A DNA stretch of 64,000 nt from Vicinamibacterales bacterium (lineage in GTDB: Bacteria > Acidobacteriota > Vicinamibacteria > Vicinamibacterales > Fen-181), in contig DASXVO010000081.1 of assembly GCA_036504215.1 (NCBI GenBank), forward strand, positions 1-64,000. Direction: 5' to 3'. Of this stretch, positions 1 to 64,000 are shown one piece after another (position 1 is the stretch's first letter; each line of letters starts with the position of its first letter). Made by a program: the position numbers and the translations under genes. The notes under the pieces were generated by a model that saw only the letters and a program-made list of their open reading frames with translations, made no database searches and was not told where the DNA came from.

Positions 1-331
1 CTTCCGAACCGGAGCCCAGTGCGACGGACCGGGCCGCGGCGGCCGATCCCCGGATCTCGCGCCGCGCCGCGCTGTCCGGGCGAAGCCTCCCGGCGGCGGC
101 CTTCCGTCCGATGACAGGCCGCGGGGGGAGAGGACGGGTCCGCGCCCCCATACCCCCACGGCCAGATCACCACGCCGCCACCGTCCGGCTCGATGCCCTG
201 ACGCAGGTGGGCGGTCTACGCCGCGCTTGGCGAGACCCGTGGCTCGGCCCCGCTCACCGCGCCCTGAGCCGCGTCGATGGGCGCCCCGCCGCGCCGGCCG
301 TGCGGTTCACGGCGGGCCGCCGGTGGCCTGC
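1..331. other. No supported gene at left edge
   Basis: I see no convincing gene here. Open frames exist on both strands, but they are long only because the sequence is very GC-rich, and none shows a recognisable domain. The frame that runs into the PhzF gene is open from the edge, yet its translation is Arg/Pro-rich and unlike PhzF, so I do not extend that gene upstream. Confidence 0.5.
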
Positions 332-337
332 TATGAT
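332..337 (+). promoter_or_regulatory. -10 element (TATGAT), possibly giving a leaderless phzF transcript
   Basis: A TATGAT hexamer ends six bases before the ATG of the PhzF gene. With a usual -10 to start distance, transcription would begin at or next to the A of the start codon. No Shine-Dalgarno-like sequence separates the two, which fits leaderless translation. No clear -35 is visible. This is an inference from spacing only. Confidence 0.4.
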
Positions 338-343
338 CTCGCC

Positions 344-1174
344 ATGCCCACGCGCTTGTATCAAGTCGACGCGTTCACCGATCGGCCGTTCGCCGGCAAT
401 CCCGCAGCCGTGTGCCTGCTCGACCGGCCTGCCGACGCCGTCTGGATGCAGAGCGTCGCGCGCGAGATGAACCTGTCGGAGACCGCCTTCGTCGTCCCGG
501 GCATCGATGCCGCCCCGCCGAACTGCCCGCTCTTCGGCCTCCGATGGTTCACGGCTGCCGGCGTCGAAGTCGACATCTGCGGCCATGCGACGCTCGCCAC
601 CGCACACGTGCTGTGGGAATCCGGGCTGCTGGCTCATGGCGAACGCGCGTGTTTCGACACGCGGAGCGGGCGGTTGACGGCGGCGCGCGATGCGGCCTGG
701 ATCACGCTCGACTTCCCCGCGATGCCGGTCGTGCCCGGTCCTATTCCGGGCACCATCCTGACTGCGCTGCGCGTCGATCCGCTCTTCACCGGCACGTGCG
801 GTCCGCGCTGCCTGGTGGAAGTCGCGAACGAGTCCATCGTCCGCGGCCTCGCGCCTGATTTCACCCTGATGCGCAGCGCGCCGGGCCGCGCCGTCATCGT
901 CACCAGCCGCGCCGACGCCGGCCGCGCGTACGACATCGTCTCGCGGTACTTCGCGCCGTGGGTGGGTGTGGACGAGGATCCGGTGACCGGCGTCGCGCAC
1001 TGCGCGCTCGGTCCCTTCTGGGCCGCGCGCCTGGGCAGGCAGACGGTCACGGCGTATCAAGCATCGGCTCGCGGCGGCCATCTCCGCCTCGCGCTGACCG
1101 ATGGGCTGCCCCCGCGGGTGCAGATCAGCGGCCAGGCGGTCACCGTGCTGGTCGGCACACTGCGCGGCGCCTGA
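344..1174 (+). CDS. PhzF family isomerase/epimerase-like protein
   Basis: The product has 276 residues, the usual PhzF family length. It opens with the family pattern YQVDAFTDRPFAGNPAAVC. The conserved NLSETAFV motif carries the Glu that acts as general acid/base in PhzF, and the second half repeats the fold (DEDPVTGVAHCALGPFW). PhzF proteins are two-lobed diaminopimelate-epimerase-fold enzymes; only a few have known substrates (phenazine precursor isomerisation), and no phenazine genes are nearby, so the substrate is unknown. The ATG at 344 is chosen because the family N-terminus starts there and a -10 element lies just upstream. Confidence 0.88.
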   Translation: MPTRLYQVDAFTDRPFAGNPAAVCLLDRPADAVWMQSVAREMNLSETAFVVPGIDAAPPNCPLFGLRWFTAAGVEVDICGHATLATAHVLWESGLLAHGERACFDTRSGRLTAARDAAWITLDFPAMPVVPGPIPGTILTALRVDPLFTGTCGPRCLVEVANESIVRGLAPDFTLMRSAPGRAVIVTSRADAGRAYDIVSRYFAPWVGVDEDPVTGVAHCALGPFWAARLGRQTVTAYQASARGGHLRLALTDGLPPRVQISGQAVTVLVGTLRGA

Positions 1175-1243
1175 CATTCAACCCGGGGATCGCAGAGACC
1201 GCCGAGCACGACGCCACTGAGGCACGGAGGCCCGCCCCCAATT

Positions 1244-1252
1244 TGCTATACT
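1244..1252 (+). promoter_or_regulatory. Extended -10 promoter candidate for the citrate lyase operon
   Basis: TGC followed by TATACT forms an extended -10 about 60 bases before the citC start. I see no good -35, which extended -10 promoters can lack. The rest of the 138-base gap after phzF holds no gene. It contains a GGCCCGCCCCCA stretch that also occurs as half of a palindrome at 35189-35200. Confidence 0.35.
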
Positions 1253-1312
1253 TCTCACTGCGCCGCCGGTTACGACCCCGCACGCCGTCGCCAGGATCAC
1301 CAGCGAGCCAGC

Positions 1313-2338
1313 ATGGTTGCCGTTGCCGTTCCGCTCCTCACCGCTGGAGAACGCGCCGAGTCTCGACGTCTCGTCGAGTCGCATGACCTGACGTTCGAAG
1401 ACGGCTGCGACGAGGTCGTGGGCGTCTACGACGCCGGGCGCCTGGTGGCCACGGGTGCGCGAGGCGGCTACGTGCTGAAGATGTTCGCGATCGAAGCGTC
1501 ATACCAGGGCGGCGACGTCCTCGGGGAACTGGCGACCTCGCTCATCGCCGGCGGCCGCCGCGCGGGCCACGACACGCTGTTCGTGTTCACGCGGCCTGAG
1601 CACGCGGCCAGCTTCGCGTCGTGTCACTTTCGCCTGCTGGCCACGAGCGGCGCGGTCACGCTGCTCGAGTACGGACCGGGCCTCGAGGAATACTTGCGGA
1701 CCCGTCGTCACCTTCGACGCGAGGGGCGGAACGGCGCGGTCGTGGTCAACGGCAACCCGTTCACTCGCGGGCACCTGCACCTGGTCGAAACCGCAGCGCG
1801 CCTGGTCAGCACGCTCTACCTCTTCGTCGTCCGCGAGGATCGGTCGGTCTTCCCGTTCGACGTCCGCCTCGGCCTCGCACAGGACGCGACGCGCCACCTG
1901 TCGAACGTCGTGGTGCTGGACACGTCGCGGTACGCCGTCAGCGCCGGCACCTTCCCGTCGTATTTCCTTCGGAAGAACGACGACAAGGCGCGGCTGCAGA
2001 TGCGGCTCGACGTCCGGCTGTTCGGCGAGCGCCTCGCGCCGGCGTTCGGCATCACCGAACGGTTCGTTGGCCACGAGCCCTACTGCGAGACGACCGCGGA
2101 GTACAACCGTGCGATGGCCGAGGTACTCCCACAGTGCGGGATCGGGCTGACCGAGATCCCTCGGCTCGAAGCAGACGGCCGACCGATCAGCGCGACCACG
2201 GTGCGCGCGGCCCTGGCGGCCGGCAACCTCGCGGCTGTGACGGGGCTCGTGCCGCCCGCGACGATGGTGTTTCTCGAATCGGAGGCTGGCCGGGGAATCG
2301 CGAGTCGGCTCCAGTCGGAGTCGATGGCGGCCCCGTGA
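1313..2338 (+). CDS. citC: [Citrate (pro-3S)-lyase] ligase, CitC
   Basis: A 341-residue protein that activates citrate lyase by ATP-dependent acetylation of the thiol on the acyl-carrier subunit prosthetic group. The N-terminal third is a GNAT-like domain (EDGCDEVVGVYD...GGYVLKMFAI). The C-terminal part is a nucleotidyltransferase fold with NGNPFTRGHLHLVE (HIGH-like) near residue 145 and GRPISATTVRAAL near residue 295. Length and domain order match CitC. It is the first gene of the citC-D-ppc-E-F-X-G operon. Confidence 0.93.
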   Translation: MVAVAVPLLTAGERAESRRLVESHDLTFEDGCDEVVGVYDAGRLVATGARGGYVLKMFAIEASYQGGDVLGELATSLIAGGRRAGHDTLFVFTRPEHAASFASCHFRLLATSGAVTLLEYGPGLEEYLRTRRHLRREGRNGAVVVNGNPFTRGHLHLVETAARLVSTLYLFVVREDRSVFPFDVRLGLAQDATRHLSNVVVLDTSRYAVSAGTFPSYFLRKNDDKARLQMRLDVRLFGERLAPAFGITERFVGHEPYCETTAEYNRAMAEVLPQCGIGLTEIPRLEADGRPISATTVRAALAAGNLAAVTGLVPPATMVFLESEAGRGIASRLQSESMAAP

Positions 2339-2413
2339 TCCCCGGCTCCCGTGTTCTCGATCCTCAGTGCTCGATTTCGAATTCTGACTCCTGGCTCCTG
2401 ACTCTTTCTTGAT
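2339..2413. repeat. Dispersed short repeat, CTCCTGGCTCCTGA family, copy 1
   Basis: The spacer between citC and citD is filled by near-repetitive text with GACTCCTGGCTCCTGACTC at its right end. The same motif recurs at 10780-10821, immediately after rdgB. No gene or hairpin terminator is apparent in it. Confidence 0.6.
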
Positions 2414-2677
2414 ATGAACATCACCACCAAAGCCAGCGCGGGGACGATGCAGTCCAGCGATCTGATGGTCCACGTCGAACCGGCGGACGGACTCGAGATC
2501 GAGATCGAGTCCACCGTCAAGAAACAGTTCGAACACCTGATTCGTGCGCGGATCGAGGCGACGCTCCAGCGAAACTCGGTGACACGGGCCCGGGTGAAGG
2601 TGACCGATCGCGGCGCGCTCGATTACGCCATCGAGGCACGGGTGGAGGCGGCCCTGCGCCGGGCCGCGGAGGTATAG
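2414..2677 (+). CDS. citD: Citrate lyase acyl carrier protein (gamma subunit), CitD
   Basis: An 87-residue protein. The sequence AGTMQSSDLMV near residue 10 matches the CitD segment whose serine carries the 2'-(5''-triphosphoribosyl)-3'-dephospho-CoA group. The helical remainder (TVKKQFEHLIRARIEATL) is typical of CitD. It swings the acetyl/citryl thioester between CitF and CitE. Only one base separates its stop from the GTG of the next gene. Confidence 0.9.
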   Translation: MNITTKASAGTMQSSDLMVHVEPADGLEIEIESTVKKQFEHLIRARIEATLQRNSVTRARVKVTDRGALDYAIEARVEAALRRAAEV

Positions 2678-2678
2678 T

Positions 2679-3149
2679 GTGGACAAGCTTTCGTATCGCG
2701 AGGTCCGACAGGGCCGACGCTTCATGATCCGGGTGCTGCCCGGAACACGACTGGTCGACGAACTCCTGCAGTTCGCTCGCCTGGTCGAACTCCGACATGC
2801 GGCCATCGTCTCGGCCGTCGGATCGGTGCGCGACGTCGAGTTCAGCGACATCCAGGCAGGCGCCCGCCTGCCAATCACCGAACCGCGCATGCCCGTGCAC
2901 CGCGTGGAAGGCCCGCTCGATCTGCTCGGCCTCGAGGGCAACCTCGTGCCGAACGAAACGGGCAGGGTGGATGCCCACCTGCACATCTTCGCGGCCAAGT
3001 CCTCGGGCGAGGCCATCGGCGGTCACCTGCGCGACGCGGAGGTCTTCGCCACCTGCGAGGTCATCCTGAGCGAGTACATCGTCGAGGGCGTCGAGCGCCA
3101 GCACTCGACTCGCGGCGGCGTGGACACGCTCTTCTTCGAGGACAAGTAG
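2679..3149 (+). CDS. PPC/DUF296-domain protein inside the citrate lyase operon
   Basis: A 156-residue protein starting at GTG. It shows the PPC (plants and prokaryotes conserved, DUF296) pattern: an early RVLPGTRLVDELLQFA segment, AAIVSAVGSV, then HLHIFAAKSSGEAIGGHL, with the family's metal-site-like His residues and GGHL turn. In plants the domain accompanies AT-hooks; bacterial stand-alone versions are trimeric and of unknown function. There is no AT-hook here. The gene is packed between citD and citE with one-base gaps, so it is certainly co-transcribed and its level is tied to the lyase subunits. A regulatory or small-molecule-binding role is possible but unproven. Confidence 0.82.
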   Translation: MDKLSYREVRQGRRFMIRVLPGTRLVDELLQFARLVELRHAAIVSAVGSVRDVEFSDIQAGARLPITEPRMPVHRVEGPLDLLGLEGNLVPNETGRVDAHLHIFAAKSSGEAIGGHLRDAEVFATCEVILSEYIVEGVERQHSTRGGVDTLFFEDK

Positions 3150-3150
3150 C

Positions 3151-4074
3151 ATGGACAGGCGACAACGGCTCCGACGCTCGCTGCTCTACGTCCCCGGCAA
3201 CATGCCGGGCATGCTGCAGAACATCCCGGTCTTCAACTCCGACGGCGTGCTGATCGATCTCGAGGACGCGGTACCGCTCAGCGAGAAGGACGCGGCGCGG
3301 CTGCTCGCCCGCCACTTCCTCCAGACGTTCCCCGACCGGAGCAAGGAGATCTTCGTCCGCATCAACGGCCTCGACACGAAGTACGCGCTGGACGACCTGC
3401 GCGCGGTGCTGCCGGCCAAGCCCGATGGGATCCGCCTGCCGAAGGCCGACGATCCGGAAGTGGTCGAGCGCCTCGACACGCTGTTGACCGAGTACGAGGA
3501 GAAACTCGGCCTCGAAATCGGCTACTTCTCGATCATGCCGTCGATCGAGAGCGCGGTTGGCGTCCTCAACTGCGTGAAGACGGCACATGCCTCGAAGCGC
3601 ATGGTCGCCCTGGCGTTCGGTGCCGAGGACTACACCGCATCGCTCGAAATCCAGCGAACGCGAGGCGGCGAGGAACTGCTCGGCGCGCGCATGCAGATCG
3701 TGTGGGCCGCGAAAGCCGCCGGCCTCCAGGCGATCGACAGCGTCTTCGCCGACGCCAACGACGTGGACGGCCTGCGCGCGGACACCGAGCTGGTGAAGCG
3801 CCTCGGCTTCACGGGGAAGTCACTCGTGAACCCGCGGCAGATCGACGTCGTCCACGAGGTGTTCCGGCCGAAGCCCGACGAGGTCGAGCACGCCCTCGAC
3901 GTGATGGAAGCCATCAAGAAGGCCCGCGAAATGGGAACCGGCGTCATTTCGCTGCGCGGCAAGATGGTGGACGCCCCGGTGGTCAAGCGCGCGGCGCGCA
4001 CCATCCGGACGGCGGTGGCCTTCGGCATGATCGACTACGAGTTGTCCGACGAGGTGATTTATGGCCAGGAATAG
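3151..4074 (+). CDS. citE: Citrate lyase beta subunit (citryl-ACP lyase), CitE
   Basis: A 307-residue TIM-barrel protein of the HpcH/HpaI-CitE superfamily. It cleaves citryl-ACP into oxaloacetate and acetyl-ACP. Visible hallmarks are RRSLLYVPGN at the N-terminus, DLEDAVPLSEK (acidic Mg2+ region), FVRINGLDT, and the late AFGAEDYTA with the metal-binding acid. Its 3' end overlaps the citF start by 14 bases, so the two catalytic subunits are translationally coupled. Confidence 0.93.
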   Translation: MDRRQRLRRSLLYVPGNMPGMLQNIPVFNSDGVLIDLEDAVPLSEKDAARLLARHFLQTFPDRSKEIFVRINGLDTKYALDDLRAVLPAKPDGIRLPKADDPEVVERLDTLLTEYEEKLGLEIGYFSIMPSIESAVGVLNCVKTAHASKRMVALAFGAEDYTASLEIQRTRGGEELLGARMQIVWAAKAAGLQAIDSVFADANDVDGLRADTELVKRLGFTGKSLVNPRQIDVVHEVFRPKPDEVEHALDVMEAIKKAREMGTGVISLRGKMVDAPVVKRAARTIRTAVAFGMIDYELSDEVIYGQE

Positions 4075-5599
4075 CCTGGGACGGGACATTCCCGACACCT
4101 GGCACGGCAAGCGGTACGACCCCTACAAGGACCCGTTCTCCCGGATGCCGACGATGGACCGCGCGACCAGGCCGCTGGTCCGCCGGAATCCGGGCGAGAG
4201 CAAGGTTCTCCCGTCGCTCCGGGACGCCATCGAGAAGTCCGGCCTCCGCGATGGGATGACGATCGCCACGCACCATCACCTGCGCAACGGCGACGTGCTG
4301 CTCAACCTCGTCGTGAAGGAACTCGACGCGATGGGGTTCAAGGACATCTGCATCGCCTCGAGTTCGGTGCACCCGGTGCACGCGGAGATGATCCCGTCGA
4401 TCCGGAAGGGCGTGGTGACGCGCTGCGAGACCGGCGTCAACGGCCTCATCGGCGAGCTGGCCACCAGGGGCGAGATCGATTTCCCCATCGTGGTCCGGTC
4501 GCACGGCGGGCGTGCGCGCATGCTCGTCACCGACGAGGTACCGGTGGACGTCGCGTTCATCGCCGCGCCATGCTGCGATGAGACCGGCAACCTGAACGGC
4601 GTGAGCGGGCCGTCGGCGTGCGGGAGCCTCGGCTACGCCTTCACGGACGCACGCTACGCGCGCAAGGTCGTGGCCGTCACCGACAACCTGGTGCCCTACC
4701 CGGCGTCTCCGGTCAGCATCTCGCAGAGCGACGTGGACTACGTCGTCGTGCTCGATTCGCTCGGCGATTCGAAGAAGATCGTCTCCACCACGACGCGCGT
4801 CACGCGCGACCCGGCCGGCTTGCTGATCGCACACTACGCGGCCGAGGTGGTCGAGGCGTCCGGCCTGCTGAAGGACGGCTTCTCGTTCCAGACCGGCGCT
4901 GGCGGCACGTCGCTGGCGGTGGCGGACGCGATCAAGCGGAAGATGCTGGCCCAGAAGATTCGCGGCAGCTTCGGGTGCGGCGGCATCACCGGGTACTTCG
5001 TGGACATGCTGGAGGAGGGCTACTTCCGGACCCTCTTCGACGTCCAGTGCTTCGACCTGCGGGCGGTGGAGTCGATCGGCAAGAACCTCATGCACCGGGA
5101 GATCAGCGCCGACCTCTACGCCAACCCGTTCAACCGCGGGTCGGTGGTCAACATGCTCGACTGCGTGATCCTCGGCGCGACCGAAGTGGACGTGAACTTC
5201 AACGTGAACGTCAACACGGAGTCGAACGGTCTGCTGCTCCACAACACCGGCGGGCACTCGGACACGGCCGCCGGGGCCAAGCTCGCCGTCGTCGTCGCGC
5301 CGTCGATCCGCGGGCGCCTGCCAATCGTCCGCGACGAGGTCACGACGATCACGACCCCGGGCGAGACGATCGACGTGGTGGTGACCGAGCGCGGCATCGC
5401 CGTGTCGGACAAGCACGTCCACCTGAAGAAGGAACTGCTCCGTCGGCGCCTGCCGCTCAAGGACATCCGCCAGCTGCAGGCCGAGATCAACACGCTGACC
5501 GGCAAGCCGCGACCGCTCGAGTTCGAGGACAAGATCGTCGCCCTCATCGAGTATCGCGACGGCTCCATCATCGACGTCGTCAGGCAGGTGAAGGCATAG
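4061..5599 (+). CDS. citF: Citrate lyase alpha subunit (acetyl-ACP:citrate transferase), CitF
   Basis: A 512-residue protein, the usual CitF length. It swaps citrate for acetate on the acyl carrier subunit. Recognisable blocks are TIATHHHLRNGDVLLNLV near residue 67, the SSSVHPVHAEMIPSIRKGVV block, and GCGGITGYFVDMLEEGYF in the second half, all typical of CitF, a CoA-transferase-fold protein. It overlaps citE by 14 bases; citX begins six bases after its stop. Confidence 0.94.
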   Translation: MARNSLGRDIPDTWHGKRYDPYKDPFSRMPTMDRATRPLVRRNPGESKVLPSLRDAIEKSGLRDGMTIATHHHLRNGDVLLNLVVKELDAMGFKDICIASSSVHPVHAEMIPSIRKGVVTRCETGVNGLIGELATRGEIDFPIVVRSHGGRARMLVTDEVPVDVAFIAAPCCDETGNLNGVSGPSACGSLGYAFTDARYARKVVAVTDNLVPYPASPVSISQSDVDYVVVLDSLGDSKKIVSTTTRVTRDPAGLLIAHYAAEVVEASGLLKDGFSFQTGAGGTSLAVADAIKRKMLAQKIRGSFGCGGITGYFVDMLEEGYFRTLFDVQCFDLRAVESIGKNLMHREISADLYANPFNRGSVVNMLDCVILGATEVDVNFNVNVNTESNGLLLHNTGGHSDTAAGAKLAVVVAPSIRGRLPIVRDEVTTITTPGETIDVVVTERGIAVSDKHVHLKKELLRRRLPLKDIRQLQAEINTLTGKPRPLEFEDKIVALIEYRDGSIIDVVRQVKA

Positions 5600-5604
5600 C
5601 GGGC

Positions 5605-6141
5605 ATGTCGGCTCCGTGTCGGACGACAGGCGCACGGACCATGGCACTCGACCTCCCGGCGCTTCGGCGACAGTTGCTCGACGCGCGGGAGGTGCGCGAC
5701 GCGCGGATCCGTCGCCACTTCGGCACGGGGTCGACGCTCGTCTTCCTCGGCACCAACATCCCCGGCCCGGACAAACATCTGGTCGAACTCGACCGCCTGA
5801 TGACGGTCTGGCTCGACGGCGTCGTGGCGGAGTTCGCCGACGCCATCGTGGTCGACCGGGGTGACGATGCACTCGGCCCCTGGGAACTCATCGGAACCCG
5901 CATGGAGCCAGAGGTTGCCAAGCGCCGCGCGGTCGCGCTCGAAGAGGCCCTGCGGGCCGGACGCCTCCTCGATCTCGACGTCTACGCGCCAGACGGCAGC
6001 CAGGTGGATCGGCGACGAATCGGACTCCCGCCCAGGTGTTGTCTCGTGTGCGACGAACCGGCCGGCGAGTGCATCAGGGCCGGCAGGCATACGACCGCCG
6101 AACTCCACGCCGCCGTCTGCACCCTGCTCGTGACCCCATGA
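5605..6141 (+). CDS. citX: Apo-citrate lyase phosphoribosyl-dephospho-CoA transferase, CitX
   Basis: A 178-residue protein from the ATG at 5605; a second in-frame ATG at 5641 would give 166 residues and aligns better with the family start. CitX transfers the triphosphoribosyl-dephospho-CoA group onto the CitD serine. Signature segments are LVFLGTNIPGPDKH near residue 50 and GPWELIGTRMEPEVAKRRAVALE later, followed by a Cys-containing tail (RCCLVCDEPAGEC). The stop overlaps the citG start as ATGA. Confidence 0.9.
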   Translation: MSAPCRTTGARTMALDLPALRRQLLDAREVRDARIRRHFGTGSTLVFLGTNIPGPDKHLVELDRLMTVWLDGVVAEFADAIVVDRGDDALGPWELIGTRMEPEVAKRRAVALEEALRAGRLLDLDVYAPDGSQVDRRRIGLPPRCCLVCDEPAGECIRAGRHTTAELHAAVCTLLVTP

Positions 6142-7001
6142 CGCGTTTCTCCGATCGCCTGGCGCTCGCACTCGTCGACGGCGCTCGCGCCGAGCTCGAA
6201 CTCACGCCCAAACCAGGCCTCGTCGATCGCCTCGACAACGGCTCGCACCCCGACCTGTCGTTCGAGGCCATGGGCCGGTCCATCGCGTTGCTCCCGCTCT
6301 ACTTCGACGCACTCCTCGACATCGCTCGCCGTGCGCCCGCACTGGACCTGGCCGCCTGCGTCCAGGCGGGCGTGGATGCCGAAGCGCGAATGGCCGCCAC
6401 GATCGGCAGCAACGCGCATCGCGGCTACATCTTTCTGGGCGGGCTCGTCCTGCTCGGTGCCACAGAGTTCGAGCGTCGCGGACAGTTGGCCACCGTCGCT
6501 GCACTGCGCGCGGCCATTCGCGGCGTCGCATCGCGCGTGCTTGGCTCTCCGGTCCCTCGACCCAGCGCTGGTCCCACGTCCAACGGCGCTGCGGTTCGGC
6601 AGCGACACGCACTTGGCGGCATCCACCGGGAGGCGCTCGAGGGACTACCGTCGGTGTTCGATGTTGGCCTGCCCGTCTGCGCGGATCGACTGAAAACGGC
6701 GCACCCCTCGCCACGGGCCGCGGCAACCGGCGCTGCGACCCAAGCGCGGCACTACCTCATGGCCGTGCTCATGCAGTCGGTCGAGGACACGACGGCGGTC
6801 CATCGCTGCGGTCCGGCCGGCCTGGCCCGACTGCGGACGGATGGCGCCAGGCTGCAGCACATCATCGAACAGCAGGCCGACTATCAGCCGTATCTGCGAG
6901 CCCTCAACGACGAGTACCGGGCCATGAGGCTCACGATGGGCGGCGTCGCCGACTGCCTGGCGATCTGCCTGGCGCTCCACGAGGTCGAGTTGGCGCGCTG
7001 A
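6138..7001 (+). CDS. citG: Triphosphoribosyl-dephospho-CoA synthase, CitG
   Basis: A 287-residue protein that makes the precursor of the citrate lyase prosthetic group from ATP and dephospho-CoA. Family features are ELTPKPGLVDRLDNGSHPDL near residue 20, LPLYFDALLDIA, GSNAHRGYIFLGGL, and a long helical C-terminus with VEDTTAVHRCG. The order citX-citG as separate genes is common, although some bacteria fuse them. It is the last gene of the operon; a hairpin repeat begins at the base right after its stop. Confidence 0.92.
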   Translation: MTRFSDRLALALVDGARAELELTPKPGLVDRLDNGSHPDLSFEAMGRSIALLPLYFDALLDIARRAPALDLAACVQAGVDAEARMAATIGSNAHRGYIFLGGLVLLGATEFERRGQLATVAALRAAIRGVASRVLGSPVPRPSAGPTSNGAAVRQRHALGGIHREALEGLPSVFDVGLPVCADRLKTAHPSPRAAATGAATQARHYLMAVLMQSVEDTTAVHRCGPAGLARLRTDGARLQHIIEQQADYQPYLRALNDEYRAMRLTMGGVADCLAICLALHEVELAR

Positions 7002-7128
7002 GCACGGGCGGGACGCCCGTGCCACTCGGTCTCGCCGAGCGGGACAGGCGTCTGCCGAGTGGGACAGGCGTCTCGCCGAGTGGGACAGCCGTCTGCCGAG
7101 TGGGACAGGCGTCTCGCCTGTCCGGGCG
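7002..7128. repeat. Hairpin repeat array of the HGRDARAT family (intergenic copy)
   Basis: A perfect 9-bp inverted repeat (GCACGGGCG at 7002-7010, CGCCCGTGC at 7014-7022, 3-base loop) starts immediately after the citG stop. It is followed by about four units of 20-21 bases built on GCCGAGTGGGACAGGCGTCT, ending in a second hairpin (ACAGGCG-TCT-CGCCTGT). The hairpin core and the CACTCGG flank match the arrays at 50777, 51817 and 63403. Besides being a repeat it could act as a terminator or mRNA-stabilising 3' structure for the citrate lyase transcript. Confidence 0.85.
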
Positions 7129-7151
7129 AGGCGCGCTATGATGAGTACGCT

Positions 7152-8771
7152 TTGGCCTCACCCCAATCCCGTCTGCTCATCGCGTGCGTCGTCGTGCTCC
7201 TGGCCGTTGCGTCAATCGCAGCCCGCCAGGCGACGCCTATCCGCGCGGCGCTTCCCTTGACGGTGATCTCCCAGGAGGGACGTCGGCCGCTGGCCGCTGT
7301 GCTGGTCGGCGACCAGGTGATGGTGGCGCTCGACGACCTGGCGGCCTTGTTTCAACTGGCGATTCGTGACGACACGCTTGGTGGCGCGGTCACCGTCGGC
7401 TACAAGGGCAAGGCGGTCATCCTCACGCCCGGGCAGGCGCTGGCGTCGGCCGGCGGCCGGCTCGTGTCGCTGCCCGCCCCGGTCACCCGGGACGGACGCC
7501 GCTGGCTCGTGCCAGTCGAGTTCATCAGCCGCGCACTCGGCCCGATCTTCGACGCGCGGCTCGACGTCCGCAAGAACTCGCGGTTGGTGCTCGTCGGCGA
7601 CGTGCGTGTGCCGCGGATCAGCGTGCGCGAGGACGTCCTCGGGCCGCAGACGCGCGTGACTTTCGAGATGACGCCTCGCACGCCTCACACGATCACCCAG
7701 GAGGCGGGTCATCTGCTGGTGCGGTTCGATTCCGACGCGCTCGACGTGTCACTCCCGGCCACGGGGCCGCAAGGACTCGTGCAGGCCGTTCGCATCGCGG
7801 ACCCGAACACGACCATCGCGATCGACGTCGGCCCGCGCTTCGGCGCCTACCGTGCGTCGCTGACGCCACAGGAAGGCAACGCCAGCCAACTCATCGTCGA
7901 CATCATGCCGGCCGGATCGGAGCCGGTTTCGCAGCCTCCCGGGCGCCCGCCCGCGCCCGCGCCGACAGTGCCGTCCTCCGGGCCGGATCAGCAGGCTGCT
8001 CCCGCGGCGTCCCCCGTGTCGGGCGGCCTCCGGACGGTCGTGCTCGACCCTGGCCATGGAGGGGATGAGACCGGCGCCAAGGGTGCGGGCGGCGTCCTCG
8101 AAAAGGACGTCGCGCTCGGCGTGGCGCGCCGCCTGAAAGCGGCGCTCGAAGGGCGCCTGGGCGTGCGCGTCCTGCTGACGCGCGACGGCGACCAGGCTGT
8201 GCCGCTCGACGACCGCGCGGCGCTCGCCAACAACAACAAGGCCGACCTCTTCCTCAGCATCCACGCGAACGCGTCGGTGCGAAAGGAAGTCAGCGGCGCG
8301 CAGATCTACTACCTGGCAGCGGACCAATCCGGCGAGGACGCACGGACATCGGCGGCCACGCATCAAGCCTTGCCGACGCTCGGCGGCGGCACTCGCGAGA
8401 TCGAGATGATCCTCTGGGAGATGGCGCAACTGCGGCACCTGACCGAGTCGGCCTTGCTCGCAGGCGCGGTCGAGGAGCAGTGCCGTGGCCGCGTCCGTCT
8501 CAACGTGCGGCCGGTGCAGCAGGCGCCCTTCCGCGTGCTCGCCGGCGCCAACATGCCGGCGGTGCTCGTCGAGGTCGGTTTCGTCACCAACCCGGACGAA
8601 GAGCAACAACTCGGATCGGACGCGTATCAGAACACCCTCGCGCAGGCGCTGTTCGACGGCGTCGTCCGCTTCCGCGATCGGGCCGATCGGGCTCAGGCGC
8701 CGCCAGTGCCGCCGCTGCCGATCCCGGCACCAGCGTCGGTCGTCAAGGACCCGAGTCGGGATCACCGATGA
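7152..8771 (+). CDS. N-acetylmuramoyl-L-alanine amidase (Amidase_3) with AMIN-like N-terminus
   Basis: A 539-residue secreted or periplasmic enzyme that cleaves the amide between muramic acid and the stem peptide. No ATG is in frame near the signal peptide; TTG at 7152 gives a good one (SRLLIACVVVLLAVASIAARQA), and a TATGAT -10 lies at 7137-7142. A copper-amine-oxidase-N-like/AMIN region spans about residues 30-270, then a Pro-rich linker, then the catalytic domain with LDPGHGG, LEKDV and SIHANA (Zn ligands His, Glu, His) and the catalytic Glu in VLVEVGFVTN. The stop overlaps the next start (ATGA). Confidence 0.88.
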   Translation: MASPQSRLLIACVVVLLAVASIAARQATPIRAALPLTVISQEGRRPLAAVLVGDQVMVALDDLAALFQLAIRDDTLGGAVTVGYKGKAVILTPGQALASAGGRLVSLPAPVTRDGRRWLVPVEFISRALGPIFDARLDVRKNSRLVLVGDVRVPRISVREDVLGPQTRVTFEMTPRTPHTITQEAGHLLVRFDSDALDVSLPATGPQGLVQAVRIADPNTTIAIDVGPRFGAYRASLTPQEGNASQLIVDIMPAGSEPVSQPPGRPPAPAPTVPSSGPDQQAAPAASPVSGGLRTVVLDPGHGGDETGAKGAGGVLEKDVALGVARRLKAALEGRLGVRVLLTRDGDQAVPLDDRAALANNNKADLFLSIHANASVRKEVSGAQIYYLAADQSGEDARTSAATHQALPTLGGGTREIEMILWEMAQLRHLTESALLAGAVEEQCRGRVRLNVRPVQQAPFRVLAGANMPAVLVEVGFVTNPDEEQQLGSDAYQNTLAQALFDGVVRFRDRADRAQAPPVPPLPIPAPASVVKDPSRDHR

Positions 8772-9451
8772 CCAGGCGACGCCTCGTGGTCTGGATCGTC
8801 GTCGTCATCTGCGGCCTCGCGGCCATCGGCGCCGCCTTCATCCTCCTGCCGCGCTGGTATGCCGAATCGAACGAGCCGGCCGTCCGGTCGGAACCGTCCG
8901 CCCCGCCGGCAGCCAGACGAATCAAGGCCCGGTTGCTGTACATCGCACCCGACGGCCTCCGGCTCCTCGCGATCGAACGCGACGTCCTCTTCGGCGAGGG
9001 CACGCTCGAGCAGGCGCGTCGCATTGTCGAGGCGCAGCTCGAGGCCGCTCCTTCCCCGCTGGCGTCTCCGGTCCCGGCGGGCACGAAGCTGCGCGCTCTA
9101 TATCTCGGCCCGAGCGGCGAGGCGTACGTGGACTTGAGCCGCGACGTGTCGAGCGCCCACTCGGGCGGCGCCCTCGACGAGATCCTCACGGTCTACGCGC
9201 TCGTCGACGCGCTCACCATGAATCTCCCCGCGGTCACCGCCGTGCAGATCCTGGTGGACGGCCGCGAGGTGGACACGCTCGCCGGCCACGTGGATCTGCG
9301 CCGGCCGCTGCTCAAGAACACGACCTGGATCGAGGAACTCCAGACGGCCCCCGCCCCGCCTGCGGGCGCGTTGCCTCCGGCGGGCACCCTCGACACGCCA
9401 CCACCGGCCGGGCCGCCCGGGGGACCAGCCACGAAATCACCGATCGAATGA
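8768..9451 (+). CDS. GerMN-domain (sporulation/spore germination GerM-like) protein
   Basis: A 227-residue protein with one N-terminal membrane anchor (about residues 7-27) and a GerMN domain around residues 60-185: [18 protein letters not shown], a following Ser-rich stretch, [27 protein letters not shown], and a late GHVDLRRPL. The C-terminal 40 residues are Pro/Ala-rich. GerMN domains occur well outside spore formers and are thought to bind cell-wall or protein partners. The order amidase-GerM-rph-rdgB resembles the gerM-rph-rdgB string in Bacillus. Confidence 0.82.
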
Positions 9452-9461
9452 GACCGTTGCC

Positions 9462-10190
9462 ATGACCCGATCAGACAGTCGTCCCGTCAACGTGCTGCGC
9501 ACCACCCGCCTGACGCCGCACTATGTGAAGCATCCCGAGGGATCGGTCCTCATCGAGGCCGGAGACACCCGCGTGATCTGTACGGCCAGTGTCGAGGACC
9601 GCGTGCCGCCGTTCCGCCGCAACAGCGGCAAGGGCTGGGTGACGGCCGAATACGGGATGTTGCCCCGCGCCACGACGACGAGGAACCAGCGCGAGGCGTC
9701 GGCCGGAAAGGTGGGCGGCCGGACGCAGGAGATCCAGCGATTGATCGGCCGGTCCTTGCGCGCCGTCACGCGGCTCGAGGAGCTTGGTGAGCGCACGATA
9801 TGGATCGACTGCGACGTCATCCAGGCCGATGGCGGGACGCGCACCGCGTCCATCACCGGCGGCTTCGTGGCGCTCGCGCTCGCGCTGCAGAAACTGCGCG
9901 ACCAGGGCACCATCGCCACCATGCCCGTCCGGGACTACGTCGCCGCCACCAGCGTCGGCATCGTCGACGGCGAGCCGCTGCTCGACCTCGCGTACGAGGA
10001 GGACTCGCGCGCCGAGGTGGACATGAACATCGTCCAGACCGGCGACGGACGATTCATCGAGGTGCAGGGCACCGCCGAGGCCGCGCCCTTCGGCCGCGAC
10101 GCCCTCGTGGCCATGCTCGATCTCGCCGCGGAGGGGATCCGGCAATTGAACGCGCTGCAGCGCGACATCATCGGTGTCCTCCCGCGATGA
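9462..10190 (+). CDS. rph: Ribonuclease PH
   Basis: A 242-residue phosphorolytic 3'-5' exoribonuclease that trims tRNA 3' ends. Diagnostic stretches are [33 protein letters not shown], the phosphate-site region [35 protein letters not shown], and [18 protein letters not shown] with the catalytic acids. Its stop shares the ATGA with rdgB. Confidence 0.96.
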
Positions 10191-10789
10191 GCAGCGTGCT
10201 GCTCCTCGCGACGACGAACGCGGGCAAGTTGCGCGAGATTCGTGACGTGCTCGCCGGACTCGACGTCGACGTGCGTGCGCTCGGCGACTACCCGGCCGTC
10301 GCCGAACCCGAGGAGACGGGCCGCACGTTCGCCGAGAACGCGCGGCAGAAGGCGCTCTACTACGCGGCCGCCACGGGCGCGCGGGTGGTTGCCGAGGATT
10401 CGGGCCTGGAGATCGACGCGCTCGATGGCGCGCCCGGGATCTACTCGGCGCGTTTTGGCGGCGCGGAGGCGCCGACGTATCCCGAGAAGTTCGCGATGAT
10501 CGACCGGATGCTGCGCGGGCGCGGGCAGCCTGAGAGCCCGGCGCGGTTCGTCTGCTCGCTCGCACTGGCCGAGGCCGGCCGCATCCTGTTCGAGGCGCGC
10601 GGCACCGTGGAAGGGCGGATCACCGAACCGCCGCGCGGCAGTGGGGGGTTCGGGTACGACCCGATCTTCTTCTACCCGCCGCTCGGCTGCACGCTCGCTG
10701 AACTCGCGCAGGAGCAGAAGTCCGCCGTGAGCCACCGCGGCTCCGCGTTCCGGCAGTTGCGCGAGTTCCTCCTGGCTCACGGGTCCTGA
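10187..10789 (+). CDS. rdgB: RdgB/HAM1 family non-canonical purine NTP pyrophosphatase
   Basis: A 200-residue house-cleaning enzyme that hydrolyses XTP/dITP to the monophosphate. Motifs are [17 protein letters not shown] at the N-terminus, [47 protein letters not shown] and AVSHRGSAF. The final residues (HGS) and the stop codon already lie in a short dispersed repeat, suggesting that the repeat defines the present C-terminus. Confidence 0.95.
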
Positions 10790-10821
10790 CTCCTGGCTCC
10801 TGATTACTGGCTCCTGAGGAT
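10780..10821. repeat. Dispersed short repeat, CTCCTGGCTCCTGA family, copy 2
   Basis: GTCCTGACTCCTGGCTCCTGA is followed by a shorter copy, TTACTGGCTCCTGAG. It matches the citC-citD spacer at 2339-2413. It overlaps the last codons of rdgB and supplies its TGA, and it ends just before the S4 gene. Confidence 0.65.
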
Positions 10822-11229
10822 ATGTCCCCCGAACCACCGACCGCCAGCGATGTTCGCCTGGACGTGTGGCTGGATGTTGCCTGCCTCTTCAAGACGCGGG
10901 CGGAGGCGCAGAAGGCGTGTACCGGCGGGAAGGTCGATGTGAACGGCGTGGCCGGCAAGCCGCATCGGCTGCTCCACGTGGGCGATGAGATCCGGATCAA
11001 TCGCCCGCTCGGCCGAAAGCAAGTGGTCGTCGTGCGGACGCTGGCGGATCGACACGTGCCGAAGGCCGAGGCCCGCGAACTCTACGAGGATCGCACGCCG
11101 CCGCCGACGCCGGAAGAACTGGAGCAGCGCGAACTCGAGCGCGTGTTCCGACGCACGTTCGGCACGCGTCCGGCGCACGCGCCGGACAAGCGCGAACGGC
11201 GGGCGTTGCGAAAGCTGAAGGGCCATTGA
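10822..11229 (+). CDS. S4-domain RNA-binding protein, Hsp15 (HslR)-like
   Basis: A 135-residue protein with an S4 domain at about residues 10-65 (VRLDVWLDVACLFKTRAEAQ, VDVNGVAGKPHRLLHVGDEI). It has a basic C-terminal extension ending RERRALRKLKGH, as in Hsp15, which binds 50S subunits carrying nascent chains after translation failure. Expression with rph and rdgB is likely. Exact equivalence with E. coli HslR is not certain. Confidence 0.82.
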   Translation: MSPEPPTASDVRLDVWLDVACLFKTRAEAQKACTGGKVDVNGVAGKPHRLLHVGDEIRINRPLGRKQVVVVRTLADRHVPKAEARELYEDRTPPPTPEELEQRELERVFRRTFGTRPAHAPDKRERRALRKLKGH

Positions 11230-11408
11230 GCCCGCAGCGGCATGGACGCCCGGCGCAGAGGTTCGCCGGACACGCGTTCGGCTTGAATCTGGAACTGCTC
11301 GTCTCTCGCGGCAGCGTGTCTGTCGAGGAGGTGTGCGGAGGATGCGAGGTGGGAGGGTGGAGGGACCAGGGGCGACTGCCAGCCACCCGGTCCTCTCGTC
11401 TAGTGCAC

Positions 11409-11615
11409 TTACGCGGGCTTGACGTTCTCGCCGCGCGGCCCCTTCGGACCCTGCCCCTTGTCGAACGTCACCGACTGCCCTTCGTGCATCGAGTCGAAGG
11501 GAATGCCGGAGCACGCCGACTGGTGGAAGAAGTACTCGTTGCCGTCGCTGCCCAGGATGAACCCAAAGCCCTTGTCGCGCACGAGTCTCTTGATCGTGCC
11601 TGCCATCGAAGCCAT
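11409..11615 (-). CDS. Cold-shock domain protein (CspA family)
   Basis: A 68-residue nucleic-acid-binding OB-fold protein. It has the RNP1-type motif KGFGFI and a variant RNP2, YFFHQS, where VFVHFS is more common. The start at 11615 is chosen because AAGGAG lies seven bases upstream; longer in-frame starts lack one. The region upstream carries two hairpins (11630-11669), as often seen in cold-shock leaders. The gene is convergent with the S4 gene, and the 180 bases between them hold no other gene. Confidence 0.9.
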   Translation of the reverse strand: MASMAGTIKRLVRDKGFGFILGSDGNEYFFHQSACSGIPFDSMHEGQSVTFDKGQGPKGPRGENVKPA

Positions 11616-11629
11616 CTCGCGTCTCCTTC

Positions 11630-11669
11630 GTGTGGCGAATCCCACACCGTGTAGAGATCAGCATACACG
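11630..11669 (-). promoter_or_regulatory. Structured 5' leader of the cold-shock gene: two tandem hairpins
   Basis: On the minus strand, CGTGTA/TACACG (11669-11664 and 11653-11648) forms one perfect 6-bp stem. GTGTGG/CCACAC (11647-11642 and 11635-11630) forms a second with a 6-base loop, directly before the AAGGAG. A TATGCT -10-like hexamer lies inside the first stem, so only the second may be transcribed. A structure next to the Shine-Dalgarno could modulate translation with temperature; this is inferred from base pairing only. Confidence 0.45.
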
Positions 11670-11780
11670 GATATGGGAATTCGTGCAGTGAAGATCGTGA
11701 CGGCGGGCGTTTCTCGCGCAAGGCGCCGGCGGGGGGGCCGGGCGCGTGGCGGCCGCGTGTCCCCGTGAAGAAGTCGGGTG

Positions 11781-13088
11781 TCAGCGCGAAAAACCCAATG
11801 ATTTCGGCCCGCGATGAGCGCCAGCGGGCGCGCGGCCGGTGGCCCAGCTCATCACGGGAACGTTCACGAGGGGCGGGCGCGCCAGCGCCGGCGGATCGAC
11901 CGCCTGCGGGGCGCCGTCGCCGTAGAACGCCGTGAAGCGCCCGTCCCGAATCTCCAGCGCCGACGCACGGCCCTTGGAATCCTGCGTGAGCATCCCGGTG
12001 TCAATCGCGAAGACGTGGCTGGCGAAGCGGGGTGTGATCGTCGCGTTGGGCGTGATGGTGTGGCCCACCACCACGTAGCGCGCCGCGAGCCTCGCGAGCA
12101 TCGCATTCAGGCCGGCGGTCAGCTTCTCCTCGGGATCCTGGGCCAGGCCGCGGTACCACAGCGGACCGTTCGACGAGGCCGCCAGCCACTGCCGGTACCC
12201 GAGCAACGCTTCCATGTCCCGAACGACGGCCGGATCGGCGGGCCGGGCCTGGGCCTGCTTCCGCTTCAGTTCGTCGCCGACGTGCTTGACCGCCTCGACC
12301 AGCGTCATGTGGCGCCAGACCACCTTCTTGCGTGCGAGCGCCTTCCAGATTCGGTCGAAGTCCTGCAGTTCCACGCCGACACGCGCATCGAGTTCCGCCA
12401 CGCTTCGGAATTCGAGCGCGGGATTCAGGCCGCCGTGCACGAACAACCCGCCGCCGATCTGGACGATGGCGTGATGGCCGCGGATCCATCGCCCATACTT
12501 GCCGTCGGGGCCGAACGCGTCCCGATACTCGAAGAAGCCCAGGGGGTGTTCGTCCATCCACTTCTTGCGGGTTGTCCCGTCGGCGTCCGGCGCAACGGCG
12601 TGGCCGTGAGCGGCATGCGCGGCAAGGAACCTGGTGTAATCGCGGTAGGCTTTCTCGCGCACCTTGTGGGACTGCGCCGTCGCGAACGTGCGGAAGATCT
12701 CCGGGGTGACGTATCGCAGGTCGCCCATCACCATCATGGCTTCGTGGTTGCCGAGCAACGGGACGAGCCTCCCGCCGGCCTTTGCGGCCTGCCGCTCGAG
12801 GTCCATCACGAGGTCGAGGCATTCGCGCGAGCGCGGGCCACGGTCCAGGAGGTCACCGGTCTGGACCAGTGTGGCCGGGCCGCCCACCCAGTGGCGGTTG
12901 CCATCGACCAGGGCCGTGCGTTGCAGGAGCGTCACCAGTTCGGCGAACGCCCCGTGCACGTCGGCGATGGCCACGACGCGCGCCGGCGCCGGGGCCTGCG
13001 CGGCGACAGTGACGGCGACCGCGGCGACAAGCGCGACGGCCACGGCAACGACCAGCGCGGCACGCGAGATCCTCGAGGTCGAATGCAT
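11781..13088 (-). CDS. Secreted calcineurin-like metallophosphoesterase
   Basis: A 435-residue protein with a signal peptide (LVVAVAVALVAAVAVTVAAQA). It carries the metallophosphatase blocks VVAIADVHGAF (D-x-H), LVQTGDLLDRGP (GDxxDRG), PLLGNHEAMMVMGD (GNHE), then FVHGGLNP and VVVGHTIT (metal His). The order and the long insert between GNHE and the second His resemble Shewanella-like protein phosphatases, so protein phosphatase activity is possible. The substrate is unknown. Confidence 0.88.
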   Translation of the reverse strand: MHSTSRISRAALVVAVAVALVAAVAVTVAAQAPAPARVVAIADVHGAFAELVTLLQRTALVDGNRHWVGGPATLVQTGDLLDRGPRSRECLDLVMDLERQAAKAGGRLVPLLGNHEAMMVMGDLRYVTPEIFRTFATAQSHKVREKAYRDYTRFLAAHAAHGHAVAPDADGTTRKKWMDEHPLGFFEYRDAFGPDGKYGRWIRGHHAIVQIGGGLFVHGGLNPALEFRSVAELDARVGVELQDFDRIWKALARKKVVWRHMTLVEAVKHVGDELKRKQAQARPADPAVVRDMEALLGYRQWLAASSNGPLWYRGLAQDPEEKLTAGLNAMLARLAARYVVVGHTITPNATITPRFASHVFAIDTGMLTQDSKGRASALEIRDGRFTAFYGDGAPQAVDPPALARPPLVNVPVMSWATGRAPAGAHRGPKSLGFSR

Positions 13089-13188
13089 CTGTCCTCCATC
13101 AGTCTGGGAGGCTGCCCCTCACGCCCCCGGGTGAGACCGTCTGCCGGCACGCGCGATCTCGCAGGCTGGCGCTGCTCACGAGCGGCGC

Positions 13189-13236
13189 GGCCACGACGCG
13201 GCGCGGTCACGACGCGGCGCGGTCACGACGCGGAGA
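13189..13236. repeat. Three tandem 16-base units upstream of tRNA-Pro
   Basis: GGYCACGACGCGGCGC occurs three times in a row, the last copy diverging at its end. It lies between the divergent phosphoesterase gene and the tRNA. The rest of the 260-base gap shows a TATGAT at 13324-13329 that may be the -10 for the tRNA. Confidence 0.6.
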
Positions 13237-13348
13237 AGTCTACCGCGAAGTATCGACCCGCGCAGGGAGATGGAGTCCGCGCGGCTCTGCACTTCGCAGT
13301 TCTCGTCCGGGATATCGGTCGAGTATGATGAGAGCATGGTGTTCGTGT

Positions 13349-13425
13349 CGGGGCGTAGCGCAGCCTGGTAGCGCGCCTGCCTTGGGCGCAGGAGGTCCCG
13401 GGTCCGAATCCCGGCGCCCCGACCA
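13349..13425 (+). tRNA. tRNA-Pro (anticodon UGG)
   Basis: A 77-base cloverleaf with CCA encoded. The acceptor stem CGGGGCG pairs with CGCCCCG (discriminator A). There is a D-loop with AGCCTGGTAGC, an anticodon stem CCTGC/GCAGG enclosing CTTGGGC (anticodon TGG), and a T-arm CCCGGGTCCGAATCCCGG. A TATGAT -10 candidate lies about 20 bases upstream. Confidence 0.96.
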
Positions 13426-13520
13426 ATAACCACCGCACACCTGGCTGATGAGGTCGATCAGAGCGCCCGGCGGCCTCTGCGGGCGTGCGATTGTCGCCGG
13501 GCACAACGTCGACGGCGCCC

Positions 13521-13943
13521 TTACTTCAAGCCGCTCTTGTACGTCACGAGCACGGAGACGGGCTCGAGTGCCTTCCTGGTTCTCACCTCAACGGCGAGTG
13601 GCTTCAACTTGCCAATCGGCTGGTGCGCCCGGTACCGGTCTTTCAGGTCCGACGGAATCGGCAGTGCCTCGATGTCTTTGTCGCTCTTTGCGGTGAAGTA
13701 GAAGGCCGTCTTGAAGAACCTGTCCCAGACCGAGACCCAGCACACGGTCTTCTTCTTGTGGGACACCTTGCAGAGCCACGCCTTGCCGTCGCTGTAGTAC
13801 CGCCATTGGAGGGCGCCGTCCCCGAACTCCGCCGCGATGCCGGCGGCAAACGCGTCCCAGGCGGGCTTGGCCTTGCCGAGGCACTTCGCCAGCACGTCAT
13901 CGTCCGGGTACTGGTTCTTGTCGTTCAGCAGCGGTCGTTCCAT
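13521..13943 (-). CDS. DUF3788 family protein
   Basis: A 140-residue protein resembling the DUF3788 family: MERPLLNDKNQYPDDDVLAKCLG, then WRYYSDGKAWLCKVSHKKKTVCWVSVWDRFFKTAFYFT, and AEAL-type helices replaced here by KDIEALPIPSDLKDRYR. The family is small, soluble and of unknown function. Base composition is somewhat less GC-biased in this ORF than in neighbours (many Lys codons). It overlaps the 3' end of the XRE remnant by 19 bases. Confidence 0.78.
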   Translation of the reverse strand: MERPLLNDKNQYPDDDVLAKCLGKAKPAWDAFAAGIAAEFGDGALQWRYYSDGKAWLCKVSHKKKTVCWVSVWDRFFKTAFYFTAKSDKDIEALPIPSDLKDRYRAHQPIGKLKPLAVEVRTRKALEPVSVLVTYKSGLK

Positions 13944-14194
13944 GTCGTCTCAGCCTCCAATGCCGCGATGCCAACGAGGACTACGGGCTGCTGGTCCGGA
14001 GACCCGGCACCGCGCGACAGCCGCCCGCCCAGAGCCTCAACGTAGCCCCACAGCGTCGAGATGAGCAAGTCGCTGCGGCGTTCGAGCCGGGACAGGGCGT
14101 CCTGGCCCACGCCGAGCACCTGCGCCATCCGATTCGTGGAATTCCGCGTCCCACGCCGTCGCGCTTGCCGGACACAGTATGGTTCCTGCTGCAC
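13925..14194 (-). pseudogene. Truncated XRE-type HTH (antitoxin-like) remnant
   Basis: The frame encodes MAQVLGVGQDALSRLERRSD followed by LLISTLWGYVEALGGRLS. This closely follows the helix-turn-helix plus C-terminal pattern of XRE/HigA-like antitoxins in which the recognition helix reads VGQ-S-x-SRLE. The usual 30-40 residues before it are missing or unlike the family, no start with a ribosome site is evident, and no toxin gene is adjacent. I read it as a decayed antitoxin; a short functional protein starting near 14194 is the alternative. Confidence 0.45.
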
Positions 14195-14306
14195 ATGGTG
14201 TCATGCCCATAATCGCCTGGACGCGGCCAGGATACGGCCTGAGGCGCCTGACGTGCGCAACGGCCCCGGTTGCCGTCTGGACGCCGAAATGGCCACCTGG
14301 TCACAG

Positions 14307-14364
14307 GCAACCATGAGGTTGCATATTCATGATCGGCCTGCTAATATGCAACCTGGAGGTTGCA
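14307..14364 (+). promoter_or_regulatory. Promoter and twin operators of the SRPBCC-arsR pair
   Basis: Two identical palindromes, GCAACC-N4-GGTTGC, lie at 14307-14322 and 14348-14363, with centres 41 bases apart (about four helical turns). Between them is a near-ideal promoter: TTGCAT at 14319-14324, a 17-base spacer, and TAATAT at 14342-14347. The -35 overlaps the first palindrome, and the -10 and Shine-Dalgarno (GGAGG, 14355-14359) overlap the second. Binding of the downstream ArsR-type protein here would block both transcription and initiation. The sequences are seen; the binding protein is inferred. Confidence 0.75.
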
Positions 14365-14365
14365 C

Positions 14366-14839
14366 ATGGACGGCGATGTCGTCGGTACGGATCGGATCGA
14401 GAAGCGCATCGTGCTGCGCGCCCCGCGTTCCCGCGTCTGGCGCGCCCTGTCGAATGCCGCGGAGTTCGGCTCGTGGTTCGGCGTCGACTTCGGCGGCCTG
14501 TCCTTCGCTCCCGGTGCGTCGGTGCGGGGACGGATCACCTATCCCGGCTACGAGCACCTGACGCTGGAGGTCTGGATCGAGGAGATGGAGCCCGAACGGG
14601 TGTTCTCCTTTCGCTGGCATCCCCACGCCGTCGATCCGGGCGTGGACTACTCCAAGGAGCCGACGACCCTCGTGACGTTCGAGTTGCAGGAGGTGGCGCA
14701 CGGGACCCAGCTCACCGTCGTCGAGTCTGGATTCGATGCGATCCCGATTCACCGCCGTGCCCAGACCCTGCGCATGAACGAGAATGGCTGGACCGAGCAG
14801 GTCAGGAACATCGACGCGTATGTCACGCACCGGGAATAG
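14366..14839 (+). CDS. SRPBCC/AHSA1-like domain protein
   Basis: A 157-residue START/AHSA1-type protein with a hydrophobic ligand cavity in the fold. Segments include IEKRIVLRAPRSRVWRALS, GSWFGVDF, FSFRWHP and TLVTFELQEV, plus the closing helix. The start at ATG 14366 has GGAGG six bases upstream; a TTG at 14360 is in frame but falls on the Shine-Dalgarno. It overlaps the ArsR gene by 20 bases, the common AHSA1-ArsR two-gene arrangement. The ligand is unknown. Confidence 0.88.
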   Translation: MDGDVVGTDRIEKRIVLRAPRSRVWRALSNAAEFGSWFGVDFGGLSFAPGASVRGRITYPGYEHLTLEVWIEEMEPERVFSFRWHPHAVDPGVDYSKEPTTLVTFELQEVAHGTQLTVVESGFDAIPIHRRAQTLRMNENGWTEQVRNIDAYVTHRE

Positions 14840-15173
14840 CAGCGGCCGAGGGCGCGCGGATACCGACGCTTCCGCGGACGTGTTCGCCGCGCTCGGCGAT
14901 CGGACGCGCCTCCGCGTGGTGACGCGGTTGTGCCGGGACGGGCCGATGTCGCTCGTCCGGCTCACCGCCGGCTCGGAGGTGACGCGCCAGGCCGTCAGGA
15001 AACACCTGCAGGTCCTGGCCCGTGCCGGCCTCGTGCGCGGGTCCCGCCACGGCCGCGAGAGCGTCTGGGAACTCGATCCGCGGAGGCTCGAGATCGCGCG
15101 ACGCTACCTGGACCTCGTGTCCAGGCGCTGGGACAGCACGCTCGACCGCCTGAGGGCCGCGGTGGAGCATTGA
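14820..15173 (+). CDS. ArsR-family winged-helix repressor
   Basis: A 117-residue regulator. The winged helix spans about residues 20-95: ADVFAALGDRTRLRVVTRLC, then SEVTRQAVRKHLQVLARAGL (recognition helix) and VRGSRHGRESVWEL (wing). There are no obvious metal-binding Cys/His pairs, so it is likely a non-metal sensor working with the SRPBCC protein. Start ATG 14820 is chosen over 14784 because the upstream part has no homology. Autoregulation through the twin palindromes at 14307-14363 is likely. Confidence 0.88.
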   Translation: MSRTGNSSGRGRADTDASADVFAALGDRTRLRVVTRLCRDGPMSLVRLTAGSEVTRQAVRKHLQVLARAGLVRGSRHGRESVWELDPRRLEIARRYLDLVSRRWDSTLDRLRAAVEH

Positions 15174-15490
15174 GGCGGAGGATGCGCGGCGCTCGGTGCC
15201 AAGAGGCAAACCAGCAACCTGTGTTGCCTCGTCGTTGACAGTTCACGTGTCGACGCTCGATTCCATTTCCAACCGTCGGGCCGGAAAGATCGCCAGGACG
15301 ACCGGGTCGAAGGGTAGAATCTCCCCATCCATGAAGATGGCCACTTCGCGTGCCTCGGACTGATTGGCGCACCGTGGCTGACGGCCGATGGCCCGACGTG
15401 CCTGGCGGGGGTCATCCAGGGCGCGGCAGGGTCGGATCGCATGGGGCGACTGTGGCGGGAGTCCGGAACCACCCAACGAGGAGCGCAGGC
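15174..15490. other. Gap upstream of pfk, no gene seen
   Basis: The pfk frame is open from 15350, but its first 47 codons are Arg/Gly-rich and unlike PFK. I see no separate gene or clear hairpin. GAGGAG at 15478-15483 serves as ribosome site for the pfk GTG start. Confidence 0.5.
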
Positions 15491-17770
<2,280 letters not shown>

Positions 17771-17782
17771 CGGTGCCCGCGA

Positions 17783-18631
17783 TCACAGCGCCGCCAGCAC
17801 GCCGCGCACGTATCCGACCGACTCGGCCACACCCGGGAACGGGTCTTTCGCGTCCTTCTCGTGCTCGAAGTGGATGGTCTTCGAGTACCCGAGCCGGACG
17901 AGGGTCTTCAGCAGCTTCGGGATGTCGATGACGCCGCTCCCGATCTCGACGGTCGTGCCCTTCGCGTCGGCGGAACTCACGTCCTTGATGTGCACGTCGA
18001 GCAGGCGATCGAAGTAGCGCTCGATCTCGACCGACGGATCGAGGCCGAGTCGCTGCGTGTGGCCCACGTCGATGCAGAGCCCCATGCGCCGATCCCGCTT
18101 CTCGACCGCGCGATAGGCGTCCTGCGGGCTCGGGAACCGCTGGTCGTTGGGACCGTGGTTGTGAATCGCCATGGCGATCCCGGTGTCCTTCACCTGCTGC
18201 TCGGCCAGGCCCATCAACGGCGCATCCGGCACGCCGACCATCATCGTGATGCCCGCCTGCTTGGCGTACGCGAACGCCTTGCGAACCTCCTCCTCGGTCT
18301 TCATGTAGACGACGCCGCACGAGGACAGTTCGACGCCGGCGGCCTTCATCTTCTCGCGCACAACCGCCATCTCCTGGGCGGTGACGGCCATCGGCAGGTG
18401 CATGTCCTTCAAGGTGATCTTCCGCACGCGCAGCCGCGCAGTCATGGCGATCGCCTGATCCAGCGGGAACGAGCGGAAGGTGTAGGAAGCGATGCCGAGA
18501 TCGAACGGCACGCGGGACGCCGCGCTGCTCGCGGTGGCAGCGAGCGCACGTTCGCCGCCGGCCGGCACAGCGCCGAGAGCCGCCGTGACGGCAGCGAGCC
18601 TGACAAAGTCGCGTCGGGAATGTTCGTTCAT
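17783..18631 (-). CDS. Sugar phosphate isomerase/epimerase-like TIM barrel, Tat-exported
   Basis: A 282-residue AP-endonuclease-2-family TIM barrel. The N-terminus NEHSRRDFVRLAAVTAALGA is a twin-arginine signal. Metal-site-like segments are IAMAIHNHGPND, MGLCIDVGHTQRLG, LLDVHIKDVSSADAKG and HFEHEKDAKDPF, in the order seen in xylose-isomerase-like epimerases. The substrate is unknown; such periplasmic members are frequent in Acidobacteriota. It is convergent with pfk, 12 bases apart. Confidence 0.87.
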   Translation of the reverse strand: MNEHSRRDFVRLAAVTAALGAVPAGGERALAATASSAASRVPFDLGIASYTFRSFPLDQAIAMTARLRVRKITLKDMHLPMAVTAQEMAVVREKMKAAGVELSSCGVVYMKTEEEVRKAFAYAKQAGITMMVGVPDAPLMGLAEQQVKDTGIAMAIHNHGPNDQRFPSPQDAYRAVEKRDRRMGLCIDVGHTQRLGLDPSVEIERYFDRLLDVHIKDVSSADAKGTTVEIGSGVIDIPKLLKTLVRLGYSKTIHFEHEKDAKDPFPGVAESVGYVRGVLAAL

Positions 18632-18785
18632 GGTGTCTCCACTCCAACCGGTTGGTGGTGGCGGCTCGCATCCTCGGATCCTCGCCGAGGCCGCCGCCTC
18701 CTCGTGTCCGATGTAGGCTAGCACAACCGCTGCCGCGGCACGGGCCCCGACCCCCGAGGCTCCGACCCCGAGGAACGGTCGTTCG

Positions 18786-21700
18786 TCAGCGGTCGAGCGT
18801 CTCGCGCACCTTGCGCGCGAGCGACTCGGGCGTGAACGGTTTCTGGATGAACGCCACCTCGCCGTCGCGCAGACCCTCCCCGAGGACCTCGCGGCCGGCA
18901 TAGCCGGACATGAACACCACGCGCAAGGCGGGCCACCGGGCGCGCATCCGCTTGGCCACGTCCGGCCCACTGCGGCCGGGCATCACGATGTCGGTCAGGA
19001 CGAGCGAGACCTGCCCGCCCGACGCGTCGGCGCACGCCTCGGCCTCTTCGGCGCTTGCGGCTTCGAGCACGCGATAGCCGTACCGCCGCAGGCTCGCCAC
19101 CGTCAGCGACCGCACCGCCGGATCGTCCTCCACGACGAGCACGGTTTCGGTCCCGCGGTGCGCCGCCGTTGGCGTCGGCTTCTCTCCCCCGGCCGCGACC
19201 ACGTCGCCCGACTCACCGCGCGGCAAATAGACCTCGAATGTCGTGCCGTGCCCGGGTTCACTCCTCACCACGATCGACCCGCCGGCCCCGGACACGATGC
19301 CGTACACCACCGAAAGGCCGAGCCCCGTCCCCTTGGCCGGCTCCTTCGTGCTGAAGAAGGGTTCGAAGACACGGTTCACCGTGTCCGCGTCCATCCCGAT
19401 GCCCGAGTCCGAGACGCTGAGAAGAACGTGCGGCCCAGGACGGGCGCCGTGATGCTGGCGGCAGAACTCCTCGTCGGCCGTCGTGTTCTCCAATGCGATC
19501 ACCAGGCGGCCGCCGTCGGGCATGGCGTCGCGCGCGTTCACGGCCAGGTTGACGAGGACCTGCTCGAGCTGGCCGCGGTCGGCGTGCACCGGCCAAAGGT
19601 CCGGAGTGGGTTCGAAGACGAGCGACACGTCCTCTCCGATGAGGCGGCCGAGCATCCGAAAGATGTCGTGCACGACGGCGTTGAGGTCCAGCGACTCCGG
19701 GTGCGTGACCTGGTGACGCCCGAACGCCAGCAACTGACGCGTCAGTCCCGCCGCACGCGTGGCGGCCCTGGCGATCTCGTCAACCGGCATCGTGCGAGGA
19801 TCGGTGGCGGCGAGGTCGGCCCGCAGCAGATCGGCGTAACCGCTGATGACCGTCAGCAGGTTGTTGAAGTCGTGGGCGACGCCGCCGGCCAGCCGCCCCA
19901 CGGCCTCCAGTTTCTGCGCCTGGTGGAATTGGGCCTCGGCTCGCCGACGGTCCTCGGCCTCGCGCCGAAGCTGCAGGTTCGCCTCCTGCAGCGCGCGCGT
20001 CCGCTCGTCCACCAGCCGTTCGAGCCGAAGATAGCGCGTCACGAGCAGCCCCATGCCGCCGCCAGCGAGCAGCAGCGCCGGTATGCCGAACAGCAGGAAT
20101 CCCGAAGCCAGGTACCACGGCCGGAGCACATCGAACTTGAACAGCGCGGGCGTGGCGTCGACATTGCCGTTCCGGTCCATCGCCCGTGCCTCGAACCGGT
20201 GCCAGCCGGCCGCGAGTCCGCCGACGTTGGCCGACGTCAGCTCGGAGAAACTGGACCACGGTCCGGCGTCGACGCGCCACGCGTAGAGCAGGCGGCCAGA
20301 CGGGGAGAACGCCCACCGGTCGGCACCGTGGAACACCAGGTGCGCGCTCCCGAGCGGCGACACCTCGCGCAGGTTCACGGCGGGATCGATCCACGTCTCC
20401 GGCGCGTCCGTGTCCGCCTCGGGGTGGTAGCGGGCGATGCCCGCAGTCGTGGTGACCCAGAGCCGGCCGGTACGATCCTCGAACACGCTGACGAGGGCGC
20501 CGTCCGGCAGGCCGTCGGCCGCGGCCATCGTGAGCCACGAACCATACCGATAGCGGTGAAGCCCGGTGCCGGACGCCACCCACACGGTGCGATCCCGGCC
20601 GACGCGGATCGTGCGCACGCTCTGGAGGCCCGTGCGCACGGTCCGCCATCGCGAGCCGTCGAATTCGATCACCGAGTCGCGATCGCCAAACCACAGGCGG
20701 CCCGGAGCGACCTCGGCACCACAGAACGGGCCGTCGCCGGGATATCCCCGGGTGGCGTCGAGGTGTTCGAGCACGCCGTTCCGGACGCGCCCGACACCCG
20801 TGCCGTCTGGCACGACGAACAGGTCGCCGCTCGCGGTTTCCACGATCTCGCGAGGCGCCCTGTCGTGCCAGTGTGAACCGCCGTCGATTCGCGATCCCGA
20901 TCGCGGGGTGCCGTACGGCTCCATCCAGGACGGGTCGCCGTTCGGATTGGCGACCAGCCACGGACGGCCGGTCGGCGCCGCGCCGACCACCACCACCGCA
21001 CTCGCGCCGGGAGGCGGCGGGGCGAGGCCGAAACGTCCGCTCGACGGATCGAACGTACGAAGGCCGGGGGATTGCCCGATGGCGATGCGGCCATCGGGAA
21101 GCTCCGCGAGAGCGCTGTGAAGGTACAGCCGTGCGTCGGTGCCTGCGGGCAACGGGTCGGATCGCCACGTGACTCCATCGGCGCTGTGCAGAAGCGTGTC
21201 CTGCTGGAGCACGAAGAGCGACCCGTCGCGAGCCTGCAGGATCGCGCCCGTCGCGCGCGAGGGGTCGGGGATGCCGACCGGCTCCCGCCACGCCGCCGGC
21301 ATGTGACGCACGAGGCCCAGGGCGGTCGCGATCCACATGCCACCCGCCTCGTCCGGCGTCACCGCCGACCACTGGCCGGACAACATGCCTGTTCGAGGAA
21401 GGGTCCGCGACCGCTGCCCCGCGTGCACGGTCAGCTCGAAGGTTGCGCCGCGAATGGTCGCCAGCCACCATCGGCCGTCGATCCCCGGCCAGGCGGCCAG
21501 CGACGCGCCGTCGGCCGCCGTGCTCTCGGCGAGCATTGTGAAGGTCGAGTCCTTCATGCGGACCACACGCTGCGGGAACCCGGCGGCGGGCAGCCTGCCG
21601 CCGAGCGTCAGGATCAGCGCCCCATCGGAGGCCTCGGTAACCGAGACGCCGCGCGCGGTGCCGATGGCCGGCGGGAAGGGCCAGGTTCCTCCGACGGCGC

Positions 21701-22331
21701 CTGTCGGCGACAGGCGCACGATGCCGCGCGCCGCCGCGACCCACGCGCCGCCCGATCTCGCGGCCTCACACGCGAGGAATGGCCCGAGGCTCAGCCCCGT
21801 CGCCGTCGCGAGGTCACGCGTCCGCGCGGTGGCCGCATCGAACTCGACCAGCCGCTCGGGCGTCACGATCAGCACGCGGTCGGTGGCCCACGGCAGGAAG
21901 TCCCGGCGCATCTGCGCGAACGGCTGAACGTCGGAGATGGGCCACGACGTCCATCGGCCGCCATCCAAACTCTGGAGGCCGCGAAAGCCCAGGTTCTCGC
22001 CGCCCGCCTGCAACAGGGCCCACAGGCGGCCGCCCGGCGCCTCGCGCACGGTCAGGTTGGGACCGGGACTGGGCAACCGCGTGAAACGGAAGCCGTCATA
22101 GACGGACATCGTGGCCACATCGCCGTGCGTGATGTAGACACGCCCGGACGGTCCGCGGCTGACGTCGGCAACCCATGACTCCTGCAGGCCATCGAGGGAG
22201 GAGAAGACACGCCAGTGGGGCGGTCCCTGCGCGAGAACGTCGGCGGCGGCGCAACAGAACACCGCGCCAACGACCAGGGTGCGGACGGCAGCGGCAAACA
22301 GCCGACGATGGATCGTCAGAATTTCCGCCAT
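18786..22331 (-). CDS. Hybrid sensor histidine kinase with two-component beta-propeller sensor
   Basis: A 1181-residue protein. It has a signal peptide, then a periplasmic propeller of Reg_prop-type repeats ([18 protein letters not shown] opening, later [20 protein letters not shown] and [20 protein letters not shown]), a Y_Y_Y domain (about 640-735), one TM helix (about 740-760), HisKA with [20 protein letters not shown] (phospho-His near 817), HATPase ([21 protein letters not shown]) and a C-terminal receiver ([13 protein letters not shown]). Such chimeras resemble the HTCS systems of Bacteroidota, but here a receiver, not an AraC domain, ends the protein. GGAG abuts the ATG, and a TACAAT -10 lies at 22351-22346. 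Confidence 0.9.
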
Positions 22332-22503
22332 CTCCAGGAACCCGTATTGTAGCCGGAAACCAACCTGGCACCGCGTGCTGACCGACGCCGCAGACCGCAG
22401 ACCCACCGCAGACCCGTCGCTTGACCAACCCGAACGAACGCGCATACGCTGCGACTCGACTGTGTCGGGAACGACCAGGCACCGTGACGAACAGGAGGAC
22501 CGT

Positions 22504-23028
22504 GTGGTGAAGAAGTCGAGCGCCGGCGCGCGCTGGCCGATTGTCGCCTTGATCGCGGTGGTGGCAGCAGCGGCCGTGTACTTCTTCTGGCCGGGCGAGG
22601 AGCGCCGCGTGCGGGCGCAACTCGGGTCGCTGGCCGATTCGCTCGGCATCCCGGCGCACGAGGCCGATCTCGCCCGGCTGGCCCGCGCGTCGCGCGCCCG
22701 CCACTACTTCAGCGAGGATGTCGCGGTGGACTTCGAGGGCGGGTTCCCACCGTCGGTCCGCGGCCGGGAATCCATCGCCGGGCTCGTGGCACGGCCCTGG
22801 GCCGAGCCGTCTGGCGTCAGGATCGAGCTGGAGGACGTGCGGATTTCTCTGGACGAGTCACGAACCACGGCCGACGCTCGATTCAAGGCACGAGTCGTGT
22901 CGCTCGATCCCGCGAAAGACCCACCGACGATCGACGGGCGCACGGTGTCGCTCACGCTGCGGCGCGTCGAGGGCACGTGGCTCGTGTCGAGCGCTCGGAT
23001 CATGCAGAGCGACGACGCGTTGCGATAG
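22504..23028 (+). CDS. Membrane-anchored NTF2-like (SnoaL-like) protein
   Basis: A 174-residue protein starting at GTG 22504 (or the adjacent GTG 22507), with GGAGG at 22494. Residues about 12-32 form a single TM anchor (WPIVALIAVVAAAAVYFFW). The remainder looks like a cone-shaped NTF2/SnoaL fold: helical start, SRARHYFSEDVAVDFEGGFP, RGRESIAGLVARPW, then strands VRIELEDVRISLD, TTADARFKARVVS and TVSLTLRRVEGTWLVSSAR. Its role is unknown. It is transcribed divergently from the large kinase across about 170 bases. Confidence 0.7.
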   Translation: MVKKSSAGARWPIVALIAVVAAAAVYFFWPGEERRVRAQLGSLADSLGIPAHEADLARLARASRARHYFSEDVAVDFEGGFPPSVRGRESIAGLVARPWAEPSGVRIELEDVRISLDESRTTADARFKARVVSLDPAKDPPTIDGRTVSLTLRRVEGTWLVSSARIMQSDDALR

Positions 23029-23094
23029 GCTCGTCCGCAGGCGCACCCCACAACGGGATATGATGATGTCGTGCTGGTCCTGTGAGGTGATGCC

Positions 23095-23475
23095 GTGTCC
23101 GTTCGTGCAATTCGGGGTGCCATCGACGTCGAAGCCAATACCGCGGCGGCCATCGCCACCGCCACGCGGCGACTGCTCGTCACGATGTGCGAGGTCAATG
23201 GCATCGATCAGGCGGATATCATCTCGGCGTTCTTCACGGTGACCGTGGATCTCAATGCGGCGTTCCCCGCGGCGGCCGCGCGTGCGCTCGGCTGGGTGGA
23301 TGTGCCGCTGCTCGACGCCCAGGAAATAGAGGTTCCGGGCGCGATGCCGCGGGTGATCCGCGTGCTGCTGCACGTGGTCACCGGGCGGCCCAGGATGGAA
23401 ATCCAGCACGTGTACCTGGACCGGGCGATCGCGCTCCGTCCGGATCTCCGGCCATCGACCACGGACAGAACCTAG
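23095..23475 (+). CDS. aroH: Chorismate mutase, AroH class
   Basis: A 126-residue monofunctional chorismate mutase of the Bacillus AroH trimeric barrel type, converting chorismate to prephenate. It starts VRAIRGAIDVEANTAAAI with the family's RGA, and continues with IDQADIISAFFTVTVDLNAAFPAAAAR and LGWVDVPLLDAQEIEVPG, closing with MPRVIRVLLHV. GTG start with GAGGTGA upstream; TATGAT at 23059-23064 may be its -10. Its 3' end overlaps the tex gene by four bases (convergent). Confidence 0.93.
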   Translation: MSVRAIRGAIDVEANTAAAIATATRRLLVTMCEVNGIDQADIISAFFTVTVDLNAAFPAAAARALGWVDVPLLDAQEIEVPGAMPRVIRVLLHVVTGRPRMEIQHVYLDRAIALRPDLRPSTTDRT

Positions 23476-25772
23476 GATTTCCTCCTGAAGGCGTCGGCGA
23501 GCGCGTTGCCGAACGCGCCGCCGCTCGATGGCCGCGGGCGGGAGGGAGGCGGGGCGGAAACCGGCGGCCCGCTCTGCCGCCGCGGCGCCGCGGGTCCGGT
23601 CCTCTGGTCCCGAGGTTCGCCGGTCTGCGGGTTCTGGCGCATCGAGAGCGCGATGCGCTTGCGCGCCACGTCCACCTCGACGACGGTCACCGTCACCTTC
23701 TGCTGCACCTTGACGACCTCGGCCGGGTCCTTCACGAACCGGTCCGCCAGCTGACTCACGTGTACCAGGCCGTCCTGGTGCACGCCGATGTCCACGAACG
23801 CACCGAACGCGGTCACGTTGGTGACGATGCCAGGGAGTTTCATGCCGGGTTCCAGGTCCTCGAGCTTCTCGACGCCTTCCTTGAAGCTGAATGCCTCGAA
23901 CTCGCGCCGCGGGTCGCGTCCGGGCTTCGCCAGTTCCGCGAGAATATCCCGTAGCGTCGGCAGGCCGACGGTGTCCGTCGTGTACTTGTCCGGCACGATC
24001 CGCCCGCGTAGCGTCGCATCGCGGATCAGATCACCCACCTTGCAGCCCAGGTCGTGCGCCATGCGGTCCACGACGGCGTAGCTCTCGGGATGCACGGCGC
24101 TCGCGTCGAGCGGATGAGCCCCCTCGCGAATCCGCAGGAACCCGGCGCACTGTTCGAACGCCTTCGGCCCGAGCCTCGGCACGCGCAGCAGATCCTGTCT
24201 CGACCGGTACGGACCGTTCTCATCGCGATACGCGACGATCTTGGCCGCGAGCGACGGCCCGAGGCCGGACACGTACGAGAGAATCTGCTTGCTCGCGGTG
24301 TTGAGTTCCACGCCCACGCCGTTCACGCACGATACGACCACGTCGTCCAGGCTGCGCTTGAGCGCGGGCTGATCGACATCGTGCTGGTACTGGCCGACGC
24401 CAATCGACTTCGGATCGATCTTCACCAGCTCGGACAGCGGGTCCATCAGCCTCCGGCCGATGCTCACCGCACCGCGCACGGTGACGTCGTGCGCCGGGAA
24501 CTCCTCGCGGGCCACCTCGCTGGCCGAGTAGATCGACGCGCCGCTCTCGTTCACCTGCGCGACGACGAGGCCGCTCGGAAGCGGGAGGCTCCGGACGAAC
24601 TGCTCCGTCTCGCGGCCGGCCGTCCCGTTGCCGATGGCGATCGCCTCGATCCCGAAGCGCGTGACGAGGGCCATGACCGTCTCGCCGGCCTGGTGCACCT
24701 GCGCCGGTGAGGCTGCGGTCGGGTAGATGACGTCGTTGTGCAGGAGCTTCGCCTGCCGATCGAGGCAGACGATCTTGCACCCGGTGCGGAAGCCAGGGTC
24801 GATCGCGAGCACATTCCTCTGACCGAGCGGCGGCGCGAGCATGAGCTGACGCAGGTTGTCGGCGAAGACGCGGATCGCCTCCTCGTCGGCCTTCTTCTTC
24901 GACTCGAACCGAATCTCGCCCTCGATGGCCGACCCGAGCAGGCGCTTGTAGCTGTCGTGCGCGGCCAGGCGCACCTGCTCTCCGCCGGACGTGTTCGGCG
25001 CCACGACGAACAGCCGTTCGAGGACAGCGATGGCGTCTTCATCCGCGGGCGCCATCCGCACGCGCAGCACGCCCTCCGCCTCGCCGCGGCGGATGGCCAG
25101 CAGGCGATGGCTGGGAATCGAGGCGATGGGCTCGGTCCAGTCGAAGTAGTCCTTGAACTTCGCGCCCTCGGCTTCCTTGCCCGGAACCACGGCCGATCGC
25201 ACGCCCGCACGGTCCCAGAACAGCTGCCGTAGCGTCGCCCGTGCCGTCGCATCGTCGCTGAAACGTTCTGCCAGGATGTCGCGCGCCCCGGCGAGCGCGG
25301 CCTCGATGTCGGCCACGCCCTTCTCGGCGTTCACGAACGCCGCCGCCTGAACGTCCGGTCTGACGCCCGCCTGGTCGCCGACGATGAGATCCGCCAACGG
25401 CTCGAGACCGGCCTCGCGAGCGATGGTCGCGCGCGTGCGCCGCTTGGGTCGATAGGGCGCGTAGACATCCTCGAGGGCGGTCATGGTCGCGGCCGCCGCC
25501 ACGGCCTGCGACAGCTCGTCGGTGAGGAGTTCGCGCTCCTCGAGCGATTTGAGAATCGCCGCGCGCCGATCGTCCAGTTCCGCCAGCTGCGCCAGCCGGT
25601 CGCGAATGTGCGTGATGGCCACTTCATCGAGGCTGTCAGTGGCTTCCTTGCGGTACCGGGCGATGAACGGAACGGTCGCGCCCTCGGCGAGCAGGGCGAC
25701 GGTGGCCGCCACCTGTCGCGGCGTGGCTTTCAGTTCCTGCGCAATCTTCCCGACGTATGATTCGGTCACCAT
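23472..25772 (-). CDS. tex: Tex family RNA-binding transcription accessory protein
   Basis: A 766-residue protein with the Tex architecture: a helical N-terminus (ELKATPRQVAATVALLAEGATVPFIARYRKE), a YqgF/RNase H-like domain (VLAIDPGFRTGCKIVCLD), tandem helix-hairpin-helix motifs (ILSYVSGLGPSLAAKIVAY, LLRVPRLGPKAFEQCAGFL), and a C-terminal S1 domain (MKLPGIVTNVTAFGAFVDIG). The last 60 residues are Pro/Arg-rich. It binds nucleic acid and acts in transcription termination or RNA handling. Confidence 0.95.
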   Translation of the reverse strand: MVTESYVGKIAQELKATPRQVAATVALLAEGATVPFIARYRKEATDSLDEVAITHIRDRLAQLAELDDRRAAILKSLEERELLTDELSQAVAAAATMTALEDVYAPYRPKRRTRATIAREAGLEPLADLIVGDQAGVRPDVQAAAFVNAEKGVADIEAALAGARDILAERFSDDATARATLRQLFWDRAGVRSAVVPGKEAEGAKFKDYFDWTEPIASIPSHRLLAIRRGEAEGVLRVRMAPADEDAIAVLERLFVVAPNTSGGEQVRLAAHDSYKRLLGSAIEGEIRFESKKKADEEAIRVFADNLRQLMLAPPLGQRNVLAIDPGFRTGCKIVCLDRQAKLLHNDVIYPTAASPAQVHQAGETVMALVTRFGIEAIAIGNGTAGRETEQFVRSLPLPSGLVVAQVNESGASIYSASEVAREEFPAHDVTVRGAVSIGRRLMDPLSELVKIDPKSIGVGQYQHDVDQPALKRSLDDVVVSCVNGVGVELNTASKQILSYVSGLGPSLAAKIVAYRDENGPYRSRQDLLRVPRLGPKAFEQCAGFLRIREGAHPLDASAVHPESYAVVDRMAHDLGCKVGDLIRDATLRGRIVPDKYTTDTVGLPTLRDILAELAKPGRDPRREFEAFSFKEGVEKLEDLEPGMKLPGIVTNVTAFGAFVDIGVHQDGLVHVSQLADRFVKDPAEVVKVQQKVTVTVVEVDVARKRIALSMRQNPQTGEPRDQRTGPAAPRRQSGPPVSAPPPSRPRPSSGGAFGNALADAFRRKS

Positions 25773-25834
25773 TCAATAGTACCCCACTTTTTTTGTTGAA
25801 TTCCGGCACCGCACGACGCAAGCTCTTGAGCCTG

Positions 25835-26899
25835 ATGAGAGCCATCCTCCGGCAGCACAAGCAGTACTTGTTGACAGGCGTGTCCTACGTCATCCCGATG
25901 ATCGCGTGCGGCGGCATCCTGATCGCCACCGCGATCGCGCTGCTGACCATGCTGCATCCGATGTCGATGACGCCGTCGGGCGGCCCGGACTTTTCGGCGT
26001 CGCCGGCCCTCAAGGTCGTGCTCGACATCGGAGATGCGGCCTTCAAGATGGCGCTGCCGGTCCTTGCTGGGTTCATCGCCTACGGAATGGCCGGCAGGCC
26101 CGGCCTCGTCCCCGGTCTGATTGGCGGCTATCTCGCGGGAACGACCAACGCCGGGTTCCTCGGCGCGCTGCTCGCCGGTCTGCTCGCCGGTCACGTCGTG
26201 AACCTGCTGAAGAAGATGCCGGTGCACAGGTTCGTGCGCCCGATCATGCCGATTCTCATCATCCCGATCGTGTCCGGCCTGGCCGTCGGCATCGTCATGA
26301 TCCAGGTGGTCGGCGGGCCGATTGCGCAGTTCATGGCGTTCCTGGGCGCCTGGCTGCAGTCGATGGGTGAGGGGAACGCGATCGTGCTGGCGACGATCCT
26401 CGGCGGCATGATCGCGTTCGACATGGGCGGCCCGGTGAACAAGGCCGCGTTCTTCTTCGGTGCGGCGATGATCAAGGAAGGCAACTACTCGGTCATGGGG
26501 GCGTGCGCCGCGGCAATCTGCACCCCGCCGCTCGGGCTCGCGCTCGCGACGCTGATCGGACGGCGACGGTGGACCGAGGAGCAGCGGGAGTCCGGGCTGG
26601 CGGCGCTCGGCATGGGCATGGTAGGTATCACCGAGGGGGCGATCCCGTTCGCGGCAGGCGATCCGGTGCGCGTGATTCCGTCGATCATGCTCGGTTCGAT
26701 GGTCGCCGCCGTCGTCGCGATGCTCGGAGGCGTCGGCGATCACGCGCCGCACGGCGGGCCCATCGTCCTGCCGGTCGTGGACCATCGTCTCACGTACGTG
26801 CTGGCCATCGTGCTCGGCACCCTGGTGACCGCGGTGACAATCAACCTCGTCAAGCGGCTGACCGAGGATCCGCCTGCCGTCGAAGGAGCTGGTCGATGA
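25835..26899 (+). CDS. PTS fructose-type transporter subunit IIC
   Basis: A 354-residue polytopic membrane protein; the start at ATG 25835 (MRAILRQHKQYLLTGVSYVI) matches the family, while the earlier ATG at 25757 does not. The EIIC-Fru hallmark FDMGGPVNKAAFFFG is present, as are several long hydrophobic helices and GITEGAIPFAAGDPVRVIPS near the C-terminus. It imports a hexose, probably fructose or a related sugar, with phosphorylation by IIB. Its stop overlaps the IIB start (ATGA). Confidence 0.9.
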   Translation: MRAILRQHKQYLLTGVSYVIPMIACGGILIATAIALLTMLHPMSMTPSGGPDFSASPALKVVLDIGDAAFKMALPVLAGFIAYGMAGRPGLVPGLIGGYLAGTTNAGFLGALLAGLLAGHVVNLLKKMPVHRFVRPIMPILIIPIVSGLAVGIVMIQVVGGPIAQFMAFLGAWLQSMGEGNAIVLATILGGMIAFDMGGPVNKAAFFFGAAMIKEGNYSVMGACAAAICTPPLGLALATLIGRRRWTEEQRESGLAALGMGMVGITEGAIPFAAGDPVRVIPSIMLGSMVAAVVAMLGGVGDHAPHGGPIVLPVVDHRLTYVLAIVLGTLVTAVTINLVKRLTEDPPAVEGAGR

Positions 26900-27189
26900 A
26901 ACTCGTTGCCGTGACCGCCTGCCCGACAGGCGTCGCGCACACCTACATGGCCGCGGAACAGCTGGAGAAGACCGCGAAGAAGCTGGGCCATACGATCAAG
27001 GTCGAGACACAGGGAGCCATGGGTCTCGAGAACGAGTTGAGCCAGGCCGATGTGGACGCCGCGGACGCGGCCATCATCGCGGCCGACATCGCGCTGGAGC
27101 GCCCCGAGCGGTTCGACCGGATTCGCCGGGTCGACGTGCCGGTCCAGCTCGCGATCAGGGATCCAGAAGGCGTGTTCGCCAGGCTCTGA
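26896..27189 (+). CDS. PTS fructose-type subunit IIB
   Basis: A 97-residue protein with the EIIB-Fru phosphocysteine motif VTACPTGVAHTYMAAE (Cys9). The later segment VKVETQGAMGLENELS appears here as IKVETQGAMGLENELSQADV. It receives phosphate from the EIIA domain and passes it to the sugar held by IIC. It is normally fused to IIC (FruA) in enterobacteria but is separate here. Confidence 0.93.
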   Translation: MKLVAVTACPTGVAHTYMAAEQLEKTAKKLGHTIKVETQGAMGLENELSQADVDAADAAIIAADIALERPERFDRIRRVDVPVQLAIRDPEGVFARL

Positions 27190-27199
27190 AGGACGAAAC

Positions 27200-29713
27200 G
27201 TGTCGTTCGACTATCGCTTCACGTGCCCGCTGCCGTGCGGCATGCACGCCCGCCCCGCAACCGCCTTCGAGGAGGTCGCGCGCCGATTCGTGTCGGACAT
27301 CTCGCTGGTCAACCAGCGAACCGGCCAGGCGGCGAACGCGAAGAGCGTGCTCGGCATCGTGAGCCTCGACATCCGTCAGGGTGATGCCTGTCGCGTCTTC
27401 ACGATTGGCGCGGACGAGCGCTGGGCGATCGAGGCGGTCAAGGCGTTCGTGGACACGGAGCTGGGGCATGTGGACGATGCCCTGCCCGCGCCACCATCGG
27501 CGCCGGGCTCGGTCGTGTTGCCCCGCATGCTCCAGCAGGCGAATGTACGCGTCCTGCCAGGCATCCCGGTCGCGCCTGGCATCGGCCGGGGCCGGGCCGT
27601 GTCGGTGACGGGCTTCACGCTGCCCGATTCGGTGCCCAGGACGGACGTGGCGGACCCGGAAGCCGAGATGCAGCGTCTCGGCGAGGCGCTGCGCGAGCTG
27701 GCGCGGGGCTATGACACGCGGTTGGAGAACCAGCGGCGTGGCGTGGAAGCCGACGTGCTCCGCGCGCACAGGGCCGTCGCGCGCGATCCCGAGTTCCAGC
27801 AGCACCTGTTCCAGGAAGTGCGCGACCACCGGCTGACCGCCGCCGGCGCCATCACCGCGACAGAAAGCCACTTCTCCGAGATGCTGGTGGCCACCGGCAG
27901 CGCGCTCCTCCGCGAGCGGGCACTCGACATCCGCGACGTGTGCCACCAACTGCTCCGCGTCGTGTACGGCGACGTGGTGCAGGAGCATCGGGTCGAGTTG
28001 TCCGTCCCCAGCGTGTGCCTGGCCGACGCCCTCACGCCGGGCGAGTTCCTCGCGCTCGACCGCGGCTGGCTGAAGGGCCTCGTGCTGGCCCACGGCGGCA
28101 CAACCTCGCACACCGTCATTCTGGCGCGGACCTTCGGCGTCCCGACCCTGGTCGGTGTCAGGGGCCTCGACGCGTCACTGGACGGGCGGGAAGTCGTGGT
28201 CGACGCCGACCTGGGCGTTCTCGTCACAACGATCACTGAAGACGGCAGGCTCTACTACGACATGGAGCATCGGCGTCTCGACGCTCGCCGGGCGCGGGTC
28301 CGGCGCTTCGCCGATGCGCCGGCCGCCACGACGGATGGCCGACGGATCGAAATCGGGGCCAACGTCGGGTCGGCTGATGAAGTGTCTGACGCCGTGGCCG
28401 CTGGTGCGGACGGAATCGGGCTGTTCCGTACCGAGATGCTGTTCCTCGATCGTACGCAACCGCCGACCGAAGACGAACAGTTCGAAGAGTACCGGCGCGC
28501 CCTCGCCGACGCCGACGGCCGCCCGGTCATCGTGCGCACGTTCGATGTCGGCGGTGACAAGCCGCTCCCCTACCTGTCGCTGCCGCGCGAGGACAATCCG
28601 TTCCTCGGCTACCGCGCCGTCCGTATCTACCCCGAGTTCTCGGCGCTGTTCCGCACGCAGGTTCGTGCGCTGGTGCGGGCGTCCGCGTTCGGCCGTCTGC
28701 GAGTGATGGTTCCGATGGTGGCGCGGCTGGAAGAAGCCGTGTGGGTCAAGGACGTGGTGGCGGAGGAGCAGGCACGGATGGCCGCCGACGGTCTTGCGAT
28801 CGACCGCAGCATGGAGCTGGGCGCCATGATCGAGGTGCCCTCGGCGGCGTTCCTCGTCGGGCCTCTGAGCCGGCACCTCGACTTCTTCAGCATCGGCACG
28901 AACGACCTGCTCCAGTACTTCGTCGCCGCGGACCGCGCCAACGGCAAGCTGGCCGACCTGTCGAATCCGCTCGCGCCGGCCTTCCTCCGGCTGCTGGACC
29001 TGGTCGTGCGCGAGGCCCGGGCACGAGGACGCTGGATCGGGTTGTGCGGCGAGATGGGAGGCCAGGCGAACTGCCTCCCCGTGCTCGTGGGACTCGGCCT
29101 CGACGAAATCAGCATGGCGACGCCGCTGATTGCGGCCACGAAGGCGACGCTGGCAGAGCTGTCACAGGCGGGCTGCCGCGCGCTGCTCGAACAGGCGGCG
29201 GCGTGTGGGACGCCGCACGAGGTGGAGCCACTGCTCGACGCCCCCGGGCACCGGCGCGATGTCCCGCTGATCGATCCCGCGCTCGTCGTGGTGCGCGGGA
29301 CCTGCCGGACGAAGGAAGAAGCCGTCAAGACCGGCGTCGATCTGCTCTTCGCCTCGGGCCGGACCGACCGGCCCCGCGAGGTCGAGGAGGCGGTGTGGCA
29401 GCGTGAGGCCACCTACTCCACCGGCTTCGGCCACGGCTTCGCCATTCCCCACTGCAGGACCGACGCGGTGACCGCGAACTCGCTGGCGGTGGTCACGCTC
29501 GATGAGGGCGTCGAATGGGGATCGCTCGACGGCAAGCCCGTCCGGGTGATGATCCTGCTCGCCATCCGCCAGTCGGCCACGGCGACCGCCCACATGCGCG
29601 TCCTGGCCACGCTCGCCCGCCGCGCGATGCACGAGGAGTTCCGCGACGGTCTCTCGTCAGCGCCCGACGCCGAGTCACTCTGCCGATTCCTGTCCGAGAG
29701 CCTCAACGAATAG
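27200..29713 (+). CDS. HPr-enzyme I-EIIA(Fru) fusion phosphotransferase
   Basis: An 837-residue protein combining three PTS parts in the order HPr, EI, EIIA. HPr (about 1-90) has CGMHARPAT (His16) and NAKSVLG (Ser49, equivalent to the regulatory serine). EI has the phospho-His loop AHGGTTSHTVILARTFG (His near 304), the PEP-binding barrel with FRTEMLFLDR, IGTNDLLQYFVAADR and LCGEMGG (catalytic Cys). EIIA-Fru (about 690-837) has GFAIPHCRTDAV (His near 750). With the adjacent IIB and IIC, this is a complete PEP-to-sugar phosphorelay in three genes. GTG start. Confidence 0.93.
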   Translation: MSFDYRFTCPLPCGMHARPATAFEEVARRFVSDISLVNQRTGQAANAKSVLGIVSLDIRQGDACRVFTIGADERWAIEAVKAFVDTELGHVDDALPAPPSAPGSVVLPRMLQQANVRVLPGIPVAPGIGRGRAVSVTGFTLPDSVPRTDVADPEAEMQRLGEALRELARGYDTRLENQRRGVEADVLRAHRAVARDPEFQQHLFQEVRDHRLTAAGAITATESHFSEMLVATGSALLRERALDIRDVCHQLLRVVYGDVVQEHRVELSVPSVCLADALTPGEFLALDRGWLKGLVLAHGGTTSHTVILARTFGVPTLVGVRGLDASLDGREVVVDADLGVLVTTITEDGRLYYDMEHRRLDARRARVRRFADAPAATTDGRRIEIGANVGSADEVSDAVAAGADGIGLFRTEMLFLDRTQPPTEDEQFEEYRRALADADGRPVIVRTFDVGGDKPLPYLSLPREDNPFLGYRAVRIYPEFSALFRTQVRALVRASAFGRLRVMVPMVARLEEAVWVKDVVAEEQARMAADGLAIDRSMELGAMIEVPSAAFLVGPLSRHLDFFSIGTNDLLQYFVAADRANGKLADLSNPLAPAFLRLLDLVVREARARGRWIGLCGEMGGQANCLPVLVGLGLDEISMATPLIAATKATLAELSQAGCRALLEQAAACGTPHEVEPLLDAPGHRRDVPLIDPALVVVRGTCRTKEEAVKTGVDLLFASGRTDRPREVEEAVWQREATYSTGFGHGFAIPHCRTDAVTANSLAVVTLDEGVEWGSLDGKPVRVMILLAIRQSATATAHMRVLATLARRAMHEEFRDGLSSAPDAESLCRFLSESLNE

Positions 29714-31073
29714 ACCGGGCGCAGCCGCTGCGGCCGGTCGCGAGGCCGAGTTCGAGATCGGGAAGCGGCCCGGACCCGAACACGTACTCGTCGAACTCGG
29801 CGTCCAGCAGGCCGCCGTAGGTCGTCGAGAAGACGCTGCGCAACTCGTTCGCCGTCAGGCCCTGGCGGGGGCTCGTCACGACGCGACGCACCGCTTCTTC
29901 GAGATAGCGGCCCGACGCGTGGAGCCGCCGATCCACCAGCAGCCAGAACAGCGCACCCTTGCTGTAGACGAAGCGGCTGGCGGCGGGATCGAGTGACGCG
30001 TCGATCAGGCTGCGCGCACCTCCGCGTTCGAGCACACGCATCTCGGCGTTCAGATCGGCCAGGCAGGCCGCTTCATCGTCCACGCTCCATGCGTCGGCCT
30101 CGCGCGCGACCTTGATCCCGTAGTACTCCGTCAGGCCCTCGCGGAACCACCCCGCGTCGGGCGCCGTGAGCGTCGCATCGTTCCACCAGTGGAAGACCTC
30201 GTGCGCCAGGACCTCCGGCGCCCGTGACTGGACGATCGTATGCGGTCCTGCCGCCCCGCCGTGCATGAAGTCGTCGGGCACCAGGATCGCGACGAACGGC
30301 CCATCCCGCTTGATCGGTGCGGCCACCAACTCGAGCTCCCGCCGCAGGATGTGCTCGATCGGAAATGCGGTGCCCGTGAGCAGCCCGGGGGTGACGACGT
30401 GAATCACGGCGGTGCCGGACGACAGATCGCGCGTGTCGAACGGGCCGAGCGCGAGATACTCCGCGCCGCCGGTACCGTCGGCTGGGACCAGGATGCGGTC
30501 GTCATCCTCGCGCCACGGCGTCACGGCGACCCACCCGACCGGCAACACGAACCGGACACCGATCACGGCGCCGGGAATGCCGATGATCGGCAGAAGACTC
30601 GCTGACCGGACGACGGCGAGATCGCCGGTGATTCGGCTCCTCGCATCGGCCGGCTGATTGAGGTCGCTCCCCGGCGGGAAGAACGTGGGATCGATGGAGT
30701 ACTGCACGATGACCGACGCGCCGCGGTCGGGCAGCGGCACCCGCCGCACGAGCATGCCGTGGTAGGTGTCCGATGCCGCGTCGATGGTGCGCCCGGCAGC
30801 CGTCACGCTGAACGATCGCACCTGCGGTCTCGTCACGCGGGCGTCGGCAAAGGCCAGGAGCAGTTCCCGTCTGCCGCCGAGCGCCAGGGGGTCGAACTCC
30901 AGCTGGACGCTTGCCAGTCCCCCGGCCGGCTCCGCGATGGTCACCGTGCAGGGCACCACCGGCGGCGGCGCCGACGGCATCACGTTCGCGTTTCGACGCG
31001 CAGCGAAGATGGCCACCACCACCGCGACGACGACGAGGGCCACCAACAGGAGCGGGCGTCGCAACTCGATCAC
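29703..31073 (-). CDS. Membrane-anchored M61-like (gluzincin) metallopeptidase
   Basis: A 456-residue protein with an N-terminal TM/signal anchor (LLLVALVVVAVVVAIFAARR). A beta-rich first half precedes a thermolysin-like half with VLAHEVFHWWND (HExxH) and GWFREGLTEYYGIK (third Zn ligand Glu). This layout resembles glycyl aminopeptidase M61 and M1-type proteins. Its last 11 bases overlap the PTS fusion gene tail to tail. The substrate is unknown. Confidence 0.78.
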   Translation of the reverse strand: MIELRRPLLLVALVVVAVVVAIFAARRNANVMPSAPPPVVPCTVTIAEPAGGLASVQLEFDPLALGGRRELLLAFADARVTRPQVRSFSVTAAGRTIDAASDTYHGMLVRRVPLPDRGASVIVQYSIDPTFFPPGSDLNQPADARSRITGDLAVVRSASLLPIIGIPGAVIGVRFVLPVGWVAVTPWREDDDRILVPADGTGGAEYLALGPFDTRDLSSGTAVIHVVTPGLLTGTAFPIEHILRRELELVAAPIKRDGPFVAILVPDDFMHGGAAGPHTIVQSRAPEVLAHEVFHWWNDATLTAPDAGWFREGLTEYYGIKVAREADAWSVDDEAACLADLNAEMRVLERGGARSLIDASLDPAASRFVYSKGALFWLLVDRRLHASGRYLEEAVRRVVTSPRQGLTANELRSVFSTTYGGLLDAEFDEYVFGSGPLPDLELGLATGRSGCARSIR

Positions 31074-31109
31074 GGTGTCCTCCAGAGCGACAGCAGCCGG
31101 AGCCGTCTC

Positions 31110-32057
31110 TCAGTCCCGCTTGCCGCGCGCGATCACACACAGCAACTCGAAGAGGAGGTTGGCGGCCAGCAGCGACGTGATCTGCCCGGGACCATCGAAT
31201 GGCGGCGCGACTTCGACAACGTCGCAGCCGGCGATCGAGAGGCCCGCCAGGCCCCGGACCAGGTGCTGCGCCTGGAAGCTGCTGAGCCCGCCGACTTCCG
31301 GCGTGCCCGTGCCCGGCGCGAACGCCGGATCCACGACGTCGATGTCAAATGTCACGTACGCCGGCCTGGTGCCGAGGATCGCCCGGACCCGCGCGGTGGT
31401 CGAATCCTCGCCCTGCCCCATCACCTCGTCGATCGTCAACACGGTGATGCCGTTGGCGTCCTGGAACGCGAAGTCCTCCGGGCCATACATCGGCCCGCGG
31501 ATGCCTACCTGGATGAAGCGGCGGGGATCGACGAGCCCCTCGGTCACCGCGTAGTAGAACGGCGACCCGTGAAACAGCTTCGACCCGAAGTCCTCATCCC
31601 AGGTGTCGATGTGGGAATCGAACTGGACGAGGCCCAACGGCCCGTGTCGCTCGGCGAGCGCGCGAAGAACGGGCAGCGAGATGCTGTGGTCTCCCCCTGC
31701 CACCAGCGGAACCGCGCCGTCGGCCGCTATCGACGCGATGCGCGCGTGGATCGCCTGATGGGCGTGGTCGAGATTCACCGGTGAGGCGTCCACATCGCCC
31801 ACATCGGCGACGCGGAGCCGATCGAACGGCGCCACCTGCTGGAAGTAACTGAACGGCCGGATCAGCGATGACTGCGCGCGGATTTCGCGGGGGCCCAACC
31901 GCGCGCCCGGGCGGTAGGACGTGCCGCTGTCGAACGGCGCGCCAACAATGGCGACGTCGAGATCGGCGGAGTCCGCCTGATGGGGCAGGCGCATGAACGT
32001 GGGCGGTTGCGAGAATCGGGGTGAACGGAACGCATCCCTGGGCTGTGGGTTCGGCAC
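31110..32057 (-). CDS. Agmatinase/arginase family ureohydrolase
   Basis: A 315-residue binuclear-Mn hydrolase. Metal-binding blocks are PLVAGGDHSISLPV, LVQFDSHIDTWDEDF and VTFDIDVVDPAFAPGTGTPE, all in the standard spacing; FGSKLFHGSPFYYAVTEG and RRFIQVGIRGPM favour the agmatinase subgroup over arginase. GTG at 32057 is chosen because AGGAGG lies five bases upstream and the product then has the normal length. The neighbour is an HglS-like gene, hinting at amino-acid or amine catabolism. Confidence 0.88.
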   Translation of the reverse strand: MPNPQPRDAFRSPRFSQPPTFMRLPHQADSADLDVAIVGAPFDSGTSYRPGARLGPREIRAQSSLIRPFSYFQQVAPFDRLRVADVGDVDASPVNLDHAHQAIHARIASIAADGAVPLVAGGDHSISLPVLRALAERHGPLGLVQFDSHIDTWDEDFGSKLFHGSPFYYAVTEGLVDPRRFIQVGIRGPMYGPEDFAFQDANGITVLTIDEVMGQGEDSTTARVRAILGTRPAYVTFDIDVVDPAFAPGTGTPEVGGLSSFQAQHLVRGLAGLSIAGCDVVEVAPPFDGPGQITSLLAANLLFELLCVIARGKRD

Positions 32058-32169
32058 GAGCGCCTCCTGAGGCGCCCATTGTGCACCAAGTCGCGGCCAA
32101 TCGCCTTCCCGCTTCGCCGCCTCGCCGCCTGGCCGCCTTCCTGTCTGGCCGTTCTCCCGTCCAGCTGCC

Positions 32170-33093
32170 TCAACCCCGGCGTCGAACCTGGGCGGTATCC
32201 GTGCTCTCGAAGATTCGATCGGCGCTTGCCGCTTCGAACCCCTCGCGTCTGTGTTCCCGTCGAATCTGGTCGGCAGGGAGATGCGCGAAGTCGTCGAGCA
32301 GGCGTCGATCGGCGAACTCGACGTACGAGCCGGGGATCTCGTGCGGCGCAAGGCCACCGCGGCCGTCGGCGAAGGCGGCCTGCACCATCGCGGCCACCGT
32401 CGAACTCTGCAGCAGCTTTCCGTCGGCGCTCACTTTGACTCTTCCGCCCGAGTCGTTCAGCGTGAACCCGTGCGATTCGAGGAAGCGGTCGAACCGATCG
32501 ATGGTGTTCCAACCCGCCGGCAGATTGTGAATCGAGATGGTGAAGTGGTTGAGGTAGTACCGGTTGTAGATGACCCACGCCGCGAACTCACTCTCCTGCC
32601 GGAGGCGCGAATAGTCGGCCCAGGTCGGCGTCTGCCAGAGCGGCGCGTGAAGAAAGCCCACCACCGCTTCGGCGGAATCGAGGTCGAGGACCTCGACCGG
32701 ATCGCGTGTCACGGCGCCGACGTACGAGCGGATGATGCGCTGGGCGTCGGCCGAGAGCTCGCCCACGCGAAGTTCGCTGATGAAGATGCGCGGGAGATCG
32801 TCCTGAGGCGGCGCGTACCAGTGCGCCGACACCTTCTTCGCCGGGAAGTCGTAGCGGTCGCGGCGCTCGTACCCGTAGTGCAGGAACACCTTCTCGAGCG
32901 AGGCGAGGCCCAGCGGGGCCAGCCCCATCGTCCGGAACGCGATGTGATCGTTCTCGATATCGGCCGCAGTGGCAATCATCCCCTCGGCAAGCATCGCCGA
33001 GAGGATGGCGCCGACATCGGGCACGTGCAGACGGTAACGTGCCATCAGGCCGTCGAGCACGGCCCGCAGCGTCTCCAGTCGGTCGATCGGCAT
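32170..33093 (-). CDS. DUF1338 family protein, 2-oxoadipate dioxygenase/decarboxylase (HglS)-like
   Basis: A 307-residue protein of the DUF1338/YdcJ/HglS group, which in Pseudomonas converts 2-oxoadipate to D-2-hydroxyglutarate in lysine breakdown. Likely Fe ligands are seen in ENDHIAFRT (His), YLNHFTISIHNLP (His) and GSYVEFADRRL (Glu). The start at 33093 has GGGAG upstream. No other D-lysine pathway genes are in the window, so the substrate is only inferred from the family. Confidence 0.8.
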   Translation of the reverse strand: MPIDRLETLRAVLDGLMARYRLHVPDVGAILSAMLAEGMIATAADIENDHIAFRTMGLAPLGLASLEKVFLHYGYERRDRYDFPAKKVSAHWYAPPQDDLPRIFISELRVGELSADAQRIIRSYVGAVTRDPVEVLDLDSAEAVVGFLHAPLWQTPTWADYSRLRQESEFAAWVIYNRYYLNHFTISIHNLPAGWNTIDRFDRFLESHGFTLNDSGGRVKVSADGKLLQSSTVAAMVQAAFADGRGGLAPHEIPGSYVEFADRRLLDDFAHLPADQIRREHRREGFEAASADRIFESTDTAQVRRRG

Positions 33094-33226
33094 TGGTGGA
33101 CTCCCTCGTCGAGGGTAACCGACGACCGGCGCTGGACGCCAATCGAGTCCGGCGGCGTGCGCGACAATCGGGGGCCCAAGCGGAAACACTGGAAGACTGG
33201 GAAGCGGGACGCCACATCGTCATGGA

Positions 33227-33529
33227 TTGCCAGACGGAACGACTCAAGATCAGCGCGGCCGTGCCGATTACCCCGACGTGCCAGCTTCTATCTTCACACG
33301 CGGCCCGGAACGTCTGTGCTGCGAGTACGGGGACGACTGCGCCGGCTTCGCCCTCGTACTCAGAACCGACAGCGGCGGATCCATCACCCAGCGGTTTCCC
33401 GACGCCACCAGTCTCGCCAGACGCCGACTGGCGCTCGAGCAGATGCTGATGGCGGCCGGGTGGGTTCTGGAACAGGTCTCGCAGTCGGGCCGGCCGGCAC
33501 CGGCCCACCGAGTCGCATCCAGACGCTGA
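33227..33529 (+). CDS. Small hypothetical protein
   Basis: A 100-residue open frame with TTG start. Its middle (LCCEYGDDCAGFALVLRTDS, then LARRRLALEQMLMAAGWVLE) looks protein-like and closes on an amphipathic helix. I recognise no family. It is convergent with the PilZ gene ten bases away. It could be spurious. Confidence 0.35.
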   Translation: MPDGTTQDQRGRADYPDVPASIFTRGPERLCCEYGDDCAGFALVLRTDSGGSITQRFPDATSLARRRLALEQMLMAAGWVLEQVSQSGRPAPAHRVASRR

Positions 33530-33539
33530 GGCCAGCGGG

Positions 33540-33929
33540 CTACCGCGCCTGGCGAGCGAGGCGACCCTCGTGCCGCGGGGCACTTGCCTTCGTCAGCACC
33601 GCCGCTGAGGAAGGCGAGAGATGATACTCGTCAATCGTGGCAGCCACCACCCGCCGGTGCCCGGACCCTGCATCGCCAACGCGCACGATCCGTCCCGAGC
33701 ACAGCGCGGTGCTCCCTTCAGTCGGGCCAAAGCTCGTCAGCGCCACCGAGAAGTCAATCCGCGTCGCCACGCCCGGTCGCGGGCCGTCAGCCACGAACCG
33801 TACGCCGCTGTGACTCATCTCGATCGTCGTGCCGTCGTACCAGACATCGTCGCCGGCACAGCAGTAGCGCACTGAAAGCGACAGCGGGTACCGTGCGGCC
33901 CGTCGGCAGTCTTCTCGCCAGTCAGCCAT
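33540..33929 (-). CDS. PilZ-domain protein
   Basis: A 129-residue protein. RRAARYPLSLSVRYCCAG carries the RxxxR c-di-GMP contact at the start of the PilZ barrel, and GTTIEMSHSGVRFVAD stands in for the D/NxSxxG motif (S-H-S-G). Strands continue to VVAATIDEYHL. The start at 33929 has GGAGGG upstream. It is likely a small c-di-GMP receptor, although the second motif lacks the first acidic/amide residue, so ligand binding is uncertain. Confidence 0.72.
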   Translation of the reverse strand: MADWREDCRRAARYPLSLSVRYCCAGDDVWYDGTTIEMSHSGVRFVADGPRPGVATRIDFSVALTSFGPTEGSTALCSGRIVRVGDAGSGHRRVVAATIDEYHLSPSSAAVLTKASAPRHEGRLARQAR

Positions 33930-34271
33930 GATGCCCTCCGTTGGCTCAGCTGGCTGACGCGCCAAGCTGAGCACACGTCGCCCTGGGTGGGGGTGCTCCG
34001 CTGAATCTTGCCAGCCACTATCGTGCCAAGTGCCGTGGGTGCAGAGTGGTCGGTTCGCGAGGACCGACGCTGGCGGGCGCGCCGATGGGTGCAGTGGAAC
34101 CGGACACAACCGCTGCACGACCGCGCATCAGCCGGCCGTTCCTCGCGTTCGGCCAAGTCCTTCGATGCGCAACACGGCTACGTATTCGTGCCCTCAGGAC
34201 TTGGTGCTGAACGAGCGACACCGGCCGCGTGCGCCGGGTGCGGATTGTGGCCGCAGTTGCGAGTCGAAGTG
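33930..34271. other. Gap without a supported gene
   Basis: This holds the upstream region of the PilZ gene and the 3' flank of the membrane-protein pair. Open frames on both strands lack domain features and ribosome sites. I see no repeat or hairpin of note. Confidence 0.5.
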
Positions 34272-34682
34272 CTAACCCTTGGCCTTCATCGAGCGGCGGT
34301 ACAACAGGGAGTAGTGGCGGAGGCGCCCCGACATGTGCGAGCCGACGCCGGCGATCGCGACGACGGCGAACAGGAGCGGCACGCGGGTATTCCATGCGAA
34401 TGGAACGGCGCACAGGACGGCCAGCTTCATGACGACCGACAGGCCACCGAGCTGGAAGGCCCAGTCGAGCGAACCGTAGAGTTCGATGGCCAGCAGCGCG
34501 GCGCCGGTCGCGATCGCCAGCCACAGCCAGGGCACCAGCAGATCGGCCGAGACCCCGAAGACGTGCCCCCCAAGCAGGGTGCCGGTCGCGGCCAGATGGA
34601 TCGTCCGGCACAGCACGTTGAAGAGGCGCGCATGTGGCAACCGGCGGGGCGGGTCGGGCAGCAGGATTTCGCGAAGGCTCAT
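34272..34682 (-). CDS. Four-helix membrane protein of unknown function
   Basis: A 136-residue protein with about four hydrophobic helices, including LFNVLCRTIHLAATGTLLGG, LLVPWLWLAIATGAALLAI and VVMKLAVLCAVPF. The early His/Arg in CRTIHLAATG and the tail GSHMSGRLRHYSLLYRR are reminiscent of small integral proteins that sit near copper or heme proteins, but I cannot name the family. It forms a unit with the next membrane gene (28-base gap). Confidence 0.65.
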   Translation of the reverse strand: MSLREILLPDPPRRLPHARLFNVLCRTIHLAATGTLLGGHVFGVSADLLVPWLWLAIATGAALLAIELYGSLDWAFQLGGLSVVMKLAVLCAVPFAWNTRVPLLFAVVAIAGVGSHMSGRLRHYSLLYRRSMKAKG

Positions 34683-34710
34683 CGGTTCAAGTGTCGCGTC
34701 TGATCGGGCG

Positions 34711-35157
34711 TTAGATCCGCACCCAGGGCCTCGCCTGCGGCATGAACGGCCAGGGCGTTGCGGCGAGAATGGCGAGCAGGGCGAGACCATACCAGATGAA
34801 CACCCGTCTGCCCGGTGACGGGGTTCGCCCCAGCGTGCGTCCGAGGTGGGCGAACACGACGGCGAGGATCATCGCCGCCGGATGCTCCACGGCCCAGAAG
34901 CGCATGGGGCTGCTGCTCATGGCGGCTCCGATGTCGGCGATCGCGGCACGGGTGATCGGACTGGCGGCGAGATAGAGTGCCAGCCCGAGCAGCAGTTGGA
35001 TGTCGATCGCCAGCACGAAGAGCAATCCCGGCCGTGCGTCGCCAGCTGTCCACGGCGACCGGCCAGCCGCGCGTCGGGCGGCCACGACGGCCCACACGCC
35101 GGACAGAACGACGACCCAGCGCAGGATGGAGTGCAAGGTCAGAATGGGCACGTACAT
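34711..35157 (-). CDS. Four-helix membrane protein of unknown function
   Basis: A 148-residue protein with about four TM helices: LTLHSILRWVVVLSGVWAVV, PGLLFVLAIDIQLLLGLALY, HPAAMILAVVFAHLG and VFIWYGLALLAILAATPWPF. Two helices carry single His residues (LHSILRW, VEHPAAM/FAHLG), which could hold a heme or metal, but this is speculative. Start at 35157; an in-frame GTG at 35184 lies inside a hairpin and is less likely. Confidence 0.65.
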   Translation of the reverse strand: MYVPILTLHSILRWVVVLSGVWAVVAARRAAGRSPWTAGDARPGLLFVLAIDIQLLLGLALYLAASPITRAAIADIGAAMSSSPMRFWAVEHPAAMILAVVFAHLGRTLGRTPSPGRRVFIWYGLALLAILAATPWPFMPQARPWVRI

Positions 35158-35174
35158 GATGTCGAACCGGGCTC

Positions 35175-35196
35175 GGGCGGGCACAAAGGCCCGCCC
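35175..35196. repeat. Perfect 8-bp palindrome, GC-rich
   Basis: GGGCGGGC (35175-35182) and GCCCGCCC (35189-35196) flank a six-base loop. It lies just upstream of the membrane-protein pair. The right arm plus flank (GGCCCGCCCCCA) recurs at 1229-1240. Part of a dispersed palindrome family is the likeliest reading; the T-run of an intrinsic terminator is absent. Confidence 0.5.
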
Positions 35197-35305
35197 CCAC
35201 TGAATTCTACTGGCTGCTGGCCGGTCGTGGCTGCCCGCTGAGGATCGTTGCGGACTGCCAGCCGGTTGTTACTGTCCGCTGGTGGCCAGGTACCGTCTGC
35301 TGGCG

Positions 35306-35791
35306 CTATCCGTTGTGGACGAGGTACGCCTCGATCATGATCAACGACCGCTCGCCAGCGGCCTTCACGATCTTCAGCAGGTTGTCCATCGTCGCCACTT
35401 CTTCGACCTGCTCGGTGACGAACCAGCGCAGGAAGTCCTGGGCCGCGTAGTCCTTCTGTCCGACGGCGGTGGTCATCATCGCGTTGATGCGCCGCGTGAC
35501 TTCGAGCTCCCACTCGAGCGAGGTCTGGATGACCGCCTCGACCGACTTGAAGGTCGCCTGCGGCGCACTGATCGCAGGAATTTCGACGGCGCCACCCACG
35601 CCGTTGAGATACTTCACGAACTTGATCGCGTGCTCGCGCTCTTCCTCGGCCTGCTTGAAGAACATGGCCGCCAGCTTCTTCATCGGCAGGCCGTCGAGGA
35701 AGGCCGCCATGTTCAGATACTGGTTCGATGCGAACAACTCGAGACCGATCTCCTCGTTGAACGCGGCGTTCAGGTCCTTGCTGATCAGCAT
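35306..35791 (-). CDS. Bacterial non-heme ferritin
   Basis: A 161-residue ferritin. The ferroxidase residues are visible: NEEIGLELFASNQYLNMA (Glu17-type), FKQAEEEREHAIKFVKYL (Glu50/His53-type), SLEWELEVTRRIN (Glu94-type) and FLRWFVTEQVEEVATMDNLL (Gln127-type). FtnA-like, without the heme-ligand Met of bacterioferritin in the expected place. GGAGAG precedes the ATG. Confidence 0.93.
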   Translation of the reverse strand: MLISKDLNAAFNEEIGLELFASNQYLNMAAFLDGLPMKKLAAMFFKQAEEEREHAIKFVKYLNGVGGAVEIPAISAPQATFKSVEAVIQTSLEWELEVTRRINAMMTTAVGQKDYAAQDFLRWFVTEQVEEVATMDNLLKIVKAAGERSLIMIEAYLVHNG

Positions 35792-36013
35792 GGTGCTCTC
35801 CGTTGCGGTTATCGTTGGGACGGTCTCTGTATGATAACTCAACCGCGAGCGGGAGGCAGCTGAACGCCTGGCCGCCTGGCCATGATCGACAGCGTCCGGC
35901 ACTGGCCATCCCACGTACCGTTCTTCGGGTAGAGGATACAAGACGCGCCTGGCTTCAATCGGGATTCCCGTGATCTGGATCGCAGATGACGCGCCGGCGG
36001 AGAGACCGCCGGT

Positions 36014-37999
36014 TCAGTGCGGACCGGGTGGGACGATCACTGCAGGCGGCCGTGGTTCGTCTACCGGCGCCCGCGCCGTCTCGGCGCGAAGCCCGGTATC
36101 GACCCTCGCGGCGGACGTGCGGCGCCGGGCGAGCGTTTCTATCGCGGCGTACAGCTCGTAGGCGCGGACCGGCTTGGAGATGTAGGCGTCCATCCCGGCC
36201 TCGATGCAGCGTTCCCTGTCGCCGGAGATGGCATGGGCGGTGATGGCGACAATCGGCGTGCGCCGGCCGGTGCCCTGCTCGAGCACGCGAATGGCCGCCG
36301 TGGCGTCGTACCCGTTGATGCCCGGCATCTGCACATCCATCAGCACGAGGTCGAATCGCTCACGATCGACGGCCGCGATCGCCTGCTCTCCGTCACCCAC
36401 CACGATCACCTTGTGGCCACGCTTCTCCAGGAGACGTTCGGTGAGGCGCTGGTTGACCGCGTTGTCCTCCGCCAGCAGGATCCGCAGCGGCATCGAGTTG
36501 GGCGGGGCTGGCGCGTCGGGCGCGTGCTCGTCCGGCCCCGTCTCGCCGGCCGCCTGCGCGGTTGCGGCGCTTGGGCCGAAGCCCGCAGTGAAGGAGAAAC
36601 GGCTGCCCTTGCCCGGTTCGCTCTCCACCTCGAGCTGGCCACCCATCATGGTGACGAGCCGCGACGAAATCGACAGGCCGAGGCCCGTCCCTCCAAATCG
36701 CACGTTCGTCGATGGGTCGGCCTGGGAGAACGGATCGAAGACGGCCACCTGCTTGTCGACGGGGATCCCGATGCCGGTGTCCAGCACCGAGAACCGCACC
36801 TGCGCACCCTTGTCGCCAGCCGAGACCAGCGTGACCTCGAGCTGCACCCTCCCCTGCGGCGTGAACTTCACGGCGTTGCCCAGCAGGTTGACGAGCACTT
36901 GCCGGAGCCGTGCCGGATCACCGACCAGCCGCTCTGGAACCTCCGGAGCCACCGTGCACTCGAACCGCAGACCGCTCCTGGCCGCCCGGGGCTCGAACAC
37001 GCGCAGGATCGGCTGGAGTGCGTCCCGCAGGCCGAAATCCACTGGCTGGAGTTCGAGCTTGCCCGCCTCGATCCTCGACAGATCGAGCACGTCGTCCAGC
37101 AGGCGAAGCAACGACTCGGCGCAGGACTTGACGGTCACCAGATACTCGCGCTGCTCGGGGGTGACCCGCGTGTCGAGCGTCAACTCCGTCATGCCGACGA
37201 TCCCGTTCATCGGCGTGCGGATCTCGTGGCTCATATTCGCGAGGAACTCGCTCTTCGAGCGGTTCGCCGCCTCCGCCGCTTCACGGGCCCGGCGCAACTC
37301 GTCTTCCACGCGTCGCCGCGCGGTCACGTCGCGTGCGATGCCCTGCACACCCACCGGCCGGCCGTCGCGATGGATCAGCCGCTCGGTCACTTCGACGATG
37401 GCTCGCGTCCCGCGGCGCGCACGCAACTCCAGTTCGCCCTTCACCGGCACGCCACCGTGGACGACGTGGAGCAGCATCCGCCCCGCCGACTCGAGTGACG
37501 CCGGTGCGACCAGGTCGACCATCGACAAACCGCCGTGCTCTGAGATGGAGCGGCCGATCAGATCTTCCCCGGCCTTGTTGAGCGAGGTCAGCCGCCCGTC
37601 CAGGTCCAGCGTATAGACCATGTCGCTGGCGTTGGCGAACAGTTCGTGGAACTGGTCGGCGAGGGCTTTCTCGGACTCGAGCTGGTGACGGATCGTCGCG
37701 GTCTGCCTGCGCAAGCGTCGAAGGAGGACGAGGGCCACGACGAAGGCCGCGACGGCCGCCAGTCTGGTGGCCATCAGCGCCCACGTGAGGCGACCGAGGG
37801 TGTCGGCGGCGGACTCGCCGGCCACCGGTCGTTCGGCCGCGGCGTCGGTCGGTCCCGCCGCGGGCGCGCCCGATCGGCGAACGGCGGCCTCGGACGAGCG
37901 GACCCCGAGCGTCGAACCAGCGACGAGGGTGCTCGCCGCCAGGAGCGAACACACGACGAATCTGGTCGCGCGCCCGTGTGAAACACCCCTCCAAAACAT
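36014..37999 (-). CDS. Hybrid sensor histidine kinase (PAS-HisKA-HATPase-REC)
   Basis: A 661-residue protein from ATG 37999, where a signal/TM-like N-terminus begins (VVCSLLAASTLVAGSTLGV). A GTG at 38089 would add 30 residues. A second TM (about 75-95) leads to PAS (ELFANASDMVYTLDLDGRL, with a following PAC), HisKA (EFLANMSHEIRTPMNGIVGM), HATPase (VNLLGNAVKFT, DTGIGI, FGGTGLGLSIS) and receiver (LVLMDVQMPGINGYDATAAI; phospho-Asp in LMD). The tail is Pro-rich. It is an orphan with no response regulator beside it. Confidence 0.9.
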   Translation of the reverse strand: MFWRGVSHGRATRFVVCSLLAASTLVAGSTLGVRSSEAAVRRSGAPAAGPTDAAAERPVAGESAADTLGRLTWALMATRLAAVAAFVVALVLLRRLRRQTATIRHQLESEKALADQFHELFANASDMVYTLDLDGRLTSLNKAGEDLIGRSISEHGGLSMVDLVAPASLESAGRMLLHVVHGGVPVKGELELRARRGTRAIVEVTERLIHRDGRPVGVQGIARDVTARRRVEDELRRAREAAEAANRSKSEFLANMSHEIRTPMNGIVGMTELTLDTRVTPEQREYLVTVKSCAESLLRLLDDVLDLSRIEAGKLELQPVDFGLRDALQPILRVFEPRAARSGLRFECTVAPEVPERLVGDPARLRQVLVNLLGNAVKFTPQGRVQLEVTLVSAGDKGAQVRFSVLDTGIGIPVDKQVAVFDPFSQADPSTNVRFGGTGLGLSISSRLVTMMGGQLEVESEPGKGSRFSFTAGFGPSAATAQAAGETGPDEHAPDAPAPPNSMPLRILLAEDNAVNQRLTERLLEKRGHKVIVVGDGEQAIAAVDRERFDLVLMDVQMPGINGYDATAAIRVLEQGTGRRTPIVAITAHAISGDRERCIEAGMDAYISKPVRAYELYAAIETLARRRTSAARVDTGLRAETARAPVDEPRPPAVIVPPGPH

Positions 38000-38155
38000 C
38001 GGGAACTGGCTCGTTTCTACCTTCTCCGTTTCACGTTCGTCGTTCAGGCCGGCGCTTCGTTCGGCGGCCCCACGATGACAGTCCACCACCCTACTACTAC
38101 TTCTCGGTTGACCGCCCTCGGCCCCGCACCGTTCGAGGAGAATAAATCACGCGGG

Positions 38156-38974
38156 TCACCCGAGCGCGGTCAGGCGGTGGAGCGCAATCCCGGTGGCCGT
38201 CGCCGCGTTGAGCGAATCGATGCCCGGGGCCATCGGTATCCGCACGGCCGCGCCTGCCGCCGACAGGGCCTCGATGCTGAGACCTTCCGCTTCCGAGCCC
38301 ACCAGCACGGCCACCTTCGCGTCAGGGTGCAGCGTGTCCGCGAAGTGTCCGATGTCGATCGCATCCGGGCTCGGCGTCAGCGCCACGACCGTGAAACCCC
38401 GGTCGCGGATCTCGCGAAGGGCTCCGGGCCAGTCATCGGCTTGTGCGTGCGGCACCCAGAGCGCCGTCCCCATCGACACCCGGATCGACTTCCGGTAGAG
38501 CGGATCGCAACAGTGCGGACCGAGGACGACGGCGTCGATGCCGAATCCGGCCGCGTTCCGGAAGATCCCGCCCATATTGTCCATGTTGGCGATCTGCTCG
38601 AGCACCACCAGCCGGCGAGTGTCGGGATGATTCGCGAGCCAGGTGTGGGCGGAGACGGCAGCGGGGCGTTCGCCAATGGCCAGGCAGCCACGATGGACGT
38701 TGAATCCGGCCAGGCGTTCGATCGTGCCCGGCGTCGCCACGTAGACCGGCAGGTCCGGACTCGCGGCCTCGGCGATATGGCCCAGGGCGGTCAGCGCGGC
38801 GTCGGTCAGCAGGATCGAACGCGCCCGGCACATCGACCGGGCGATCAGCGTGCTGACGACGAGGCGTCCTTCGGCAACGAAGATCCCCGCCCGGCGCAGG
38901 AGATCCGGGTGAGTCGTCAGGCGGTAATCCGCCAGCCGCGGGTCGTCGAGACCGTCGACACGTTCGACCGACAT
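38156..38974 (-). CDS. TrmH/SpoU-family RNA 2'-O-methyltransferase
   Basis: A 272-residue protein with the three SpoU motifs: IANMDNMGGIFRNAAGFG (motif 1), VAVLVGSEAEGLSIEAL (motif 2) and IPMAPGIDSLNAATATGIAL (motif 3), which form the SAM-binding trefoil knot. An N-terminal substrate-recognition domain covers about residues 1-100. It methylates rRNA or tRNA ribose; the exact target cannot be told from sequence. Confidence 0.92.
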   Translation of the reverse strand: MSVERVDGLDDPRLADYRLTTHPDLLRRAGIFVAEGRLVVSTLIARSMCRARSILLTDAALTALGHIAEAASPDLPVYVATPGTIERLAGFNVHRGCLAIGERPAAVSAHTWLANHPDTRRLVVLEQIANMDNMGGIFRNAAGFGIDAVVLGPHCCDPLYRKSIRVSMGTALWVPHAQADDWPGALREIRDRGFTVVALTPSPDAIDIGHFADTLHPDAKVAVLVGSEAEGLSIEALSAAGAAVRIPMAPGIDSLNAATATGIALHRLTALG

Positions 38975-39388
38975 GCGTCCCCCTGTATCATTTTAGCTTT
39001 GCGGACATCCAAGCTCCGCATTATGCTAGCCGCGATCTGGCCTGACGCGGGCGCAGGACAACCCGGCTCGTGACATGTCCGGGCCATCTGGCTGCATACC
39101 GCCTGCGTCCGTCGTTCTCGGCCGAGTCGCGCCCCGGGATCCGTCTGTGCGTCTGGGCGCTTGCCGCCCAGCCACCGCACGGTGTGACCACACGGTGCGT
39201 GCGTTCTTCGACACGAATTCGCTGTTCGAACACGCCGTCTTGAGGGCACCGCGGATCGCGGCCATCATCCAGGACTGGCACGGCTTCGTCCGGTTCGACA
39301 CCGACGTGGGCGTCCTCCGGCGCGATCCGAACATCGGGAGTCTCACGCAGGTCACGAACCGCCCTGGCCGATACGCGAGGGAGTGAAC
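38975..39388. other. Gap without a supported gene
   Basis: This is the divergent region between the SpoU gene and the sensor-regulator operon. A 103-residue frame on the plus strand (39075-39386) and overlapping frames on the minus strand have no recognisable features. GAGGGA at 39377-39382 is the ribosome site of the next gene. Confidence 0.45.
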
Positions 39389-41314
39389 GTGGAGAAACGG
39401 ACGTCGCTGCGTCTGTTGATGCTCGAGGACGATCCACTCGATGCCGAGCTCGAGATCACTGCGCTCGAAGAGGCCGGCTTCGACTGCCAGTGGACGCGGG
39501 TGGAGACGCGGGCCGCGTTCCTCGCCGAGCTCGATGCGCCGCAGTACGATGTCATTCTCGCCGATTTCAACCTGCCGAGTTTCGATGGGCTGACGGCCCT
39601 GCGCCTGTTCCTCGATCGGCGGCTCGACTTTCCCTTCATCCTGGTGTCTGGCAACCTCGGCGAGGAAACGGCGATCGAGAGCCTGAAGGCCGGAGCGACC
39701 GACTATGTCCTGAAGAGCCGGTTGTCGCGTCTGGGCCTGGCCGTGCAGCGTGCGCTACGGGAGAAGGCCGGAGAGCGCCAGCAGCGCGAGGCGGAGGAGG
39801 ACCGCCGTCGGCTGAGCAGCGCGGTGAACCAGGTGGCCGAGGCGGTGGTCATCACCGACCTCGACGGACGCATCCTGTACCTGAATCCGGCCTTCGAGAA
39901 GATGACCGGGTACACGCGCGCCGAGGCGGTCGGCACGGTGGCGCCAGTGCTGGAGAGACAGGACCAGACTGCGGCGGCCGGTGCCGACGGCGTGCGGTCG
40001 GCGGTGTCGATGGGCCGAACCTGGCACGGCCGGCTGGTGAACCTGCGCAAGGACGGCATGTCCTACACGGCCGATACCACCGTCGGACCGGTTCGCGACG
40101 AGCACGGCACCATCGTCAACTACGTGGCGGTGCAGCGCGACGTCACGAACGAACTGCGCATGGAAGCGCAGTACCGTCAGGCGCAAAAGATGGAAGCCAT
40201 GGGGCGTCTGGCCGGAGGCGTGGCTCACGATTTCAACAACCTGCTCACCGCCATCGTCGGGTATACACAATTGCTGCTCGACCGCATCCCGCCCGACTCC
40301 GACCTCAGGCGCGACCTGGTCCAGATCGACGGTGCCTGCGAGCGGGCCACGACCCTCGTGCGCAGCCTGCTGACCTTCAGCCGCCGCGACCCGTCACGGC
40401 CGGAGGTGCTCGACCTCAATGCCGTGGTGAACAATGTCGCCGGCCTCCTCCGGCGCGTGATTGGCGAGGACGTGGAGTTGATTTCGCAGATCGGATCTGA
40501 CGTCGCGGCCGTTCGCGCCGATCCTGGGCAGATAGAACAGTTGTTGATGAATCTGTCGGTGAACGCGCGCGACGCGATGCCGGGCGGCGGGCGGCTTGTC
40601 ATCCAGACGGAGGCGGTCACGCTCGACGCCGATCAGGTGCCGAAAGGCATGGACCTCGTCCCGGGATGCTATGCACGGCTGAGCGTGAGCGACACCGGCG
40701 TCGGCATGGAGGAGCAGGTGTTGGGCCACCTGTTCGAGCCGTTCTTCACGACCAAGCCGGCGGGGGAAGGCACGGGTCTCGGCCTGTCGATCGTCTACGG
40801 CATCGTCAAACGACACAACGGGTACATTACCGTCGAGAGCCGGCCGCGGAAGGGCACCACGTTTCGCATCTACCTGCCCGTGGTGGCCGGACACGACGCG
40901 CCGACGGCGACGCCGATCACGCCCGCGTTGGGAGGGGCGTCGAGGGGCGGCCAGGAGATGATCCTCCTCGTTGAAGACGAAGCACCCGTCCGCATGCTGG
41001 TGCAGCGGGCGCTCGAGGGCGCCGGCTACCGCGTCCTGCCCGCGGCCGACGCGTCTGCCGCGATCGACGCGTTCAGGGCGCACGCCCAGGAAATCGTGCT
41101 TCTCGTCACCGACGTGGTGATGCCGGACACGAACGGGCCTGCGCTGTTCGAGGCGCTCACCAAGGACTGCCCGTCGTTGAAGGTCTTGTTCCTGTCGGGG
41201 TACGCGGGCGAAATCGTGCGGGGCCGCGGCGTCATGCAGGACGCGCCGTTCCTGCAGAAGCCGTTCAAGCTCGCCGACCTGTCGCGCCGTGTGCGTGAGA
41301 TACTGGACAAGTAG
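39389..41314 (+). CDS. Hybrid histidine kinase, REC-PAS-HisKA-HATPase-REC, soluble
   Basis: A 641-residue cytosolic kinase with no TM segments. An N-terminal receiver (RLLMLEDDPLDAE, VILADFNLPSFDGL, ATDYVLKSRLSRL) is followed by PAS (AEAVVITDLDGRILYLNPAF), HisKA with [18 protein letters not shown], HATPase (SDTGVGMEE, GEGTGLGLSIVYG) and a second receiver (LLVTDVVMPDTNGPALFE). GTG 39389 is chosen for its GAGGGA ribosome site; GTG 39383 overlaps that site. Five bases separate its stop from the response regulator. Confidence 0.9.
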   Translation: MEKRTSLRLLMLEDDPLDAELEITALEEAGFDCQWTRVETRAAFLAELDAPQYDVILADFNLPSFDGLTALRLFLDRRLDFPFILVSGNLGEETAIESLKAGATDYVLKSRLSRLGLAVQRALREKAGERQQREAEEDRRRLSSAVNQVAEAVVITDLDGRILYLNPAFEKMTGYTRAEAVGTVAPVLERQDQTAAAGADGVRSAVSMGRTWHGRLVNLRKDGMSYTADTTVGPVRDEHGTIVNYVAVQRDVTNELRMEAQYRQAQKMEAMGRLAGGVAHDFNNLLTAIVGYTQLLLDRIPPDSDLRRDLVQIDGACERATTLVRSLLTFSRRDPSRPEVLDLNAVVNNVAGLLRRVIGEDVELISQIGSDVAAVRADPGQIEQLLMNLSVNARDAMPGGGRLVIQTEAVTLDADQVPKGMDLVPGCYARLSVSDTGVGMEEQVLGHLFEPFFTTKPAGEGTGLGLSIVYGIVKRHNGYITVESRPRKGTTFRIYLPVVAGHDAPTATPITPALGGASRGGQEMILLVEDEAPVRMLVQRALEGAGYRVLPAADASAAIDAFRAHAQEIVLLVTDVVMPDTNGPALFEALTKDCPSLKVLFLSGYAGEIVRGRGVMQDAPFLQKPFKLADLSRRVREILDK

Positions 41315-41319
41315 ACCCG

Positions 41320-41994
41320 ATGCGCATCCTCGTCGTTGAAGACGACCCGACGATTGCGTCGTTCCTCGTCAATGGGCTGCAGGAGGCCGGCTTCGCGGTC
41401 GACGCGGCAGGCGATGGCGCGCGGGGGCTCCACCTCGCGCTGACCGAGCCGTACGACGCTGCCGTGCTCGACCTGATGCTGCCGGAGCGCGACGGCCTCA
41501 GCGTGCTCGAGGAGATCCGGAAGCATCGAATCGCCACGCCGGTCCTGATCCTCAGCGCCAGGAGATCGGTGGACGACCGCGTGAAAGGCCTCCAGGCCGG
41601 CGGGGACGACTACCTCACCAAACCGTTTGCCTTCTCCGAACTCCTCGCGCGCATCCAGGCGCTGATCCGCCGGTCGCAGGGCACGGTGGAACCGACTCGA
41701 CTCGTGGCGGGCGAACTCACGCTCGATCTGATCACCCGCAGGGTCGAACGCGGCGGGCGGTCGATCGACCTGCGGCCGCGCGAATTCGCCCTGCTCGAAT
41801 ATCTCATGCGCAACGCCGGCCGCGTGATCTCGAAGACGATGATCATGGAGCACGTCTGGGACTACAGCTTCGACCCGCGCACCAACGTGGTGGACGTGCT
41901 GGTGTTCCGGCTCCGCGAGAAGGTCGACCGCGGGTTCGACGTGAAGATGATCCACACCGTCCGCGGGGTCGGATATGTCATCCAGGTGGGGTGA
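41320..41994 (+). CDS. OmpR/PhoB-family response regulator
   Basis: A 224-residue regulator: receiver (LVVEDDPTIASFLVNGL, VLDLMLPERDGLSV with phospho-Asp, YLTKPFAFSELL) plus winged helix (IDLRPREFALLEYLMRNAG, MEHVWDYSFDPRTNVVDVLV, IHTVRGVGYVI). It overlaps the sensor kinase by 20 bases. OmpR-type proteins bind direct repeats spaced about 11 bp; such repeats lie upstream of htrA at 43442-43469. Confidence 0.95.
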   Translation: MRILVVEDDPTIASFLVNGLQEAGFAVDAAGDGARGLHLALTEPYDAAVLDLMLPERDGLSVLEEIRKHRIATPVLILSARRSVDDRVKGLQAGGDDYLTKPFAFSELLARIQALIRRSQGTVEPTRLVAGELTLDLITRRVERGGRSIDLRPREFALLEYLMRNAGRVISKTMIMEHVWDYSFDPRTNVVDVLVFRLREKVDRGFDVKMIHTVRGVGYVIQVG

Positions 41995-43414
41995 GAGCCC
42001 GGCTTACACCCTGGGCGTGCGCCTCGCCGCCTGGTATGCGGCCCTCTTCGTCGGCAGTTCACTGATCATCACCGGCCTCACGTACTTCCTGTTGTCGTCG
42101 TCGCTCCAGGAGCGCGATCGCCAGATCATCCGCTCGACCCTGGTCAGCTATGCCAGTCAGTATCAGCAGGGTGGACTGCGGGCGCTCGACCGCGCGATCC
42201 GCGCCGATCAGACGGCGGGCCGGCGCGAGCGGCTGTTCGTCCGCGTCATCGCCGGTGGCGAAGAGGCCATCTTCTCCAACCTGCCCGGTGACTGGAGCGA
42301 GTTCGATCTGTCGCAACTGCAGCGGCCGCGCGGACAGGACGGCGAGTGGTGGGTCCGCGTCCCGAGCCGCGGCGGATCGGCGGCACTCGAGGTCGCGACG
42401 GGGGTGCTGCCCGACGGCACGCTGGTCCAGGTCGGCAAGAGCACCGAGACGCGCAACGAATTGCTGTCGCGCTTTCGCACGGTGCTCCTGATCGTGCTGG
42501 CCGGCATTGTCATCGTCGGCGCGGCGGGCGGCGCCCTGCTCACGCGGTCCACGATGCAGCCGCTCCGGCAGTTGGCCGGCGTCGTCCAGACCATTCTCGG
42601 GACCGGCCGGTTCGAGGCCCGGGTGCCCGTGCGCGGCGGCCGCGACCCGCTGGATCAGTTGAGTGCGCTGTTCAACGCGATGCTCGACCGGATCGAAGCG
42701 CTCATCGCGGGAATGCGCGGTTCGCTCGACAACGTGGCGCACGATCTGCGGACGCCGATGACGCGGCTGCGGGCGGTCGCCGAACGAGCGCTCGAGATGG
42801 GACCTGAATCGACGGAGCGATACCGGGAGGCACTGGCCGATTGTCTGGAGGAATCGGAACGGGTGTCGGAGATGCTGAACGCGCTCATGGACATCTCGGA
42901 AGCCGAGACCGGCGTGATGAGACTCGCCCTCGAGCCACTCGACGTGGACGCGCTGTTGACCGACGCGGTGGAGCTGTACGCGGACGTGGCCGAGGACAAG
43001 GGGGTGACACTGCACGCCGAGCCTTGCGACGGGTTATCCATCCTCGCGGATCGGAACCGCATGCGCCAGGTCGTCGGGAACCTGGTGGACAACGCGGTGA
43101 AGTACACGCCCGTCGGCGGACGCATCGACCTCCTGGCGCGCGTCGAGGGTGATCTGGTGGCGGTCGACGTTCGCGACACGGGCGAGGGCATCGCAGAGCA
43201 CGACCTGCCCTATATCTGGGACCGTCTCTACCGCGCCGACCGCAGCCGTTCGGCACGTGGCCTCGGCCTCGGCCTGAGCCTCGTCCGCGCCATCGTCCAC
43301 GCCCACAAGGGCCGCGTCGAGGTCCACTCGACGCTCGGCCAGGGCTCGACGTTCACCGTCAACCTGCCTGCGAGCACCACGCACCAAACACCGTCCAGCG
43401 CACGAGGCACATAG
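41975..43414 (+). CDS. Membrane sensor histidine kinase
   Basis: A 479-residue kinase: TM1 (about 20-42), a periplasmic loop of about 120 residues, TM2 (VLLIVLAGIVIVGAAGGALL), HAMP, HisKA (NVAHDLRTPMTRLRAVAE), and HATPase (GNLVDNAVKYTPVG, DTGEGIAEHD, GLGLGLSLVRAIVHAHKG). It is the cognate partner of the adjacent OmpR-type regulator. Its last residues (HQTPSSARGT) and stop codon are encoded by a short dispersed repeat. Confidence 0.93.
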   Translation: MSSRWGESPAYTLGVRLAAWYAALFVGSSLIITGLTYFLLSSSLQERDRQIIRSTLVSYASQYQQGGLRALDRAIRADQTAGRRERLFVRVIAGGEEAIFSNLPGDWSEFDLSQLQRPRGQDGEWWVRVPSRGGSAALEVATGVLPDGTLVQVGKSTETRNELLSRFRTVLLIVLAGIVIVGAAGGALLTRSTMQPLRQLAGVVQTILGTGRFEARVPVRGGRDPLDQLSALFNAMLDRIEALIAGMRGSLDNVAHDLRTPMTRLRAVAERALEMGPESTERYREALADCLEESERVSEMLNALMDISEAETGVMRLALEPLDVDALLTDAVELYADVAEDKGVTLHAEPCDGLSILADRNRMRQVVGNLVDNAVKYTPVGGRIDLLARVEGDLVAVDVRDTGEGIAEHDLPYIWDRLYRADRSRSARGLGLGLSLVRAIVHAHKGRVEVHSTLGQGSTFTVNLPASTTHQTPSSARGT

Positions 43415-43434
43415 CACTCAGCACTTCCTCCCTT
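43380..43434. repeat. Dispersed short repeat, AGCGCACnnGGCAC...CACTCAGCACTT family, copy 1
   Basis: CCAGCGCACGAGGCACATAG is followed by CACTCAGCACTTCC. It closely resembles the array at 55919-56041. It starts inside the last codons of the sensor kinase and provides its stop. Confidence 0.65.
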
Positions 43435-43441
43435 TCACAGA

Positions 43442-43469
43442 TGTAATCTCCCGGTAACGACCGTGTAAT
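43442..43469 (+). promoter_or_regulatory. Three GTAA direct repeats at 11-bp spacing upstream of htrA
   Basis: GTAA occurs at 43443, 43454 and 43465, exactly 11 bp apart, with TGTAAT at the two outer sites. This is the pattern bound by OmpR-family dimers, and the GTAA-N7-GTAA core recalls the E. coli CpxR box, which controls degP. The adjacent two-component pair is the natural candidate binder. A TACTGAT at 43484-43490 could be the -10. Confidence 0.6.
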
Positions 43470-43505
43470 GCGGTTTGTCGTCCTACTGATCAGAGGACGA
43501 ACACC

Positions 43506-45044
43506 ATGAAGACTGACCGCTATCACCTGAGAGTCTCGCCGCGCCTCCGGCTCGGCATCCTGGCGACGTTGATTCTGGCCGTTGGCGTGCTGGCTGGCTG
43601 GACGGCATCTGGCTCGGCCGTTGACGCAGCCTCTGCTCGGGCCGTCGCCACGGTCGCCACCGACACGCAAGCGCCAAACCCTGCTATCGGGCCAAGGGCC
43701 GCGATCACCGGCCCACAGGCCTCGTACGCCGACCTGGTGAGCCAGGTCGGACCCGCCGTCGTGACGATCCGGTCGGAGCGGCTCGTCCGGGCGACGAGTT
43801 CGCCGTTCGGCGGCGACGAATCACTGCTCGAACAGCTTCTCGGACGCCAGGGGCGGAGGACGCCCCGGCAACGGCCGCATGAAGAAGGTGCCCTCGGATC
43901 CGGCGTCATCGTCGCTCCGGACGGGTATATCCTGACCAACCATCACGTCGTGGACGGTGCCAGCCAGATTCGCGTCGAACTCACCGACCGCCGGTCGTTC
44001 AGCGCGAAGGTCGTTGGCTCCGATCCGCCGAGCGACCTGGCACTGCTGAAGATCGATGCCGCCGGCCTTCGCACCCTGCCGCTCGGCGACTCCGACCGCG
44101 TGCGCGTCGGCGACGTCGTGCTCGCCATCGGCAACCCGCTCGGCCTGGGCCAGACAGTGACGATGGGCATCATCAGCGCGAAGGGCCGCGCGACCGGACT
44201 GAGCGACGGGAGCTTCGAGGACTTCCTCCAAACGGACGCGCCGATCAACCAGGGCAACTCCGGAGGCGCCCTCGTGGACACCCGCGGCGAGTTGGTCGGC
44301 ATCAACTCGCAGATCCTGTCGCCCTCGGGCGGCAGCATCGGGATCGGGTTCGCGATTCCGGCACGGATGGCGCAGAACGTGATGCAGCAGTTGATCAAGA
44401 ACGGCACCGTGCATCGCGCGAAGCTGGGCGTGACCGTGCAGGCCGTCAACTCGGAACTCGCGAAGAGCTTGGGACTCCAGGATGTGCAGGGCGCGCTCGT
44501 GAGCACCGTCGAGCCGGGCAGCCCGGCTCAAAAGGCCGGGATCGCGCGCGGTGACGTCATCCTGACCTTCAATGGCGAGACGGTCAGCGACAGCAACGCG
44601 CTCCGTAATCGCGTGGCGGGCAGCCAGCCTGGGACCGATGCGACACTACAGGTCGTGCGCAACGGCCGGCAGGAGACGATCCACGCACGACTGGCCGAGC
44701 TGGAGCGGGAGCGCGCCAGGTCGAACGACGACCGTGACGACGGGCCGAACCGTGGACGCTATGGCCTCTCGGTCGCACCGCTGACACCCGACATCGCGGA
44801 CGAACTGGGCGTCAAGGCGAAGCAGGGTCTCGTCGTGCAGGATGTGGCCCCGGCCAGTCCCGGCTCGAACGCAGGCATCCGATCGGGCGACGTGATTGTC
44901 GAAGTGAACCACAAGCCGGTGGGCAACGTGAGCCAGTTCCAGGAAGCAATGAGCACCTCATCGAACCGCCCGGCGCTGGTGCTCGTCAACCGGCAGGGCA
45001 GCGAGGTGTTCCTGGCGCTGTCGGCGAAATCGTCGTCGTCATAA
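43506..45044 (+). CDS. HtrA/DegP-type periplasmic serine protease with two PDZ domains
   Basis: A 512-residue protein. The N-terminal anchor/signal (LGILATLILAVGVLAGWTAS) leads to a trypsin-like domain with the triad in ILTNHHVVDG (His), SDLALLKID (Asp) and NQGNSGGALVD (Ser). The two PDZ domains start near residues 300 and 415 (KLGVTVQAVNSELAKSLGL, YGLSVAPLTPDIADELGV). It degrades or refolds damaged envelope proteins. It lies 91 bases after the sensor kinase with a putative regulator box between, suggesting envelope-stress control. Confidence 0.95.
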   Translation: MKTDRYHLRVSPRLRLGILATLILAVGVLAGWTASGSAVDAASARAVATVATDTQAPNPAIGPRAAITGPQASYADLVSQVGPAVVTIRSERLVRATSSPFGGDESLLEQLLGRQGRRTPRQRPHEEGALGSGVIVAPDGYILTNHHVVDGASQIRVELTDRRSFSAKVVGSDPPSDLALLKIDAAGLRTLPLGDSDRVRVGDVVLAIGNPLGLGQTVTMGIISAKGRATGLSDGSFEDFLQTDAPINQGNSGGALVDTRGELVGINSQILSPSGGSIGIGFAIPARMAQNVMQQLIKNGTVHRAKLGVTVQAVNSELAKSLGLQDVQGALVSTVEPGSPAQKAGIARGDVILTFNGETVSDSNALRNRVAGSQPGTDATLQVVRNGRQETIHARLAELERERARSNDDRDDGPNRGRYGLSVAPLTPDIADELGVKAKQGLVVQDVAPASPGSNAGIRSGDVIVEVNHKPVGNVSQFQEAMSTSSNRPALVLVNRQGSEVFLALSAKSSSS

Positions 45045-45052
45045 TCGTCGTC

Positions 45053-45081
45053 GTAGGGGCGGCCCGCCAGACCGCCCCTAC
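45053..45081. terminator. GC-rich palindrome between convergent genes
   Basis: GTAGGGGCGG (45053-45062) and CCGCCCCTAC (45072-45081) form a perfect 10-bp stem with a nine-base loop. It is followed by near-repeats of CCCCTACACCC up to the 3' end of the MFS gene. It sits between convergent htrA and MFS and may stop transcription both ways, although no T-run follows. It may equally be a dispersed palindromic element. Confidence 0.55.
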
Positions 45082-45092
45082 ACCCTTGTCCC

Positions 45093-46364
45093 CTACACCC
45101 CTGTCCTTCGCGCCGCATCCCAGGCGGCGAACACCCACACCAGGCCCGAGACTCCGATGGCGACGGGCATGATCAACACGGCCTTCGACAGGCCGGCGCT
45201 CTCTGAGATCCGGCCCAGAATGTAGGGCGAGACCGCATCGCCGAAGAGGTGGATCACGAAGATGCTCACGGCCATCGCCATGGCCCGCATCCCCACTGGG
45301 ACCACGCTCACGAGCACGACGTTGATGGGGCCGGTGCTGAGGAACAGCAGGAACTCGCCGGCCAGCAGCGCAGAGATATAGACGACGGGCTCGGCCGCCG
45401 ACAGCCCGATCCAGGCGAGCGGGATGGCGAGCAGCATCGACCAGCCGGACACGTAGAGATACGGTTGCCGGATGCGCGAGCGGAGCGCATCGCACAGGTA
45501 TCCGCCGGTGAACGTCCCGCCGATCCCGGCGATCACCGCGATGCCCCCGATGAGCAGATCGGCGTTGCCGAGCGTCAGGCCACGCTCGCGGTTGAAGTAG
45601 GTCGGCGCCCAGATGGTCATGCCGCCAAGGGCAAATGTGTAGGCCGTGTAGCCGATGACCGTCAGCACGTAGCCGCGGTTCCTCGCCAGCACCGCCAGGG
45701 TGCGCCCGAGCGGCTCGTCGTGTACCAACTCGCCGGGGTCGTCGTTGATGCCGCGGGGCGGGTCCGGTGCCGTCAGCGTCAGCGCGGCCAGAAGCAGGCC
45801 CGGCAGGCCGACCGCGCAGAAGGCCGCGCGCCAGCCAAAGTGCGCTTCGAGAAACCCGCCCAGCAGATAGCCAACCGCCGAACCAACCGGGATGGCCAGG
45901 TAGAAGATGGCGAAGATGCGCCCCCGCCTGCTCTTCGGGTAGTAGTCCGAGAGAAGGGCGGGCGAGATGGAGGCATACGAGGCCTCGCCCACGCCGACCG
46001 TGGCGCGGGCCGCGAACATTTGCGCGAAACTCCTCGCGAAGCCCGCCCCGGCAGTCGCCAGGCTCCAGATGGCCACGCCGGCAGCCATCAACCGGGTCCG
46101 TGACAGCCGGTCGCCGAGTTGGCCGAAGATGGGTGAGGTCAGCAGATACGAGAAGAGAAACGCGCCGGCGAGCAGGCCCAATTGGTCATCCGTCAGCCCG
46201 AGTTCCGTCTTCACACGAGGGAGCACCGCGGCGAGGATCGTCCGGTCGATGTAGTTCACGAAGTTGAGGAGCGTCATCAGGCCGAGGCCGTACGCGGCGG
46301 CCCTTCGTGGGAGACCCGACGCCCCGGTCACCGGTTCTGCAGCCGCCGACGTGGGTTCCGCCAT
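45093..46364 (-). CDS. Spinster-like MFS transporter
   Basis: A 423-residue twelve-helix MFS protein. Features of the spinster branch are the opening LMTLLNFVNYIDRTILAAVLPR, FGQLGDRLSRTRLMAAGVAIW (motif A) and GVGEASYASISPALLSDYYP. Start ATG 46364 has GGGGAG upstream. The substrate is unknown (spinster homologues move lipids or organic anions). Confidence 0.9.
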   Translation of the reverse strand: MAEPTSAAAEPVTGASGLPRRAAAYGLGLMTLLNFVNYIDRTILAAVLPRVKTELGLTDDQLGLLAGAFLFSYLLTSPIFGQLGDRLSRTRLMAAGVAIWSLATAGAGFARSFAQMFAARATVGVGEASYASISPALLSDYYPKSRRGRIFAIFYLAIPVGSAVGYLLGGFLEAHFGWRAAFCAVGLPGLLLAALTLTAPDPPRGINDDPGELVHDEPLGRTLAVLARNRGYVLTVIGYTAYTFALGGMTIWAPTYFNRERGLTLGNADLLIGGIAVIAGIGGTFTGGYLCDALRSRIRQPYLYVSGWSMLLAIPLAWIGLSAAEPVVYISALLAGEFLLFLSTGPINVVLVSVVPVGMRAMAMAVSIFVIHLFGDAVSPYILGRISESAGLSKAVLIMPVAIGVSGLVWVFAAWDAARRTGV

Positions 46365-46445
46365 CTGGTCTCCCCTGCTCGTCGAACCGCTCTGACACAT
46401 CAGGCTCACGAGGTTACACCCGGGAGGGTGTGGTAAGAAGGCAGC

Positions 46446-46472
46446 GGGGTCGGGACCAAGATCTCCGACCCC
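46446..46472. terminator. Palindrome downstream of the M14 pair
   Basis: GGGGTCGG (46446-46453) and CCGACCCC (46465-46472) flank an 11-base loop, just past the stop of the active M14 gene on the minus strand; CTTCTT follows on that strand. It is a plausible terminator. A related GGGCCCCGACCCC...GGCTCCGACCCC stretch occurs at 18746-18772, so this may also be a dispersed element. Confidence 0.45.
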
Positions 46473-46482
46473 GATTTCCCGG

Positions 46483-48369
46483 CTACCCGATCGTCATCGT
46501 CTTGGTCACCTTCCCGGCCTTCAGCGACTGATAGGTCACGGTCAGTGCGCCCTTGCCGCTGACCAGGAACTGATACTCGACCTTGCCGTCACCCGGCACC
46601 TGGAGGAACTGCACGTCGGGGCGGTACTCCTTGTAGGCGACGGTTTCGATCGGCGCCCCTGTGACACGGCCGCCCGCAATCACCTTGGTGGTGCCGCCCG
46701 ATACCTTCAGCGTATCCTGCGGATGGATCTTCCGCTGCACCGCGGTGTAGGTCATCGAGGGAATCGATCCGGCGTTCACGACGCGCACGCGGATCTTGTA
46801 GAGGTCCGCGCTCACTTTCTCGGGTGCCAGCACATCGAGGCTGACGTTCGGCGTCTGACCGGCTGCGAACAGCACCGCGGACGCGTTGCGGTACGCGAGG
46901 TCGGCCAGCATGAACGGGTGCGGCAGGCGCGAGCTCATCTTCACCCAACCCCCGATCTCGATGTCGCCGAACTGCGGATGCTTGAACGGCTTCCACGGCT
47001 TGTACAGGTCCCCCTGCGTCACGTGATCGTTGAACGCCAGGCGTTCCCGTTCCTGCGCGATGTTACCGCCCATCATGTCCATTTCGTCGGGCGGCGGCGG
47101 AACCGGCGCTCCCGGCTTCGGCGGCTGCCGATACGTCTCGGTCTCGCTCATGAACAGCTCGCCCACGAAGCTGTACGAGCCGACGATGTTGTCCGTGAAG
47201 TCGGTGAAATCGCCGTAGGTGGGATAGAGATCCTTCCACGCCACGAGATACCGGTAGCCCGGCACGATCTTCTCGGCGTTCTTGCCGAGGATGTCGTACA
47301 CCGCGATGTCGGCCGGGTTCAGCGGCTCCTCGGCCTTCGTGCTCGGCCCTCGAAGATACATCCCGGCGGCGTTGTGGAACGCGTAGACGACGAGGATGTT
47401 GGGCCGGTCGCTGAGATACTTGGCGATGGCCCGCATCGGCGCCGCCTCGAAGGGATAGTCACCCGAGCCGGCTTGCACGTACGGCGGCGCCCAGTTCACG
47501 CCCCAGTTCCGGTTGCCGTCCAGGTACCCCTCGCCGTCCTCGTTCACCTTCCCGTCGCCATCGTTGTCGATGCCTTCTTCACCGAGAATCGTCCACTCGC
47601 CCTTCTCACCCGGCTTGACGCGGACCATGAGGCGCGGATCCTCCGGGTCGGTCTTCCACATGCCGAACGGGTCTTTCCGCCGCATCGTGCAGATGTTCCC
47701 GTCACCGTCGAGATCGTCCGGACCATCCTCGTCCACGAGCCCGTCATGGTCGTCGTCTTTCGGGACGCGTATGCTGCGGTTCGAGCTCGGATCGTTGGCG
47801 TCGTTCAAGAAATGGAAGCGCCCGTCCACGTTCACCGAGGGAACGACATAGAACGCGTTGTGGTCGACCAGCTTGGTGAGCTGGTCGTTCGTTCCGTAGC
47901 CGGTGAGCAACCGGTTGAGGACCGCCAGGCAGACCTCGCCCGCCTGGATTTCATTGCCGTGGATGTTGCCGTCCACGTAGACGCCGGGCTTGTCGAGCGC
48001 GGCGCCGGTCTTCGGATTGTTCACGGTCATCGACCAGATGTCGCGGCCTTCCTCGCTCTTGCCGATGCTCTCGACGGTGGTGAACTGCGGGTACGCGTCG
48101 TGTAGCGCCTTGAGCGCCTCGCCGATCTGCTCGTAGGTGTAGTAGTGGTCGAAGCGCAGTGGGACGGTGATCTTCTCCGTTGTGATCCCGAGCTGGACCG
48201 GCGGCTTCTGGACGGCCGCGCCCTGTGCCTTGCCCGCCGGCGCAGCCTGACTCGAGCCCGCAGCCGGTTTCTGAGTCGCCGGCCTGGCGCCCTGGCCGAT
48301 CATCGGCGCGGTCGAGAACGCGATGAGCGCCACCAGCGTGGTCGTGCCAATCGAATGCAGGCCTCTCAT
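46483..48369 (-). CDS. Secreted M14 zinc carboxypeptidase (active-type)
   Basis: A 628-residue protein with a signal peptide. The peptidase M14 domain has GNIHGNEIQAGE (HxxE, near residue 136), the second His in VYAFHNAAGMYL, and the catalytic Glu in SFVGELFMSETE. Acidic Asp-rich inserts (DDDHDGLVDEDGPDDLDGDG and DNDGDGKVNEDGEG) look like dockerin-type Ca2+ loops. The C-terminal domain (about 500-628) is beta-rich. It is the second gene of an M14 pair; its ATG overlaps the stop of the upstream paralogue. Confidence 0.88.
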   Translation of the reverse strand: MRGLHSIGTTTLVALIAFSTAPMIGQGARPATQKPAAGSSQAAPAGKAQGAAVQKPPVQLGITTEKITVPLRFDHYYTYEQIGEALKALHDAYPQFTTVESIGKSEEGRDIWSMTVNNPKTGAALDKPGVYVDGNIHGNEIQAGEVCLAVLNRLLTGYGTNDQLTKLVDHNAFYVVPSVNVDGRFHFLNDANDPSSNRSIRVPKDDDHDGLVDEDGPDDLDGDGNICTMRRKDPFGMWKTDPEDPRLMVRVKPGEKGEWTILGEEGIDNDGDGKVNEDGEGYLDGNRNWGVNWAPPYVQAGSGDYPFEAAPMRAIAKYLSDRPNILVVYAFHNAAGMYLRGPSTKAEEPLNPADIAVYDILGKNAEKIVPGYRYLVAWKDLYPTYGDFTDFTDNIVGSYSFVGELFMSETETYRQPPKPGAPVPPPPDEMDMMGGNIAQERERLAFNDHVTQGDLYKPWKPFKHPQFGDIEIGGWVKMSSRLPHPFMLADLAYRNASAVLFAAGQTPNVSLDVLAPEKVSADLYKIRVRVVNAGSIPSMTYTAVQRKIHPQDTLKVSGGTTKVIAGGRVTGAPIETVAYKEYRPDVQFLQVPGDGKVEYQFLVSGKGALTVTYQSLKAGKVTKTMTIG

Positions 48370-50432
48370 CGCACACCTCCCGTCGGAACGCCGAGGTTGA
48401 TTCTCGACGTGTCACCCCACGCGCTGGACGAGTCCAACGTCACATCGAGGCCCGTCACCGTGGCGGGCACCTGGATGAGCCACTCGAGCTTCACGCTCCG
48501 GCCCCCATCGATTTCGGCGATTGGGGTGCGCGTGCGCCCGGAGAGGAACGTGACGTCCTTCGGCGACAGCGTCACCACCGCGGGCGGCGTGTGCAGGTTC
48601 TTCCTGCCCATCGCCGTCGGGAACGGCAGATACCCGCTGTTCTCGATCCACAACTTGACCGCATATACGCCCGCGCCTTTCGCCTGGACGTCGGACTTGA
48701 GGATCTTCAACCTCGGGAGCTTCTTCGCCAGTTCCAGGACCCACGGCACCTGCCCATCGAGCAAGGTCTTCACCATCGGTGCGGGCGGCGTCGTGTCGGT
48801 GAACGGCGCCATGCCGCCGATTTCGACCTCCCCGAGTTGCGGGTGCTTGAACGCCGTCCACTTGATGAAGCCCTTGCCCTGGAGTTCCTTGTCGCTGAAC
48901 GCCAGGACGGCTTTCTGCGTTGGGTCGGCGCCCGTTGCATCCTTCGGCTTCGGCATCTGTTTGAGCATCCCCGCCATCTGCTTCGGCGTCATCTTGCCGG
49001 CCTTCACCCCCTCGAGCAGCATGGTCGCCTTGATGTTGTCCGGCGCGCCAACCTCTTTCAGGAACGCCGCGATCTTCGCCTCGCCGAGCGCGACGAAGGC
49101 GTCCGGTGCCATCGCCTCGAGTGTGTCGGCCGTGATACCCGTCTTCTCCTTCTCGTCCGCCTTCACCTCGGGCACCGTCCAGAGGTCCATGCTGAACGTC
49201 GGCACGCCAAGGTGGTAGTACGACCACAGCTCGAACGACCCATCCTTGGGTTGCGGTGGCTCGAGCCGCTTGGCATCGAGCTTGTTGGTCTTCAGGAACT
49301 CCTTGTATTTCTCCGACAGTTCCTTGTAGACCTTGAGGTCGTCCTCGAGCGGGTTGACGACCGCACCGAGGCCGAGGAAGCTCCCAATCATGCTCTCGGT
49401 GATCTCGAAACCTGGGGGGGCGAGCGGCCGCACCATCTCGATGATCTCCTTCATCGAGTACGTACGGTTCGGGTCGGCGCCGAAGCGCGCGGCGATCCGC
49501 TCGGGCACTTTGATCGAGTTGGCGTCGAAGCTGCCCTGCCGCCCGCCAGCCGGCGGCTGCAGACACATGTTGGTGGCGCCGAAGGCGAACGTCATGGCGA
49601 TCTCTCGGTGATCGGTGACGAACTTCATCAGGCCGAACGTCTCCGGCTCGCTGCCCGGCCAGCGGCCGCCGGTCGTCGTCCACGAATGGAAGAGGTGCGG
49701 GAAGGTGATGCCGATGTTCGTGCCGCCCGGCCCATCTTCGTTGAACACGCCGTCGCCGTCGTTGTCGATCCCCTCCGAGTAGAGCTTGTAGATGCCCTTC
49801 TCACCCTTGGCGGTGTCAGCCTTCCGCATCAGGCGCGGCTCGCCATCCACGGGCATCCACTCACCCGCCGGGTCCTTCACGCGCATCTCTGTGATGAGGC
49901 CGTTGCCGTCCAGGTCGTCCGGACCGTCCTCGTCGGTCTGGTCGTCCATGTCGTCATTGATCTTCGAGGCGTTCCGTTCGTCCGCGACGAGCGGCTTGCG
50001 GAAGTAGTGCGCCGCGGCGTCGGGGCTGCCGTTCGGCACGATGAACCAGGTGAGTGTCTTCGTGGCCCCGGGGTCCTGCAACAGCCGTTCAGCAAGCGAG
50101 AGGGCAGCTTCCGTGGAAATCGGGTAGATGCCTTCGAGATTGGCCACTACGAGGACGGCGGGCAGTTTGCGCACCTTCGCGCCGGTCTCGGGGCCGATCT
50201 CCAGCAGGTTGACGTCCGTGCCGCCGGGGCTGACGGCGAGCCTGTGGAGCGCCGTGCTGCCCGGGTTCGCCTTCGCGATGGCGGTGAGCGCCGCATTCAC
50301 CTCGAGCGGCGCATGATAGCGATCGAACGTGACGCCAATGCCCGTCTTCTGGGCGTGCGTCGCCGTGCCTGCCATGACAAGGGCCGTCGCAAGGGCCAGC
50401 GCCAGCAGGCAGCGTTGCGAAGTAGTGGACAT
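48366..50432 (-). CDS. M14 carboxypeptidase paralogue lacking catalytic residues
   Basis: A 688-residue secreted paralogue of the next gene. It shares the opening fold (FDRYHAPLEVNAALTAIAKA against FDHYYTYEQIGEALKALHDA), the same Ca2+-like loops (DEDGPDDLDGNG, DNDGDGVFNEDGPGG), and the tail (FIKWTAFKHPQLGEVEIGG). At the zinc site VANLEGIYP replaces GNIHGNE, FGATNM replaces FHNAAG, and SMDLWTVPE replaces GELFMSE, so it is almost certainly not a peptidase. Translational coupling (ATGA) to the active enzyme suggests a binding or chaperone partner. Start ATG 50432. Confidence 0.82.
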   Translation of the reverse strand: MSTTSQRCLLALALATALVMAGTATHAQKTGIGVTFDRYHAPLEVNAALTAIAKANPGSTALHRLAVSPGGTDVNLLEIGPETGAKVRKLPAVLVVANLEGIYPISTEAALSLAERLLQDPGATKTLTWFIVPNGSPDAAAHYFRKPLVADERNASKINDDMDDQTDEDGPDDLDGNGLITEMRVKDPAGEWMPVDGEPRLMRKADTAKGEKGIYKLYSEGIDNDGDGVFNEDGPGGTNIGITFPHLFHSWTTTGGRWPGSEPETFGLMKFVTDHREIAMTFAFGATNMCLQPPAGGRQGSFDANSIKVPERIAARFGADPNRTYSMKEIIEMVRPLAPPGFEITESMIGSFLGLGAVVNPLEDDLKVYKELSEKYKEFLKTNKLDAKRLEPPQPKDGSFELWSYYHLGVPTFSMDLWTVPEVKADEKEKTGITADTLEAMAPDAFVALGEAKIAAFLKEVGAPDNIKATMLLEGVKAGKMTPKQMAGMLKQMPKPKDATGADPTQKAVLAFSDKELQGKGFIKWTAFKHPQLGEVEIGGMAPFTDTTPPAPMVKTLLDGQVPWVLELAKKLPRLKILKSDVQAKGAGVYAVKLWIENSGYLPFPTAMGRKNLHTPPAVVTLSPKDVTFLSGRTRTPIAEIDGGRSVKLEWLIQVPATVTGLDVTLDSSSAWGDTSRINLGVPTGGVR

Positions 50433-50507
50433 GGAACCTCGCTTTAGAATGCCGGGATGGAGCAGTGGGAGCACGGATCTGTCGGGGCTGAAACAGATCT
50501 GCATATA

Positions 50508-52313
50508 CTACGTGCGAACTCGGGCGTTCGTTCCCGCAATCCGCGACAGCACCGCCACCGACTCGATGTGGGCGGTGTGGGGAAACATGTCGACCGGTTG
50601 GACGCGGTCGATCGTGTAGCTCCGGGGCGGGATCGCCGCAAGGTCCCGGGCGAGCGCCTCCGGATTGCAGGACACGTAAACGATCCGGCCCGGGCGGATG
50701 TCGTGAACGATCCAGTCGATCACCTGGCGCGGGCAGCCCTGCCGCGGCGGGTCGAGGACGACCGCATCCCACGGTGCACGTGCGTCCACCGACCGAGTGG
50801 CGCGGGCGTCCACCGACCGAGTGGCGCGGGCGTCCCCCGACCGAGTGGCGCGGGCGTCCCCCGACCGAGTGGCACGGGCGTCCCCCGACCGAGTGGCACG
50901 TGCGTCCCTCGTCCGAGTGGCACGGGCGTCCCCCGACCGAGTGGCACGGGCGTCCCCCGACCGAGTGGCACGGGCGTCCCCCGACCGAGTGGCACGGGCG
51001 TCCCCCGACCGAGTGGCACGGGCGTCTCGCCCGTGGAGTGTGCGCATCGCCTCTTCCACGCGCGCGGCGACGAGCCGGAGGCGTCCGACCGGAATGCGGT
51101 TCAACCGGGCCGCCGCCGCCGCGCTCTCGATCGCCTCGCGGTTTTCCTCGGCTGCGGTCACCGTTCGACCGTCGAGCGCGAGCGGCAGCGCAAACAGCCC
51201 CACGCCGGCGTAGAGATCGAGGATCCGCTCGTAGCGCGGATCGGACAGCGCCCCGAGGACCTCGCGCACGAGAAGCTCGGCCGCGCGGACGTTCGTCTGG
51301 AAGAACGACGTCGGTGAGACGAGATACGACACGTCCCCCACGCGTTCGCGCAACTGCGACAGACCGAACAACCGTCGCGTGTCGCGCCCGAACAGGAATG
51401 GCCCCGGCCGATCGTTCACGTTCAGGTGGAAGCCGAACCTCCCGGTCTCGGCCGTCTGGACGTCGGCGGTGACTCGACGGAGCACCTTCACGTTCTCGGT
51501 GACGACGAGTGTGGCCAGCATCTCGTCGGAATGCTCCGCCACGCGGACCACGACGTGGCGGGCGACGCCGTCCCCACCGCTTGGCGCGCTGCCCGACACG
51601 TGCGCACGTTCCAGTGCGTCGCGCAGTCGGAACGCGAGACGATTGCCGGGTTCGGCGTGAACCGGGCATTCCTCGATGGGGAGAACCGCCCGGGACCCTC
51701 GGCGGTAGTGCCCCATGACGATCGCCTGCAAGGGCCCGCCTGGCCCGAACACGAAGTGCACCTTGTCGCGATACGCCCACGGGGCACCCGGGGAACCCGG
51801 AGCAACACTGGGCTCTCCGGACCGAGTGCCTCGGGCGTCCTCGGAGGGAGTGGTTCGAGGGTCGTCGGAAGGAGTGGTTCGAGGGTCCTCGGACCGAGTG
51901 GCACGGGCGTCCTCGGACCGAGTGGCACGGGCGTCCCGCCCGTGCGGGGCGCCATTCGGTGTCGCCAGCGTCAACTCGACCCGCGGCGCCCGCCGTCCCA
52001 TGGCCTCGTCCAGCAATTCCTGGAGCAACCGCTGCTTCAGCCGCAGTTGTTCAGGGTAGGCGATGTGCTGCCAGGCGCAGCCACCGCATGATCCGAAGTG
52101 ACGGCAGGCGGGCGTGACGCGGTGGAGCGATGGCGAGACGATGCGTACGAGCTCGGCAGCGGGCCGGTCCAGCCTGTCGCGACCGAGGCGCACCTCGACG
52201 CGTTCCCCCGGGATGGTGAAGGGAACGGACACGGATCGTCCATCGACGTCCGCGACCCCGTCCCCCTCGAGATCGACGCGAAGGATCTCGACGATCCTCG
52301 TGTCGCCGCTCAT
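50508..52313 (-). CDS. RumA/RlmD-type RNA 5-methyluridine methyltransferase with repeat insertions
   Basis: A 601-residue protein; the family is normally about 430-470. It has a TRAM domain (about 1-60), 4Fe-4S cysteines (CRHFGSCGGCAWQH plus ECPVH), the SAM motif ILDLYAGVGLFALPLA, DPPRQG, nucleophile Cys in YVSCNPEAL and Glu in HIESVAVLS. Two blocks of an octapeptide repeat (R-S-G-D-A-R-A-T) are inserted: one before WAYRDKVHFVF, one directly before WDAVVLDPPRQG. All catalytic residues are kept, so it may still work with two floppy loops. Its start overlaps the RNB gene stop (ATGA). Confidence 0.9.
   Translation of the reverse strand: MSGDTRIVEILRVDLEGDGVADVDGRSVSVPFTIPGERVEVRLGRDRLDRPAAELVRIVSPSLHRVTPACRHFGSCGGCAWQHIAYPEQLRLKQRLLQELLDEAMGRRAPRVELTLATPNGAPHGRDARATRSEDARATRSEDPRTTPSDDPRTTPSEDARGTRSGEPSVAPGSPGAPWAYRDKVHFVFGPGGPLQAIVMGHYRRGSRAVLPIEECPVHAEPGNRLAFRLRDALERAHVSGSAPSGGDGVARHVVVRVAEHSDEMLATLVVTENVKVLRRVTADVQTAETGRFGFHLNVNDRPGPFLFGRDTRRLFGLSQLRERVGDVSYLVSPTSFFQTNVRAAELLVREVLGALSDPRYERILDLYAGVGLFALPLALDGRTVTAAEENREAIESAAAAARLNRIPVGRLRLVAARVEEAMRTLHGRDARATRSGDARATRSGDARATRSGDARATRSGDARATRTRDARATRSGDARATRSGDARATRSGDARATRSVDARATRSVDARAPWDAVVLDPPRQGCPRQVIDWIVHDIRPGRIVYVSCNPEALARDLAAIPPRSYTIDRVQPVDMFPHTAHIESVAVLSRIAGTNARVRT
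50777..51035. repeat. 24-base tandem array in frame inside the RNA methyltransferase gene
   Basis: Eleven units of 24 bases lie in the methyltransferase frame, reading out as DARATRSG-type octapeptides on the minus strand. Units differ at only a few positions. The right end is a hairpin, CACGGGCG (51017-51024), TCT, CGCCCGTG (51028-51035). The unit length is a multiple of three, so the frame is preserved. Confidence 0.92.
51817..51945. repeat. Second 24-base tandem array in the same gene, more diverged
   Basis: Five to six 24-base units, some degenerate (DPRTTPSD variants), end in the same hairpin: GCACGGGCG (51925-51933), TCC, CGCCCGTGC (51937-51945). It lies about 780 bases from the first array, in the same frame and orientation, but at a different place in the protein. 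Confidence 0.88.
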
Positions 52314-53785
52314 ACCCGCGCGAAGTCGATGAACCCGCGTGGCGCATCCGTGTGAATCAGCTTCACGCGGATGCGATCCCCCACATCGACGCCCTCGAAC
52401 CCGCGCTCGACGCGGCCCTCGACCGGCGGATGGAAGATGCGCACCCACGTGCCCTTCGGGGACGCACCGGTGACGACGCCATCGAACACCTCGCCGATGC
52501 GCGACTCGAGCAGCAGGGCGGCGGCCGCCTTTCGAACGCGCCGCTCGACCTTGTGCGCTTCGTCTTCCATCTCGGTGCAGTGCGTCGCGAGCTGGGTCAG
52601 TTCGTCGTCCGGATAGGGTACGGCCGCCCCTGACATGGCGGCCTTCAGCAGCCGCTGCGTGAGCACGTCGGGATAGCGCCGGTTGGGGGCGGTCGAATGC
52701 GTGTAGTCCTTCACGGCCAGGCCGAAGTGGCCGGGCCCCTCCTCGCCGGCGTGCTCGACGACGTACTCGCCGGCGCCAAGCAGCTTGATCACCGACAGCG
52801 AGAGGTCGGGGAAGCGGAGCGGATCGGCCGCACGGCGCGCCGCGAGGAACGCCGCCAGGGCGCCCGAGTCGGGGTCGGGAGGCAGGTGCGTGCCGTACTG
52901 TGCGGCCAGCGCCTCGATCCGATCCCAGCGTTCGGGCGATCGCACGACGCGGCGTATCGACGGATACTTCTTCCGCTCCAGGAACTGCGCCGTCGCGCCG
53001 TTCGCCGCAATCATGAAGTCCTCGATCAGGTTGCGCGCGCGGTTGTCGTGGTCCACGGCCAACTCCCGGACCGTGTCGCCGTCGAAGACGGCCCGCGTCT
53101 CGAGTGTCTGGAACTCGAGCGCACCCCGCTCCAGCCTCGACTTCCGCAGAAGCTGGGCGACCAGATCCTGCGTCTTCAACTGGTCAACCAGGCCGGGAAC
53201 GGCCGCCAGCGGAGGGGGCGGAGAGGCCTGCCCCTCGAGCCACGCGGCCACGCTGTCGTAGGCCAGCTTCGCGTGGTTCCGAACGACGGCTGCGTATACA
53301 TCCGACGTCTCGATGGTCCCGTCGGCTGCGACGGCCATGTCCACGACGATGGCGCGCCGATCCTGGTCGAAGCCGAGCGAGGTCAGGTCAGTGGACAGCC
53401 GCTCGGGCAGCATCGGGAAGATCGTCGCCGGCGTGTAGACCGTGGTCGTGTTCTGCCGCGCGTGTCCGTCAATCGCACTGCCCGCCGCGACCAGGGCATC
53501 CACATCCGCAATCGCCACCAGGATGCGGGTCGGTCCTGGCTCTGCCGGGTTCGCCACGGACAACTGGTCGAGATCGAGCGAGTCGTCGTTATCGATGGAG
53601 CACCAGAGCAGTCCGCGCAGATCGCGGACACCGTCAGCCTGCCGGGCCGCGGGACGCGCGCCCGCCAGTTCGGCGAGTGCAGCCGGCGAGAAGTCGGGCT
53701 GCAGGTGATAGTCGAGCATCGCCTGCCGGGCAATCTGCCGCAGCAGATCACGGTGGGCTCGAGCGCGAATGGTGGGATCGTGCAT
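52310..53785 (-). CDS. RNB-domain exoribonuclease (RNase II/R family, short form)
   Basis: A 491-residue protein with a central RNB domain and a C-terminal S1-like domain (IGEVFDGVVTGASPKGTWVRI). It lacks the N-terminal cold-shock domains of RNase II/R. The acidic site reads SIDNDDSLDLDQL: the first three conserved Asp are present, but the fourth is Gln. Other blocks are GLAVKDYTHSTAPNRRYPDV and RNHAKLAYDSVAAWL. It is likely a 3'-5' exonuclease, perhaps with altered activity. It is coupled to the RNA methyltransferase by an ATGA overlap. Confidence 0.86.
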   Translation of the reverse strand: MHDPTIRARAHRDLLRQIARQAMLDYHLQPDFSPAALAELAGARPAARQADGVRDLRGLLWCSIDNDDSLDLDQLSVANPAEPGPTRILVAIADVDALVAAGSAIDGHARQNTTTVYTPATIFPMLPERLSTDLTSLGFDQDRRAIVVDMAVAADGTIETSDVYAAVVRNHAKLAYDSVAAWLEGQASPPPPLAAVPGLVDQLKTQDLVAQLLRKSRLERGALEFQTLETRAVFDGDTVRELAVDHDNRARNLIEDFMIAANGATAQFLERKKYPSIRRVVRSPERWDRIEALAAQYGTHLPPDPDSGALAAFLAARRAADPLRFPDLSLSVIKLLGAGEYVVEHAGEEGPGHFGLAVKDYTHSTAPNRRYPDVLTQRLLKAAMSGAAVPYPDDELTQLATHCTEMEDEAHKVERRVRKAAAALLLESRIGEVFDGVVTGASPKGTWVRIFHPPVEGRVERGFEGVDVGDRIRVKLIHTDAPRGFIDFARV

Positions 53786-53799
53786 GGGGTCACTTTACA

Positions 53800-53866
53800 C
53801 GAGGAAGGAGGAAGGTTGAAGGAGGAAGGATGAAGGATGAAGGAGGAAGGAGGAAGGATGAAAGGT
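53800..53866. repeat. Purine-rich repeat GGAAGGAGGAAGGATGAA before the oxidoreductase
   Basis: Near-tandem GAAGGAGGAAGG / AGGATGAAGGATG units fill the space between the divergent RNB gene and the molybdopterin oxidoreductase. On the plus strand the repeat contains several perfect AGGAGG Shine-Dalgarno sequences and ATGs, but none in the correct frame and spacing for the ATG at 53880. No hairpin is formed. Confidence 0.75.
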
Positions 53867-53879
53867 AAACTGTCACCCG

Positions 53880-56618
53880 ATGGTCGAAGTCCACCGCACC
53901 GTTTGCCCGCGGAACTGCTACTGCACCTGCGGCATGCTCGTCACCGTCGACGACGGTCGAATGACGCGCATCGAGGGGGATCCGCTGAATCCGGCCACCG
54001 GCGGACACGTCTGCCTCAAAGGTCTCAGCTACGCGCGGCGTCTGACGACAGCACAGCGGTTGCTGCATCCGCTCCGGCGGACGAGCGGCGGCGACTTCGA
54101 ACGCGTCACGTGGACCGAGGCACTCGACGACATCGCCGCTCGACTCGGCCGGTTGCGCGATCGACGCGGACCGGAGTCGGTGCTCTACTACGACGGCTCT
54201 GGAAGCCACGGTGCGCTCAGCCGTTTATCGATGGCGTTCTGGCATCAGTTCGGAGGGTGCACGCTCGCCTACGGAGACCTCTGCTGGCCGGCGGGGCTCG
54301 AAGCCACACGGCTCACCTACGGCGCGAACCTCCACAACCACCCAAGGTCCACAATCGAGAGCCGCTTCATCCTGCTCTGGGGACACAACCCGGCCGAGAC
54401 CAACGTCCACCAGATGCGACTCATTCACGAGGCCCAGGAACGGGGTGCGACAATCGCGCTCGTCGACCCGCGGAGCACCGATACCTCGGACGCCGTGGAC
54501 ATCCACCTCCAACCACGACCGGGCACCGATGCTGCGCTCGCGCTTGGCGTCGCCAGGGTCATCGTGGATGCCGGGCTGCACGACCAGCGGTTTCTCGACG
54601 CGCATGCGGCAGGGGTGGACCGCTACCTCGCGCGCCTGGCGGAGTATCCGCTCGACCGCGTGGCCAGCATCACGGGCGTGCCAGCCGCTGCCATCGAGGA
54701 GCTTGCGCTCGCCCTTGCCCAAACAAAGCCTGCGCTGCTCATCGCGGGTTTCGGCCTTCAGCGGCATCACCGGGCGGGCCAGACGATGCGTGCGGTTGCG
54801 CTGCTGCCGGCGCTCACCGGAAACATCGGCGTACCGGGCGGAGGATGGCAGTACGCGAATCTCAACAGCCACTGCCTGGTCGATCCGCCCTTGCCACCCG
54901 AGCCCGAGGCAATCCGGCGCGCGTTTCCCATGTCGCGGCTCGGTCCCGGCCTGATGGCACTCGAAGCACCTCGTGTGGCGGCGGCCTGGATTGAGAAGGC
55001 GAACCCGGCCAGTCAGAACCCGCGCGCAAACCTCGTGAGGGACGCGCTCGCGAGCCTCGATCTCCTGGTTGTCGTCGATCAGTTCATGACCGACACTGCC
55101 CGTTTGGCGCACTACGTCCTGCCTGCCAAGACGATGTTCGAGGAAGAGGATCTCGTGACGGCGTACTGGCATCCGTACCTCCAACTTCGTACGAAGATCT
55201 TCGACCCGCCGGGTGATGTGAAGACGGAAACCGAGATCTGGCGGCTGTTGTGCGAACGGTTTGGCCTCGACACCAGCTACTTCCCGCGGGACGCCAGGGA
55301 GATCCGACGCCTGCTGGAGGGGATGCTGCCGGACACTCAGGACCGGCCGGGCACGTTGGACGCCGCTCGCAGTCCGATCGACGAACTCCAGCACGGCCCA
55401 TGGGACCCGACGGGCCGAGGCGACGTCGCGTTTGCGGACCTGAGCTTCGCCACCCCGTCCGGCAAGATCGAGTTCGCCTCGGAAGAGGCCGAGCGCCGGT
55501 GGGGCGTCGCGCCGGTGCCCGACTACGAGCCGCTGGACGAGGGGCACGAAGCCGCGAGCCTCACCCGATTTCCGCTTCAGTTGCTGTCGTGCAAGACACG
55601 CGACCGGATCCACTCGCAATTCGGCAACCTGGACTGGCTGCGCGAGGTCGAGCGACCACACCGGCTCGACATGCATCCGGACGATGCGCGGGGGCGTGGT
55701 CTGAATGACGGCGACCGCGCGGTGGTGTGGAACAGCCGCGGGCGCGTCGAACTCGTCGTGCGGCTCGATGAGGGCTTGCGGCCAGGCGTGGTGCACGTGC
55801 TCGAGGGCCGCTGCCACGACGGTGACCCGGACATCAACGTCCTGACCGATGCCGGCGTCACCGACATGAACCACGGGGCCACGTTCTACGAGTGCCTGGT
55901 CCAAGTCAGTCGGGGTGACGGGCATTCAGTCCCTTCGAACGCACCTGGCACCTCGCACTCAGTGTCTATCAGCGCACCTGGCACCTCGCACTCAGCACTT
56001 TCCAGCGCACCTGGCACTCAGCACGTAGCACCCAGCACTTTTCTCCTCGATCTCCACCGCTGCCTCGGCTGCGGCGCATGCGTGCTCGCGTGCCGGCTGG
56101 AGAATGGCTGGCCCTCGTCCGCACCCTGGCGGCGCGTGCTGCCGCTCAACCTGCGCCGCCGTCCCGGAGGTCCGACATACTTCTTCTCCGTCGCCTGCCA
56201 TCACTGCGATCGGCCGGCGTGCGTGACTGCGTGTCCGTCGGGTGCCTACGAGAAGCGTGCGGATGGCGTGGTCGTGCACCACGACAAGAAGTGTCTTGGC
56301 TGCCGCTACTGTGAGATGGCCTGTCCGTTCGGTGCGCCGCGTTACGATGCGGAACGAGGCGTGATGGCGAAGTGCGATCTGTGCCATCACCGTCTGGATG
56401 CCGGCGTGAAGCCTGCGTGTGTCGTTGCCTGTCCGACCGAGGCGCTGCGACTCGTGCAGCCGGGCCAGCCAGGGGAATCGATGGCGCCGGCAGGGGCGCC
56501 GGTGCCCGGTTTCGCCGATCCAGCCGGATGCAGGCCGAATCTCAGGTTCCTGATGCCGCGGGGCCGGCGCGCGTCGCTGCTGAAGGCGCTACGGTCTCGA
56601 CTGTCGACTCTCGACTGA
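53880..56618 (+). CDS. Fused molybdopterin oxidoreductase (DmsA-like) and 4Fe-4S protein (DmsB-like)
   Basis: A 912-residue protein. Residues 1-680 form a Mo/W-bisPGD oxidoreductase: RTVCPRNCYCTCGMLVTV and GGHVCLKG give a 4Fe-4S cluster site, followed by the dinucleotide-binding regions and a C-terminal cap (IHSQFGNLDWLREVE, FYECLVQVSR). Residues 722-912 are a DmsB-type ferredoxin (CLGCGACVLAC, CHHCDRPACVTACPSGAY, CLGCRYCEMACPFG, CDLCHHRLDAG...CVVACPTEAL). The roughly 40-residue joint is a repeat array. No Tat signal is seen, so the active site probably faces the cytoplasm. With the DmsC-like gene it would form a quinone-linked reductase or dehydrogenase; the substrate is unknown. Confidence 0.88.
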   Translation: MVEVHRTVCPRNCYCTCGMLVTVDDGRMTRIEGDPLNPATGGHVCLKGLSYARRLTTAQRLLHPLRRTSGGDFERVTWTEALDDIAARLGRLRDRRGPESVLYYDGSGSHGALSRLSMAFWHQFGGCTLAYGDLCWPAGLEATRLTYGANLHNHPRSTIESRFILLWGHNPAETNVHQMRLIHEAQERGATIALVDPRSTDTSDAVDIHLQPRPGTDAALALGVARVIVDAGLHDQRFLDAHAAGVDRYLARLAEYPLDRVASITGVPAAAIEELALALAQTKPALLIAGFGLQRHHRAGQTMRAVALLPALTGNIGVPGGGWQYANLNSHCLVDPPLPPEPEAIRRAFPMSRLGPGLMALEAPRVAAAWIEKANPASQNPRANLVRDALASLDLLVVVDQFMTDTARLAHYVLPAKTMFEEEDLVTAYWHPYLQLRTKIFDPPGDVKTETEIWRLLCERFGLDTSYFPRDAREIRRLLEGMLPDTQDRPGTLDAARSPIDELQHGPWDPTGRGDVAFADLSFATPSGKIEFASEEAERRWGVAPVPDYEPLDEGHEAASLTRFPLQLLSCKTRDRIHSQFGNLDWLREVERPHRLDMHPDDARGRGLNDGDRAVVWNSRGRVELVVRLDEGLRPGVVHVLEGRCHDGDPDINVLTDAGVTDMNHGATFYECLVQVSRGDGHSVPSNAPGTSHSVSISAPGTSHSALSSAPGTQHVAPSTFLLDLHRCLGCGACVLACRLENGWPSSAPWRRVLPLNLRRRPGGPTYFFSVACHHCDRPACVTACPSGAYEKRADGVVVHHDKKCLGCRYCEMACPFGAPRYDAERGVMAKCDLCHHRLDAGVKPACVVACPTEALRLVQPGQPGESMAPAGAPVPGFADPAGCRPNLRFLMPRGRRASLLKALRSRLSTLD
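55919..56041. repeat. Repeat array forming the joint of the fused oxidoreductase
   Basis: Units built on AGCGCACCTGGCACCTCGCA and CTCAGCACTT are repeated about four times with small changes. They are translated in frame as APGTSHSV-type peptides between the DmsA-like and DmsB-like parts. A related copy is at 43380-43434. All units keep the frame open. Confidence 0.85.
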
Positions 56619-56674
56619 CTTTGGACCCTGGGCCCTCGACTGACTTTCGACCCTTGACTCTCGACTTTCGACTG
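56596..56674. repeat. Short repeat of CGACTCTCGACTTT / CTCGACTGACTTT type after the oxidoreductase
   Basis: Near-tandem CTCGACTGACTTTGGACCCT and related units fill the gap between the fused oxidoreductase and the DmsC-like gene. It encodes the last residues (RLSTLD) and the stop of the oxidoreductase. No second copy is in the window. Confidence 0.75.
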
Positions 56675-56700
56675 CTAAGATGCCGTCGAGAGCAGTCATC

Positions 56701-57534
56701 ATGAACGACACTCGGTCGGCGCGCAGGACGGCGGCAACTCCTTTCCACGAGTGGCCGCTCGTGGTGTTCACGACGCTCGCCATCGTCGGCGCGGGACTGC
56801 TGGCCACGCCGCTTCTGGCTGCACTGGCTGCAGGTACGCCCGCACCGGCGTTTGCGGCGCTACCGTGGGGTGCACTGCTTCTCGGCGCCGGCCTCGTGGT
56901 GTCGCTGGCGCATCTCGGAAGGCCGCTTCGCGCACCGCTCGCAGCGCGACGTCTCGGCCGCAGCCGCCTCAGTGCGGAAATCGTCCTGGCCAGCCTCACG
57001 CTCATCGTCGGCATCGTCGCGGCGAGCCTGCCGTACGTCTCGCCGTTGCTCGACCTCTCGGCCGCCGTGCTGGCGCTGGCGTTCCTCGCCTCGCTCGGCC
57101 TGGTTTACAACCTGCCCGGCCAGCAGACGTGGCGGGGCGCAGTGGTGTGGATGCCGCTCAGCGCCGGAATCGGATTCGGCGCTGTGACGCTGTGCGGCAT
57201 GTGGGACGGTGCGATCGTCACCGTCGGTGGCATTGCGGCGATCGTGCTGGCGGCTGACACGGTCCTCTTCATCCTGAGGCGGTTCGCGCTCGTGTGGTCT
57301 TCCACTCCCATCGTGCCAGTGGATGCCGCACTGTTCGCCAACCGACAGTGGTTGCTCGCCGCGCGGTTCACCCTGGTGGACATCCTGCCGGGCCTGCTGC
57401 TGTTCGCCGACCTGCCCAGAGGCGCTGCCGGCCTGCTGGCCGTCGGCATCCTCCTCGACCGCCTGATGTTCTACGGCTTTGCCTCGCAGCAGACGACCGA
57501 GAGGGAGATTGCACAGGCGGAGGCGATGATCTGA
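56701..57534 (+). CDS. DmsC-like membrane anchor subunit
   Basis: A 277-residue protein with about eight TM helices, matching the DmsC/NrfD-type quinol-reacting anchors: FHEWPLVVFTTLAIVGAGLL at the start, SLAHLGRPLRAPLAARRLG, LGLVYNLPGQQTW and FTLVDILPGLLLFADL. It anchors the fused catalytic/electron-transfer protein and exchanges electrons with quinone. ATG 56701 is preferred over 56680, which lies at the end of a repeat. Confidence 0.87.
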   Translation: MNDTRSARRTAATPFHEWPLVVFTTLAIVGAGLLATPLLAALAAGTPAPAFAALPWGALLLGAGLVVSLAHLGRPLRAPLAARRLGRSRLSAEIVLASLTLIVGIVAASLPYVSPLLDLSAAVLALAFLASLGLVYNLPGQQTWRGAVVWMPLSAGIGFGAVTLCGMWDGAIVTVGGIAAIVLAADTVLFILRRFALVWSSTPIVPVDAALFANRQWLLAARFTLVDILPGLLLFADLPRGAAGLLAVGILLDRLMFYGFASQQTTEREIAQAEAMI

Positions 57535-57822
57535 GACGGCATTCACCTCACCAAACCAAGCACGTCACCGCGCCGGGCGTCGTCCTGCCTGCGATGAACC
57601 GCGACCAGTAGCCACAGTGGACCTGTCGCCGCGTTGCACGCTTTCCACCCGACCTGCACACTAATCGCTCGGCGCTCGACTCTGTCGGGCGCAGCGTGCG
57701 CGACAATTCCCTTCGGCAGCCGGCGACCGCCGCCTTGCCGCGGCACACCGAGGTTGCCGGCGCGACGGCGGAGGCGAGGAATCAGCCTTGCCCGACCGCG
57801 GCCGCCAGCGGCGAGGGTCACC

Positions 57823-58635
57823 ATGTGCTGCACCGATCCCCTCATCTCCTGCCTCAAGGCGTTCGGCTACTCGATCGTCCGGATGCCCACGAGCGATCTC
57901 GAGCCGCTGCAGTTGATGCTGCGGTCCGGCCGCGCGCTCGAGCGTCTCGGCGGCCTCGATGCCGTCCTCCTGACGGGCCGGCACGCCCGCGTTCCGCGGA
58001 TCACCCGAAACCGTCCAGCTGCCGCCGTCACGGGTCGTCGGACGGGACAGCTCGACGCCGGCGTCGGCCTGACATTGCTCGGCTCTGTCCTCGCGGCGAT
58101 GGGCGGTTCCACCGTGGGTGTCGAGGCGGCGTACCGGTCGGCGCGGTCGGTGACGTTCGAATTCCAGGACGTCTCCGAGGATGCCATCGCGGTCGTGGAC
58201 CTCGACCAGTACCTGGCCGACGCCCGCGTCAACCCGCGCGCGCACCACGTCGCCACGCTGCTCGACCGCGACGATCTCTATGTCACCACCGCCGTCGTGA
58301 AGAGCCCGGCGATCACCGTCAGGGCGCAGGATGACACCGGGATCGACCTGTCGGTGACGGTACCGGCTCTTCAGCAACTCATCGGGGGCCGCGTGACCAT
58401 CAGTCCGGCGGACGCCCGGACATCCGCACTCACGTATGCGGGAGTCGTCCCGCTCGCGTTCGGCTTCCGGGCGGTCCGCCTCTTCTACGACCACGGCCGC
58501 TACGGCGCCTTCAAGCCGCTCGCGGCTGGCGAGGCGGCGCTTGGACGTGGCGACGCGGCGCCGGAGTGGTTGGTGGACGAGCGCCCGTTTGTGACCCTCG
58601 AAAATCGTCGCGACGAGGCACAAAAGCAGTTGTGA
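57823..58635 (+). CDS. Candidate bacterial gasdermin (bGSDM-like pore-forming protein)
   Basis: A 270-residue protein, the bGSDM length. It begins M-C-C-T-D, so Cys2/Cys3 could take the lipid reported on bacterial gasdermins, then DPLISCLKAFGYSIVRMP. The body matches my recollection of the bGSDM pattern: LEPLQLMLRSGRALERLG, LDAGVGLTLLGSVLAAMGGS, SVTFEFQDVSEDAI, DDLYVTTAVVKSPAITV, TVPALQQLIGGRVTIS and SALTYAGVVPLAFGFRAVRL. The last 25-30 residues would be the inhibitory tail removed by a protease. No protease gene is adjacent. ATG 57823 has a GAGGG upstream. The call rests on pattern memory, with no search behind it. Confidence 0.6.
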   Translation: MCCTDPLISCLKAFGYSIVRMPTSDLEPLQLMLRSGRALERLGGLDAVLLTGRHARVPRITRNRPAAAVTGRRTGQLDAGVGLTLLGSVLAAMGGSTVGVEAAYRSARSVTFEFQDVSEDAIAVVDLDQYLADARVNPRAHHVATLLDRDDLYVTTAVVKSPAITVRAQDDTGIDLSVTVPALQQLIGGRVTISPADARTSALTYAGVVPLAFGFRAVRLFYDHGRYGAFKPLAAGEAALGRGDAAPEWLVDERPFVTLENRRDEAQKQL

Positions 58636-59011
58636 TCCGGTCGCGCGTTCGCTAGACTGCAAAAGATCTGGCTGTCCAGACGCTCGTGCAGCGGGCGGCC
58701 GGTGGGGATGGTACCCGTGAAAGGTGACATGGAACCCCCAAGTTGCGGTGATTCACTAGTTGACTCGGCCCGGGTCCAGCGCGCCGTTGCGCCGGGCCAC
58801 CGCTCGGAATCTGCCCTGAGACGTCGACCCTAGGTCCCCGCCCCAGGCACATTCCGACGCCGGGCCCCAAACCTGGCAGAAGGGAATGTGCCGATGATCG
58901 TCTCGATCTTCCAGCACAAGACCGTCCTCATTCGACTCGCGACCGATCCGCCGTCTAGACGCTCGCGTCTGACCCGAGGAGTCCGCTCATGAACCTTCGG
59001 AGGCGACGGCC
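58636..59011 (+). promoter_or_regulatory. Long leader with strong hairpins upstream of the NRAMP-type gene
   Basis: There is no gene in these 376 bases, but they can fold well. GGCACATTCC (58846-58855) and GGAATGTGCC (58883-58892) are perfectly complementary, and inside them GCCGGG pairs with CCTGGC. Just upstream, GGCCCGG...CCGGGCC encloses GCGC/GCGC (about 58769-58800). The layout could be a metal-responsive leader or a terminator for the preceding gene. I could not match it to the M-box or yybP-ykoY consensus. Confidence 0.45.
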
Positions 59012-60316
59012 GTGTTCTGGATCAGCAAAGCGTTTCACTACCTGAATCGATTCCGGCGAAGACTGCTCGTCTTCTTTGCCGTGCTCGGCCCGGGTATCGT
59101 CGTCATGGTGGCCGACAACGACGCCGGCGGCATCTCCACGTATGCCGTCACGGGGTCGAAGTTCGGCTTCTCGCTCCTGTTCATGTTCATCCTCCTGGTG
59201 CCGATGGCGTACTTCGTCCAGGAGATGACGGTGCGCCTGGGCGCTGTGACAAAGCGTGGCCACGCCGAGGCGATCTTCGAGGGCTTCGGCCCGTTCTGGG
59301 GCTGGTTCTCGCTCGCGGACCTCTTTGTCATCAACTGGCTGACGCTCGTCACCGAGTACATCGGCATGACCGCGGCGATGAGCCTGTTCGGCGTGCCGGC
59401 CTGGCTGACGGTCATCGTCGTCACGGGCATCCTGTTCGCGGTCGTGCTCTCGGGCGAGTATTGGACGTTCGAGAAGATCACGCTCTTCTTCTGTCTGTTC
59501 AACCTGGTGTACATCCCGGCGGCGATCTGGACGATGGAAACGCCCACCGCGCCAGCCTGGAGCAAGGTGCTCGAGGGATTCTACCGGCCGAATCTCACGT
59601 TCTCGACGGAGTTGCTGTTCATCCTGATGGCGAACATCGGGACCACGATTGCGCCGTGGCAGATCTTCTTCCAGCAGAGCGCCGTCGTGGACAAGGGGAT
59701 CGAAGTCAAGGACATCGGGTTCGGGAAGTGGGACACGCTGGTCGGCGCGATTCTCACGTGCGCCGTCGCGGTCTTCATCATCATCGCGACCGGAGCGGCC
59801 TTCTACTACCACCACCCGGCGATCGTCATCGAGGACGCGCGGCAGACGGCCGAGGCGCTGGCGCCGCTCCTGCCGGCGGGCGAAGGCAGATGGGCCCGGA
59901 CGCTGTTTGCGATCGGCCTGTTCGACGCCGGATTCCTCGGCGCACTGTGCATTTCGCTCTCGACGTCGTGGGCCGTCGGCGAGGTGTTCGGCTGGGCGCA
60001 CTCGCTGAACAACAGCGTGCGCGACGCGCCCTGGTTCTACATGCTCTACCTGCTGATCCTGCTGACGTCCGGAGCCGTCGTGCTCATCCCGAAGGCACCG
60101 CTCGTCACGATCACGATGTTCGTCCAGGTGGTGGCGGTCACGCTGCTGCCGTCCGCCCTCGTGTTCCTGCTGCTGCTGTTGAACGACAAGGATCACATGG
60201 GGGAGCAGGTCAACACCCGTTGGCAGAATTTCGCCAACGGCACCATCGTCGTCATCGTCGTCCTGATGTCCACCGTGTTGGGCATCACGACGTTGTTCCC
60301 GACGCTGTTCGGATAG
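59012..60316 (+). CDS. NRAMP-related divalent metal (probably Mg2+) transporter
   Basis: A 434-residue membrane protein with about eleven helices of the NRAMP/LeuT fold. TM1 reads VVMVADNDAGGISTYAVTG where classical NRAMPs have DPGN, and TM6 reads MANIGTTIAPWQIFFQQ where they have MPH. Loss of the methionine is a mark of NRAMP-related Mg2+ carriers rather than Mn/Fe importers. GTG start with GGAGG at 58999. Ten bases separate it from a gene with MgtE-type regulatory domains, which supports Mg2+. Confidence 0.85.
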   Translation: MFWISKAFHYLNRFRRRLLVFFAVLGPGIVVMVADNDAGGISTYAVTGSKFGFSLLFMFILLVPMAYFVQEMTVRLGAVTKRGHAEAIFEGFGPFWGWFSLADLFVINWLTLVTEYIGMTAAMSLFGVPAWLTVIVVTGILFAVVLSGEYWTFEKITLFFCLFNLVYIPAAIWTMETPTAPAWSKVLEGFYRPNLTFSTELLFILMANIGTTIAPWQIFFQQSAVVDKGIEVKDIGFGKWDTLVGAILTCAVAVFIIIATGAAFYYHHPAIVIEDARQTAEALAPLLPAGEGRWARTLFAIGLFDAGFLGALCISLSTSWAVGEVFGWAHSLNNSVRDAPWFYMLYLLILLTSGAVVLIPKAPLVTITMFVQVVAVTLLPSALVFLLLLLNDKDHMGEQVNTRWQNFANGTIVVIVVLMSTVLGITTLFPTLFG

Positions 60317-60326
60317 GGGGGGACAC

Positions 60327-61643
60327 ATGGTCACTCTGCCGAAGAACATCCAGCGAACACCCGAACCGAACCCCGGCAACGGGCACGGCAGCGTGCCTCC
60401 GCACGGCGGTGGCAGCGTCCATTTCCTCAATTTCTCCGAATTGCTGAAGCGGTCCGTGGTCGCCGGCTCCATCCGCGACCGGATCGGCAAGCTCACCGAC
60501 CTCGTCTTCGCGCAGGCGGAGCCGTTCCCGGAAGCGGCGGGCGTCTTCATCGACCACGGTTGGGGCAAGCCGAGCGAGTTCGTACCCTGGGACAAGGTCA
60601 TCAAGATCGAGGACGATGCGATCTTCGTGCAGTCCGCCGGAGGGCCGTATCCACCGTTCGTGGACCAGCCGGGCTGGATCCTGGTGGACAAGCACCTGAT
60701 GGGCCGGACGATCCTCGACATCGACGGACGGCGGATCGAGGTGGTGAACGACGTGCGGTTCCTCGAATCGCACGGCCGCCTGCTGCTGGTGGACGTGGAC
60801 CTCTCGTTCAACGGATTCCTGCGGCGCTGGGGCCTGGGCCGGGTGCGTGTGACGGGCGACAAGCTCGTGTCGTGGAAGTACGTCCAGCCGCTGTCGCTCG
60901 AGGACGCGATTCCAACCGACCGCCTCAAGCTCTCGGTGACACGCGGCCAACTGCAGGACCTCCCCGGCGAGGACCTCGCGGACGCGCTCGAGGAACTGTC
61001 GGGCAAGGAGCAGCAGGCGCTGTTCTCGGCCCTCGATCCCGAGAAGGCCGCCGAGACGCTGACCGAGGCCGAACCGCGCGCCCAGCGGCAGATCATCGAG
61101 GACCTGACGAGCGACCAGGGACGCGCCATCTTCGACAAGATGACCGTGCTGCAACTCGCCAACCTGTTCGCATCGCTGCCGCAGGAGAAGACGCGCGAGG
61201 TCAGCGCGTGGCTGGGCCCGGTCCGCGCGAAGGCGGTGCACAACCTGCTGTCGGAACGGGAGGCGACGGCCAAGGACATGGTGTCGACCGGCTACGTCGC
61301 CAAGCCGAGCAGCGCGAAGGTGGCGGATGTCCTGCGCGACATCCGGGCGGCGAAGCACGAGCCGCGCAGCTTGTCGTATCTCTATGTCGTCGCCGACGAG
61401 GCCCCGGTGCTGCAGGGGATCGTGGACCTGCGCGACCTGGTCCTCGCGGCCGACGATGTGCCGCTGTCGGAGATCATGATCTCACCCGTGGTCGCCGCCC
61501 AGGAAACCGATCAGCGCGACGACCTCGAGAAGATGTTCGAGAAGTACGGCTTCAGCATGATTCCGGTCGTTGACGAGCAGGACCGCCTGTTCGGCGTGAT
61601 CCGCTACAACGACATCATGAAGGGACCGGAGCTCAATACGTAG
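60327..61643 (+). CDS. PRC-barrel/MgtE-N/CBS regulatory protein
   Basis: A 438-residue soluble protein. Two PRC-barrel-like domains (about 35-200; AAGVFIDHG...GKPSEFVPWDKV, MGRTILDIDGRRIEVVNDV) precede an MgtE N-terminal helical domain (about 205-305; DLPGEDLADALEELSGKEQQ, AAETLTEAEPRAQRQIIEDL) and a CBS pair (about 310-435; AKDMVSTGYVAKP, YLYVVADEAPVLQGIVDLRD, GFSMIPVVDEQDRLFGVIRY). In MgtE these domains sense cytosolic Mg2+ and close the channel; here the TM part is absent and the partner is the NRAMP-type transporter. Confidence 0.9.
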   Translation: MVTLPKNIQRTPEPNPGNGHGSVPPHGGGSVHFLNFSELLKRSVVAGSIRDRIGKLTDLVFAQAEPFPEAAGVFIDHGWGKPSEFVPWDKVIKIEDDAIFVQSAGGPYPPFVDQPGWILVDKHLMGRTILDIDGRRIEVVNDVRFLESHGRLLLVDVDLSFNGFLRRWGLGRVRVTGDKLVSWKYVQPLSLEDAIPTDRLKLSVTRGQLQDLPGEDLADALEELSGKEQQALFSALDPEKAAETLTEAEPRAQRQIIEDLTSDQGRAIFDKMTVLQLANLFASLPQEKTREVSAWLGPVRAKAVHNLLSEREATAKDMVSTGYVAKPSSAKVADVLRDIRAAKHEPRSLSYLYVVADEAPVLQGIVDLRDLVLAADDVPLSEIMISPVVAAQETDQRDDLEKMFEKYGFSMIPVVDEQDRLFGVIRYNDIMKGPELNT

Positions 61644-61657
61644 ACGTCGAAGCGAGG

Positions 61658-61690
61658 GAGTCAGAAACCAGAAGGCAGAAATGAGATCGA
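61658..61690. repeat. Short AG-rich near-repeat (GTCAGAAACCAGAAGGCAGAA)
   Basis: GAGTCAGAAACCAGAAGGCA repeats the unit CAGAA three times with varied spacing. It sits just after the regulatory gene, like the other dispersed repeats at gene ends. It is too short to be certain. Confidence 0.35.
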
Positions 61691-61714
61691 AGAAGTGAGA
61701 ACGCGGAGGACCAG

Positions 61715-61825
61715 ATGCCCCGGGTGAAGCTCTCGAGAACCGCGCGGATACTGATGTACATCTTGCAGGCGTACGTCGTCGCGCTGTTCGTGTTGATTCT
61801 CGTGCGGTTCCTGAAGGTCCTGTGA
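61715..61825 (+). CDS. 36-residue single-pass membrane peptide
   Basis: ATG at 61715 is preceded by GGAGG at 61705-61709 with ideal spacing. The product MPRVKLSRTARILMYILQAY continues VVALFVLILVRFLKVL, a single TM helix with basic residues at both ends. It follows the NRAMP/MgtE-regulator genes by about 70 bases and could be a small subunit or modulator of that transporter, in the manner of other short transporter-associated peptides. No family is recognised. Confidence 0.6.
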   Translation: MPRVKLSRTARILMYILQAYVVALFVLILVRFLKVL

Positions 61826-61836
61826 CGCGCCCCTCA

Positions 61837-64000
61837 TCATTTCGAAGATGATGCCCGGCGGCGATGGATCACCTTCAGGAGTTCGAACCAGATGATGCTC
61901 GCGGTACCGACGGCCAGACAGAGCAGGACGTCCTGCAGCGTGAGGTACGAGAACCGGAAGACCGCGCGGATTGCCGGGACGTAGAGGGCCACGACGAGAA
62001 ATACGGCCGCACCACCAACCACCCACCAGAGCGCACGGTTCGGCGATCCAATCCTCGAGACAATCGTCTCCGACCACGATCGGTTCGCCAGGATCAAGCC
62101 GATGTTCGCCGCGATCAGTGTCGTGAATGACAGCGCCCGCGCCTCTTCCTCTCCCAGGCCTCTCGACTCCGCCACGGCGAACATGCCCGCGACGAGGACG
62201 AGCACCACCAGGCCCTGCAGCAGGCTGACGCCCAGCGTCCGGAGCCCGAACAGGCGCTCGCGCGGGTCGCGCGGCGGGCGGCGCATCACGTTGGCCTCCT
62301 CACCCTCTGCCTCGAACACCACCGAGCACGCCGGATCGATAATCAGCTCGAGGAAGACGATGTGCACGGGCAGCAGCGCGAGGGGCCAGCGGAACAGCAC
62401 CGGAAGGAGCGACATCCCGGCGATCGGAATGTGGATCGCCAGAATGTAGGCCATTGCCTTCTTCAGGTTGTCGAAGATGCGGCGGCCCAGGCGCACGGCC
62501 TGCACGATCGACGTGAAGTCGTCGTCCAGCAGGACGAGTGACGCCGCCTCGCGCGCGACGTCCGTGCCGCGCCCGCCCATCGCGATGCCAATGTGGGCGG
62601 CCTTGAGCGCGGGGGCGTCGTTCACGCCGTCGCCGGTCATCGCGACGACGTCACCGTTGGCCTTGAGTGCCTGGACGAGGCGCAGTTTCTGCTCCGGCAC
62701 CACGCGCGCGAAGATGTTCGTCGTCTTCACGCACGCCCGGAGCGCCTCGTCGCTCATGCCGTCGAGTTCCGCGCCGGTGACCACCGCATGCGTGGCCAGC
62801 CCCACCTGCCGGCCGATGTTCACCGCCGTCCCGGGGTAGTCGCCGGTGATCATCACCACCCGGATGCCGGCGGTTCCGCACTCCCGGACGGCGTCGACCG
62901 CAGTCGGCCGGACCGGGTCTTCGAGGCCCACCAGGCCCAACAGCTCGAACGTGAAGTCGTGCTGTTCTCCGGGCAGCGCCTCGGGCCGGATCGTCGCGCG
63001 CGCCACGCCAAGCACTCGAAGGCCATCGGCCGCCATTGCCACGACTTCCCCGGACAGCGTGGCCAGCTCGGCCTCGCTCAGGTGGCACAGGTCGGCGATC
63101 GCCTCAGGCGCTCCCTTGGAGGCAATCACGTAGTCCTCGGTCTCACGTGACTTCCACACGTGCGACATCGCCAGCAGGTGCTCCGACAACGGATACTCGC
63201 GAACGAGCGTCCAGTCGTCGTGCAGATGCTCTGTCTGCGCCAGGTAGCGCAATCCGAGCTGCTTGAACGCCTTCTCCATCGGATCGAACGGATCGCGATG
63301 GCTGGCAAGGATGGCGAACTCGACCACCTCGTGGAATGCTTCGGGCAGGCCCGCGCCGTCCGCCAGGATGTCGAGTGTGTGCCAGGGAGGCTCGCCAGGG
63401 ACAGAGTGGGCACGGGCGTCCCGCCCGGTCGGCAGGACAGACGAGCCGCCTGTCTCACTCAGCAGTTCCTGAGTGGCACGGGCGTCCCGCCCGTGGGAAG
63501 GGCCCGCGCACCCCAGTCGCCGCACCGCCATCTGGTTCAGCGTCAGCGTCCCCGTCTTGTCCACGCACAGCACGGTGGCCGCCCCGAGCGTCTCGATGAC
63601 CGGCACCCGGCGCGTCAACACCTGCCGCTGCGACAACCTCCAGGCTCCCAGCGCCAGGAAGATCGTCAGGACAACGGGGAATTCTTCGGGCAGCGTGGCC
63701 ATGGCCAGCGTGAGGCCGACCAGCAACCCCTGCAGCCAGTTCCCGCGCGTCAGGCCGTAGACGACCACGACGATGACGCAGAGCGACGCACCAAGGATCG
63801 CGAGGCGCCGCACGAGCTGTCCGGTCTCCCGCTCGACCGCCGTGGCTTCGGTCTCCACCGTCTGCAGCGCCCGGCCGATCTTCCCGAGTTCGGTCCGAGG
63901 CCCGGTGTGGCGAACCTGTGCGATGCCCTGTCCTTGCACCACGAGCGAGCCGGAGAAGACGAACGGCAGATCGTCCCCGCCAGGGCGTGCGGGCTCCTGC
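61837..64000 (-). CDS. P-type cation-transporting ATPase (Ca2+/cation type), N-terminus beyond window
   Basis: The frame is open to the right edge (first residues seen QEPARPGGDDLPFVFSGSL), so about 200 N-terminal residues are missing. It shows TM4 with LAMATLPEEFPVVLTIFLAL, the phosphorylation site CVDKTGTLTLNQM, the hinge AMTGDGVNDAPALKAAHIG, and six C-terminal TM helices. PEEFP rather than PEGLP sets it apart from classical SERCA, so the ion is uncertain. Directly after the phosphorylation site lies an insert (GPSHGRDARATQELL..., ...TGRDARAHSV) from the dispersed hairpin repeat. It is convergent with the 36-residue gene. Confidence 0.9.
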   Translation of the reverse strand, partial: QEPARPGGDDLPFVFSGSLVVQGQGIAQVRHTGPRTELGKIGRALQTVETEATAVERETGQLVRRLAILGASLCVIVVVVYGLTRGNWLQGLLVGLTLAMATLPEEFPVVLTIFLALGAWRLSQRQVLTRRVPVIETLGAATVLCVDKTGTLTLNQMAVRRLGCAGPSHGRDARATQELLSETGGSSVLPTGRDARAHSVPGEPPWHTLDILADGAGLPEAFHEVVEFAILASHRDPFDPMEKAFKQLGLRYLAQTEHLHDDWTLVREYPLSEHLLAMSHVWKSRETEDYVIASKGAPEAIADLCHLSEAELATLSGEVVAMAADGLRVLGVARATIRPEALPGEQHDFTFELLGLVGLEDPVRPTAVDAVRECGTAGIRVVMITGDYPGTAVNIGRQVGLATHAVVTGAELDGMSDEALRACVKTTNIFARVVPEQKLRLVQALKANGDVVAMTGDGVNDAPALKAAHIGIAMGGRGTDVAREAASLVLLDDDFTSIVQAVRLGRRIFDNLKKAMAYILAIHIPIAGMSLLPVLFRWPLALLPVHIVFLELIIDPACSVVFEAEGEEANVMRRPPRDPRERLFGLRTLGVSLLQGLVVLVLVAGMFAVAESRGLGEEEARALSFTTLIAANIGLILANRSWSETIVSRIGSPNRALWWVVGGAAVFLVVALYVPAIRAVFRFSYLTLQDVLLCLAVGTASIIWFELLKVIHRRRASSSK
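63403..63497. repeat. Two hairpin repeat copies in frame inside the P-type ATPase
   Basis: Two copies of the GGCACGGGCGTCCCGCCCG core lie at about 63409-63428 and 63476-63495, about 67 bases apart. The second is a perfect stem, CACGGGCG (63477-63484), TCC, CGCCCGTG (63488-63495). They encode GRDARA and HGRDARAT in the protein. Between them is unrelated text with its own GACAG repeats. Confidence 0.85.

Follow-up and report, generated by a model that had tools for sequence, protein, structure and literature searches.

A bacterial gasdermin gene without an adjacent protease, conserved within a Vicinamibacterales genus

The locus and its genes

Within the window, the whole 64,000-nucleotide stretch of DNA analysed here, a gene encoding a bacterial gasdermin (bGSDM) lies on the forward strand between genes for redox enzyme subunits and genes linked to metal transport, as follows:

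53880..56618, + strand: DmsA/DmsB-like fused molybdopterin oxidoreductase and 4Fe-4S protein, upstream flank (Pfam)
56680..57534, + strand: DmsC-like membrane anchor, upstream flank (Pfam DmsC, 44.9 bits)
57811..57816, + strand: Shine-Dalgarno-like GAGG motif before the bGSDM ATG (read in the sequence)
57823..58635, + strand: bacterial gasdermin gene, 270 aa (PADLOC, NCBIfam and PDB sequence matches)
57829..57831, + strand: codon of Cys3, preceded by Cys2 (its position matches the Cys that precedes (S/N)DP in 7N51/7N52)
58513..58587, + strand: linker, residues 231-255, the probable region of activating cleavage (alignments A2 and A4)
58588..58599, + strand: F256-x-x-L259, putative closing motif of the inhibitory peptide at the C-terminus, with an 11-residue extension after it (conserved in relatives' tails)
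58655..58905, + strand: non-coding leader of the Nramp/MgtE unit and right border of the gasdermin segment (three-species comparison)
59012..60316, + strand: Nramp-family metal transporter, downstream flank (Pfam, 256 bits)
60327..61643, + strand: PRC-barrel/MgtE_N/CBS protein, downstream flank (Pfam)

The open reading frame (ORF) runs from an ATG at 57823 to a stop codon ending at 58635 (+ strand) and encodes 270 residues, at the place and length that the original prediction had given and with both of the segments quoted there, MCCTDPLISCLKAFGYSIVRMP at the N-terminus and PLAFGFRAVRLFYDHGRY close to the C-terminus. An alternative TTG start at 57634 would give a 333-residue reading; the ATG is backed by the GAGG motif 8 bases upstream, by codon statistics and by the identical start residue in the congeners. 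The predicted surroundings, a DmsC-like gene and metal transporter genes, were also recovered by Pfam, which finds DmsA/DmsB-like, DmsC, Nramp and PRC/MgtE_N/CBS proteins, and the claimed lack of an adjacent protease holds both here (G000) and in G072 and G074, two congeners that share this gene order, where the genes adjoining the gasdermin are DmsC and Nramp rather than a protease gene. The nearest peptidases recognised in the window are two M14 zinc carboxypeptidases, encoded at 46483-50432 on the opposite strand, 7.4 kb off, while an HtrA-like trypsin-PDZ protein is encoded at 43506-45044, 12.8 kb from the gasdermin gene. The immediate neighbours being metabolic and transport genes, the gene does not lie in a defence island.

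The leader that borders the gasdermin segment (58655-58905) shows 90% mean column identity across three species. It contains a core, CATGGAACCCCCAAGTTGC, which is likewise found ahead of an MgtE-type gene in the sister genus (G076), and an inverted repeat, GGCACATTCC...GGAATGTGCC. An Rfam search of the gap between bGSDM and Nramp returned no match, and the single-sequence fold of the leader is not unusually stable (z -1.4). This leader is possibly an unannotated metal-responsive cis-regulatory RNA.

Two further observations concern the wider region. Tandem GRDARATRSGDARATRS-type insertions occur within an RNA methyltransferase ORF (window 50508-52313, - strand), and a P-type ATPase ORF (61837-63942) carries a shorter copy of the same type of repeat. 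Beyond the window, 7-9 kb downstream of the gasdermin gene, a stretch (L022 16316-18719, contig C81:65313-67719) holds short genes, among them one for an HTH protein, a DrmA-like fragment with a weak match (E 0.0015) and small ORFs resembling toxin-antitoxin genes, and is perhaps the remains of a decayed defence or mobile island.

Assignment to the gasdermin family

The human gasdermins are pore-formers that bring about the death of inflamed cells, and the bGSDMs are their bacterial relatives. A search of the Pfam library with the ORF gave no gasdermin match and only a meaningless hit to DUF7525 (E=0.49), so that the PADLOC and NCBIfam models were needed. The original prediction had proposed a bacterial gasdermin, to be checked by a profile search, and such searches agree with it: the PADLOC bGSDM profile PDLC02986 matches residues 2-257 (256 residues) with E=1.8e-72, and the NCBIfam prok_gasdermin equivalog NF051890 gives 194.2 bits, its cut-off being 100. 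Furthermore, phmmer against the PDB places the Vitiosangium bGSDM first (7N51, E=5.2e-39; 8SL0, 1.8e-38), followed by other solved bGSDMs. It is near certain from these sequence matches that the product of 57823-58635 is a bona fide bacterial gasdermin, and as such it adds another member to an already known family. The protein is compact (270 aa, with a tail of ~40 aa), lacks the large C-terminal domain of mammalian gasdermins, and is the single bGSDM in a genome of 5.92 Mb.

The AlphaFold model, built from just five sequences, has a mean pLDDT of 37, and with it Foldseek returns the bGSDM structures 7N51 and 7N52 as the sole significant matches (E 1.4e-8 to 3.6e-5); since the TM scores are just 0.26-0.31, the match is largely sequence-driven. 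The low pLDDT and the missing Pfam match are what might be expected of a chance ORF in GC-rich DNA or of a protein outside the gasdermin family, but even this poor model ranks only bGSDMs with significant E-values, and the PADLOC, NCBIfam and PDB sequence matches refute such a reading, to which we attach virtually no probability.

Compared with the Vitiosangium sp. protein (7N51, autoinhibited, and 8SL0), the present bGSDM aligns over residues 2-244 and shares the length class, the core motifs and the Cys before the S/TDP motif; the two are about 32% identical, however, align poorly in the tail past residue 244, and differ in the C-terminal extension of the present protein and in the lack of an adjacent protease at its locus. 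The Virgisporangium aurantiacum bGSDM (NZ_BOPG01000004.1, L053) is closer (40-43% identity), with the same tail closing motif and an MxC start, but its gene is followed after 2 bp by that of a 672-aa C14 caspase-like protease, for which the present locus has no equivalent. The Runella zeae bGSDM (7N52) belongs to the same family by sequence (E=5.8e-4) and shares Cys3; there a caspase-like protease is encoded alongside and the P1 residue is Leu247 (PMC9079055), whereas here no protease adjoins the gene and we propose Arg242 (R242) as P1. The Lysobacter enzymogenes anti-phage operon (PMC9079055) has the same type of effector, but within a four-gene defence operon rather than as a single gene amid metabolic and metal-transport genes.

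Lipidation site, linker and inhibitory tail

The N-terminal cysteine is palmitoylated in most bGSDM members. Cys3 of the present protein matches the residue that is palmitoylated in characterised bGSDMs (PMC10989679, PMC12547243), and a further cysteine, Cys10, is common to this protein and both congeners. At the other end, the core is conserved up to about residue 230 and gives way to a variable linker, beyond which a hydrophobic pair like that of F256-x-x-L259 is found in the tails of nearly all related bGSDMs examined. Linker and tail together diverge faster than the core (32% versus 59% identity between the present protein and that of G072).

Known bGSDMs are cleaved after Leu or Arg, about 20 aa before the C-terminus (PMC9612521). 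Within the present linker, R242 (58546-58548) is common to this protein, both congeners (G072, G074) and G128, its conservation being confined to these closest relatives, and lies 28 residues from the C-terminus, 11 of which are past the closing motif. We infer that R242 is the best candidate for the P1 residue of an activating cut.

Conservation and selection across the genus

The order DmsA-DmsC-bGSDM-Nramp is identical in both congeners with contigs that span the site, G072 (JADGOB010000067.1) and G074 (JANYLG010000172.1); the contigs of G071 and G073 end at or beside Nramp, so that absence of the gene cannot be read from them. The sister genus (G076) has an empty site, in which no bGSDM occurs: DmsA-DmsC is followed by 208 bp, after which come the leader core and an MgtE-type gene; the distance from DmsC to the leader core is 1194 bp in the window. 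Genes in L016, L020 and L053 were assigned by homology and ORF lists.

The gasdermin is under purifying selection, with Nei-Gojobori (NG86) dN/dS values of about 0.2-0.34 (0.22 for G072-G074 and 0.34 for the present gene against G072), similar to those of the flanking DmsC gene (0.33 and 0.27). That several relatives have a protease beside the gasdermin, and this locus has none, could be taken to mean that the gene is a decaying, functionless remnant of a lost bGSDM-protease operon. The ORF is intact in three species, however, and its start and tail motif are conserved, which together with the dN/dS values makes decay very improbable.

A separate feature of the G072-G074 comparison is that synonymous divergence is 0.09 for bGSDM and 0.62 for Nramp (L017 2-1204 versus L016 1989-3290), a jump which suggests that a recombination breakpoint lies between these genes or that the assembly is chimeric there.

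Related gasdermins and their partners

Bacterial gasdermins are rare in this part of the tree, being present in 9 of the 193 class genomes and in 4 of a phylum-wide sample of 396. A single-sequence search of genome contigs found no close bGSDM relatives; an eight-sequence alignment (A1) was too diverse as a query, while a four-sequence one (A2) retrieved four loci. Relatives were also sought in viral contigs, plasmids and phages, and none was found there; there is therefore no sign of mobile carriage.

Several of the related bGSDMs adjoin clan CD or trypsin-like proteases. In addition to the V. aurantiacum C14 caspase gene 2 bp downstream, these neighbours include a CHAT protease gene in G141, a sub-threshold CHAT in G512 and a C25-like protein in G342, while the G128 contig is cut beside the gasdermin gene. 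In the genus g85 (G188-G190) no protease was seen adjoining bGSDM, the G188 contig being short. A twelve-row bGSDM tree resolves few of the deep forks and is compatible with either one or several origins of the unlinked state.

Two of these lineages hold gene sets worth noting in themselves. In G031, the bGSDM gene has a TIR-domain gene on one side and a TPR-S/Trypsin_2 protease gene on the other (L015 6209-10573), and the set is apparently a complete defence cassette. The genus g85 has a conserved operon (L079 4695-8278, L080 4778-6968, L081 4469-8097) in which the gene of a compact C14 caspase stands next to that of a trypsin-like protein (combined with EAD1 in G189) and accompanies some very large ORFs; it may be regarded as a candidate conflict system and is also present in G186, which has no bGSDM.

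Candidate activators

Most bGSDMs share an operon with their protease. Because the present gene is not in an operon with a protease, its activator would have to act in trans. The original prediction had placed any activator elsewhere, which fits a genome-wide search that found one C14 protease and three CHAT proteins, all on contigs other than that of the gasdermin. The C14 protease (contig C5:73785-74606, Pfam C14 119 bits) is the genome's single compact metacaspase-type member and carries the catalytic His/Cys dyad motifs HYSGHG and DCCHSG. It has orthologues at similar positions in G072, G074 and G071, and within the genus it follows a redox operon rather than a defence locus.

Among the class genomes that have a bGSDM without a visible adjacent protease, a compact C14 protease occurs in five of seven (G000, G072, G074, G189 and G190), compared with just 4 of the 186 other class genomes (G071, G076, G038 and G186). 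The C14 search found none in G128 and G188, which both carry bGSDM. This co-occurrence gives a Fisher p of 1.2e-6 ignoring phylogeny and a p of about 0.003 for overlap at the genus level, and rests on two lineages only, in one of which (g85) the C14 gene belongs to the operon that G186 carries without a gasdermin; a crude test with any C14 protease is weak (p=0.044, also ignoring phylogeny). Caspase homologues prefer basic P1 residues (PMC8283722), and R242 as P1 thus agrees with a C14 protease. On these grounds the protease of contig C5 is the best single candidate for a trans activator, an assignment that we offer tentatively and that could well be wrong.

A host protease other than the C14, be it a general one of the cytosol or any of the three CHAT proteins, could also activate the gasdermin in trans, and we regard this as possible to about the same limited degree. 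Like the present genome, G071, G072 and G073 have CHAT proteins, and a CHAT protease is the adjacent partner of the G141 bGSDM; none was found, however, in the bGSDM-bearing genome of G074 (83% complete), nor is any CHAT gene linked to the gasdermin of the present genome.

The gasdermin might also be triggered without any host protease, by a protease of the invader or by a cleavage-independent redox or ligand switch. The lack of an adjacent protease in three species, the fast evolution of linker and tail and the shared Cys10 are compatible with such a trigger, and ancient eukaryotic gasdermins include cleavage-independent cases, although the activation of characterised bGSDMs requires cleavage (PMC12547243). 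The inhibitory closing motif is, moreover, retained in the tail, and fast change in the linker would also be expected at a protease-cut site. We therefore consider a trigger of this kind unlikely, though less so than decay.

Discussion

What is understood of known bGSDMs comes through the proteases encoded next to them, and an unlinked arrangement of caspase and gasdermin is found in animals. The reading that we favour, and hold to be quite probable, is that the gene encodes a functional bGSDM that is inhibited by its tail and activated in trans. From what is known of the family, the short C-terminal tail would hold the protein inactive and lipidation would probably fall on Cys3 (or Cys2). A protease, for which the C14 protein of contig C5 is a candidate, would cut the linker at about residues 231-255, with R242 as the best P1, and so release the tail; the freed core would then assemble into oligomeric pores in the membrane, with death or arrest of the cell as the outcome. 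Presumably this would serve as an abortive response to attack by phage or to some other insult. By analogy we infer the role of a stand-alone cell-death effector, as originally predicted.

The unlinked arrangement is unusual and is conserved within the genus, and it is this arrangement, rather than family membership, that is the interesting part of the finding. It is conceivable, though doubtful, that the lineage uncoupled its gasdermin from an operon protease, so that a chromosomally fixed, vertically inherited effector would respond in trans to a metacaspase encoded elsewhere, or else to several proteases, as in animals. The presence of an empty site in G076 and of protease-linked relatives in other lineages makes the history of the unlinked bGSDM testable. 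When purifying selection maintains a protease-less bGSDM across a genus, one is led to ask how such a protein is activated, and the locus may provide, in bacteria, a model for caspase-gasdermin pairs whose genes are unlinked.
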